Source: a virus. Taken from it: DNA of 39,516 bases. Below, piece after piece: positions 1 through 39,516 of the stretch. Location: positions 1-39,516 of IMG/VR virus record IMGVR_UViG_3300019487_000056; one strand, given 5' to 3'. Numbering within the stretch: the first letter of the stretch is position 1; each line of letters starts with the position of its first letter. The translations under genes were made by a program, and so were the position numbers. The notes below the pieces were generated by a model. It was not told the DNA's origin. It did no database searches and worked only from the letters and a program-made list of their open reading frames with translations.

Positions 1-309
1 GCCGGCGGCCAGCGCGCGGCCGAAGGTCTCGCGAGCGACGCGGACGACGAGAACCCCGCCACCAACCAGGGGCCGATCGTCGGCGACAAGATGCCGCCGG
101 CCGGGGAAGCCTCGGGCGGGGGCGTCGCGGCGAAGGTCTCCCAGCAGCTCTCCGGGAAGAGCCAGGAGAAGAAGGCCGAGCCCAAGGCCGAGGCCGGGCA
201 GGAGAAGGACGCCACGGAGAAGCTCGCCGAGGAGTACTACGCGGCCGGGCAGATCATGGCGCAGGGCTTCTACGCGGAGCTCGCCCGCCTGTCGTCGGAG
301 AGCAAGTAG
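1..309 (+). CDS. C-terminal part of a Lys/Glu/Ala-rich protein, cut by window edge
   Basis: The frame is open from base 1, so the gene begins outside the window; only the last 102 residues are seen. They are highly charged and rich in Ala, Lys and Glu (low-complexity stretch at about 160-220) and end in a helical segment containing EEYYAAGQIMAQGF. An almost identical motif (EEYFAAGRIFAQGF) ends the repeat in the protein at 929-1345, and a related one occurs twice in the protein at 328-897, so these are paralogues. I do not recognise a family. Position upstream of the capsid genes suggests an internal head or scaffold-type protein, but that is inference. A start at the ATG at 91 is possible but has no good ribosome binding site. 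Confidence 0.7.
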   Translation, partial: AGGQRAAEGLASDADDENPATNQGPIVGDKMPPAGEASGGGVAAKVSQQLSGKSQEKKAEPKAEAGQEKDATEKLAEEYYAAGQIMAQGFYAELARLSSESK

Positions 310-327
310 CTCACGTCCGGAGACACG

Positions 328-897
328 ATGAACGAGCTCGACGCGACCTTGGATTCCATGAGCCCGGAGGAACTCCGGGCCCTGGAGGGGGAGATCGACA
401 AGAAGGCGGCGGACACGACCGTCGCCTACTATCGCGCTCTCGGCGCCAAGGCCGCCCGCGAGCAGTTCGCCGAGTTCAAGAAGACGGGCAAGCTCACGCC
501 GGCGCTCTTCCTCGTGAAGGCCGCCGCCGACAACGCCCAGAAGGTCGCCGAGTTCTCCGCCGCCCTCGACAAGTGCTCCGCCGAGGAGCTCGCGGAGATC
601 GAGGCCGAGCTCGACAAGAGAATTCTCGACAAGGTCTCCGCCGAGATCGCTGCGCACTACTATCAGGCGGGCGCGAAGCTCGCCCAGACCATGTGGCCCG
701 CGATGAAGAAGGAGGCCGCGCGCGGTCCGGCGGCGGCGTCCTTCGGCAAGATGTTCCAGGCCGGAGTGGCAGGAAAGAAGGGCACGGGGTTCGGCCACGC
801 GATCGGCACGATGTTCGGCAAGCACCCGGGGTTGTCCTTGGCGGGGACCGCCGCGGCAATCCCGGTCGCAGAGCGCGTCCTTGGTCGTCGCGACTAA
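328..897 (+). CDS. Helical protein with internal duplication, pre-capsid cluster
   Basis: This encodes 189 residues of unknown function. It contains a tandem duplication: residues about 5-52 and 78-128 both run as a short acidic helix with S-x-EEL, a linker, and then a helix with YY-x-A-G or YY-x-A-L-G followed by Lys-rich sequence. The C-terminal third is Gly/Ala-rich and weakly hydrophobic (residues 140-185), resembling glycine-zipper tails. An upstream purine-rich GGAGA at about 318-322 supports the ATG. The gene lies 18 bp after its paralogue and 31 bp before the next one. Position upstream of the decoration and capsid genes suggests a head-interior or assembly role; no enzymatic motif is visible. 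Confidence 0.75.
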   Translation: MNELDATLDSMSPEELRALEGEIDKKAADTTVAYYRALGAKAAREQFAEFKKTGKLTPALFLVKAAADNAQKVAEFSAALDKCSAEELAEIEAELDKRILDKVSAEIAAHYYQAGAKLAQTMWPAMKKEAARGPAAASFGKMFQAGVAGKKGTGFGHAIGTMFGKHPGLSLAGTAAAIPVAERVLGRRD

Positions 898-928
898 TCG
901 AAAAACCAATACGCTTCGGAGGATCGAC

Positions 929-1345
929 ATGAGCTTGAGGGACGTGTACGAGAAGCACTTCGGCGAGAAGACCGCCGCGGCCGAGAAGACCGAGAAGAAG
1001 GCCGACGAGGCCGAGGTCAAGGCCGAGGAGCAGAAGGCCGAGACGGCCACCGCCGAAGCGCCGGCCAAGACCGAGATGTCGGACGAGGAGCTCGACAAGG
1101 CGCTTCAGGGGATGTCCGACGACGAGCTCGCGAACCTCGCCAAGGAGGTCGCGGTCGACGTCAAGGAGTCCCAGAAGAAGGAGCAGGCGGACGAGGAGAA
1201 GCTCGCGGAGGAGTACTTCGCCGCCGGCCGCATCTTCGCCCAGGGGTTCCTGGCGGAAGTCAACGGCGAGAAGACCGCCAACGGAAAGCAGACCGCGACG
1301 GAGAAGTTCGCGGCCCTCCTCAAGAAGGAACTCGAGGCGAAGTAG
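929..1345 (+). CDS. Lys/Glu/Ala-rich protein with the shared YF-AAG helical motif
   Basis: This encodes 138 residues. The ATG at 929 is preceded by GGAGG at 918-922, which decides the start over upstream in-frame codons. The N-terminus (MSLRDVYEKHFGEK) is followed by a low-complexity Lys/Glu/Ala linker (residues 12-50). The motif S-DEEL, M-S-DDEL, EEYFAAGRIFAQGF (residues 51-107) is shared with the two preceding proteins. The tail TATEKFAALLKKELEAK is a predicted amphipathic helix. The family is unknown. High charge and repeats are compatible with a scaffold or internal capsid protein, but this rests only on composition and position. Confidence 0.75.
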   Translation: MSLRDVYEKHFGEKTAAAEKTEKKADEAEVKAEEQKAETATAEAPAKTEMSDEELDKALQGMSDDELANLAKEVAVDVKESQKKEQADEEKLAEEYFAAGRIFAQGFLAEVNGEKTANGKQTATEKFAALLKKELEAK

Positions 1346-1363
1346 CGCCTTCACGGAGGCCAG

Positions 1364-2098
1364 GTGTCCCACTCGTTCGTCCGGAGAGCGCCCGACATCG
1401 CCGAGGAGATCCTCGCGAAGACGGCGTCTCTTCCGGAAAGCCTGAAGAACTTCACGAGGGCTCTCCTGACAAAGGAGGCCTCGGACGAGAAGGACCGCCT
1501 CGAGCTTCCGAAGCGCATGAGCCTCTCCGAGCTCTCGAAGCTCGCCCACACGAACAAGGTCGATCTCCCGAAGGTGCCCGACGTCCAGACCGACGATTAC
1601 TCCAAGGTCGCTTCCGAGCTCCTGGCGATCGCCAAGCGCGGCGAGGAGGCGGAGGCCCGTGAGATTTTCGAGACCGCCACGTCGATCGTCGCTTCCGGCC
1701 ACGAGAAGGTCGCGCGCGGCGGCAGCGCGACGCTGGGGGGCGGCCTGCGCCTCGCTCCGAAGCCGCACGGGTTTCTCTCCAGAATCATTCCTGGCGCCGG
1801 AGGATACAAGGCGCGGGCTGAACATGAGATGTTCCTGGCCAAGAAGCATGAAGCGCTCGGCAAGATTCCGGGAACTCCCGAGCATACTTCCATCGAAGGC
1901 GAAAGGGCGGTCGCCGCGAAGGCCCGGGCCGAAGCCGCCGAGGCCGCCCGCGGACCCGAGCGCAGGTCCGAGCTCGCCGAGAAGGCGATCGCCGTGGCTC
2001 CGATGGTCGCCGCCGGAGTCGGGACCCCTCTGGCTGCCGCCGCCCTCCTGAGAGGCGGGAACGGCAGGAAGAAAGAGGAGGTCAAGATCTACAAATGA
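1364..2098 (+). CDS. Unknown helical protein with hydrophobic C-terminus, pre-capsid cluster
   Basis: This encodes 244 residues from a GTG start with GGAGG at 1355-1359 a few bases upstream. The protein is mostly helical and charged, with a Gly-rich turn region (about 120-150) and an Ala-rich hydrophobic segment near the end (AIAVAPMVAAGVGTPLAAA, about residues 208-226) followed by a basic tail. The hydrophobic segment could insert in a membrane or pack in a helical bundle. The stop overlaps the next ATG (ATGA, 2095-2098), so the two are translationally coupled. I do not recognise the family. A structural or ejected virion protein is the most natural guess from context. Confidence 0.75.
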   Translation: MSHSFVRRAPDIAEEILAKTASLPESLKNFTRALLTKEASDEKDRLELPKRMSLSELSKLAHTNKVDLPKVPDVQTDDYSKVASELLAIAKRGEEAEAREIFETATSIVASGHEKVARGGSATLGGGLRLAPKPHGFLSRIIPGAGGYKARAEHEMFLAKKHEALGKIPGTPEHTSIEGERAVAAKARAEAAEAARGPERRSELAEKAIAVAPMVAAGVGTPLAAAALLRGGNGRKKEEVKIYK

Positions 2099-2703
2099 GC
2101 GACCTCCTCGACGTCGAAGTCCAGCTCTATCCGGAGCTCCTGCGCCGCCTGGCTGCTGGAGAGAGGCTCGCCTCCGCGGGAGACGAGCAGGAGAAGATCG
2201 CCGCCACGGCCCTTGTGGTCGAGGCGATCGAGCACGAGAAGAAAGCCCAGAACGAGAAGCCTGAAAAGCAGATCGAGAAGAAGGCGCTTCTTCCCGAGCT
2301 TCTCGCGATGGGCGCCGGACTCGCTCTCGCCGGTCCCGCGAAGAAGATGATCCAGACGATGCGCGGGGAGCCGGCGATTCCCGAACAGGCGCAGGAGCTC
2401 ATGAAGTCGTTCCGCCGGATCCTCGAGGAGCGCGCGGCGGCGGAGTCCGCGCGGCGAAAGCTCCTCCTCACCGGTATCGGTGGTGCGGCGGCGGGCGCGC
2501 TGGCGGTGAAGGCGCTCGAGAAGAAGGAAGACTCCAAGGCCGCCGAGGAGAAGCCTTCAGAAAAGAAAGCCGACGGGGGCGATGTTACTGGCAGTAACGA
2601 CGTAACTGTCAGTAACACCGCGTCCGACGGCGCCAAGAAGCCGGACGAAGGATCGCCCGGCGCGAAGGCGCTGCTCGATCGCGTGCTGAAGCATCTGCAG
2701 TAG
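2095..2703 (+). CDS. Unknown charged protein with central hydrophobic segments, pre-capsid cluster
   Basis: This encodes 202 residues, coupled to the preceding gene by an ATGA overlap. An N-terminal helical domain is followed by a Lys/Glu linker, a hydrophobic Ala/Gly/Leu stretch (LLPELLAMGAGLALAGPAKK, about 64-83), a basic helix, a second hydrophobic Gly/Ala segment (LLLTGIGGAAAGALAVKA, about 123-140), and a disordered acidic/Lys-rich tail. The tail contains a short peptide repeat (DVTGSNDVTVSN) encoded by two near-palindromic DNA repeats described separately. The layout of charged linkers and short hydrophobic segments resembles neighbours at 1364-2098 and 5883-6437. The function is unknown. 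Confidence 0.75.
   Translation: MSDLLDVEVQLYPELLRRLAAGERLASAGDEQEKIAATALVVEAIEHEKKAQNEKPEKQIEKKALLPELLAMGAGLALAGPAKKMIQTMRGEPAIPEQAQELMKSFRRILEERAAAESARRKLLLTGIGGAAAGALAVKALEKKEDSKAAEEKPSEKKADGGDVTGSNDVTVSNTASDGAKKPDEGSPGAKALLDRVLKHLQ
2584..2616. repeat. Two tandem 15-bp near-palindromes inside a gene
   Basis: GTTACTGGCAGTAAC (2584-2598) is a perfect dyad with 7-bp arms and a single central base. GTAACTGTCAGTAAC (2602-2616) is the same dyad with one arm mismatch. Their centres are 18 bp apart. The codons used (ACT, AGT, GTT, GTA) are uncommon in the surrounding GC-rich coding sequence. This looks like a paired protein-binding site, although a plain peptide repeat in a disordered tail is also possible. 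Confidence 0.5.
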
Positions 2704-2728
2704 ACGGAGGAAGTCGAGGTGAAGCGGC

Positions 2729-3496
2729 GTGGCGAAGATCACGGTGAGTCCGAAGGAGCTCGAAGCCTCGTCGCTTGAAGCCGCCAGAAAGAAGGGAACA
2801 GGCAGTTTTTTCCTTGATATACTCGGTGCGCCGCTACTGAAGCGGCCCGCTCTTTCAGAAGCAGTCGCCAAGTACAGGAAGGGTCTCACGGAGGCCGATG
2901 TCGCCGCGGGTCACGCGGCGTCGAAGGTCACCGGGCTGGGACGGGTCTTCGAGGAGGAGGTCCGGACGCCGGTCAAGACCGTCGGAGAACTTGAGGTCGC
3001 GCACGTCAGGAAGGTGCCGAGGCTCACGGCTCCGCTGGTCAAGGCCCAGAAGTTCCTGGTGCCCATCTTCGCCTACGAGGGTCTGAGGCGGATGATGGGG
3101 GGTGGCGGCGGTGAAGAAAAAGCTCAAGAGGGAAAGATGGCGATGACACGGGACGAACAGGCGGCGCTTCTCAAGGCCGCTGCCGTCATCGAGAAGCTCG
3201 GCAAGGAGCGCGAGCAGCTCATCTCCATGCTCGCCGTCGCCCTCCACGAGAAGCAGGCACGGAAGCTCGCCGGCGAGATGGCCCAGCAGGGGCTCATCCC
3301 GCAGGAGGAGATGGACAAGAAGGCCGAGGAACTCGCGAAGGAAGACGATCTCGGGATCGTCAAGAAGGCCGTCGACCTCACCCAGAACGGGTTCAACCTC
3401 GGCAAGGTCGAGAAGAAGGCTTCGGTCGAAGGCGCCGAAGAAGGCGAGCTCGATCCGATGACGGAGTACCTGGTCGACTACATCCACGGGAGATAA
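2729..3496 (+). CDS. Two-part helical protein upstream of capsid genes, possible scaffold
   Basis: This encodes 255 residues from a GTG start; a GAGG lies 10 bp upstream at 2715-2718 and a GGAGG further up. The N-terminal half (1-125) is helical with a basic/hydrophobic mix and ends in a Gly-rich linker (RRMMGGGGGEEK). The C-terminal half (about 137-255) is a charged, coiled-coil-like region ending in DPMTEYLVDYIHGR. An internal ATG at 3137 with AGAGG just upstream could start a separate C-terminal product. Long charged helices immediately before decoration and capsid genes are typical of scaffold or prohead core proteins, but no sequence family is recognised, so the role is inferred. Confidence 0.7.
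   Translation: MAKITVSPKELEASSLEAARKKGTGSFFLDILGAPLLKRPALSEAVAKYRKGLTEADVAAGHAASKVTGLGRVFEEEVRTPVKTVGELEVAHVRKVPRLTAPLVKAQKFLVPIFAYEGLRRMMGGGGGEEKAQEGKMAMTRDEQAALLKAAAVIEKLGKEREQLISMLAVALHEKQARKLAGEMAQQGLIPQEEMDKKAEELAKEDDLGIVKKAVDLTQNGFNLGKVEKKASVEGAEEGELDPMTEYLVDYIHGR
2815..2823 (+). promoter_or_regulatory. Extended -10-like motif inside a gene
   Basis: TGATATACT sits in an AT-rich patch after a run of six T residues, within the 5' part of the gene at 2729-3496. It matches the TGNTATACT form seen upstream of 5181 and 9611. No -35 element is evident. It could drive the decoration and capsid genes, but it may be chance. Confidence 0.22.
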
Positions 3497-3508
3497 CAGG
3501 AGGACGCG

Positions 3509-4084
3509 ATGCCCATCACGAACACGGAATCCACGCTCGCCGCGGCGCTCGGAGTGAGCGGAACGCTTTCGGCGCGGCGCGGGCTCTTCCCGGTCACGCC
3601 GCTGACGATGATCTGGCGGCGGAACCTCGAGCCGGCCGACGCGCTCCTGTCCGCGATCACGACGCAGGCGGGCATCGCGCTCGCCGAGCGGACGATCGCG
3701 GTGAACGAAGGGCAGTGGCTGACGCTCGATTCGTCGGGCAAGGCCGTCGTCGCCCCGGCCGCGGCGCTCACGCCGCTCGGGCCCGCCTTCTCTGGGGGCG
3801 ATCGCCTCGATCCGAAGGGCGGAGTGACCGTCCTCCACGGGGCGTGGGTGGCCGACACGTCGTACTTCAACGACGCGGGCTCCTACGCGGTGGGCACGCT
3901 CCTGCAGATCTCCGGGTCGGTGACCGTGCAGGGCGTGGCGGCGCAGACCGGCGCGCTCACGCCGATCACGATCGCGGCGGCCACGGACATCTTCAAGGTG
4001 GTCGCGGTGGTCGAGCGGCCCCCGTTCGGAGTGGCCCCCGAGACCCCGACCGGCGTCATGCGGATCCGCCGCCTGGTCCTGTAG
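3509..4084 (+). CDS. Probable capsid decoration or head-stabilising protein
   Basis: This encodes 191 residues, with a strong GGAGG at 3501-3505 before the ATG. The protein is beta-rich with Gly, Val and Thr, low in Lys and unlike the charged proteins before it. The C-terminal half has the pattern seen in many head decoration proteins (a G-VTVLHGAW-A-TSYFN-AGSYAVGTLL series followed by short strands). It lies directly upstream of the major capsid candidate, the usual place for a decoration or cement protein. The assignment rests on composition and synteny; I see no diagnostic motif. It could instead be another small beta-sandwich virion protein. Confidence 0.55.
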   Translation: MPITNTESTLAAALGVSGTLSARRGLFPVTPLTMIWRRNLEPADALLSAITTQAGIALAERTIAVNEGQWLTLDSSGKAVVAPAAALTPLGPAFSGGDRLDPKGGVTVLHGAWVADTSYFNDAGSYAVGTLLQISGSVTVQGVAAQTGALTPITIAAATDIFKVVAVVERPPFGVAPETPTGVMRIRRLVL

Positions 4085-4159
4085 AGGACGGACGGCTTCG
4101 GCGTCACCTGTTTCCGGTGGAACTGACGGGACATCAATAGGAAGCTGCAGGAGATCACG

Positions 4160-5095
4160 ATGGAGAAGATCAGCGCGGAGGCCCTGAACGCCGCCTTTCT
4201 GGAGCGGCTCGGCTCGCCCGAAGGGCGCACGGAGCTCCAGGAGAAAGGCGTCCTCTACATCAAGAAGATCCTCCGCGAGGAGAGCTTCCTCCGGAAGATT
4301 CTGCCGCCGCAGGTCGTCACCAAGATGGACCTGCAGCGCTCGGCGACGACCGACACCTTCGAGAAGATCGTCGACATCGAGCCGGACAGCTTCGCTCTGG
4401 ACCTCAACTTCCTGAGCGAGCCGCCCAGCGAGTACGTCGAGGGCAAGCGGTACCGGATCTCCTTCCAGGAGATCACCAGCCCGATGTTCGAGAAGAACGA
4501 GCTCGAGCTGGCCGCGTACGAGATGCCCCTGATCAAGGTGATCGAGCAGAACACGATCAAGGACATCCACGAGCGCGAGGATCGGGCGTGGCTGCGGAAC
4601 AACCGCGCCGTGATGCAGCTCACGGCGAAGTCCGTGGACGACGCGTCCCAGACGTTCCTCACGCGCGACCTCCTGTCGGAGGGCGCAAAGCTGATCTCCA
4701 ACGAGCGCCGGCGCGCCACCAAGATCCTGATGTCCTCTCCGACCTGGGACGACATCACCAAGTGGGTCGCCACGGACGTCGGCGACACCCTGGCCTCGAA
4801 GATCACGGTCGACGGGTACGACCTCAACCAGCTCATCGGCCGCGGCCTGATCGTGACGACCAAGACCTCGATCCTGCCGTTCGGCGAGGTCTGGTTCTAC
4901 ACGGACCAGGCGTACCTCGGGAACTTCTTCCTCTTCGGCTCGACGCAGTTCTACATCGACAAGATCGCCGAGCTGATCCGCTGGAAGGCATGGGAGGTCA
5001 TCGGCGTCGGCATCGGCAACGTCTTCAGCCTGTCGCGCGTCAGCTACGGCTCGCGCGCCCAGTTCATCATCGACAACCCGACCTCGCTCGACTAA
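4160..5095 (+). CDS. Major capsid protein candidate (HK97-like fold expected)
   Basis: This encodes 311 residues, starting at an ATG preceded by AGGAG. The helical N-terminal arm (about 1-60) is followed by mixed alpha/beta sequence, with a long helix around residues 128-160, a compact domain in the middle, and a C-terminal part ending in short strands (WEVIGVGIGNVFSLSRVSYG). Size, position after a decoration-like protein and before neck genes, and a dedicated strong terminator immediately downstream all fit the most highly expressed structural gene. No separate protease or propeptide is visible. The fold assignment is inference from family context; structure prediction would settle it. Confidence 0.68.
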   Translation: MEKISAEALNAAFLERLGSPEGRTELQEKGVLYIKKILREESFLRKILPPQVVTKMDLQRSATTDTFEKIVDIEPDSFALDLNFLSEPPSEYVEGKRYRISFQEITSPMFEKNELELAAYEMPLIKVIEQNTIKDIHEREDRAWLRNNRAVMQLTAKSVDDASQTFLTRDLLSEGAKLISNERRRATKILMSSPTWDDITKWVATDVGDTLASKITVDGYDLNQLIGRGLIVTTKTSILPFGEVWFYTDQAYLGNFFLFGSTQFYIDKIAELIRWKAWEVIGVGIGNVFSLSRVSYGSRAQFIIDNPTSLD

Positions 5096-5096
5096 G

Positions 5097-5135
5097 CCTG
5101 GCCGGGTTCGCTACCAGCGAACAAGAAGGGCCAGG
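5097..5135 (+). promoter_or_regulatory. Attenuator-like alternative stem upstream of the terminator
   Basis: CCTGGCC at 5097-5103, just after the capsid stop codon, is perfectly complementary to GGCCAGG at 5129-5135, which is also part of the 5' arm of the terminator. The stem encloses a perfect 7-bp hairpin (GTTCGCT-ACC-AGCGAAC, 5106-5122). The two folds, terminator and upstream stem, exclude each other, as in attenuators. Regulation is inferred; the sequence complementarity is seen directly. Confidence 0.45.
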
Positions 5136-5163
5136 AGTGCTATACTGCACTCCTGGTCCTTTT
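5126..5163 (+). terminator. Intrinsic terminator after the capsid gene
   Basis: CCAGGAGTGC (5131-5140) and GCACTCCTGG (5147-5156) form a perfect 10-bp stem with a 6-base loop TATACT. The stem extends by about five further pairs (AAGGG with TCCTT, including one G-U) into a T-rich tail (TTTTCATTT from 5160). It follows the major capsid gene and would limit read-through into the neck genes. Confidence 0.85.
5138..5146 (+). promoter_or_regulatory. Extended -10-like motif within the terminator loop
   Basis: TGCTATACT is an extended -10-type sequence, and the 11-mer GTGCTATACTG (5137-5147) recurs exactly at 9552-9562 upstream of the tail sheath gene. If active, a transcript would begin near 5153 and carry the gene at 5181. 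It lies inside the terminator hairpin, so loop sequence alone is an alternative explanation. Confidence 0.35.
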
Positions 5164-5180
5164 CATTTCTGGAGAATGAC

Positions 5181-5357
5181 ATGGCAGACAGTCAGGCAAA
5201 GCAGGACAAGGTGGTGAAGCTCACGAACACCACGAAGACCGTCATCGTCAGCGGGCATGTCAGGATCGCGCCCGGCGCGACCCTCGAGATCGCCGAGTCG
5301 AAGATCAGCGAGGGCCTCAAGCGCCTCATCGGAACGGGGCTCAAGAAGTCGGAGTAG
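5181..5357 (+). CDS. Small 58-residue protein at the start of the neck block
   Basis: This short gene has GGAGA at 5171-5175 placed correctly before the ATG. The product starts with a charged N-terminus (MADSQAKQDKVVKLTN) followed by short beta strands (TKTVIVSGHVRIAPGATLEI) and a C-terminal Lys-rich helix. Only 3 bp separate it from the following neck gene. Its place directly behind the capsid terminator and ahead of head-tail joining genes suggests a small virion or neck protein. I do not recognise the family. Codon usage matches neighbouring genes, supporting that it is real. Confidence 0.7.
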   Translation: MADSQAKQDKVVKLTNTTKTVIVSGHVRIAPGATLEIAESKISEGLKRLIGTGLKKSE

Positions 5358-5360
5358 CGC

Positions 5361-5873
5361 GTGGTCATCGCGGCGACCAAGACGGAGTTCCTGGGGAAGG
5401 TCCGGAGTTATATCCGGGACACTCCCGCGCTCAACGCGCTCCTCGACGGCAAGGAGACGAGCGACGCTGAGATGGAGCTCTGCTTGGAGCTCGCGCTCGA
5501 CGACTTCAACACGTCGCCTCCCCTCATCGGCAACTTTCCGATCGAGAGCCATCCGTCGCAGTCGCTCATGATGATCGCAACGGTCTACTGGATCCTTCAG
5601 AGCGCGGGGATCCTCCAGAGCCGGAACCAGCTCGAATACTCGTCCGGCGGGATCACGGTCAGGACGTCGGACAAGACCCCGCTCTACCAGAGCTGGATCG
5701 CGATCTTCATGCAGTCCTACGAGGCCAAGAAGGCCAACCTCAAGAAGTCCATCAACGCCGAGCAGGCGTACGGCGGAATCTCGTCGGAGTACAGCCAGAT
5801 CAACTTCGGCGGGAACCTCGTCTTCTTTGGCCTGGACTCCGTGAATCTGGTCCGAAACGGGATCTTCATCTAA
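5361..5873 (+). CDS. Probable head-tail connector / head completion protein
   Basis: This encodes 170 residues from a GTG start 3 bp after the previous stop. The N-terminal region has helices typical of small head-tail connectors (TKTEFLGKVRSYIRDTP, then a helix rich in acidic residues ending LALDDFNTSPP), a hydrophobic helix (SLMMIATVYWILQSAGIL), and a C-terminal tyrosine- and aromatic-containing tail. The size fits adaptor or head-completion proteins that sit between portal and neck, and its position just after the capsid gene agrees. There is no specific motif, so the exact ring it forms is unknown. Confidence 0.5.
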   Translation: MVIAATKTEFLGKVRSYIRDTPALNALLDGKETSDAEMELCLELALDDFNTSPPLIGNFPIESHPSQSLMMIATVYWILQSAGILQSRNQLEYSSGGITVRTSDKTPLYQSWIAIFMQSYEAKKANLKKSINAEQAYGGISSEYSQINFGGNLVFFGLDSVNLVRNGIFI

Positions 5874-5882
5874 GGGGGTCGA

Positions 5883-6437
5883 ATGGAAAAGGCGGCGCTA
5901 AGCGCAAGGACCTTGCAGGCGGCGGCCGGCATGAAGCCGACTATGCCGAGGCTGCTCGGCCCCATGAATGTTCCCCCGGGAACGGTCACTCACAAGGAGC
6001 TCAGGGCGGCTATCAAATCCAGAAGGGAGAAGAAAGCGATGGATCCGATCACTTCCGCTCTTTTCAGCGGCTTCAGCGACGAGCTCGTCAAGTGCGCCAA
6101 TCCGGACTTCGCCCCTGGCGTGATGGAGAAGGGGCTGGCCATGCTCCGGAAAAAGGCGCCGCACATGGCGAAGTTCCGCGAGACCGGGAAGGCCGCGGCC
6201 GGCCCTGCGGAAGCCGTCGCGAAGGCGGCGCCCGCCGCCGAGGGCCTCGCGCAGAAACTCGTCGGCGCGATCCGGAGGCGCCCCGTGATGGCCGCAGCGA
6301 CCGCCGCCGCCGCGGGCGCAGGCGCCGCGACAGGAGTCGCCGAGGTGAAGAAGCGGAAGGAAGAGCAGGAACGCCGCCGCGCAGAGATCCGCCAGCTCCT
6401 CATGTCGCGCCTCGCGGCGGCGGGATACGCGGGATAG
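5883..6437 (+). CDS. Unknown Ala-rich protein with one hydrophobic segment, neck block
   Basis: This encodes 184 residues; a GGGGG run sits just before the ATG. The N-terminal half is basic and Pro-containing. The centre contains FSDELVKCANPDFAPGVMEKG and an Ala/Lys-rich helix, followed by a hydrophobic Ala/Gly segment (AAATAAAAGAGAATGVAEV, about 140-158) and a charged C-terminal helix. The arrangement of charged linker, short Ala/Gly hydrophobic stretch and charged tail is like that of proteins at 1364-2098 and 2095-2703, which suggests a shared type of virion protein. Function unknown. Confidence 0.68.
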   Translation: MEKAALSARTLQAAAGMKPTMPRLLGPMNVPPGTVTHKELRAAIKSRREKKAMDPITSALFSGFSDELVKCANPDFAPGVMEKGLAMLRKKAPHMAKFRETGKAAAGPAEAVAKAAPAAEGLAQKLVGAIRRRPVMAAATAAAAGAGAATGVAEVKKRKEEQERRRAEIRQLLMSRLAAAGYAG

Positions 6438-6440
6438 CGC

Positions 6441-7343
6441 GTGCATGTCGTCGACCGGATCACGGTCCGGCCTCTCACCGTGAAGGCCGCTGAGGTCTCG
6501 TGGACGATTGTTCCGTCCGACGAACCGCTGGTCAACTCTCGCTTTCACGTCCTCCGGTCGGAATCCCCGGACGGGCCGTACGTCGACATCTCGGGCCCCG
6601 TCGTCAACACCTTCACACACATCGACGCGGTCAATCTCAAGAGCAAGTTCGACGAAATCGGGTGGAGGATCCGCGTCGACCACATCCCGAGCGGTCTCTC
6701 CGAGACATACCCCAAGGGCACGCCGGACGAGGCGTTCCAGCTCCACCCGGAACTTGACCGTGTGCAGATGCTCGACGGTTATGGCCCGGACTTTGTCGCG
6801 CTCGAGATCGTCCGACGGAACAATCTCCTTCTTCGCCGGTTCACCGGGCGTCTCGTCGCATACTGCCCCATTCGCCTTCAGGGCCCGCGCTGCGTGATGT
6901 GCTGGGACAACCAGAAGAAGCGCTCGAGCTCGTCATCCTGTCCTGAGTGCTTCGGCACGACGTTCCAGGGTGGCTTCTACGATCCGATCCATGTCTTCGT
7001 GGATGTGAACCCGTCGCCGAACGTGGTTCAGATCGCCAACTTCGGGAAGATGGAGGTCAACAACACCGTCCTGTTCATGTCGAACTTCCCGCTTGCCAAG
7101 CCAAACGACATGATCGCCGAGCGCGGGAACCGGCGCTGGCGCGTGGTTCAGGTGAACACCGTCACCGAGAAGAGGTACACTGTGCAGCAGTACCTTCAGG
7201 TCGAGGAGATCGAGAAGAGCGATGCCGAGTTCCTCTTTCCGGTGGATCTTGACCTAGAGGCTCCTCCGGAGGACTTCATCGGGTTCTTCCCGAAGAAGAA
7301 CAGCCCGAAGGCGGTTCAGACTGAAGGGAGCGGCCTCCTGTGA
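6441..7343 (+). CDS. Neck protein with FnIII-like N-terminus and zinc ribbon
   Basis: This encodes 300 residues from a GTG start. Residues 1-85 read as a fibronectin III-like beta domain (VSWTIVPSDEPL, FHVLRSESPDGPYVDIS). In the middle, C142, C151-x2-C154 and C167-x2-C170 form a likely zinc ribbon, separated by a Ser-rich loop. The C-terminal half is beta-rich and resembles head-tail closure proteins by position and length (about 180-260, including RGNRRWRVVQVNTVTEKRYTV). It overlaps the next gene by 4 bp (GTGA at 7340-7343). A neck or head-tail closure role is inferred from synteny; the zinc ribbon is seen in sequence. Confidence 0.6.
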   Translation: MHVVDRITVRPLTVKAAEVSWTIVPSDEPLVNSRFHVLRSESPDGPYVDISGPVVNTFTHIDAVNLKSKFDEIGWRIRVDHIPSGLSETYPKGTPDEAFQLHPELDRVQMLDGYGPDFVALEIVRRNNLLLRRFTGRLVAYCPIRLQGPRCVMCWDNQKKRSSSSSCPECFGTTFQGGFYDPIHVFVDVNPSPNVVQIANFGKMEVNNTVLFMSNFPLAKPNDMIAERGNRRWRVVQVNTVTEKRYTVQQYLQVEEIEKSDAEFLFPVDLDLEAPPEDFIGFFPKKNSPKAVQTEGSGLL

Positions 7344-8437
7344 CAAACATCGAGAAGCTGGCGAAGCTCATCGAGGAGCAGACTGGCGAACCGATCGAAA
7401 AGGACGCCGTGTTCGGATTCCTCGCCGGGCTTGCTGGGCGCGGAGTGGGCGTGGCCTCCCGCGCGGCCGGGGCGATCGCCAGGGGTGGGGGCGCGATCGG
7501 GCGGGGGTTGTCTTCGGCCGGTCAGGCTGTGAAGGGGTACGTGCAAGCCCTTCCGAGCGCCTACCGGGCTGGTGTTGTGGCTGGGAAGGGCATCACGTCC
7601 CTGCCGGCACCGCGCGGTCCAATGGTGCGTCCGTCCGCGCCGATCCGGAGCGGCGTCGAAAGGCTCAAGGCGCTTCGGGCCGGAACGGCTCCGGCTGTTT
7701 TCGGGCAGGCAAGTCCGATCCCGCGTACGGCCATGCCGCCGGCGGCACCGCCAGCCGCGCTTTCAGCGACTCCTTCGCCGAGCGGAAAAGTCATGATGAA
7801 ATCGCCCGTCGCGAAGGGGAAGGGCGGGCGAAAGGCGAAGACCCCGGTCGGAGCCAAGCCCGCCGATGCTCCGGGAGGCGCGGCGGCGAACATCGGTATG
7901 ATGGGCGCGTCGATGATGATTCCCGGAGGAGCTCCGGAGGAGAAAACGACCATGGACATGAAGGCGATCATCGAGAAGACCGCGAAGCTCGCGGCGAACG
8001 CGTCCGACGATGAGAAGGTCGCGGCCCTCGCGCAGGTCTCCATGGAATCCGGCTTCGAGGACGCGCTCGCCGGGCAGGCCCGAGCTCTCGGCTACGAGGG
8101 CGATCTTTCCAAGACCGCCGCCGACGAGGAGAAGAAAGAGGACGAAGAGAAGGGCGAGAAGAAGAACGACGAGAAGAAGGAAGAGGAGAAGGACGAGAAG
8201 AAGAAGGACCTCCCGCCCTGGCTCCAGAAAGCCAAGGAGAAGGACAAGGAGGAGAAGGAGTCCTCGGCGCGTCCGATCCTCTACAACAAGTTCACGACCC
8301 AGGACATCATCGGGCACCTCGCGGCCCAGTGGGGCCGGCACGAGCCCGTCGAGAAGGAGGCGTCCGAGCGGAAGCCATCCGCCTCCGAGAAGCTCGCGAG
8401 GCTTGTCGAGAAGGAGCTCGCGGCGCGCCCTACGTAA
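7340..8437 (+). CDS. Large charged virion protein with Gly/Ala-rich N-terminus and KE-rich linker
   Basis: This encodes 365 residues from a GTG start coupled to the preceding stop. The N-terminus (IEKLAKLIEEQTGEPIEKDA) is followed by a Gly/Ala glycine-zipper-like stretch (about 27-75), a Pro/Ala-rich segment, then a helical part (about 210-255) and a very Lys/Glu-rich low-complexity linker (about 256-310). A compact end domain (LPPWLQKAKEKDKEEKES and beyond) follows. Repeated E-K-x-A motifs recur as in the pre-capsid proteins. No known family is recognised. Position in the neck block and composition suggest a virion protein that could be internal or ejected, which is inference. Confidence 0.7.
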   Translation: MTNIEKLAKLIEEQTGEPIEKDAVFGFLAGLAGRGVGVASRAAGAIARGGGAIGRGLSSAGQAVKGYVQALPSAYRAGVVAGKGITSLPAPRGPMVRPSAPIRSGVERLKALRAGTAPAVFGQASPIPRTAMPPAAPPAALSATPSPSGKVMMKSPVAKGKGGRKAKTPVGAKPADAPGGAAANIGMMGASMMIPGGAPEEKTTMDMKAIIEKTAKLAANASDDEKVAALAQVSMESGFEDALAGQARALGYEGDLSKTAADEEKKEDEEKGEKKNDEKKEEEKDEKKKDLPPWLQKAKEKDKEEKESSARPILYNKFTTQDIIGHLAAQWGRHEPVEKEASERKPSASEKLARLVEKELAARPT

Positions 8438-8565
8438 AGGCGGCGCTGACCCGAGATCAGGAGAGCCTGATCCGGGCTGGAGCCGCCTCCAACGTAGCAG
8501 GCCCGAAGGCGATGTTCTCCAAACGCCAGAAGGCGGCGACTCCAACCTTCAAGGCGGGCCCCTGA
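8438..8565 (+). other. Likely coding segment with unclear start, between two neck genes
   Basis: A frame with normal codon bias continues from the end of the preceding gene (about 8434, reading VKAALTRDQESLIRAG) to a TGA at 8563-8565 that overlaps the next ATG as TGATG, the coupling style used elsewhere here. No convincing start codon with a ribosome binding site lies at its beginning; in-frame options are GTG at 8329, buried in the previous gene, or ATG at 8512 giving only 17 residues. It may be a small gene, or a frame -1 extension of the previous protein by frameshift or sequence error. Confidence 0.4.
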
Positions 8566-8912
8566 TGGATCCGGTCAAGTTCCGGCTGGATCCGCGGGAA
8601 GACCTGTCTGAGCGCCCGGACTTCACGTTCGATCTCATGCAGGGGCTTTCCAGGGCTGCTCAGGCCGCTGCGGACGCCGCTCCGGAAGTCGCGGCGCTGC
8701 GCCAGAAGGCGTCGGTTGTCGTCGGTGTGCGTGGAGCTCTTGCCGACATCCAGGTGACGATCGACGTGGTTCCGAGAGCGGACGTTGAACTCACCGACGA
8801 GGAGAAGGAGAGCGCCAAGGAAGGCGCCTCGAAAGCGATCGGCGGGGCGCTCAATGAGCAGATGACCGAGATCCTCCAGAGATCGATCGATCAGGCCCGT
8901 GGTAGGATGTAG
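8565..8912 (+). CDS. Small neck or tail-joining protein, 115 residues
   Basis: The ATG overlaps the TGA of the upstream segment (TGATG at 8563-8567), which supports this start rather than the long upstream extension of the same frame. The product starts MDPVKFRLDPREDLSERPDF, has an Ala-rich helix (residues 32-48), then two beta strands around VVVGVRGALADIQVTIDVVP, and ends in a charged helix. The gene sits directly before a probable tail-terminator gene. Length and position fit small head-tail joining or tail completion proteins, but I recognise no specific family. Confidence 0.65.
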   Translation: MDPVKFRLDPREDLSERPDFTFDLMQGLSRAAQAAADAAPEVAALRQKASVVVGVRGALADIQVTIDVVPRADVELTDEEKESAKEGASKAIGGALNEQMTEILQRSIDQARGRM

Positions 8913-8914
8913 TC

Positions 8915-9529
8915 ATGCCGGAACCGTTCCTCAACATCGACCCCACCGGCGACCCGCCCGTCGACAACCTGATGACCGATGAGGTCAAGAACCGTCTCCT
9001 CGAGTTCCTTCGGTTCATCTTCTCCAGGAGCGAGCGCTTCGCCTTCAACGACGACGAGGTCGAGAGCAAGATCTCGATCTCGGACATCTTTCCAAAGAAG
9101 GAGGACTACGAGAAGAAGCCAGCCGTCGTGGTTCGTAGGGAGAACCTCCTTATGACCAACCGAGGGGTCGGTCACTTTATGGGCTGGACCTTCTCGAAGA
9201 ACTTCGGCAGCCGGTTCATGGATCTTCTCCAGAGTCAGGTCGTGATCGAGTGCTACTCGCGCGAGGGCCTCGAGGCGGAGAAGATCGCGAACATCGTTTT
9301 CGCGTGCCTTCTCTTCTACCGGAGGAAGCTCCGTGAGGTCGGGCGGGTTCACGACATCCTGGTGGCGAACATCGGGCCGGAAATCCCGCAGAGGATCTCG
9401 AGCGAGATCACGCTCGCGATGGTTCCGGTCCAGCTTTCGTTCACCTTCTCGGAGATGTGGACGACGGAGGAGATCGGGAGAGACCTTTTCAGGGGAGTCG
9501 TCGTCGACACGCTCATCGCGCCCCGATAA
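8915..9529 (+). CDS. Probable tail terminator / tail completion protein
   Basis: This encodes 204 residues, beginning 2 bp after the previous stop. It shows a helical start (TDEVKNRLLEFLRFIFS), central strands and helices with aromatic residues, and an ending of alternating hydrophobic residues (SSEITLAMVPVQLSFTFSEM). The mixed alpha/beta pattern, size, and position immediately upstream of the sheath gene are typical of myophage tail terminator proteins, which cap the tube and sheath. The assignment is synteny-based. After its stop comes an 81-bp gap carrying a promoter-like motif. Confidence 0.5.
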   Translation: MPEPFLNIDPTGDPPVDNLMTDEVKNRLLEFLRFIFSRSERFAFNDDEVESKISISDIFPKKEDYEKKPAVVVRRENLLMTNRGVGHFMGWTFSKNFGSRFMDLLQSQVVIECYSREGLEAEKIANIVFACLLFYRRKLREVGRVHDILVANIGPEIPQRISSEITLAMVPVQLSFTFSEMWTTEEIGRDLFRGVVVDTLIAPR

Positions 9530-9552
9530 GAGAGAACGACGAAAGTTCACGG

Positions 9553-9561
9553 TGCTATACT
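9553..9561 (+). promoter_or_regulatory. Extended -10-like promoter upstream of the tail sheath gene
   Basis: TGCTATACT lies in one of the few real intergenic gaps (9530-9610), 49 bp before the sheath ATG. The 11-mer GTGCTATACTG (9552-9562) is identical to that at 5137-5147. There is no obvious -35 hexamer at 16-18 bp, which extended -10 promoters do not always need. A transcript would begin near 9568. Confidence 0.45.
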
Positions 9562-9610
9562 GGCATCGTTTCCAGATCGCCGTTCACGGGAACCACCCGA
9601 GGAAGGGCCA

Positions 9611-11962
9611 ATGGCTGACGGAATCGTTACGCTGCCGCGCGCGGGCACGGTAGAGGTCATCCAGGAGTTTGGAGCCGCCCCGGCGGCGCCAGCCCGGCCA
9701 ACCCTCTCGCCGGTCATCGTCGGCAGCTCCTTCCAGATCGAGACCAAGAAATTCGCCGGTTTCTACACCGGCAAGACCGACGTTCTGGACGAGAACGTCG
9801 GGACCGGGAACGGCGTGACGACCGTGTTCAACCTGGACAACACGCCTGTTCTGACGGCGACGGTCGAACTCCACGTCGGAACGATCACGGGGACGCTCCT
9901 CGTGGCGACCACCGATTACACGGTCGACTCGCTCGGCGTCATCACGCTCACGCCGTCCGGGCTTCTCGCGCTCGGAGTGACCGAGCTGCACGCGACGTAC
10001 TCCTACGCGCCAGCGCAGACGTACGTCTATCCCGAGATCAGGCAGGGCGCCGAGGTCCAGTCGCCCGGCACGGATGTCTCGGTCTTCCTCAGGACGGTCG
10101 AGGACATCTTCGACATCACCAACGGGTTCGGCGTGATCATCGGCGCGACGACTGTCACGGTTCCGGGGAACATCCAGCCGAGCCGCGACGTCACGACCGT
10201 GAACGGCCAGGCGACGATCCTCGCGTCGACCACGACGATCGAAGACACCTCGCTCGATTTCTTCGCGCTCGGGATCCGGCCGGGGGACATCCTCCAGCTC
10301 ATCACGAACCCGACCGAGCTTCAGTTCGTGGATTCGATCGTCGCCACAGACACGCTCGCGCACACGGTGCTCACGATCCCGTCGACGAACTCGTTGACGG
10401 TGAGCCCCGCGATCCCGCCCCAGGGGGGCAAAGTCGAGTACAAGATCATCCGCGGCGGGTCGCAGAACGGGGACATTCTCATCACGTACCGCGCGCGGCG
10501 CATCGACCAGGTCGGGATCCTCCTCGAGTTCGAGGACGTGACCGCCGTCGAGGAACAGCTCGGCCCGATCCAGCCGGACAACCCGCTGGCGTTCGGCCTC
10601 GCGCGGGCACTCGGCGCCACCGACAAGACCGTCTTCGGCATGATGGTCGAGGACCAGGATTCCCTGACGGACCACCAGCAGGCGCTCGACGTCCTCGAGG
10701 GCGAAGAGGTCTACGCTATGGTCCCGCTCACGACGAACCCGGCCATTCACCAGACCTACAAGGCTCACGCGGACGCGCTCTCGGATCCGCTTTCGATGCA
10801 CGAGCGCCGCGTCTACGTGTCGCACAAGGCGGTGAGCCGTCACATCTTCCAGAGCCAGTCGAACACGGGCTCGATGAACGTCGGCTCCACGACCTTCACC
10901 GATCCGAACGCGCAGTTCGTGACGAATGGCGTGCCGGTCGGGTCGGTGATCCGGCTCGTTTCGCCCACGTCGGTCGAGCTCGCGGACGTTCCGAGGACGG
11001 AGCTCATCGTCGCGGGCGTGAGTTCGCAGACGACGCTCTCGGTCGTTCAGGCGGTGACCCAGGGGACGCTCAGGACGGGGATCCCCGCCGGGACCGGCAC
11101 GGGCGCGCAGGTTGCCTTCCAGGTGACCGACACGGCGAACGTCATTCCGTCGAGCGTGATCGCCTACCTGAACGGCGTCCAGCAGTCGTCGACCGACTAC
11201 ACGACGACGCCCGGAGGCCTCATCACGTTCGTCACAGCCCCGGGCCTCGGGGTCGTGGTGAGCGCGGACTATGAGCTCTCGACGATCACGGGGATCTCAT
11301 ATACCGTCGAAAGTCAGGAGCTCACGAACTTCGAGATCGCCAAGGATGTCGCGGCGGTCGGGCAGGGCTACTTCAGCCGCCGGATCACAGTGACCTTCGC
11401 GGACGTGGCGATCGCCGACGACGGCACGGAAGTCGAGCCCTTCTTCCTGAACTGTGCGCTCGCTGGACTCGTGTCGGCTCTGGCTCCGAACCAGCCCATC
11501 GCGAACGTGCCGATTCCTGGCTTCACGGGAATCCGGCACATCCGGAAGTTCACGGAGACGCACTTCGGGATCATGGCCGCCGGCGGAGTCACGGTCTTCA
11601 TCCAGGACAGGGACACGAGCCCCGTCGTCATGCGGAACTGGATCACGACCGATGTCACCAACGTGAACACGCGGGAGTGCTCGATCGTGCAGATGGCCGA
11701 CTTCTACGCCAAGCACCTCCGCAACAACCTCCAGGCGATCGCTGGTCGGTTCAACATCAACGAGGACTTCATCGACAACATGGTCCGGCCTGGCATCAAT
11801 GGCGTGAACAGGGAACTCCAGGCCGGAGGGTTCGTCGGCCCGAAGACCCAGATCATCTCGATCGAGCAGTCGACCATCAACAAGGACCAGCTCCTGGTGG
11901 TCGAGGAACTCGAACTCTTCGCCCCGGCGAACCGGATCACGATCACGGTGAGGATCATCTAG
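9611..11962 (+). CDS. Tail sheath protein, enlarged by beta-module insertions
   Basis: This encodes 783 residues; GAGGAAGG precedes the ATG. The C-terminal region (about 570-783) carries features of contractile sheath proteins: strands around TGIRHIRKFTETHFGIMA, VFIQDRDTSPVVMRNWITTD, the helix DFYAKHLRNNLQAIAGRFN, and a final beta strand (ANRITITVRII). This region holds the conserved core that forms the sheath handshake. At about 64-133 and 494-561 it has two copies of a beta-sandwich-type module (GxGxxxxF-L, DYT, G-ITL or G-LITF, V-A-Y) also seen in baseplate and fibre proteins here. It is longer than most sheath proteins, which suggests extra outward domains. Confidence 0.88.
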   Translation: MADGIVTLPRAGTVEVIQEFGAAPAAPARPTLSPVIVGSSFQIETKKFAGFYTGKTDVLDENVGTGNGVTTVFNLDNTPVLTATVELHVGTITGTLLVATTDYTVDSLGVITLTPSGLLALGVTELHATYSYAPAQTYVYPEIRQGAEVQSPGTDVSVFLRTVEDIFDITNGFGVIIGATTVTVPGNIQPSRDVTTVNGQATILASTTTIEDTSLDFFALGIRPGDILQLITNPTELQFVDSIVATDTLAHTVLTIPSTNSLTVSPAIPPQGGKVEYKIIRGGSQNGDILITYRARRIDQVGILLEFEDVTAVEEQLGPIQPDNPLAFGLARALGATDKTVFGMMVEDQDSLTDHQQALDVLEGEEVYAMVPLTTNPAIHQTYKAHADALSDPLSMHERRVYVSHKAVSRHIFQSQSNTGSMNVGSTTFTDPNAQFVTNGVPVGSVIRLVSPTSVELADVPRTELIVAGVSSQTTLSVVQAVTQGTLRTGIPAGTGTGAQVAFQVTDTANVIPSSVIAYLNGVQQSSTDYTTTPGGLITFVTAPGLGVVVSADYELSTITGISYTVESQELTNFEIAKDVAAVGQGYFSRRITVTFADVAIADDGTEVEPFFLNCALAGLVSALAPNQPIANVPIPGFTGIRHIRKFTETHFGIMAAGGVTVFIQDRDTSPVVMRNWITTDVTNVNTRECSIVQMADFYAKHLRNNLQAIAGRFNINEDFIDNMVRPGINGVNRELQAGGFVGPKTQIISIEQSTINKDQLLVVEELELFAPANRITITVRII

Positions 11963-11981
11963 TCAGACAGGAAGACAGGAT

Positions 11982-12731
11982 ATGGGCGCACAGAACGAAT
12001 CGATCCAGGGCCTGGCGCGTTGGAACTTCCGCACGCAACACGTCCAGCGGGAGCTCGAGCCCCAGGACTTCATCAACGCCGCGACGGTTCTCATCGCCGC
12101 CGGCCCGCCGCGGATCGTGTCGCCCGGTACGCTCCAGGGCGTGCCCCAGAGCCAGACCCAGCGCACGAGCGCCGTGTACCTCTTTCCGATCGGCATCGTC
12201 GAGAACATGACGATCGTGTCGAACCGGCAGCTCCAGATCCTCTTCGAGATCGGCTCGAAGCGGCAGTTCTACGTCCCGGGCCGCGTGGTGCCCCAGATCT
12301 CGCTCGCGCGGACGCTCTTCAACGGGCCGAACCTCCTGAGGGCGCTCTACGCCTACTACCCTGCGAGCCTGATCCATCCGAGGGTCTTCCCGATCGCGCA
12401 GACACCGACGAGCTCGTTCAACGAACTCTTCCAGTGCCCGATCAACGAAGTCCCGGGCTTCGTCGACTTCTTCATCAACCTGAACAGCGACCTCTTCGAC
12501 CGGCCCTTCGGGCTCCTCATGATCCTGAAGGACGACTGCAACCGGCCGTACGGGAGCTTCTATCTGGAGAACGCGTTCATCAACAACCACCAGATGACGG
12601 TGAACGCGAGTTCGACCCTCGTAGCCGAGGGCACGACGATCCAATTCGAGAGGATCGTCCCCATCGACATCGGCGCGACGCCGACCGCCACCAAGACGGG
12701 CGCCGACGTCGCCAGCGGCGTGATCGTGTAA
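11982..12731 (+). CDS. Tail tube protein candidate
   Basis: This encodes 249 residues, with AGGAAGACAGGA before the ATG. Directly downstream of the sheath gene is the standard position for the tube gene. The sequence has long beta stretches, a conserved-looking segment around VPGFVDFFINLNSDLFDRPF, and a C-terminal pattern seen in tube proteins of large myophages (GSFYLENAFINNHQMTVNAS, then strands ending in VPIDIG). It would form the hollow rigid inner tube through which DNA passes. The following gene of similar size could also be tube-related, so the exact choice between the two is inferred. Confidence 0.72.
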   Translation: MGAQNESIQGLARWNFRTQHVQRELEPQDFINAATVLIAAGPPRIVSPGTLQGVPQSQTQRTSAVYLFPIGIVENMTIVSNRQLQILFEIGSKRQFYVPGRVVPQISLARTLFNGPNLLRALYAYYPASLIHPRVFPIAQTPTSSFNELFQCPINEVPGFVDFFINLNSDLFDRPFGLLMILKDDCNRPYGSFYLENAFINNHQMTVNASSTLVAEGTTIQFERIVPIDIGATPTATKTGADVASGVIV

Positions 12732-12755
12732 CGAGACAAAGAGGAGGCTTAGACC

Positions 12756-13451
12756 ATGCCCGAATCATTCCTGGAGCAGCAGGCCCGCACGCACAACGTG
12801 AAACCGATGGTCAACGCGCGTCGCGTCGACCGCCGGAACTTCAACCACTCGGTGACGAACGGCGTGGGCGTGGACAGCGGATTCAAGCTGTCGCTGACGA
12901 CGCCCGTTTCGTCGAGCGTCTGGGTGACGCGCGGCCTGGCCACGGGTCCGGACGGCGAGCAGATCCGCTTCGCGACCGACCCGAAGCTCTCGACGCAGAA
13001 CTACGTGAAGGCGCAGACCGCCCTCACGTCCCTCTTCGACGCGGCGCTCAACCTCGAGAGCCTCACGGGCGCGTACTCCACGCTCGACCCGGCGACTCAC
13101 GCGCTCCTCTTCACGCTGGACATGGAGCACGACCGGATCCGCGCCCTCAAGATCACGACCGCGGAGAAGACCGCGATCGACGCGGCGATCACCGCGGCCG
13201 AGACGGACGACGCGAACCCCGAGTTCGAGGCCGCGACGGCCGACCACCGCGCCCGCCGGCGCGGGTCCTTCCGCGACCCGGACGGGGTGGCGACGGTCGT
13301 TCTCGGCGTCGACGGGCAGATCCCGTTCGTGAACGCGGCGACGGAGTACGTCCTGGCGACCGCCACGCTCACGGTCATCGGCGGCCCGATCACGGCCGTC
13401 ACGATCCGCCGCGAGCGCAAGCAGCCCTGGGCCGACCTCATCGTGCCGTAA
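12756..13451 (+). CDS. Unknown structural protein after the tube gene
   Basis: This encodes 231 residues, with a strong GAGGAGG before the ATG. The N-terminal 60 residues are basic with Asn and Arg (RRVDRRNFNHSVTNGVGVD), followed by beta strands (FKLSLTTPVSSSVWVTRGL), an Ala-rich helical middle with acidic residues (about 130-165), and a C-terminal pair of strands (ATEYVLATATLTVIGGPITAV). Location between the tube candidate and the chaperones suggests a tail-tube-associated or second tube protein. I see no family motif. Its 3' end overlaps the 3' end of a reverse-strand gene by 14 bp. Confidence 0.65.
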   Translation: MPESFLEQQARTHNVKPMVNARRVDRRNFNHSVTNGVGVDSGFKLSLTTPVSSSVWVTRGLATGPDGEQIRFATDPKLSTQNYVKAQTALTSLFDAALNLESLTGAYSTLDPATHALLFTLDMEHDRIRALKITTAEKTAIDAAITAAETDDANPEFEAATADHRARRRGSFRDPDGVATVVLGVDGQIPFVNAATEYVLATATLTVIGGPITAVTIRRERKQPWADLIVP

Positions 13452-13713
13452 GGGCGCGAAGAGCATCCTCTGGATCTTGGAAGCGGAGTCCGCGGAAGAA
13501 GGCGTCGAAGCAGCCCGTCTCGGGGTGGAAGACGGCTTCCGCGGGCTCCCCAAGGCCGGAAAAGCGCTTGGCGCAGTACTCGGGGAAAGAGTCCTTGAGC
13601 GGAGGGTATGGGTAGAATTGAAAGCGGGTGCCATCAGGCGCCGGAATGACGAAGACCTCGAAGAGGTTGGCGAGGTCGACGTGGGCGATGAAGTTGACGG
13701 ATGGCTTCAGCAT
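13438..13713 (-). CDS. Reverse-strand small gene inside the tail operon
   Basis: This is the only credible reverse-strand gene: 91 residues from an ATG at 13713, or 95 from a TTG at 13725. The ATG has a weak GGATGG upstream. The product is rich in Phe, Pro and Asp with balanced composition (FIAHVDLANLFEVFVIPAPD, DSFPEYCAKRF, GCFDAFFRGLRF) and strongly GC-biased third positions, whereas the + strand here gives only Arg/Gly/Glu-rich shadow sequence and leaves a 314-bp gap between genes. A TTGACT lies on the reverse strand at 13743-13748, but no good -10 is found at the right spacing. The function is unknown; it is a moron-like insertion candidate. Confidence 0.62.
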   Translation of the reverse strand: MLKPSVNFIAHVDLANLFEVFVIPAPDGTRFQFYPYPPLKDSFPEYCAKRFSGLGEPAEAVFHPETGCFDAFFRGLRFQDPEDALRALTAR

Positions 13714-13765
13714 GAGGCCATCCAATACAGGATAGACAGGTCAGTCAAGAAGAAAGGGTCACGCC

Positions 13766-14239
13766 ATGCCGGAAACCACTCAGGCCGTCTCCGCTCCGCC
13801 CACCCAGGCCCCGCCGCCCGCCCCTCCCCAGAAGAGGCCGTACACGCTCCGCTTCGAGCCGGTCGGGGAGTTCAACGAGACCGAACTCTTCACGAAGGGA
13901 ACGTTGCGCGCGAAGCTCTGGATCAGCGACAAGATCGTCGCGAGCTTCAAGTCGCTGACGGGCGAGGAGGTCGACCGCATCAACGAGGCCGTCAAGGTGA
14001 CTCCGCAGACGACGACCGCGCAGTACAACACCGAGATCACCTACCACAACCTCGCTCACTCGATCGAGTCCGTCAACGGCTCCGTGATGCCGTCAGACTT
14101 CGCCGAGCGCCTGAAGAAGTTCCGGTCGATGGCATCGGCTGTCATCGGGCGTCTGTCGCTGGCGTACCTCGAGTTCAACGACCGGATCGACGAGCTCTTC
14201 GTCGGGAAGGGGGTGGCAGAGCTCACAAAAAAATCCTGA
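13766..14239 (+). CDS. Tail assembly chaperone, short form
   Basis: This encodes 157 residues ending at TGA 14237-14239; an AAAGGG precedes the ATG. A Pro/Ala/Gln-rich start (residues 1-30) is followed by a beta-containing domain and a helical C-terminal region. Position between tube proteins and tape measure, together with the frameshift signal at its end, identifies it as the upstream partner of a chaperone pair like lambda gpG/gpGT. It would coat the tape measure during tail assembly and be absent from mature virions, as known for this family. The sequence itself is not recognisable beyond context. Confidence 0.72.
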   Translation: MPETTQAVSAPPTQAPPPAPPQKRPYTLRFEPVGEFNETELFTKGTLRAKLWISDKIVASFKSLTGEEVDRINEAVKVTPQTTTAQYNTEITYHNLAHSIESVNGSVMPSDFAERLKKFRSMASAVIGRLSLAYLEFNDRIDELFVGKGVAELTKKS

Positions 14240-14586
14240 GCTCCCCTGAAGCGAACTTCAAGGCATCTCTGGCGCTCAGGGGAGTCCGGGTCGAGAAGCT
14301 CAGCCCGATCGAGCGGGCGGTGTTCATGGTCAAGTTCGAGCAGGAGCGTCTCGCAGCTCTCCACGCGCTTACCGCGCAGGTATTCGCAGGAAGCGACCAG
14401 AAGAAAGCGTCCGAGTTCCTCATGAAGTTCATGGACGACACCTTCCCGGAGATGGCGGGGAAGAAGGAGCTGACGATCGAACAGAAAGCCAAGGAGCTCG
14501 CGGAGTTCTCGAAGAAGACGATCGCCCTCGTCCCCATGAAGGGGCACGAGGACTGGTTCAAGCTGGACATCCAGGAGAAGAAGTAA
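13766..14586 (+). CDS. Tail assembly chaperone fusion product via -1 frameshift
   Basis: Ribosomes slipping back one base at A AAA AAA (14227-14233) avoid the TGA at 14237 and continue to TAA at 14584-14586, giving about 273 residues: 156 from frame 0 and 117 from frame -1. The second part (KKILSSPEANFKASLALRG to LDIQEKK) is helical, has normal codon usage and no start codon of its own near its beginning, so it is probably made only by frameshift. It ends exactly where the tape measure ATG begins, which is the usual chaperone-tape measure order in long-tailed phages. Confidence 0.82.
14227..14284 (+). promoter_or_regulatory. Programmed -1 ribosomal frameshift site
   Basis: The slippery heptamer A AAA AAA (14227-14233) lies in the correct phase (aca aaa aaa). 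A 7-base spacer containing the frame-0 TGA follows. Then CTCCCCTGA (14241-14249) pairs perfectly with TCAGGGGAG (14276-14284), with three more G-C pairs inside after one bulged A. Slippery site, spacer and stem all match the canonical layout for tail chaperone frameshifting. Confidence 0.85.
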
Positions 14587-16626
14587 ATGCCCGACGGCGC
14601 CGGTGGAGTACAGGACGTTTTCAGGTATCGCGTTGAACTCGACACGCAAGGCCTGGCGTCCCAGCTCGCCTCCGTCCGCGACGTCGTCAGCCAGGGCCTC
14701 GGCCAGGCTGGGCGTGTGGTTGCCGGAGGAGGCGAGATCGCCGGCGCAGCCGCGAATAGGCTCTCGAGCGACCTCATCGCAGGACAGCAGGCGCTGTCCG
14801 GAGCGTTCTCGGCGCAGATGGCGATGCCGTCGATGGGCGTGGCGTCGACCACGCTCGCTGGCGTTCCTGGGATGCCTCAGACGTTCGGGCAGGAAATCTC
14901 TGCCGTCATGGGGCTCTCTCGCGCTCCCGCAGGTGTCTTCCCAAGCCAGTTCCAAGCCGTAGCGATGCAGCGGCTCAACGAGCGGGCTCAGAACGCGGCC
15001 ACGTCCGCGATTGGCGGAACCGCCTCGCTGGCGGCTGGCATGGTAGGGGCCGCAGTCGGCCAGGCTCTCATACCGATTCCCGTCGTCGGCGGGATCATCG
15101 GCGGGATCGCCGGGTCCATGCTGGCGGACACCGCGCTTGCGCCCGTCATTTCTAACGTTCAGGAGCGGATGGCTGATCGGGCTCGCATTCAGCAGGTCTT
15201 CGGCTGGAACACGTTCAACGACGAACAGCGCTCGACGATGTCGAATTTCATGCGCCAGCAGTCGGTGCGCTCGATCTTCTCGCCGGAGGAATTCAACAAC
15301 GTCCTTCCGGCCGCGGTGAAGGCCGGCTTCTTTCGCGGCGTCCAGCGCGGAGACGTCGCCGGGTTTCAGCAGCGCTTCGCGCAGGCCGAGCAGGCGATCA
15401 CCGAGACGATGTTCACGATGCAGCTCACCGGGCCAGAAGGAGTCCAGGCGGCCGGCGAGCTCTTCCGAGGGTTCCGGCGCGTGGGCGTCGGGGATCCCGC
15501 CCGGGCTCAGCGGATGATGCGCGAATCCCGGGTCCTTGCCCAGCAGATGATGGAGCTCGGAGAATTCGTCGACCCGAGCGAGATCGCCCAGCGCCAGCTT
15601 GAGATGGGACAGGTCGGAGCGCAGATGGGCGTGAGCCCTCAGGCGATGATGAATACGTTCTCGGCGCAGGCCGCCACCGTGAATCGTCTCGTTGGCACGG
15701 GCCAGCTTTCGACGGAGGACATCGCGCTCCTTGGGGGTTCCCCCGCGGAAGCGGCGCAGCGCCTGACGACAACGCTCGCGGCGACCCAGCGCCAACCGGT
15801 TTTCCGGGCGATGGCACTTGCTTTCGGCCAGGCCGATCCGACGACGGGCCGCGCGATGATGAACGAGCGCGCTCTCGAGCAGATGGGGTCCGGCCGCCTC
15901 AGTTTCGGGGCGATGGCGGAGCGCCTTTCCCAGCAGCTTGGGACTGGCGCTGGCGGCACGACGAAGATGCTGACGCTCCTGGCCAACCAGGGGAAGCTCC
16001 AGGGCGACATGATGCAGCAGCAGGGCCAGATGCTTCGCGGGCTCACCGACGACATCCTCCGACAGGCGAACATGGAAGTCACCGACGGGACGCGCCAATT
16101 CATCATGCAGCGCGTCTTCGGCGTGGGCGAGGCGGAGAGTCGCGCGCTCGTGGCCGGCGCACCAATCGAGCAGGCGGAACGCAAGCGTCTCGAGGAAACG
16201 GGTCAGCAGTTCGACAAGGAGGTCAAGGGCGCCGTGGCGACCGCTCAGACGGGTCTTGCTCGCGAATTCACCGTCTTTACGCGGGAGATCAAAGAGGCGC
16301 TCGGAAAGCCCCTCGACGACATTTCCAGATCGATCTCGAACGCGGTCGCTCCGCCGCTTCAGGCCTCACAGGAGCACCTGGCGAACATCGACCGGAGGCT
16401 GGCGGGAACAACGATGCAGTCCAGAAGCCCGATCAGCGTCGGGCCGATACAGTTCTCCGGTGAAGGCGACTGGATGACGCCGAAGGATCCGATGAGTCTT
16501 CAGGGGTTCCGCTCTGTGTCGGAGTCCAGGCGCTATCCGGAACCGATGATCTCCATGAAGGCGATGGCTCCCGCGGTCCCGATCATGACGCGCCTGGCGA
16601 GTCCAAGAGAAACGATGGCGGGGTAA
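14587..16626 (+). CDS. Tape measure protein
   Basis: This encodes 679 residues directly after the chaperone frame. The sequence is long, helical and rich in Gln, Ala and Met with coil-like heptads. It has a hydrophobic Gly/Ala segment (about 142-181) typical of tape measures, which is thought to contact the membrane during DNA entry. It ends in a disordered basic tail. At 1.5 angstroms per residue it would span about 100 nm, a rough estimate. Tape measures set tail length and lie inside the tube. Family assignment is by position, length and hydrophobic segment; no peptidase domain is visible. Confidence 0.78.
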   Translation: MPDGAGGVQDVFRYRVELDTQGLASQLASVRDVVSQGLGQAGRVVAGGGEIAGAAANRLSSDLIAGQQALSGAFSAQMAMPSMGVASTTLAGVPGMPQTFGQEISAVMGLSRAPAGVFPSQFQAVAMQRLNERAQNAATSAIGGTASLAAGMVGAAVGQALIPIPVVGGIIGGIAGSMLADTALAPVISNVQERMADRARIQQVFGWNTFNDEQRSTMSNFMRQQSVRSIFSPEEFNNVLPAAVKAGFFRGVQRGDVAGFQQRFAQAEQAITETMFTMQLTGPEGVQAAGELFRGFRRVGVGDPARAQRMMRESRVLAQQMMELGEFVDPSEIAQRQLEMGQVGAQMGVSPQAMMNTFSAQAATVNRLVGTGQLSTEDIALLGGSPAEAAQRLTTTLAATQRQPVFRAMALAFGQADPTTGRAMMNERALEQMGSGRLSFGAMAERLSQQLGTGAGGTTKMLTLLANQGKLQGDMMQQQGQMLRGLTDDILRQANMEVTDGTRQFIMQRVFGVGEAESRALVAGAPIEQAERKRLEETGQQFDKEVKGAVATAQTGLAREFTVFTREIKEALGKPLDDISRSISNAVAPPLQASQEHLANIDRRLAGTTMQSRSPISVGPIQFSGEGDWMTPKDPMSLQGFRSVSESRRYPEPMISMKAMAPAVPIMTRLASPRETMAG

Positions 16627-16629
16627 GCG

Positions 16630-19620
16630 ATGGCGCGGATGAGGATCTTTTGGAACTACGTCACGGCCAACCAGGATACGCACCTGGATGCGCTCGTGCG
16701 GAGCACTCCTCCGGACGTGGCGAGAACGCGAAGAGTCGCGCCCGGTTGCGTCGGCGTCCTCTTCAGGTCCGTGCTCTCGGAGGATCCGGACTTCAGCCAG
16801 TTCCTCTCCGAGATGACGCTCGAGCAGTACCGGCGCGCGAGAAACGAGCCGGACAACTCGCTCCTCTTCAAGGCGAAGCCGCAGGACCAGAAATCCATTG
16901 CCACGCTCAGGATCGTGCGCCCGGACCGGTTCAGCCAGCTCAAGGGGCAGGTCCCGGGCGGCTTCGGGAAGCTCAGCTTTCCGATCGAGGTTGATGTTCG
17001 CTTCTCGCGTTTTGAGGTACTTCTGGAGTCCACGGAGTTCATTCTCGAGGACGTTCAGGAGCAGATGGCCGAACGCTTCCAGCTCCAGGAGACGTTCGGA
17101 AACTTCAACGTCTTCTTCTTCGGGAAGCGCGCGGAGATCTTCACCTATTCGGGCACTCTCTTCAACGCGTGCTCCAACCTCCAATGGAGGAACCAGTTCC
17201 TCGACAACTACGAGAACTTCCTTCGCGGAACGAAATGCGCCCAGCTCCGGGCGAGAGCGTATCTCCTCTACGACGACGTGGTTCGGGAGGGGTTCATCCT
17301 CTCGGCGGGCCTCTCACAGAACTCGACCGTCGAATCCGCGGTGAAATTCAACTTCACGCTTCTCGTAACCGGCAAGAGGATCCTCGGCGAAATTCCAGCA
17401 ATCAGGACCGGCAAGGTCGTGAATTCCGCGAGTACAAAGAATGCTCCGAGTGGAATCACGGAGTTCCAGTTCTCTCGGGCCATCGATCCGGAGCTTCCGA
17501 TGGTTGGAGAAAGCTCGGTGGAGGACGTTCTGAACATCGCCGTCCTTGAGCAGGGGCCGCTGTTCGCGTTTTCGGTCAATAACGCGATGCCTGGCGACGA
17601 GCCGTCATCGGACCTGAAGCAGGTCATGATCAACAAATCCCTCGATGCTCTGAACGCGTATCGGGGTCAGGGCCAGGCGACCGAGGCTGGGACGCTCGAC
17701 CACGACATCCTGATCGACTTCATCGACCGTGATTTTCTTCCAAGGACAGCCTCCCTTCTGGCGGCTGGCGTGAAGACGGTCGACACCAACAACCTGAAGG
17801 GGCGCGAGGCCGTCCTTCTTTTGACGTCAAGTGCGTTGACGATCGAGGAGCTTACGCTCAAGGACGCCGTCGCCGCCGCAGAGAGCTTCTCGACGGAGTT
17901 CGCCAGCGCGATTGGCGGAGAAAGCGGGATCGCTGGAGACCTCGGTCTTCTTGCCAACCACCTGAAGCGCGACTCGAAATGCAGGATCGCGACACCTGTC
18001 CCCGCTTCCGGTGGTACAGCGCTCACTGTCGACTGGGCGAAGGTCAAGGATCTGAAGAAAGGATGCGAGGGAAAGAGCTTCGTGCTCGACGCTTCGGCGG
18101 ACGCCAAACTCTTGACGACCCTGATCTCCGAGACGGAGGCAATCCGAACTTTTGACATCAACGCGGCGAATGCAAGCGTCGTCAACGAACTGACGGTTTC
18201 GGCGCTGAAGGTCTTCCTTGCCAACAAGTCGGAGTTCAACTCGGCGCGCCTGATCCGCCTCTACGCGGCGTCCTTCTGCCTGATCACGAATCCGAACACG
18301 AACCAGTTGTTCCCGGAGATCCAGGCATTGGCGAACTCAAGCACGCTTGGCGGAAAGCCCAATGCACTTCAGTACGTCGATTCGCTCAAGCTCGGAGCGT
18401 TGACTGTGGCGCTCTCGACCCTGCCGGCATCCGTCCAGTCGGTGTTGGCCACAGCGTCCAGCGGGATCGCATCATGCGGCCTCATGTCAACGATCGTCGC
18501 GAGGACCGGAGTCAGCGCGGAACTCGTTCCTCTCAACGAGGAGCTTCTCGGCGGATTCTCGTCGTTCACTGGCTTTGGCGCCGAAGCGCCGCTGGGATAC
18601 ACGCGCTTCGTCTTCAGTCTCAGCGTCTACGTTACCGGCATCGCTGTCGAGGCGATTCCCGGAGCGACGCCGCAGGCCACGTCATGCGATACGATCGCTG
18701 GCACCGTGCGCCTTCCGGCGTCCTCAGGGCAGGAACAGGAGGCGGTGTATTTCGAGAAGACACTGTTCGATAACGAGCTCGTCCTTGGTGGTGACCGGGC
18801 GCATGATCAGAATCTGCGGGTGCGGGATCTGAATGGCGTCGCCTACCGAACCCGCTACATGGTGATCAATGGGCCGAGCGGGTTCAGTTATCTCTTCACG
18901 CCCATGGGCTCCAGGAATCCGTCCCGGTACATCGTTGGCATCTCGAACCCGATCAACGGCTCGTCATTCGATGAGCCCGACAAGACGCTTCACGGATTCG
19001 GGGTATCCCGCCTCAGCCCGGGCCAAGTGACGAACTTGTCGGATGCGTCAAAACTGACGACGGTTGTTGATGCGTTCGGCACATCCGCCAGGCGAGTTCG
19101 GGTGCTGCGAGGCGGAATCAAGAATACCGGCTCGTTGATCGAAGTCCCATCGTTGCCTGTCAATCGCACGTACTTCGGAGGAGCGGACAAGCAGTATACG
19201 GTCCCGACGCTCGCCAGCGTGCGCACATCGGCCGTCAACGACGCGGGCACCGCTGTTACGACCGCGACGCCTAAGGTGACTGAAGCCTGCAAGAATAAGG
19301 TCACCGCTTTCATCTCGGGCCAGGAGAAGCTCCCGGAGAATCAGGCGGATCGCAACCTGATCCTTCAGGAGCTCGCGCTTACGAAGTTCTCAAGCGTGAC
19401 CTCGATCACGGCTCTCGACCAGGCGCTCAGGAACGTCGGGGTTAACGTGGCGGACTATCTGAATCTCCTCGTGATGCGGGACACCGAAAAGGACATGGCG
19501 AACCAGCTCGTGACGTTCAAGGATCTTCTTGGACAGGCGGTCGCCATCATGCAGGGGAATCCTGCAGGCGCGGAAGCTGCGAAGAACGACTCTGCGAACA
19601 GAGTGAATCTCTGCAAGTGA
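16630..19620 (+). CDS. Large tail/baseplate protein, N-terminal tube-like domain
   Basis: This encodes 996 residues starting just after the tape measure. Residues about 105-255 contain a series of strands and helices (FSRFEVLLESTEFILEDVQE, FNVFFFGKRAEIFTYSGTLF, RGTKCAQLRARAYLLYDDVV, FNFTLLVTGK) typical of hub-proximal tail proteins with a tube-like fold. The rest is a mix of helical and beta segments, with Cys residues around 449, 479, 539, 617 and 693. Large proteins at this location in related phages link tube, tape measure tip and baseplate. I do not recognise a precise family. An adapter or initiator role is inferred. Confidence 0.55.
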   Translation: MARMRIFWNYVTANQDTHLDALVRSTPPDVARTRRVAPGCVGVLFRSVLSEDPDFSQFLSEMTLEQYRRARNEPDNSLLFKAKPQDQKSIATLRIVRPDRFSQLKGQVPGGFGKLSFPIEVDVRFSRFEVLLESTEFILEDVQEQMAERFQLQETFGNFNVFFFGKRAEIFTYSGTLFNACSNLQWRNQFLDNYENFLRGTKCAQLRARAYLLYDDVVREGFILSAGLSQNSTVESAVKFNFTLLVTGKRILGEIPAIRTGKVVNSASTKNAPSGITEFQFSRAIDPELPMVGESSVEDVLNIAVLEQGPLFAFSVNNAMPGDEPSSDLKQVMINKSLDALNAYRGQGQATEAGTLDHDILIDFIDRDFLPRTASLLAAGVKTVDTNNLKGREAVLLLTSSALTIEELTLKDAVAAAESFSTEFASAIGGESGIAGDLGLLANHLKRDSKCRIATPVPASGGTALTVDWAKVKDLKKGCEGKSFVLDASADAKLLTTLISETEAIRTFDINAANASVVNELTVSALKVFLANKSEFNSARLIRLYAASFCLITNPNTNQLFPEIQALANSSTLGGKPNALQYVDSLKLGALTVALSTLPASVQSVLATASSGIASCGLMSTIVARTGVSAELVPLNEELLGGFSSFTGFGAEAPLGYTRFVFSLSVYVTGIAVEAIPGATPQATSCDTIAGTVRLPASSGQEQEAVYFEKTLFDNELVLGGDRAHDQNLRVRDLNGVAYRTRYMVINGPSGFSYLFTPMGSRNPSRYIVGISNPINGSSFDEPDKTLHGFGVSRLSPGQVTNLSDASKLTTVVDAFGTSARRVRVLRGGIKNTGSLIEVPSLPVNRTYFGGADKQYTVPTLASVRTSAVNDAGTAVTTATPKVTEACKNKVTAFISGQEKLPENQADRNLILQELALTKFSSVTSITALDQALRNVGVNVADYLNLLVMRDTEKDMANQLVTFKDLLGQAVAIMQGNPAGAEAAKNDSANRVNLCK

Positions 19621-19621
19621 A

Positions 19622-22321
19622 ATGCTTGGACGAATCATACGGCCGAGGGTCTTTCTGGAGGGCGTCGAGATACCCGCCTACCGGATCACCGTCCAGACGT
19701 CGATTGGGGCACCCGCTGCGGCCGTGATCGAAGTTCCTCCTTCGGAGGAGTTCTTCGAGCGCTTCGAGAAGGATCCTGAGACCGGCGAATTCGTTCAGCG
19801 GACTGGCGTTCTTCCGAGAACGCTCGTGCACGTCTTCTACGAAGACAACGAAGACCCCGACGGGGTCGCGCGCCTCCTCTTCGAGGGGGAATTCGTCAAG
19901 TTCGACTACGCGAAGGCGGTGGATGGGCGATCGATCAAGATCGTCGCGCGCGACATCTCCAATCTTCTCACGACGACATACGTGCGCTATTACGGGGACT
20001 TCTTCACGCCGTACGCGAACGTGATTTCGGCGTTCACGGGCCAGGGGACTTCGGGACAACCGTCGCCGGACCAGATCAAGCTCGCGATCATCAACATCAG
20101 CACGGGTCTCAACCCGGAGATCCTGCAGGCCATTCAGAATGACACGGCTGGAGTCGGTGTTGGCGCAGCCTTTCGTGACATCGCCCGCAAAGCGTCCACG
20201 ATCAACACGTTCTTCAACGAGTTCGAGCAGCGGACGAAGATCTCGGAGAAGATCGTCGCGCTGCCGGACACGAAGTCGCGCTTGCTTCTCGAGGCGTCGC
20301 AGCTCGCGAGTCTCGTGAAGCAGAACATGGCCAACCTCAAGGAGTTCTCGACGGTCTGGGACCTCTATACGATGCTGATGTCCCTGGTCTTCTATTTCCC
20401 CGTGGCGATCACGGCCGCGCCCTACATTCAGAAGGCCATCAGCGGCACTGGAACTTCCGGCTCTTCGTTCGAGGTGTCGAAGGGGGCGACGCTTATGTCG
20501 CTTCTCCTGAAGCCGTACACCTGGTGGACGGCGCCGCCCACGTTCAACGTGATCTTCCCGAGTCAGTACAAGACGTTCAGCATCGGCAGGGACTTTCTCG
20601 CGGAGCCGACCCGGCTCATCATGTCCGCCTTCGGGGTTCTCGAATCTTTGGCGCAGGATCAGCTCCAGCAGTTCGCGCCGTCGCAGTTCATGTTCATCGC
20701 GCCGACTCCTCTGGCTAGGAAGTTCGAGCAGGAAGCGTCGGATACGGCGACGGACCGAACTATCGCGAAACTCGAAAAAGAGCTGGTCGATCTTCGGAAT
20801 GAGCAGCGCGTCGCTGAGGTCGGCCTCCTGGACAACGCCTTGAACCAGCAGTCGAAGACGGCCCTGCAACAACGTGTCACAGATTTGACGAATCAGATCT
20901 CCGCCAAAGAGTCGGAGCTCACGCGAGCGAGAGATCAGGCTAAGAGCCTACAGGCGGTCGTACCCGTGTCGACGACTGGACAGAAGCCGAAGCAGGTGGC
21001 CGCAAGCCTTTGGAATCGGAGCATCCTGACGGAGGCGGATGGCGTCTCGAGCTCTTCTCGGGAGGACATCAAGGGGATTGTCTTCGCATTCGACTACCTC
21101 TCACAGGCGCAAGTCGAGGTATCCAAGGCGAAAGGGATCGACCCAAACGCGCTGAAGACGTATCTCTCGAACGTCGCCAACTACAAGCTCGCGCTCCAGC
21201 AGCACAAGGACCGGATGGCCCAGCTCACGATGGAGTTCTCCCCACAGCTCGTATGCGGCTTCCCTGCGCTCATCGTGGATCCGCACCGGAACTTCTTCGG
21301 CGAAGTCGACACGATCACACACATCATCGACGCGAACGGCGTCGCGGACACGCAAATCCAGCTCTCATTCGTCAGAACAGACGAGGTTGAGTTCGCCGAA
21401 TCCGCAAGGAACGCCCCAGGTCAGACGGTCTTTCCCAGATGGATCAATGACCTCTATCTGCCGACCCAGGTCGGCGACCAGGTCTACAAGGTGCTCTTTC
21501 CGGAGAACAAGACCGACCGGTCGAAGCCGGGGATCCGGGCGGCCGATTCCATTATGGCCTACGACACATCGTCGACCAGGACGCAGATCGAAGCGGCCAG
21601 GACCATCCGGAAGCTCTATTATGCGGCCAAGGATCGCGAGCGGTTTGCGCTCGGGTTCACGCGCAGGAACATCGCCTCGATCGATCAGGCGTTCGGGGTA
21701 CTCGGCGCGAAGCGGCAGGGGAACACCTTCGTCTTCTCGTCCTTCTCTGACGCGCGTTTCCAGGCGGCGCTCGAGTACTCCGCGGCGGCGTTCAAGGTCG
21801 CAACCGTCGCCCGCTCGGACGATCCGGACGAACTCCAGACGCGAAGCACGATTTCTCAAGGAACCGCCGTTGCGCCGGCGGCGACAGCTCCGAAGCCTGC
21901 GAGCACGCGCGTGGCCGAAGCGACATCCGATGTCGATAAGGAGCTTGAAATCCGTTCGGCGGCGAAGAGCCTGAAACTGGAAACCATCACCCGATTCACG
22001 CCCCCGCCAGCGCTTCCTCCGTCCGGCACGGTGCGTTTCGCCAGAAGCGGGGATGGCCTCGCGCTCACCGCCACATACGAGGACTCGGAGAACAGACTGG
22101 TCGACACGGTTACGATCACGTCCGAGACGGGCGCCGAGATCAAGTACTCGGCGCGCGGGGACTACTTCGCGAAGCTGCCGAACAACGTCGAGGGGCTTCT
22201 TGCCGCGGCGTCGATCTCGAGTAAGATCGACACCGGGGCGATCTCGCGGGACGCCGCGTTCCTGGACGGCTTGAAGAAGACCGACTCGCTCCTGCTTGCG
22301 AACTGGAAGAAGACCCGATGA
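19622..22321 (+). CDS. Baseplate hub protein, gp27/gpD-like
   Basis: This encodes 899 residues. The N-terminal domain (about 1-120) shows the hub pattern of strands (VFLEGVEIPAYRITVQTSIG, RTLVHVFYED, LLFEGEFVKFDYAKAVDGRS) ending in VARDISNLL, the same layout as gp27-type hub proteins that form the ring below the tube. The middle contains aromatic and hydrophobic segments. A coiled-coil insert with many Gln and Leu lies at about 373-446, and a Pro-rich linker (TRFTPPPALPPSG) at about 790. The C-terminal part is beta and helical. The stop overlaps the following sigma factor start (ATGA at 22318-22321). It is unusually long for a hub, so extra domains are likely. Confidence 0.72.
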   Translation: MLGRIIRPRVFLEGVEIPAYRITVQTSIGAPAAAVIEVPPSEEFFERFEKDPETGEFVQRTGVLPRTLVHVFYEDNEDPDGVARLLFEGEFVKFDYAKAVDGRSIKIVARDISNLLTTTYVRYYGDFFTPYANVISAFTGQGTSGQPSPDQIKLAIINISTGLNPEILQAIQNDTAGVGVGAAFRDIARKASTINTFFNEFEQRTKISEKIVALPDTKSRLLLEASQLASLVKQNMANLKEFSTVWDLYTMLMSLVFYFPVAITAAPYIQKAISGTGTSGSSFEVSKGATLMSLLLKPYTWWTAPPTFNVIFPSQYKTFSIGRDFLAEPTRLIMSAFGVLESLAQDQLQQFAPSQFMFIAPTPLARKFEQEASDTATDRTIAKLEKELVDLRNEQRVAEVGLLDNALNQQSKTALQQRVTDLTNQISAKESELTRARDQAKSLQAVVPVSTTGQKPKQVAASLWNRSILTEADGVSSSSREDIKGIVFAFDYLSQAQVEVSKAKGIDPNALKTYLSNVANYKLALQQHKDRMAQLTMEFSPQLVCGFPALIVDPHRNFFGEVDTITHIIDANGVADTQIQLSFVRTDEVEFAESARNAPGQTVFPRWINDLYLPTQVGDQVYKVLFPENKTDRSKPGIRAADSIMAYDTSSTRTQIEAARTIRKLYYAAKDRERFALGFTRRNIASIDQAFGVLGAKRQGNTFVFSSFSDARFQAALEYSAAAFKVATVARSDDPDELQTRSTISQGTAVAPAATAPKPASTRVAEATSDVDKELEIRSAAKSLKLETITRFTPPPALPPSGTVRFARSGDGLALTATYEDSENRLVDTVTITSETGAEIKYSARGDYFAKLPNNVEGLLAAASISSKIDTGAISRDAAFLDGLKKTDSLLLANWKKTR

Positions 22322-23052
22322 GCGTAGATCTCGAAAAAGACGCCGCGCTCAGCGCGGAGGAAAAAAGGCAGGAGCTCGCGCTCTGGAAAGAGTGGAAATC
22401 GAGCGGCAGCCAGACCACGCTTGGAAGGCTTATCGAGTCGGTCCAGCCGATCATCGGTGTGACCGTGAAACGCTTCGAGTCCGTGCCGCTTCCGCCTTCG
22501 ACGATCAAGGCCGAGGCTATGAAGCAGGCGCTCCACGCCTTCAAGACGTACGACCCGAAGGCAGGCGCTTCACTGGGGACGCACGTCACCAACTACATGC
22601 AGAAAGTCAACCGCTTCGTCTACGAGCACCAGAACGTCGGGCGGATCCCGGAGCACAGGATCACGCAGATCGGCACCTACAACGCCGTCAAGGGGGAGCT
22701 CGGATCCAAGTTCGGCCGGCAGGCGTCCGCCGCGGAGCTTGCGGACGAGCTCAACTGGTCCCTTCCGGAAGTCGAGCGCATGGAGCGCGAGCTCGCGCGC
22801 GAAGTCCCGGAGACAGCCATTCAGGACGTCGACTTCAGCTTCACAGCCACGAACGACGCCCAGAAGATCCTGAATTACATCTACTACGAGCTGTCCCCGC
22901 GCGAAAAGGTGGTCTTCGAGCACCTGACGGGATGGGCCGGGAAGCCGCGCCTGTCCGAGGAGGAGATCGCGCTTCGGGTCAGCGCGACGCGCGAGCGCGT
23001 GAAGAAGCTCAAGGCCAAGATCGCGGAGAAGATCCGCGGGAGGATGCCCTGA
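22318..23052 (+). CDS. Sigma-70 family RNA polymerase sigma factor
   Basis: This encodes 244 residues. Region 2 (about 35-112) includes LIESVQPIIGVTVKRF, ALHAFKTYDPKAGASLGTHV and QKVNRFVYEHQ. Region 3 (about 113-165) has FGRQASAAELADELNWSLPE. Region 4 (about 190-240) starts at LSPREKVVFEHLTGW and ends with an HTH (SEEEIALRVSATRERVKKLK). Region 1.1 is missing, as usual for phage sigmas. Overlaps with both neighbours (ATGA at 22318, TGATG at 23050) couple its translation to the hub and to the next tail gene. It probably redirects host RNA polymerase to phage late promoters, or acts early after delivery. The target promoter is unknown; TGNTATACT motifs here are candidates. Confidence 0.85.
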   Translation: MSVDLEKDAALSAEEKRQELALWKEWKSSGSQTTLGRLIESVQPIIGVTVKRFESVPLPPSTIKAEAMKQALHAFKTYDPKAGASLGTHVTNYMQKVNRFVYEHQNVGRIPEHRITQIGTYNAVKGELGSKFGRQASAAELADELNWSLPEVERMERELAREVPETAIQDVDFSFTATNDAQKILNYIYYELSPREKVVFEHLTGWAGKPRLSEEEIALRVSATRERVKKLKAKIAEKIRGRMP

Positions 23053-24806
23053 TGGTCCTGCCGCTTCCGGATGCCCTGTCTCAATTCTCTCAGGCGGCTC
23101 TCCAGAACATCCAAGCTCTCGATTCGATCCAGCAGTCCGTAGGGAGCGTGCAGACGTCCGTCCAGAACAACATCACGAATGCCGCGACGGCTGCCATCAC
23201 GGGGCCGGGCGAGCTCTTCGAGGCCGTGCCGGACTTCGCGGCCGAGTTCAACCAGGACTTCATCAACGCGATCTCCATCCCGCCCGTCCTGCAGAACTCG
23301 ATCCAACGGGACGCCTTCGGGGACGTCTTCGGGACGGGGCTGACGTCGGGCTCCGCGGTCGACGGATTCTTGGGCGCGAATGTGCGTCTCGAGGACATCA
23401 TCCCGGCGCAGCAGCTCTTCCAGATCGTCCAGAATCTCGGCGGGGACGCGCTCTACGTGGACCCGCTCCAAGCCTACGCGCACGTCAACCAAGCCTCGAA
23501 TGACCTGACGAACCTCTGCAAGGAGGCCGAGGAGATCATCACTTCCATCCAGACAGACGTGACGAGCCTGCTGTCGCTCCAGTCGACCTTGAACTACGCT
23601 CAGATCGACGCGGCGACCAAGCAGTATTATCAGGCTGCGACCGAGCAGCAGAAATCCGTGATCGACGCCTACAAGGTCGTGCGGGACACGTTCTCGGTCC
23701 GTGGACGGTACGACCCAGCCGAAGTTTCGGAACTCTGTGCGCTCATTGACGGGATGTCGAACACGGTCATGTTCGGGACCTCTAAGTTCGTCGAGTTTGA
23801 CCGGCTCAGGAAAACAATCGACGGACGCCTTCGTCGGCTTCAGGAGATCGCCCGCGAGATCCCCAGCATCGCCGACAGCGTCAAGGGGTTCGTCCCGGCG
23901 TATATCGCCAGCGCGACCTTCGGGAAGCTCTTCAACGCGATCCAGAGCCGCGTTTTGAGCCAGAGCGGGATCAACCTGAACCGGATCCTTCGCGATCTTG
24001 AGGCGCTTTCCTCGCTCTCGGCAGACGCCCGCTCGAAGCTCCTGGCCAACTTCACGATGGCGGGCTCGCTCCAGGCAATCAAGGCGTTCATCTGCAATAT
24101 CCAGCCCGCGACAGATGTCGTGGACGTGACGGACCCCGTGATCGGCCCGCTGAAGACAGGGTATGACACCTACACCGCGGGTCTGGCCGCCAACGATACG
24201 ACGCCCCTCTTCGCGGCACTCGAGACGCAGATCCCGACGTTCTCCTCGACCTCCCAGACGTGTTTCACCAGGAACTCCGGCGCCGAGCTCGCATCGGAAG
24301 CAAGCGCGCTCGGAGCGATCCTGACGCCGCTCGCGCTTTTCCTGACGAACACCTGCGGATTCGCGGACGCGTTTCGGGGTCTCTTCGCGACGACGACGGC
24401 CGCTCTGCCCGAGCGCGTGACCGGGGCGCTTGACCTCTTCCAGGACACCGGCCTCGACGCGGCGCGCGAGGTTGGAATGGGGCAGAGCTTCGATCAGATC
24501 ACGGAGCTCTCGCTCTCGGAATCCACGAAGCCTGGCGAGCTCGCCAACGCCATTCGCGAGCGCGTCGCCCAGCTTCCAGACGGGAACGAGAAAGACCAGC
24601 TCACGCTGGTGTATGCGAACGTCTACGCCAGGCACCGGGCGACGGTGCTCAGCATGGATTTCCAGCAGCGCGAGGACGTCGCGACGTTCCTCGCTCTTTC
24701 GGAGGACGAGGAAAACAGGCGCCTCGTGAACGAGGCGACGAAGACGTTCTCGGGTCTCGACGAGGACGAGTTCGATCCAATCACGACGGAGACGTTCCTG
24801 GCATGA
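23052..24806 (+). CDS. Unknown large helical tail/baseplate protein
   Basis: This encodes 584 residues from an ATG overlapping the sigma factor stop (TGATG). A Gln/Asn/Ser-rich helical start (SQAALQNIQALDSIQQSVGS) is followed by long helices and hydrophobic sections (about 150-250 and 330-470), with Cys near 156, 232, 351 and 406, and an acidic C-terminal tail. The last codons overlap the next gene (ATGA at 24803-24806). No family recognised; position between hub and gp25-like gene makes a baseplate or hub-associated role likely. Confidence 0.6.
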   Translation: MVLPLPDALSQFSQAALQNIQALDSIQQSVGSVQTSVQNNITNAATAAITGPGELFEAVPDFAAEFNQDFINAISIPPVLQNSIQRDAFGDVFGTGLTSGSAVDGFLGANVRLEDIIPAQQLFQIVQNLGGDALYVDPLQAYAHVNQASNDLTNLCKEAEEIITSIQTDVTSLLSLQSTLNYAQIDAATKQYYQAATEQQKSVIDAYKVVRDTFSVRGRYDPAEVSELCALIDGMSNTVMFGTSKFVEFDRLRKTIDGRLRRLQEIAREIPSIADSVKGFVPAYIASATFGKLFNAIQSRVLSQSGINLNRILRDLEALSSLSADARSKLLANFTMAGSLQAIKAFICNIQPATDVVDVTDPVIGPLKTGYDTYTAGLAANDTTPLFAALETQIPTFSSTSQTCFTRNSGAELASEASALGAILTPLALFLTNTCGFADAFRGLFATTTAALPERVTGALDLFQDTGLDAAREVGMGQSFDQITELSLSESTKPGELANAIRERVAQLPDGNEKDQLTLVYANVYARHRATVLSMDFQQREDVATFLALSEDEENRRLVNEATKTFSGLDEDEFDPITTETFLA

Positions 24807-25267
24807 GCAAAGACCTGTCGATCATCAGGTACACGGAACTCCCGCAGCAGGGACCGTTCCGGCAGCAACACGTCGACTTTACGCTGGGAAAACGGTCGAA
24901 GCTGGTTTCCGGGATCCTCAAGCTCGTCCAGATGGTCATGAAGATCATGCTGACGACGCCGGGGACAGACCACTTCTCGCCGGAGCTTGGGACAGTGATC
25001 CCGTCGCTCCTCAAGAGGGGCGTATCCCAGTCCGGCGTGCAGCTCATCAAGATGGACGTCATGGCGTCGCTTCAGGACTTGGAGCGGCAGATTCAGGACA
25101 TCCAGTCCGCCGAGGTCATTCCCGACGACGAGCGCCTTCAGGACATCATCACGCGGCGCGTGGAGTACCTCCCCGCTTCCGCTGAATGGATCATCGAGAT
25201 CTCGGTTTCGTCGTTGGCTGGAGAAAGAGTGTCCTTCGATATAACGCCATATCTCAAAGGCAAATAG
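24803..25267 (+). CDS. gp25-like baseplate wedge protein
   Basis: This encodes 154 residues. Near residues 50-75 it contains the pattern TTPGTDHFSPELGTVIPSLL, resembling the conserved turn of gp25/GpW-type proteins, where glycine, proline and a small-residue-rich loop precede a hydrophobic helix. The N-terminal helix, central helices with an acidic linker, and C-terminal beta strands (AEWIIEISVSSLAGERVSFD) fit this small family. The protein connects baseplate wedges to the sheath base in known phages. It overlaps the preceding gene and ends one base before the ATG of the endonuclease fusion. Confidence 0.68.
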   Translation: MSKDLSIIRYTELPQQGPFRQQHVDFTLGKRSKLVSGILKLVQMVMKIMLTTPGTDHFSPELGTVIPSLLKRGVSQSGVQLIKMDVMASLQDLERQIQDIQSAEVIPDDERLQDIITRRVEYLPASAEWIIEISVSSLAGERVSFDITPYLKGK

Positions 25268-25939
25268 ATGCCGCGTCTAGTCAGCGATCGAATCCCAATT
25301 CTCTCTAAATCGGAGAGGACGGACCTCTCGCGTCTCGCGAGACGTCAGCGCGACCAAGCTGTGCGCGCACGTATCGTTCTGTGCGCGGCCGCCGGCGTAA
25401 GGTTGCGCGCAATCGCAAGGCGATTCTCCCTGTCTCGGCTGACTGTCCGGCTGTGGCTCGATCGGTTCCGCGCCAAGCGTACCAGAGGGCTTGAGGCCCG
25501 AAAGCCTGGGCGCGTAATGGGGTCTACTTGCACAAGGTGCGGTGGACCAAGGGATGCGGATTACGCGCCTACTTGCAAGGGATGCAACAGCGAGAGGATG
25601 ATTTCGTATTCTCGCTTCCAGAAAAGAAGGCGATACGTTCGGAGGTACGGGCGGTACTGGCACGCTTCGGGCAAAGCGCGGGCCGCAAACCTGAAGCATA
25701 AGTACGGCTTAACCGAGGTCGCCTATAATGCGAGGTTGAAGGCGCAGGGTGGAAAGTGCGCCATTTGTCGTGCAGAACCCCCGAATGGGGTCAGGCTGTT
25801 CGTCGATCATAACCACAACGCCGGTAACGTGCGTGGGCTGCTGTGCAGCGGGTGCAACTGCGCGCTCGCTTTTATGCGGGATGACCCAAGAAGGCTTCGC
25901 AAGGCCATCAAGTACCTCAAGAAAAACGGAGACCGGTAA
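25268..25939 (+). CDS. IS630-type HTH domain fused to endonuclease VII-like HNH nuclease
   Basis: This encodes 223 residues between two baseplate genes. Residues about 12-82 match the N-terminal HTH of IS630-type transposases (SKSERTDLSRLARR, RARIVLCAAAGVRLRAIARR, LSRLTVRLWLDRF, RGLEARKPGR). No transposase catalytic domain follows. Instead comes a zinc knuckle (C88-x2-C91, C103-x2-C106), a basic linker and an endonuclease VII-like domain (about 140-215) with C164-x2-C167, D180-H181-N182-H183 and C193-x2-C196-N197. An internal ATG at 25517 marks the likely ancestral start of the nuclease. Codons are less GC-biased than neighbours. It may be a free-standing homing endonuclease or resolve branched DNA; the HTH is likely a DNA-targeting addition. 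Confidence 0.82.
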   Translation: MPRLVSDRIPILSKSERTDLSRLARRQRDQAVRARIVLCAAAGVRLRAIARRFSLSRLTVRLWLDRFRAKRTRGLEARKPGRVMGSTCTRCGGPRDADYAPTCKGCNSERMISYSRFQKRRRYVRRYGRYWHASGKARAANLKHKYGLTEVAYNARLKAQGGKCAICRAEPPNGVRLFVDHNHNAGNVRGLLCSGCNCALAFMRDDPRRLRKAIKYLKKNGDR

Positions 25940-28218
25940 TGACCGCCGAGTTTACAGACAATCTGACGGATTTTCTGGAAGCGAAGCTCAAGGAGTTCAA
26001 CCCGGACATTGCGGTCGGCGAGGGGACGGCTATCCGCGACCTTTTCATCAAGCCGTTCACGGTCGTCTTCCAGCCCATCGTGGACGAAATTCTGAGCATT
26101 CGGGCGAACCTCTCGCTTCAGGGCGCCGAGGATCTCGATCCAGACGATCTCGACCGGCTGGCCGCGAACTTCTTCATCACGCGGAAGACCGGCGCGAAGG
26201 CGACCGGCACGGTCCGTCTCTTCTTCAGCGAACCCGTCGACGAATTCGTCCCCCAGGGGACGATCTTCATCGCGTCCAACGGCGTGCGCTTCCTGTCGAC
26301 CGTGGACGTCACGATCACGTCTTCTGGGCTCCAGCTCAACACGTTCGGGGATCTTTTCTTCCAGGACGTTCCTGCGGAGGCGGAGCTCGCCGGCTCGAAT
26401 GGCAACGTGCCCTCGGACCTCGTGACAGACCTTCTCGTCGCGAGCGACACGATCGTCGACATCACAAACCCCGCGGCGTTCACCGGCGGGATCGACGAGG
26501 AGACGAACGCACAGCTCGTCGAACGCCTGACGATCGCCATCACGTTCAGGAACCTGATCAACAAGCCCGGCGCGAAGCTCATCCTCCTGGAGAACTTCCC
26601 GAGACTCCTGGACGTACTGCCGATCGGGTTCGGGGACAAGCACACGATCAAGGCCGAGGCGGTCGGGATCGGTGATGGCGTCGACACGATGTTCCAGCTC
26701 TCCGAAACGGAGGACGTGATTCCTGAGTCGATCGACGTCTTCCTGGCGGTTCCGGATGAGCTCGTGCTCACGGGGCCTGGCATCACGCCAGGATTCAAGC
26801 TCCTGGATTTTTTCCCGTACACGACGGCAAGCCTCTTCCTGTCGGCCGGAACCTCCTTCATTGGGGGCACGCCCCTTGTTGCCGGTACGGACTACGTAGC
26901 TGGCCAGACGGTCTCGATCCTGGATGAGCTTGTGGCGACGGGCCCGGTCGTGGCTGGCCCTCTTCCGGCGGTGGATTTCTTCCCCGTCGCGAGCTCCCCC
27001 GCCATCGAAGTGAGGGCCGGGGCGGCCTTCGCCGGTGGCGTGCTTCTTACGCTCACGACCCATTACACGATCAGCCTACCAACGGGCGTCATCACGCTCA
27101 CGGCGGCGGGAGCAACGCTCGTGAACGCCCAGGCTCCTCCGAACGTCCATGCCAGATACACCGCCACGAGTCCGAGTTCGGCGGCGTTTGCGCTGCTTCC
27201 GTCTGGGGCGACGATCGTGAACGCCGCCGTCCCGCCGGAACTCCACGCGAAGTACAGCACGGACGCGCTCGACGCGAGTCTCGTGAGCGGAGATTTCTTC
27301 GGAGTCGTGACGTTCACCCTGGCTCCGGGCGCGGGCACGGTCATCACGGCGGATTTCACCTACTACCTCATGCGCCGGGACCGGGTGAGCGGCACGGGGC
27401 TCGTGCTCGGGGACGACTCGTTCGGAACGGTCACGAATGTCCACATCGGCGGCAAGGTCGACTTTTACCTCAAGTTCTCAGGCCTCGAGGAGAAGGAAGT
27501 CCGGATCAACGCGCTCGAGGACGAGAATTTTCTCTTCGAGCAGACGACGAGCGACCCGGCCCCGACGTCGATCCAGCAGTACGTGAGCGGCCTCCCGCTG
27601 CCCGTGATCGTGATCAAGAACGTCGAGAAAGTCGATCCTGGGACCAACCTGCCGAGCGGGGTCTTCCTCTCGACGCCGGCGGATTACAACCTCGTCATCA
27701 TGCCCAACAAGCTGAACGTCAACATGTCGATGCGGCAGAAGCTCAGGCTCGACATCGTGAACCCGGCATTCCTCGGGACGGACGTCCTCTTCCGGTACTT
27801 CACCCATCAGGACTTCGCCGCAGTCCAGGCCTTCATCGACGACCCGACGAACCGTATCGTGACGGCGGACCTTCTGGCTCGCGCGCCCATGCCGGTTTTC
27901 ATCGACATGGACATCCGGTATTCCCGGCAGACGACCGGGCCGGACGCGGCGACGATCCAGCAGGCCGTGATCAACTTCGTCAACGGCCTCAAGCTCTCCG
28001 GGTGCCTATCGATGTTCGACCTCACGAAGGCACTCACGGATGCTGGCGTGGAGTTCGCGGTCCTCCCCATCACGATCAACGCAGAGCGGATCAATCTGGA
28101 TTTCTCCGTCGTGACCATCTCGAGCACCAACAAGATCGTAGTGCCGCCGAACTTCCAGTTCATCGCGCGCGAGATCAACGTGGCCGAGGTGGAGCTCGAC
28201 GAATGCGACACGATCTAA
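25939..28218 (+). CDS. Baseplate J-like / gp6-like wedge protein with beta insertions
   Basis: This encodes 759 residues, its ATG overlapping the upstream stop (TAATG). The N-terminus (FEAKL-like helix, then GEGTAIRDLFIKPFTVVFQP) and the segment GGIDEETNAQLVERL (about 182-196) match the signature region of baseplate J-type proteins. Between about residues 230 and 480 a set of beta modules is inserted, including THYTISLPTGVITLTAAG and SGDFFGVVTFTLAPGAGTVI. The C-terminal part contains mixed strands (FIDMDIRYSRQTTGPDAATI). The family forms the wedge ring of contractile baseplates. Inserted modules resemble those in sheath and fibre proteins. Confidence 0.75.
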   Translation: MTAEFTDNLTDFLEAKLKEFNPDIAVGEGTAIRDLFIKPFTVVFQPIVDEILSIRANLSLQGAEDLDPDDLDRLAANFFITRKTGAKATGTVRLFFSEPVDEFVPQGTIFIASNGVRFLSTVDVTITSSGLQLNTFGDLFFQDVPAEAELAGSNGNVPSDLVTDLLVASDTIVDITNPAAFTGGIDEETNAQLVERLTIAITFRNLINKPGAKLILLENFPRLLDVLPIGFGDKHTIKAEAVGIGDGVDTMFQLSETEDVIPESIDVFLAVPDELVLTGPGITPGFKLLDFFPYTTASLFLSAGTSFIGGTPLVAGTDYVAGQTVSILDELVATGPVVAGPLPAVDFFPVASSPAIEVRAGAAFAGGVLLTLTTHYTISLPTGVITLTAAGATLVNAQAPPNVHARYTATSPSSAAFALLPSGATIVNAAVPPELHAKYSTDALDASLVSGDFFGVVTFTLAPGAGTVITADFTYYLMRRDRVSGTGLVLGDDSFGTVTNVHIGGKVDFYLKFSGLEEKEVRINALEDENFLFEQTTSDPAPTSIQQYVSGLPLPVIVIKNVEKVDPGTNLPSGVFLSTPADYNLVIMPNKLNVNMSMRQKLRLDIVNPAFLGTDVLFRYFTHQDFAAVQAFIDDPTNRIVTADLLARAPMPVFIDMDIRYSRQTTGPDAATIQQAVINFVNGLKLSGCLSMFDLTKALTDAGVEFAVLPITINAERINLDFSVVTISSTNKIVVPPNFQFIAREINVAEVELDECDTI

Positions 28219-28219
28219 C

Positions 28220-30082
28220 ATGGTGACCACGTTTCCGACGGAATATCTGTTCCGGCGCCTGTCGGACTTCTGGTCCTTTTTCCAGGACCGCGAAGACGTC
28301 AAGAACATCTGGGACGCCTACGCCAGGAAGTCGCAGGCTCTCAACAGTCTCCTCCGCCAGGCAGACCTCTCGAAGTCGCTCAAGACGATCCCTCTCTTCG
28401 ACAGGAACGATCTCGAGTACTTCGTCTTCTCTTCGCTCGTACGCAGGACGGACCTCGAGACAAACGGCCCTTTCTACGTCTTCGAGGTCGATCCGACGAT
28501 CTTCTATGTCCGCGATCTCAACGAGAAGATCGACGACACGACCTCGAACCGGTCGCTCTCGCCTCCGGCGTTCTACGACATCCTCAAGGGGATGGGGGAC
28601 GAGGACGGGAAGACCTTCCTGCGGTTCGCCCGGGGCGTCAAGCCTTCGGGCGTCGGCGAGACGATCTGGACGGCTGGCTCCGACATCGTCGCGGGATCAG
28701 GCCTTTCGTCCAAGCTCGTCGTTGGCGACATCCTCCAGGGGCAGAACCAGCAGTTCTTCAAGGTGAGCCAGGTCATCTCGGACACGCAGGTTCGGGTTCA
28801 GGGGCCTACTGTTTTTGGCGAGATCGTCGGGGCGGGAGACGGTGTCGCGGTGATTTTCAACCTCGACGCCACCGCGAACGTCGTTCCCACGAGCGTTGAG
28901 ATCTTCTTCGACGGAATCTCGGTCCCTCCGGTCAACTTCTCGACCAGCCCGACGGGCGTCATCACATTCACGGCGGCTCCTGCCGCGACGGTCCAGGAGA
29001 TCACGGCACACTACTACCTCGGCTACACGGGCGTGACCGCCACATCGAGAAGGACGTCGAAAGAATCGATTCCGACACGGCTTCTTTCGCGCGGCGTCTA
29101 TCGCGATCGCCGGTCTGTTTTCACGAACTTCGGAACGGCCATCGGGATCGACAAGCCGACGAGCTTTCAGTACCTGAACGAAGTCCGGGGCATCTACTTC
29201 GCCCGGTACAACGGACCCACGACGAAGAACATGGATCTCGGGTCCGGCATCCTGATCGGGCTTCCGTTCTCCGAGCGCGGGAAGGTGACCGCGCTTACGA
29301 CAATCGATCCGAAGTCCGTGATCGTCTCGGGCAACGTCATCCCGGTCCAGCCGCCGCTCGACATCGAGGTGACGGTCGGCCAGGAACTCGAGCGGGACTT
29401 CAATCTCCTGACGAACGGAGTCCGGACCGCGGACTTTATTAACGCGCCGGACATCTTCGGGCTCGCTCCGCTCAGCACGAGCCTGACAAGGTTCTTCACA
29501 TTCTTCGTGATCGTCGACGGCACCTACGCCACGTTCGTCGCCACCCAGACGGGTCAGCCGATCGACTATACGCTCCTCAAGCGCTTCAAGGGGGACATCA
29601 AGCCGACCTACACCGACTGCAAGGTCCTGACCAACATAGACTTCCTCAACGACAACCTGAACTTCTTCATCGGCGCCGTGGACGTCACGCAGGCGATGGA
29701 TGCGACCTGCACGCTCGAGTTCAACTGCATCAACTACTCGATCATCATGACCCCGACGAGTTTCCTCGCGGTGAACGGCTACGCGGACGAGGACGCGCTT
29801 GTGGCGGCCGGCGTCTGCAACATGGACTGCGACTCGATCGGAATCGTGGAGGATCTCGAGCCGATCCTCGACTCCGTCGGGATCTCGACCCTGGAGAACA
29901 ACCTCGTCAACTTCGGCGTGGCCCCTCCGGGTCCGGAAGCCATGGACGAAAGCACCGTCCCGTTGGTCGAGGGGCTTACCATCGAAAACGCGATCTCGAC
30001 GCCGCCTGGTAGCGGCACTCCGCCGTTCGTCGTGGGCCCCGTGGGCGGACCCCCAGGTCCAGCCACGCTCTACAGCTTCTAG
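28220..30082 (+). CDS. Baseplate wedge-like protein with one beta module
   Basis: This encodes 620 residues one base after the previous stop. The N-terminal helical part (EYLFRRLSDFWSFFQDREDV, KSLKTIPLFDRNDLEYFVFS) looks like tail-fibre-attachment or wedge proteins of large phages. A beta module at about residues 203-270 (GAGDGVAVIFNLDATANVVP, TSPTGVITFTAAP) is the same type as in the sheath. The C-terminal region has Cys near 484, 503, 509, 544 and 548 and a Pro/Gly-rich end (GPVGGPPGPATLYSF). Synteny to P2 gpI-like genes after J suggests a wedge or fibre-connector role, but the family is not clear. Confidence 0.6.
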   Translation: MVTTFPTEYLFRRLSDFWSFFQDREDVKNIWDAYARKSQALNSLLRQADLSKSLKTIPLFDRNDLEYFVFSSLVRRTDLETNGPFYVFEVDPTIFYVRDLNEKIDDTTSNRSLSPPAFYDILKGMGDEDGKTFLRFARGVKPSGVGETIWTAGSDIVAGSGLSSKLVVGDILQGQNQQFFKVSQVISDTQVRVQGPTVFGEIVGAGDGVAVIFNLDATANVVPTSVEIFFDGISVPPVNFSTSPTGVITFTAAPAATVQEITAHYYLGYTGVTATSRRTSKESIPTRLLSRGVYRDRRSVFTNFGTAIGIDKPTSFQYLNEVRGIYFARYNGPTTKNMDLGSGILIGLPFSERGKVTALTTIDPKSVIVSGNVIPVQPPLDIEVTVGQELERDFNLLTNGVRTADFINAPDIFGLAPLSTSLTRFFTFFVIVDGTYATFVATQTGQPIDYTLLKRFKGDIKPTYTDCKVLTNIDFLNDNLNFFIGAVDVTQAMDATCTLEFNCINYSIIMTPTSFLAVNGYADEDALVAAGVCNMDCDSIGIVEDLEPILDSVGISTLENNLVNFGVAPPGPEAMDESTVPLVEGLTIENAISTPPGSGTPPFVVGPVGGPPGPATLYSF

Positions 30083-30097
30083 TACGGGTGAACGATC

Positions 30098-30625
30098 GTG
30101 AAGAGCCCGGATACAATCGCTGAAACAGTCGAGGCAGGAATGAAGCTCATCGGTCACACCACGGTCAGGGACAGCGTCACCGGCGAGGTCCTCTTCGACC
30201 ACGACAACGTCATCACCAATTTCGGGAAGACCCGGGCGGCCGAGCTCCTGGGCGGCCTCTCGACCGACTTCATCGACCAGATGGCGGTCGGGAACGGCGG
30301 CGCCAGCTCCGGAAGCCCGTCGACGCCGTTCATCCCGCTGGCGACGGACACGGGTCTGGCGGCGGAGGTGGACAGGACGACCGCGGTGAACCCGACCATC
30401 GTTGGAATCAACCAGCTCAAGTTCACGGCGCTCTTCCTGACCTCGCCGCCGCTGCCGTTCGTCCCGGCGACCTTCAAGGTGATCAACGAAGTCGGGATGT
30501 TCTGCGCCGACGACGTACAGCCGACGACGCCAAGGATGTTCGCGAGGAACACGTTCCCGTCGATCCCCTTCGACACGTCAGACCGGGAAGGGGTGATCAT
30601 TACGTGGACGTTCACAATCGTCTAG
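30098..30625 (+). CDS. Small tail tip/fibre protein, paralogous to the spike C-terminus
   Basis: This encodes 175 residues from GTG 30098; ATG at 30140 is an alternative with GAGGCAGGA just before it. After a short helix and a strand-rich part (VRDSVTGEVLFDHDNVITNF), it has GKTRAAELLGGLST, AVGNGGASSG, INEVGMFCADD, SIPFDTSDREG and WTFTIV. The same sequence of motifs occurs at the end of the spike at 31513-33021 (RFLELLAGIST, ANEVGLLSADN, SIPFDATGFL, FTIPIEI), so the two domains are paralogues. Similar proteins are found among phage tail fibres and baseplate-proximal proteins. Exact role unknown. Confidence 0.6.
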   Translation: MKSPDTIAETVEAGMKLIGHTTVRDSVTGEVLFDHDNVITNFGKTRAAELLGGLSTDFIDQMAVGNGGASSGSPSTPFIPLATDTGLAAEVDRTTAVNPTIVGINQLKFTALFLTSPPLPFVPATFKVINEVGMFCADDVQPTTPRMFARNTFPSIPFDTSDREGVIITWTFTIV

Positions 30626-30634
30626 GACTGATCG

Positions 30635-31516
30635 ATGAACTACCAGGTCATCTCCCTGAGCGAGCCAACGGCCGCGTTTCGCCGGATCTACTTCTACATG
30701 GTAGACGCGATCGACGGTTTCACGCCCGAGACCGGTCTCGTCTTCGTTGCGGCCGACATCCTGATCTCCGAGGCGGGCGGAGCTGAGGCAAGTTCCGCGG
30801 GGACGGTCACCGAGCTGGCCGGAGGCCTCTACTACTACGAGGCGACCGTCGGTGAAGTTGACACGCTCGGCGCGAGCACGTTCCGCTTCACGAAGGCGGG
30901 CGTCGCGCGTCCATGGATCGCCTTCGTCCAGGTCGTCGCCTACAACCCGAACAACCCGTCAAGTCTTGGGCTGGCGAACCTCGACGCGGCTGTGTCGAGC
31001 CGCGCAAGCGGAACCGACTACACCGCGCTCCGGGCGGCGAACCTGGACAACCTAGACGCGATGGTGTCCAGCCGGGCAACGCCGGCCCAGATCCTCGTGA
31101 CGCCGGCGAATCTGATTCTCACGGACGCCGGCGGACGTGTCACGATGATCCCGACCCAGGAGGACGCCATCGTCGACAAGACGTGGGACGAGCTCCAGGC
31201 GGGCCATGTCACGGCAGGCAGCTTCGGGAAGCGCCTCGATGCGGATGTCTCTACGCGCGCGGTACCAGGATCGGCGATGACGCTGACGACCGCCGAGCGC
31301 GACGCCGTCGCCAACGCGCTTCTCAATCTGGCGGGGGCGATCGAGTCGACCTTTACGGTGAAGCAGACGCTCCAGCTCATCGCCGCCATCCTCCTCGGAA
31401 AGACGAGCTCAGGGCCGACGAACACGATCTTCCGGAACATGACCGACACGACGAACCGCGTCGTGACTATTGCCGATGGAAACGGCAACCGTACGACGGT
31501 GACCTTGATCCCATGA
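30635..31516 (+). CDS. Tail fibre or baseplate-attached protein with ANLDAxVSSRA repeats
   Basis: This encodes 293 residues. An N-terminal beta domain (LSEPTAAFRRIYFYMVDAID, GGLYYYEATVGEVDTLGAST) is followed by repeats of the type LANLDAAVSSRASG and LDNLDAMVSSRATP (about 114-150), a helical part with WDELQAGHVTAGSFGKRLDA (about 183-202), a hydrophobic helix (TLQLIAAILLGKTSSGPTN), and a C-terminal strand. These repeat units are common in phage tail fibre and upper-baseplate proteins. The stop overlaps the next gene (ATGA). Likely a fibre or adapter carrying the receptor-binding spike encoded next. Confidence 0.6.
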   Translation: MNYQVISLSEPTAAFRRIYFYMVDAIDGFTPETGLVFVAADILISEAGGAEASSAGTVTELAGGLYYYEATVGEVDTLGASTFRFTKAGVARPWIAFVQVVAYNPNNPSSLGLANLDAAVSSRASGTDYTALRAANLDNLDAMVSSRATPAQILVTPANLILTDAGGRVTMIPTQEDAIVDKTWDELQAGHVTAGSFGKRLDADVSTRAVPGSAMTLTTAERDAVANALLNLAGAIESTFTVKQTLQLIAAILLGKTSSGPTNTIFRNMTDTTNRVVTIADGNGNRTTVTLIP

Positions 31517-33021
31517 GCAACTTCTGGGCGTCGGACTTCTTCGCGACGAACTGGTTCGGGTCGAACACCTTCCAGGGCGTCCCGTCGAGCTCCCCGCCCG
31601 TTCCCGTCGATCGGATCACGGTGGGGCCGTTCGTGGGCGCGGACTTCACAACGCTCTCGGCGGCGATCGCCAGCATTGTTGGGCCGCCGCTCGTCAATCC
31701 GACGATCATCGAGGTGCACGCGGACACGACGCCGGAGACGATCGTCATTCCCGCGACTGTCCAGCCGACGGCGACGTCGCCTCTCGTCATCGCGTCTTTC
31801 CGGCAGGAACCGGTGACATCGCTCTTCGGGTCCGTTCAGAGCGTGAGCGGATCGTACGCGCTCTATCCTCCCCCGCAGCCGAGGATCCTGAAGGCGCAGA
31901 TGAACGCCTTCACAATCCAGGCGCCGTACGTGCTGGTGGACGCCTTCCAGGTGAACGGAGGTTCTGTCTCGATCGAGACGAATCCTACCGTGACCGTGCA
32001 CGCCTGCCGGCTCGTGGGTGGCGAGGTCCGGATCAACCAGCCGGTGCCCACGTTTATGGACGCGAGCGTCATCAACTGCGAGATCCTGCTCGGCGTTACG
32101 GAGGCGGGGATCGACCTCCAGAACGTGAGCGGCGTCCGGCTTCTGCACAACACCGTGCTCCAGCGCCGCTTTGATGCGGCCGATCTGGACCTGCCGTCGG
32201 CGGCGCTCCAGATCCGCAACTCGTCCGTGGATGTAAGGAACAACCTTCTGGCGGCCCAAGGCTCGAACGGATTCGCCGTCCGCGTTGTCGGAAGCGCGGC
32301 GGGCAGCGTCTTCGCGGGGAACTTCTACGCGTCGTTTGACGGAGCGAAGCGGTTCTCGTTCGGCACGACCCAGACGGACGACTACACCGCCTGGCAGGTC
32401 TTCATGCCGACGGACACGGGCGGGAAAGTCGGGGATCCCGAGTTCCGGAACAGGACCCACCCGACGGACGTCGACGTCGACATCTCGAATACGTCCCCGA
32501 CGATGGCCGCTGCCGCAGCCCTGCCCGAGGTCCGGCTGGACACGCGTCTCGAGCGGCGCCCAGTGGACTTCATCACGATCGGCGCGCACGAGCACGCGGA
32601 GGTCATCACGGAAAGCGGGCAGAAGCGGTTCCTGGAGCTCCTCGCCGGCATATCGACGCAGCCGGTCACGAAGGCCGTCCTCGGGGAATCGGGGAGCACG
32701 ACGCTCTTCACGGAGTTCCCCGCGCAGCTCGCCTCTGACAGCGACATCGACGAGCTCTTCACTCCGGTCGACATCGAGGGGATCTTCGCGCCCGGCATCC
32801 CCGGGAGCGAGGGGACGGTCATCTTCAGGCCGTACTTCCAGGTGTCGCTGCCGAGCTACGGGGAGCTGCTCGATACGCACTTCGACAGGGCCAACGAGGT
32901 CGGACTCCTGTCGGCCGACAACGTCGTCTTCATGATCAAGCGCATGAAGTCCATCCCGTTCGATGCGACGGGATTCCTCCATACGCAGTTCACGATTCCG
33001 ATCGAGATCACGGCGGGGTAA
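31513..33021 (+). CDS. Tail spike with parallel beta-helix and paralogous C-terminal domain
   Basis: This encodes 502 residues; the ATG overlaps the previous stop. The short N-terminus (SDFFATNWFGSNTFQG) is followed by a repetitive stretch of short strands and turns (about 100-290, for example APYVLVDAFQVNGGSVSIET, GVRLLHNTVLQ, SSVDVRNNLLA), typical of right-handed beta-helix enzymes or spikes. A C-terminal domain (about 366-502) resembles the 175-residue protein at 30098-30625. Such spikes can bind or cut surface polysaccharide; no catalytic residues can be assigned by eye. Confidence 0.7.
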   Translation: MSNFWASDFFATNWFGSNTFQGVPSSSPPVPVDRITVGPFVGADFTTLSAAIASIVGPPLVNPTIIEVHADTTPETIVIPATVQPTATSPLVIASFRQEPVTSLFGSVQSVSGSYALYPPPQPRILKAQMNAFTIQAPYVLVDAFQVNGGSVSIETNPTVTVHACRLVGGEVRINQPVPTFMDASVINCEILLGVTEAGIDLQNVSGVRLLHNTVLQRRFDAADLDLPSAALQIRNSSVDVRNNLLAAQGSNGFAVRVVGSAAGSVFAGNFYASFDGAKRFSFGTTQTDDYTAWQVFMPTDTGGKVGDPEFRNRTHPTDVDVDISNTSPTMAAAAALPEVRLDTRLERRPVDFITIGAHEHAEVITESGQKRFLELLAGISTQPVTKAVLGESGSTTLFTEFPAQLASDSDIDELFTPVDIEGIFAPGIPGSEGTVIFRPYFQVSLPSYGELLDTHFDRANEVGLLSADNVVFMIKRMKSIPFDATGFLHTQFTIPIEITAG

Positions 33022-33024
33022 GCG

Positions 33025-34551
33025 ATGCCGATCGTCCCAGCGGGAAACGTCATCAAGTCCGTGGCGGTGGGAACACCGTACACGCCCGTGCTCTCGTTCA
33101 ATCCAGACAAGAAGGAGCTCTACCAGACCCATACGACGAACCTCGGCCTGCTCGAGGGCGACTGCACGACGGACGGCACGGACGTCACGGTTCCTTCCGG
33201 GACCACGTTCATCCAGAACGGAATCATCTGCCGGCTGACGTCGTCGTTCGTAGTGACGATCCCCGGCGTGGCCTTTCCCAAGAGGGTCGTCGCCGACCTG
33301 ACGAACGAGAACCCGGGATCCCCCGTCACGATCGAGATCCTCGCCGACCCGATCCCGGCCGGACAGGTGATCCTGGCGACGCTTGACCCGAACAACTCGA
33401 CGATCATCCTCTCTAAGAAGATCTCGATCCGCTACCTGCACGATCGAATCGAGGCGCTCGGGTCCACGACGCCCGTCATCGACGTGATGAAGGACGCCGT
33501 GGTCGTGAAGGCGAACGCCGAGGAGCTCAACTTCACCGGCGGGAACGTCGCCGTCACGGATGGGGGCGGGTTCAGGGCCAACGTCGCAGTGAGCCTCGAC
33601 GTGAAGGATCCCCTTTCGGTCACGATCACGTCGGCCACGAAGGAGATAAAGTTCACCGGCGACCACACGGTGACCATGACGGGAGCGAACGCGGTCGCGG
33701 TCGACGTTCCGAAGCTCGTGACGAAGGACGAGGGGATCGTCGTCGTCTCGCAGACGCACAAGCTCAACTTCACGGGCGCCGGAGTGACGGCCTCCGTTGA
33801 TGGGGGCGACCCGAACCAGGCGAACATCAACATCCCAGGCGGAGGTGGAGGCGGACCCGTTTTAGACCAGATCATCTCGCATAACGGGGTGACCGTCGTC
33901 ACGGACGCCGAGGACTGGGACTTCGAGGATGCCGGCCCAGGGATCATCGGACTCCTCTGGACGATCACGGACGTTGGAGGCGACCCGAAGCGCGGAGAGA
34001 TCCGTGGCTATTACATGGACTGCTGCACTTGGCACGGCTGCGGGTACTTCCCGGGGCCGACCACGGTGACGGCGCCGGCGAACCCCTTCCCGGGCCCCGA
34101 GGTGATTTCTGGGAACATCCTCCTCGGGAGCCAGTCGGTCGACACCACAAACGGGACGCCCCTGCAGCTATCCGGCGTTGTCGTGGCGCGCTTCAAGTTT
34201 CTGTCGAACGGCAACGCGGGCGGGCGCGCCGCGGTCACGCTGATCGCGAGCCTCACGACCGGCCTCCCGTCGACGATCAACCTGGTCACGCAGACCTTCG
34301 AGGTGCGGGACCTCGAGACGCACACGTTCATCGTGCCGTTCGCCATCACGGGATTGTCGGCGCTCGTTCTTCCGTTGACCATCCAGGCGCACGCCAGAAT
34401 CAACAGCTCGAACGGCGGAAACCCCGGCTTCCCCGAGCAGGCAAAATTTGGAACGGCTCCGATCGCCGGGCTCAGCGTGTCTGACGACCCCATGGGAGTG
34501 GCGATCTATTACGTGGAGAAGCAAAGCCGCAACACGACGGTGCTTGCGTAA
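33025..34551 (+). CDS. Tail fibre protein 1 with repeated NFTG beta units
   Basis: This encodes 508 residues. An N-terminal domain (about 1-150: FNPDKKELYQT, TFIQNGIICRLTSSF, KISIRYLHDRIEA) is shared with the next gene and likely anchors the fibre to the baseplate. The middle holds at least three repeats of a motif E-L/I-x-F-TG (ELNFTGG, EIKFTGD, KLNFTGA) with intervening VTV or VSLDV strands, typical of trimeric fibre shafts. A Gly-rich linker (GGGGGGP) leads to a beta-rich C-terminal domain, the likely receptor-binding head. Confidence 0.7.
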   Translation: MPIVPAGNVIKSVAVGTPYTPVLSFNPDKKELYQTHTTNLGLLEGDCTTDGTDVTVPSGTTFIQNGIICRLTSSFVVTIPGVAFPKRVVADLTNENPGSPVTIEILADPIPAGQVILATLDPNNSTIILSKKISIRYLHDRIEALGSTTPVIDVMKDAVVVKANAEELNFTGGNVAVTDGGGFRANVAVSLDVKDPLSVTITSATKEIKFTGDHTVTMTGANAVAVDVPKLVTKDEGIVVVSQTHKLNFTGAGVTASVDGGDPNQANINIPGGGGGGPVLDQIISHNGVTVVTDAEDWDFEDAGPGIIGLLWTITDVGGDPKRGEIRGYYMDCCTWHGCGYFPGPTTVTAPANPFPGPEVISGNILLGSQSVDTTNGTPLQLSGVVVARFKFLSNGNAGGRAAVTLIASLTTGLPSTINLVTQTFEVRDLETHTFIVPFAITGLSALVLPLTIQAHARINSSNGGNPGFPEQAKFGTAPIAGLSVSDDPMGVAIYYVEKQSRNTTVLA

Positions 34552-34557
34552 CGAGCC

Positions 34558-35796
34558 ATGCCTACCGTAATCACGGTTCCGATTGCGCAGAGGTCGAAGT
34601 CGGTCAAATTCGGCGCGGCCTATTCTCCGGCTCTGACCTTCAACCCGGACAAGAAGCTGTTCTTCCACTGTCACGGGGTGCTTTTCGGGATGGGCCTGAC
34701 CGTGAACACGGTGCCGTCCCCGGACGAGGTGACGGTCGATCCGGGCGCCTTCATCCAGCGTGGAATCATCGTCGAGCTCACGAGCGCACAGGTCGTCCAG
34801 TTCCCGGACCCGCTTCCTGGGGTCCCGATCTATCTCGTCGCGGAGAACGCGAACGAGGTCATCACTTCGTCCGTGACGATCGGGTTCACGACGGCCCCCG
34901 CGGCGGAAAGCGTCATCATCGCCTCGTGGCCAGCGCCCATCACAACGACGGTCTTCGAGGTGCCGCAGAAGCTCTCCATCTGCGAGATCGTGGCGACTCT
35001 GGACTCGATCGCCCAGCTCGTCATCAAGCGGCACCACGTCGTTGCTTCGGGCGGCCAGACCGTCTTCACCGTTCCGAGCCCGTTCAACGATTACGTCCTC
35101 GGCGCGAATAAGATCTGGGTCTTCCGGAACGGCCAGAAGCTCGAGATCGGGCTCGATTACAACGAAACCACAACCAGTTCCATCACGCTGACATTCGGCG
35201 CGACCGCGCTCGACGAGATCGAGCTCATTACGATCCGATCCGCGCCCCCGATCACGTCGCTTGCGCTTCTGGACCTGACTGATGTCACGACAGACCTCGC
35301 CAACGCAATCAAGGACACGAGTGTCCTGCGCGTGAGCCCCGCGACGGCGGCGAATCCGCTCGCAACGATCGCAGACATCACCGCTGCAATATCGGCCGCC
35401 GCGGGGCCGTTTACGTTCGTCAAGTTCTCCGGCGTGATCGTGTCGGATGTTGGAGTAGCGGGAGGCGTGACGGTGCCAGGGAGCACGGTGTCCTTCACGC
35501 TGACGGCGCCCCGAACTGTGAAAATCGAGGCGACGACAGGCGGTTTCCGCCACACGGCGTCCGGCAGCGCCGGGAACGCGTATATCTTCGTGGATGGTGT
35601 TACGCTCCATCGCATCGGTCATGTTTCCGGAAGCGACGGCGGCGATACGCTGGTCGAGGCCGGCCAGGCGGCCGGATGGGTGGTCACGACGCTTGGCGCC
35701 GGAGCCCACACGGCGGCGATCCGAGGAGAAGGATCTGGAGACCCTGTTCTTCTCCATCCGATGCAGGTCCTGGTCCTGACGGGAGAGCCAATCTGA
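34558..35796 (+). CDS. Tail fibre protein 2, paralogue of the preceding anchor
   Basis: This encodes 412 residues. The first 150 resemble the previous fibre (FNPDKK, FIQRGIIVELTS, NEVITSSVTIGF, KLSICEI). Residues about 160-230 hold a module with FTVPSPFND, VFRNGQKLEIGLDYNE and SITLTFGATALDEIELI, the same class of beta module as in sheath and baseplate proteins. The C-terminal domain (about 290-412) is beta-rich (VPGSTVSFTLTAPRTVKIEA, GNAYIFVDGVTLHRIG, GAGAHTAAIRGEGSGD) and resembles compact jelly-roll receptor-binding heads. The stop overlaps the next start (TGATG). Two fibres with a shared anchor suggest alternative receptor recognition. Confidence 0.68.
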   Translation: MPTVITVPIAQRSKSVKFGAAYSPALTFNPDKKLFFHCHGVLFGMGLTVNTVPSPDEVTVDPGAFIQRGIIVELTSAQVVQFPDPLPGVPIYLVAENANEVITSSVTIGFTTAPAAESVIIASWPAPITTTVFEVPQKLSICEIVATLDSIAQLVIKRHHVVASGGQTVFTVPSPFNDYVLGANKIWVFRNGQKLEIGLDYNETTTSSITLTFGATALDEIELITIRSAPPITSLALLDLTDVTTDLANAIKDTSVLRVSPATAANPLATIADITAAISAAAGPFTFVKFSGVIVSDVGVAGGVTVPGSTVSFTLTAPRTVKIEATTGGFRHTASGSAGNAYIFVDGVTLHRIGHVSGSDGGDTLVEAGQAAGWVVTTLGAGAHTAAIRGEGSGDPVLLHPMQVLVLTGEPI

Positions 35797-36308
35797 TGTT
35801 CACCTTCAAGAAGACGATTCGGGACGCGGAGCACTTCCTGAGCTACCTCAGGAGCAACGGGTTCAACGCATCTGGCGTCGCCGTCACGGGCACAATGGCG
35901 GTCTCTGTGGAACCCATGCCTGGAGAGGCGAAGAATCCGACACAGCTCGTAAGCGCCTACGTTCCTCGGGATTACTACGAATTTGCAGCATCCCGCGCTC
36001 CGGAATCGATCGACATCTTGGGCACCCCGACATACGTGATCAAGCGAAATGGCGTGGACGAAATCGCCTTCACCATCACCAAGAAGGGCGGGGCGACGGA
36101 CCTCGTCAAGCCGGACGGAGACAGGATCGACATCCACTGGCATGGAGCGAGAATCTCGTACGTCTCCGAAAAGGTCGTGACGCTCGTGGGCGGGTACGGC
36201 AAGGTCACCATGGGGAGGGTGTGGGTTCCAGGTGGGGGGATTCTCGAGGCCGTTCATCCTCAGGAAGGCGCGAGGAGAGCTGCCGCATTTATCAGGTACG
36301 AGCCGTGA
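35796..36308 (+). CDS. Unknown protein, 170 residues, after the tail fibres
   Basis: The ATG overlaps the fibre stop (TGATG at 35794-35798). The product starts FTFKKTIRDAEHFLSYLRSN (helix), followed by a mixed beta domain (GVAVTGTMAVSVEPMPGEAK, DILGTPTYVIKRNGVDEIAF, GDRIDIHWHGARISYVS) and a Gly-rich turn (YGKVTMGRVWVPGGG). It may be a fibre chaperone, tail-associated or moron protein; none is supported by a recognisable motif. It ends with a GTGA overlap into the lipoprotein-like gene. Confidence 0.6.
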   Translation: MFTFKKTIRDAEHFLSYLRSNGFNASGVAVTGTMAVSVEPMPGEAKNPTQLVSAYVPRDYYEFAASRAPESIDILGTPTYVIKRNGVDEIAFTITKKGGATDLVKPDGDRIDIHWHGARISYVSEKVVTLVGGYGKVTMGRVWVPGGGILEAVHPQEGARRAAAFIRYEP

Positions 36309-36556
36309 GTCACGCTGAACGCGCCATGATGGTCGTGGTAGGATGGCTCTTTCTGAGCCTGTGCGGCTGCGCCATCGCCGCCAGGAGCGACAAATTCGGC
36401 GCCGACCTCGAATTCGGGGTCGGAGGACTTCTGGGATACATCGCCAACGTCCACTTCAAGGCGTCGGTGGGGTTCTCCAAGACATGCACACACAAGGAGA
36501 GTCAAGATGAGGAAGGCGCTGGTGCTTCTGGGGATCCTTTTCTTCACTGGCTTTGA
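36305..36556 (+). CDS. Small lipoprotein-like protein, possible spanin or membrane component
   Basis: This encodes 83 residues from GTG 36305 coupled to the previous stop, or 76 from ATG 36326. A basic/hydrophobic N-terminus (MMVVVGWLFLSLCGC) ends in a lipobox-like L-C-G-C, suggesting signal peptidase II processing and an outer- or cell-membrane anchored product. A Gly-rich stretch follows (DLEFGVGGLLGYIANVHFKA). Its 3' end overlaps the next gene by 50 bp, an arrangement reminiscent of overlapping lysis lipoprotein genes. A spanin role is only a suggestion. Confidence 0.5.
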   Translation: MSHAERAMMVVVGWLFLSLCGCAIAARSDKFGADLEFGVGGLLGYIANVHFKASVGFSKTCTHKESQDEEGAGASGDPFLHWL

Positions 36557-37058
36557 GTACGGTTGCACGGCTGCACAGAGACAGGAGCTCCTGAAGGAAG
36601 GGCTCGACGCGACCAAGAGCTACTTCGCCGAGAACGCGGGGAAGTGGAAGGATGCGGCCGTCGATGCCGGCAGGGAGTACGTCGACAAGAAGCTCAAGGA
36701 GAAGGAGACCGCCGAGCTCAAGGCGCTCGACCTCCAGTTGGCGCCGCTTGCCGGAAAGGACGAAGAGGGCAACCCCGTCGACGCAAAGACCTGGAAGAGC
36801 TTCGACACGGACAATAGCGGCAGTCTCGAGGAGGGAGAAGTCGCGAAGGTGGCGGTCTACGTAACGACGCAGACAACCCGCAAGGTCGCCTCCGGCGAGA
36901 TGTCGAAGGATGAGGCCGGGAAGACCGCCAAGCAGACCGGAATCACGCTCGCAGCGCTTTTGGCGATCCTCCTCGGTAAGCGCGGGCTCGACAAGTTCGC
37001 CGGGAAGAAAGCCCCGCCGCCCGGCCAGCCGGCGCCGCCTTCCGGAGGGCCGGCGTAG
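36507..37058 (+). CDS. Lipoprotein-like protein with canonical EF-hand loop
   Basis: This encodes 183 residues, with AAGGAG before the ATG. The N-terminus (MRKALVLLGILFFTGFEYGC) is a signal sequence with an imperfect lipobox, Cys at 20. After a helical region (about 27-75) comes DTDNSGSLEEGE (about 100-111), which fits the calcium-binding EF-hand loop with D, D, S and E at the coordinating positions. A hydrophobic helix (TGITLAALLAILLGKRG, about 144-160) and a Pro/Gly-rich tail (APPPGQPAPPSGGPA) end the protein. The gene precedes a holin-like gene. A lysis-regulating or cell-envelope role is inferred; calcium binding is plausible but untested. Confidence 0.6.
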   Translation: MRKALVLLGILFFTGFEYGCTAAQRQELLKEGLDATKSYFAENAGKWKDAAVDAGREYVDKKLKEKETAELKALDLQLAPLAGKDEEGNPVDAKTWKSFDTDNSGSLEEGEVAKVAVYVTTQTTRKVASGEMSKDEAGKTAKQTGITLAALLAILLGKRGLDKFAGKKAPPPGQPAPPSGGPA

Positions 37059-37367
37059 ATGGACATGTCGACGCTCATGGGAACGATGGATCCCGCTTCG
37101 CTCGGCATGGACGCCGCGATGGTCGGCGCCGTGAACGAGATGATGAACTACGTCAAGGAGCGGCTCGAGGAGTGGACGTGGGACGACAAGTTCGCCCGCT
37201 TCTACCCGATCATCCCGTTCCTGTGCGCATTCATCCTCTGCTTCCTGACGTCCGGGATGCCGTTCGACTGGAAGGGACTCGGCGCCGTCGCCAAGTGCAC
37301 CGTGATGTACGGGCTCTGGGCGAACTTCGTGTTTCGCGCCTACAAGGTGACGGTGAAGGGAGAGTGA
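37059..37367 (+). CDS. Holin-like membrane protein
   Basis: This encodes 102 residues starting right after the previous stop. An amphipathic N-terminal part (about 1-45) is followed by two hydrophobic segments (about 48-66, FYPIIPFLCAFILCFLTSG, and about 73-93) separated by a short Pro/Asp/Trp loop, and a basic tail (FRAYKVTVKGE). The two-helix architecture, small size and neighbours fit a holin-type or phage membrane protein. No endolysin is visible nearby, so lysis function remains an inference. Confidence 0.5.
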   Translation: MDMSTLMGTMDPASLGMDAAMVGAVNEMMNYVKERLEEWTWDDKFARFYPIIPFLCAFILCFLTSGMPFDWKGLGAVAKCTVMYGLWANFVFRAYKVTVKGE

Positions 37368-37368
37368 C

Positions 37369-37827
37369 GTGGCGACCATCACGCAAACCGCGAATCTGAA
37401 TGCTGTGTGGGACGGCACGATCCCTGCGGACGCGCTCTCCACTGGAATCACGTCTTACGTCCTCTACTGTTCCCAGAACGCAGACACTCTGGCCGCCTAT
37501 CGCCGCGTGAAAGAGTACGCGAACCCCGGCGTGGGCACGGTCACGCTCGGCCCGCTGACCTATCCGAGGCTCTTCCTCAACACGCCCACGCGGACGTTCT
37601 ACCTGCGGGTCACCGCGAAGAAGGGCGCGCAGGAAGTGGACCTGATCAGCGCCGCGAATCCTGCGCTTACGGTCGTTCCGACGGAGGTCCTCGGCTGGAC
37701 GCTTGGTCAGCTCCTGGAGCAGGATCTCCGTCCGTCGATCCTGGTCGGATACGACCCCGTGAACAAGCTCTACTACCCGGTCAACGTCGTCGCTTCGGGC
37801 AGCGGAACGGGATACAAGCTCGAGTAA
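37369..37827 (+). CDS. FnIII-like virion surface protein
   Basis: This encodes 152 residues from GTG 37369, one base after the previous stop. Residues 1-100 are a beta-sandwich-like pattern (LNAVWDGTIPADALSTGITS, YVLYCSQNADTLAAYRRVKE, RTFYLRVTAKKGAQEVDLIS) resembling fibronectin III domains in phage tail proteins. The C-terminal part (QLLEQDLRPSILVGYDPVNK) continues with short strands. Directly followed by a tail fibre gene, so it may be a fibre-associated adhesion or decoration protein. The precise role is unknown. Confidence 0.55.
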   Translation: MATITQTANLNAVWDGTIPADALSTGITSYVLYCSQNADTLAAYRRVKEYANPGVGTVTLGPLTYPRLFLNTPTRTFYLRVTAKKGAQEVDLISAANPALTVVPTEVLGWTLGQLLEQDLRPSILVGYDPVNKLYYPVNVVASGSGTGYKLE

Positions 37828-37830
37828 TTC

Positions 37831-39516
37831 ATGCCCAACAACAAGAAGCTCAGCCCGGACCAGGTCGAGTCGGTGTCGGCGATCGTCAAGAAGAACACGA
37901 CAGCCGTCTCCACCGACCAGGTTGTCATTGAAACGAACCCGACCGCAGTCGGAGAGGTCTTGACGATCACGGGGCTGAACACCGGCTCACACAGCGCCGA
38001 ATGGCAGGCACCTGCGGGAGGCCCGCCTTCCGGTGCTGCGGCAGGGGACCTCGCCGGATTCTACCCAGGACCTATGGTCGACAGGATCGAGGGCCTCGAC
38101 GTTCCGACTCCTCTCGCTGATCGCTTTCTCAAGGTGAACGCTCCCGGGTCGATGTTCGAGTTCGTACCGTACGGCACCGGCCCGAATATGGTCGCACAGG
38201 GCAACCATACCCACGACGCGTCGGCCATCGTGACGGGGCAAATCGCACTCGCCCGAGGAGGGACGGCGGCGGATCTCTCCGCAACGGGGGGCGCCAACCA
38301 GTTCGTGCGGCAGTCCGGCATTGGCGCTCCGTTCACGGTCTCGACGCTGGCGTTCGGAGATATCCCCGCGCCAGTCCTCCCGATCGTCCCGACGGACAAG
38401 GGCGGACTCGGCTTCGATGCAAGCGCTTCGACGGGGCTTCCGTTCTTCGACGTCCCGGGCGTCGTCACGATGCGGAATGCCGTGCTAAACGACGTTGTCG
38501 ACGCCACGGAGACCACGACGTTTGTCTTCCCTGGCCCGCACACCGTCTCGCCTCCAGATACGAACGCGCTATGCGACACGACGGGCGGCGGTTTCACGCT
38601 GAGCATAAACTCCAGCTACTCGACGAGGTTCACCGGGGGTGGCGTCGTCACAATCACGAAGATCGCGGCCGCAAACACGCTTACGATCGACATCACCGGC
38701 GGATGGACGATCGAAGGCGCGGCCAGCATCGGGCTGGCCGGCGTCGCGTCAGTATCGATCTTCCTGCCGGACTCCGGCACGACGGGGTGGATCGTCGGCA
38801 CCACGACAGGCGGCGGTGGCGCTCCGCACGCTCTTCTGTCGGCGACGCATACCGATACGTCGGCTGCCGCGCCCGTGCGGGGCGACATCATCGTTGGAAC
38901 GGCGGCGCCACTCTGGGCGCGCTTCCCGATTGGGGTCGTTGGGACCTATCTTCGTTCGACGGGTCTGGACCCTGCATGGAGCGGCATCCTTGCGGCTGAC
39001 CTGAGCGGAATCGTCGCTCTGGCCAACGGAGGAACCGGCGCCAACCTGAGCGCGACCGGCGGCGCTGGCCAGTACGTCAAGCAGTCCGGGGTGGGCGTCG
39101 CGTTCACCGTCGGAACGATCCCTGCCGGGGACATTCCGAGTGGCATCTCCGCGATCAAGATTTCGTCGGGCCTCGTCGACAACGCAGAATTCGACCGACT
39201 CGACGGGGTCACGTCGAACATCCAGACGCAGCTTGACGCGAAGGTTCCGCAGACTAGGACGTTGATCACTACGGCGCCGCTCACGATCGACGGCGTCGGG
39301 TCGGCTGATCTGTCGGCGAACCGGACGCTCGCGGTATCCAGCGCCACGGCGGCTGCGCCTGGCGTAATCCAGCTCGCCAATCACCTTGGAGGCACCGCGG
39401 CGGCGCCGACGGTCACGGGGATACAGGAGACCGGCGGACCGACCAGCCTCACGATCGGAGCGATCGCGACGGGCGCAATTCTCGTTCGTTCCGGCGGGTC
39501 GATCATCGGGCAGACA
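37831..39516 (+). CDS. Large tail fibre protein, continuing past the window edge
   Basis: The gene is open for 562 codons to the end of the window. It starts MPNNKKLSPDQVESVSAIVK and carries motifs common in phage tail fibres: GDLAGFYPGPMVDRIEG and its relative of the type G-D-L-x-G-x-Y-P, a THDASAIVTG segment, GVIQLAN followed by GGTAAAPTVTG, and two copies of GGTxADLSATGG or GGTxANLSATGG about 770 bases apart. Such repeats build trimeric shafts with a receptor-binding tip that would lie to the right of the window. The last residues are not visible. Confidence 0.72.
   Translation, partial: MPNNKKLSPDQVESVSAIVKKNTTAVSTDQVVIETNPTAVGEVLTITGLNTGSHSAEWQAPAGGPPSGAAAGDLAGFYPGPMVDRIEGLDVPTPLADRFLKVNAPGSMFEFVPYGTGPNMVAQGNHTHDASAIVTGQIALARGGTAADLSATGGANQFVRQSGIGAPFTVSTLAFGDIPAPVLPIVPTDKGGLGFDASASTGLPFFDVPGVVTMRNAVLNDVVDATETTTFVFPGPHTVSPPDTNALCDTTGGGFTLSINSSYSTRFTGGGVVTITKIAAANTLTIDITGGWTIEGAASIGLAGVASVSIFLPDSGTTGWIVGTTTGGGGAPHALLSATHTDTSAAAPVRGDIIVGTAAPLWARFPIGVVGTYLRSTGLDPAWSGILAADLSGIVALANGGTGANLSATGGAGQYVKQSGVGVAFTVGTIPAGDIPSGISAIKISSGLVDNAEFDRLDGVTSNIQTQLDAKVPQTRTLITTAPLTIDGVGSADLSANRTLAVSSATAAAPGVIQLANHLGGTAAAPTVTGIQETGGPTSLTIGAIATGAILVRSGGSIIGQT
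38257..38372 (+). repeat. Tail fibre repeat unit, first copy
   Basis: This encodes GGTAADLSATGGANQFVR and then a strand ending in FGDIPA. It matches the unit at 39028-39141 in residue order and spacing, with diverged nucleotides. Part of the fibre shaft. Confidence 0.6.
39028..39141 (+). repeat. Tail fibre repeat unit, second copy
   Basis: This encodes GGTGANLSATGGAGQYVK and then a strand ending in GDIPS. Same layout as the copy at 38257-38372; likely a structural duplication in the shaft. Confidence 0.6.

Follow-up and report, generated by a model that had tools for sequence, protein, structure and literature searches.

An uncultured virus carries, at the junction of two baseplate genes, a gene for a two-part protein in which the first HTH of an IS630-family transposase is joined to an EndoVII-type nuclease. 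The two-part protein had been noticed from the DNA itself, and this observation is confirmed: the domain make-up, the intact active site, the fusion point, the foreign composition and the empty sites in relatives are all seen directly. Judged from its sequence, there is probably at the gp25/J junction a free-standing EndoVII-type homing endonuclease gene whose targeting has been changed by the fused transposase HTH. We infer cleavage, a target, homing and a working HTH from these features.

Position of the Gene

The window, i.e., the whole stretch of DNA that was analysed, has a length of 39,516 nt and comprises positions 1 to 39,516 of the uncultured virus record IMGVR_UViG_3300019487_000056. 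Its + strand carries head, sheath and baseplate genes, and the chimeric gene is fitted between two of the latter (Table 1). Its start abuts the stop of the gp25-like gene (TAG followed directly by ATG), and its stop codon overlaps with the J-like start (TAATG at 25937-25941). The gp25-like identity of the upstream neighbour is weak by Pfam and PHROG; its position is the same in relatives, and in BLAST it matches the gene just upstream of J with E values from about 1e-10 to 3e-5 (loci L099, L100, L102, L105, L106, L111 and L112).

Table 1. Coordinates of the chimeric gene, its parts and neighbours in the window, and of three phage genes used for comparison
Feature	Position	Strand	Evidence or remark
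Chimeric gene, IS630-type HTH and EndoVII-type nuclease	25268..25939	+	223 aa; domain matches, outlier GC3
Upstream neighbour, gp25-like baseplate wedge gene	24803..25267	+	PHROG baseplate families, E 7e-4 to 1e-3
Downstream neighbour, baseplate J-like gene	25939..28218	+	Baseplate_J, E 2.1e-20; PHROG baseplate wedge subunit, E 2.7e-29
N-terminal module, first HTH of IS630-family transposase with AT-hook-like end	25268..25516	+	IS630 alignment, AF2
HTH_28 match, residues 33-81	25364..25510	+	E 8.1e-8, passes cut-off
KPGR, residues 79-82	25502..25513	+	Position of AT-hook-like RPGR after HTH1 in IS630 proteins
Nuclease module, complete free-standing EndoVII protein from Met84	25517..25936	+	Alignments with relatives; PDB profile matches
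Zinc knuckle C88-C91-C103-C106	25529..25585	+	Invariant in 25 sequences
Endonuclease_7 domain, residues 141-219	25688..25924	+	E 2.9e-22
Mycobacterium phage Patience gp7	L237:4712-5242		Annotated hypothetical only
Konstantine open frame	L238:847-1374		Annotated gp6 (L238:1126-1377) covers 3' part only
Dori gp2	L239:249-812		HTH-like segment, zinc knuckle and EndoVII

A perfect 14-nt inverted repeat pairs positions 25612-25625, in the nuclease half, with positions 25971-25984, at the start of the J gene. It is the sole perfect one of at least 14 nt within 1 kb in the window, and when the surrounding 1 kb is shuffled by mononucleotides, 2 of 500 shuffles contain a perfect inverted repeat of at least 14 nt; the repeat may be due to chance, because a rough count gives about 0.2 expected over the whole window.

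The Nuclease Half

Residues 141-219 are matched by several EndoVII PHROGs, with E values down to 1.7e-28, as well as by Endonuclease_7. When the nuclease half is aligned with 24 free-standing relatives, the catalytic residues D180, H181, H183, R189 and N197 are found to be present, and the zinc residues C88, C91, C103, C106, C164, C167, C193 and C196 are all kept. This half has the D, H, H, R and N residues together with the CX2-4C (C164/C167) and CX2C (C193/C196) pairs by which DHHRN nucleases are recognised.

The EndoVII motif is C-terminal, with Endonuclease_7 at residues 141-219 of 223. Such a placement is typical of most of the endonuclease clade, including the proven homing enzyme F-CphI, whereas resolvases of EndoVII type have the motif at the N-terminus (PMC6083498); the layout of T4 EndoVII-type resolvases, an N-terminal EndoVII followed by a C-terminal dimer/junction domain, is absent here. 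The placement argues against a non-mobile nuclease of recombination or packaging, i.e., a Holliday-junction resolvase or a terminase-helper EndoVII with an HTH. The fact that genes with an HTH-like segment and EndoVII adjoin terminase genes in the phages Patience, Konstantine and Dori would fit such a function, but the present gene has a foreign composition and lies at a baseplate junction where eight related loci do not have it, and we consider a role of this kind very improbable.

The Transposase-Derived Half and the Fusion Point

The original prediction of an IS630-type HTH without the catalytic domain of the transposase agrees with three profile matches. In addition to HTH_28, HTH_23 matches residues 31-74 (E 1.8e-6, passing its cut-off), and the IS630 transposase model NF033545 matches residues 33-82 (E 1.2e-6), with a score under the full-length cut-off because the N-terminus alone is present. 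In an alignment with 11 IS630 N-termini, residues 1-83 are collinear from the natural start; the IS630 N-termini that align in this way come from plasmids and genomes, and identities are 36-51%. A Gordonia IS630 transposase is 47% identical to the HTH half, and ORFs of 350-393 aa in bacterial genomes reach 51% over residues 11-83. The residues E16, G43, A50, W63, R66 and G74, invariant across the aligned IS630 N-termini, are kept. The second HTH and the DDE catalytic domain of the transposase are absent from the 223-aa protein, and since residues 84-223 are EndoVII and there is no DDE match, the protein is no transposase.

Profile comparison or structure prediction for the two halves had been proposed together with the prediction. 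For the HTH half, the profile has its best PDB sequence matches in Pax/Prd paired domains, namely in their first subdomains (E 4e-4 to 1e-3), which is expected for the IS630/Tc1 type. Foldseek with a small HTH model gives no significant E-value, and its best probability, 0.92, goes to Pax paired domains. With the profile of the nuclease half, the match to Hpy99I (E 4e-18) extends along the entire half, and that to T4 EndoVII (E 9e-12) is confined to the catalytic domain. AF2 predicts four helices in the HTH domain (residues 14-24, 29-41, 46-52 and 57-70; mean pLDDT 81), and the full model has two confident domains with a break at residues 81-83, where pLDDT is below 50.

The fusion lies directly after KPGR, and Met84 corresponds to the internal ATG at 25517. 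The natural start of the free-standing EndoVII relatives (M..C.KCG) aligns with Met84, as expected if this ATG is the ancestral nuclease start that it had been taken to be. A target-site TA duplication of IS630 type around the HTH half was considered and rejected: there is a TA at both edges, but no terminal repeat.

The coincidence of Met84 with a natural EndoVII start, together with the fact that the 223-aa protein stands alone in the collections searched, would be in line with the HTH half being a passenger, i.e., a transposase fragment fused by chance, with function in residues 84-223 and a translation start possibly at 25517. Such a passenger is unlikely, in view of the intact core residues and predicted fold of the HTH, of an in-frame stretch of 83 codons whose start follows the gp25 stop without a gap, with AAAGG before 25268 and no clear ribosome-binding site before 25517, and of the same deviant GC3 in both halves.

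If the HTH half is functional, one may ask what it reads. In ISY100, a Tc1/mariner/IS630 element, constructs that have HTH1 and the AT hook but no second HTH (Tnp1-57 to 1-77) show weak binding to the transposon end (PMC2170065). From the HTH half alone, weak specificity is expected, because one of the two transposase HTHs is present. The retained unit, HTH1 and AT hook, is the one that binds transposon ends in ISY100, and its core is well preserved. It could therefore still read IS630-type terminal inverted repeats, in which case the nuclease would cut IS630 elements, or a satellite with such ends, in a host or co-infecting genome, and the gene would be kept for its benefit to the phage, not for homing. 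There is a precedent in Odn of phage ICP1, a homing-type nuclease with a RepA_N domain that derives from Odn's target (PMC8263062, PMC10448857), and the tight packing of the present gene in its operon is also compatible with a weapon of this sort. However, one weak HTH would confer little specificity, IS630 elements are not, unlike PLE, known as harmful to phages, and the site is a late structural operon and no early counter-defence region. Moreover, no cognate element was found: the best protein identity is about 50%, the DNA of the HTH half is without match in plasmids, and the DNA-binding domain does not closely resemble one from an identified target element. We regard an Odn-like weapon as coherent in itself but unlikely, and it is decidedly doubtful that the end-binding unit of a transposon has been made the guide of a nuclease cutting IS630-type ends in host or rival genomes. 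If this were true, the Odn principle would have been invented a second time, independently, with another nuclease and another source of the targeting domain; and should the HTH still recognise the ends of transposons, a route to anti-transposon nucleases may be open to phages.

Insertion Site and Foreign Composition

A scan with an alignment of the J protein brought in 14 related viral loci. The earlier claim that the gene splits a gp25-like/J-like pair is borne out by eight related loci without insert (L099, which is Vibrio phage D181, L100, L101, L102, L105, L106, L111 and L112), in which the two genes abut with spacings from -1 to +12 nt; L100 and L101 seem to represent a single virus, which leaves seven distinct loci. 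Here the comparison with related phages that had been suggested does turn up the baseplate junction without the gene, in distant phages throughout: identity of J to these relatives is 24-36%, and since they are distant, the empty site is evidence from synteny and no isogenic allele. The eight loci display, at this distance, the sporadic insertion seen with DHHRN homing endonucleases.

The gene is less GC-biased than its neighbours, as noted before. Its GC3 is 0.668, compared with a mean of 0.858 (sd 0.054, minimum 0.777) in the 26 other genes of the window, and none of 9,417 segments of 223 codons from these genes is as low. GC3 is low in both halves (0.651 and 0.679), each of which lies beneath the minimum of the other genes. 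Since both halves are equally low, they may already have been joined when the gene arrived.

Elsewhere in the window, a frame of 369 aa at 13477-14586 has an odd GC content by codon position (0.76/0.45/0.62) relative to the other genes and may be a false frame.

Search for Related Fusions

No second IS630-HTH/EndoVII protein spanning both halves occurs in 50,697 phage records, and the HTH half alone has no match among phages at E 1. Seemingly longer phage matches in FuzzBuster, Clown and RidgeCB turned out to be spurious extensions or unrelated N-termini, and Gaia gp140, considered as a candidate, has no HTH. Scans of viral and genome contigs with the single protein gave no close relatives of the whole protein, and an HTH-pattern scan of the viral contigs gave none. 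When about 160 EndoVII ORFs of viral and genome contigs were read singly, the IS630 HTH was absent; at the N-terminus they are extended by zinc ribbons or by segments that are AP2- or NUMOD3-like by eye.

A whole-protein search of about 1,390 genomes from four phyla gave no IS630-HTH/EndoVII fusion: residues 1-84 match transposase-like ORFs, the nuclease matches EndoVII ORFs, and the candidates with a match reaching residues 21-78 have, on reading, no HTH. Among the clear matches of an Endonuclease_7 survey of 396 Pseudomonadota genomes there is no HTH fusion.

These collections also contain EndoVII ORFs on chromosomes that are about 223-228 aa long and carry the zinc knuckle as two repeats (L115-L193, many from Micromonosporaceae); Micromonospora, Actinoplanes and Catellatospora commonly have them. 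EndoVII genes often stand in close tandem pairs (L027 and L030, at 791-1192 and 1986-2426; G006:C6, G448:C222, G493:C52).

Foldseek led to mycobacteriophage Patience gp7 and with it to a small family in Patience, Konstantine and Dori, whose members begin with an HTH-like segment, followed by a CxxC knuckle and then EndoVII, and whose genes adjoin those for terminase. A marginal Pfam HTH match is found in Konstantine only (HTH_58, E 0.001, under the cut-off). Because of this family, the broad arrangement of HTH and EndoVII has precedent. The pairing had been presented as not known to be a described class, and within the collections searched this stands for IS630-HTH with EndoVII; for HTH with EndoVII in general it goes too far, and the new part is the IS630-derived unit. 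Recruitment of DNA-binding domains by phage homing nucleases is a published theme. HTH-bearing or chimeric homing nucleases such as I-TevI and Odn are known.

Probable Homing with a Borrowed HTH

The gene had been described as a homing-type mobile gene, and its anatomy and synteny fit the DHHRN/EndoVII homing family. We prefer this interpretation because EndoVII-type homing endonucleases are established and recruited DNA-binding domains are documented in phage homing nucleases. To see how such a gene could work, consider an EndoVII (DHHRN) homing gene that has entered where the stop of the gp25-like gene meets the start of the J-like gene. HTH1 and the AT-hook-like segment from an IS630 transposase would be fused to it at the nuclease's own start codon, so that DNA recognition would be extended. 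Its translation would be coupled to that of gp25, and the protein would bind DNA through the HTH together with the zinc-knuckle/EndoVII surface. The gene-free allele of a co-infecting relative would then be cut and the gene copied in by break repair, with the HTH supplying or shifting the choice of target. The gene, in which the two parts meet cleanly at the start codon of the nuclease, would thereby be a concrete case of a homing-type nuclease that takes its DNA recognition from a transposase, and would illustrate how such genes may gain new targets.

Comparison with Known Systems

F-CphI of cyanophage S-PM2 (PMC6083498) is likewise encoded by a free-standing phage gene and has a C-terminal D-H-H-R-N motif with two CxxC pairs, but it acts with the psbA intron, whereas the present gene sits at a baseplate junction and has an IS630-type HTH in front. 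T7-like phages (e.g., Klebsiella phage IME305) also have free-standing EndoVII genes that lie between virion (capsid-protein) genes, with identities that reach 57% over residues 136-220; they begin at the equivalent of Met84 and have no HTH. The Patience gp7, Konstantine and Dori gp2 proteins share the order of N-terminal HTH-like segment, CxxC knuckle and EndoVII, but their HTH is of another type and not IS630-derived, and they are shorter and adjoin terminase genes. ICP1 Odn (PMC8263062) resembles the present protein in that a homing-type nuclease is combined with a DNA-binding domain from another mobile element, and differs in having a T5orf172 nuclease, a RepA_N domain and a proven target, the PLE origin. 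IS630-family transposases, including ISY100 (PMC2170065), have in their HTH1 and AT-hook-like segment the counterpart of residues 1-83, followed by a second HTH and a DDE domain of their own, which are here replaced by another nuclease.
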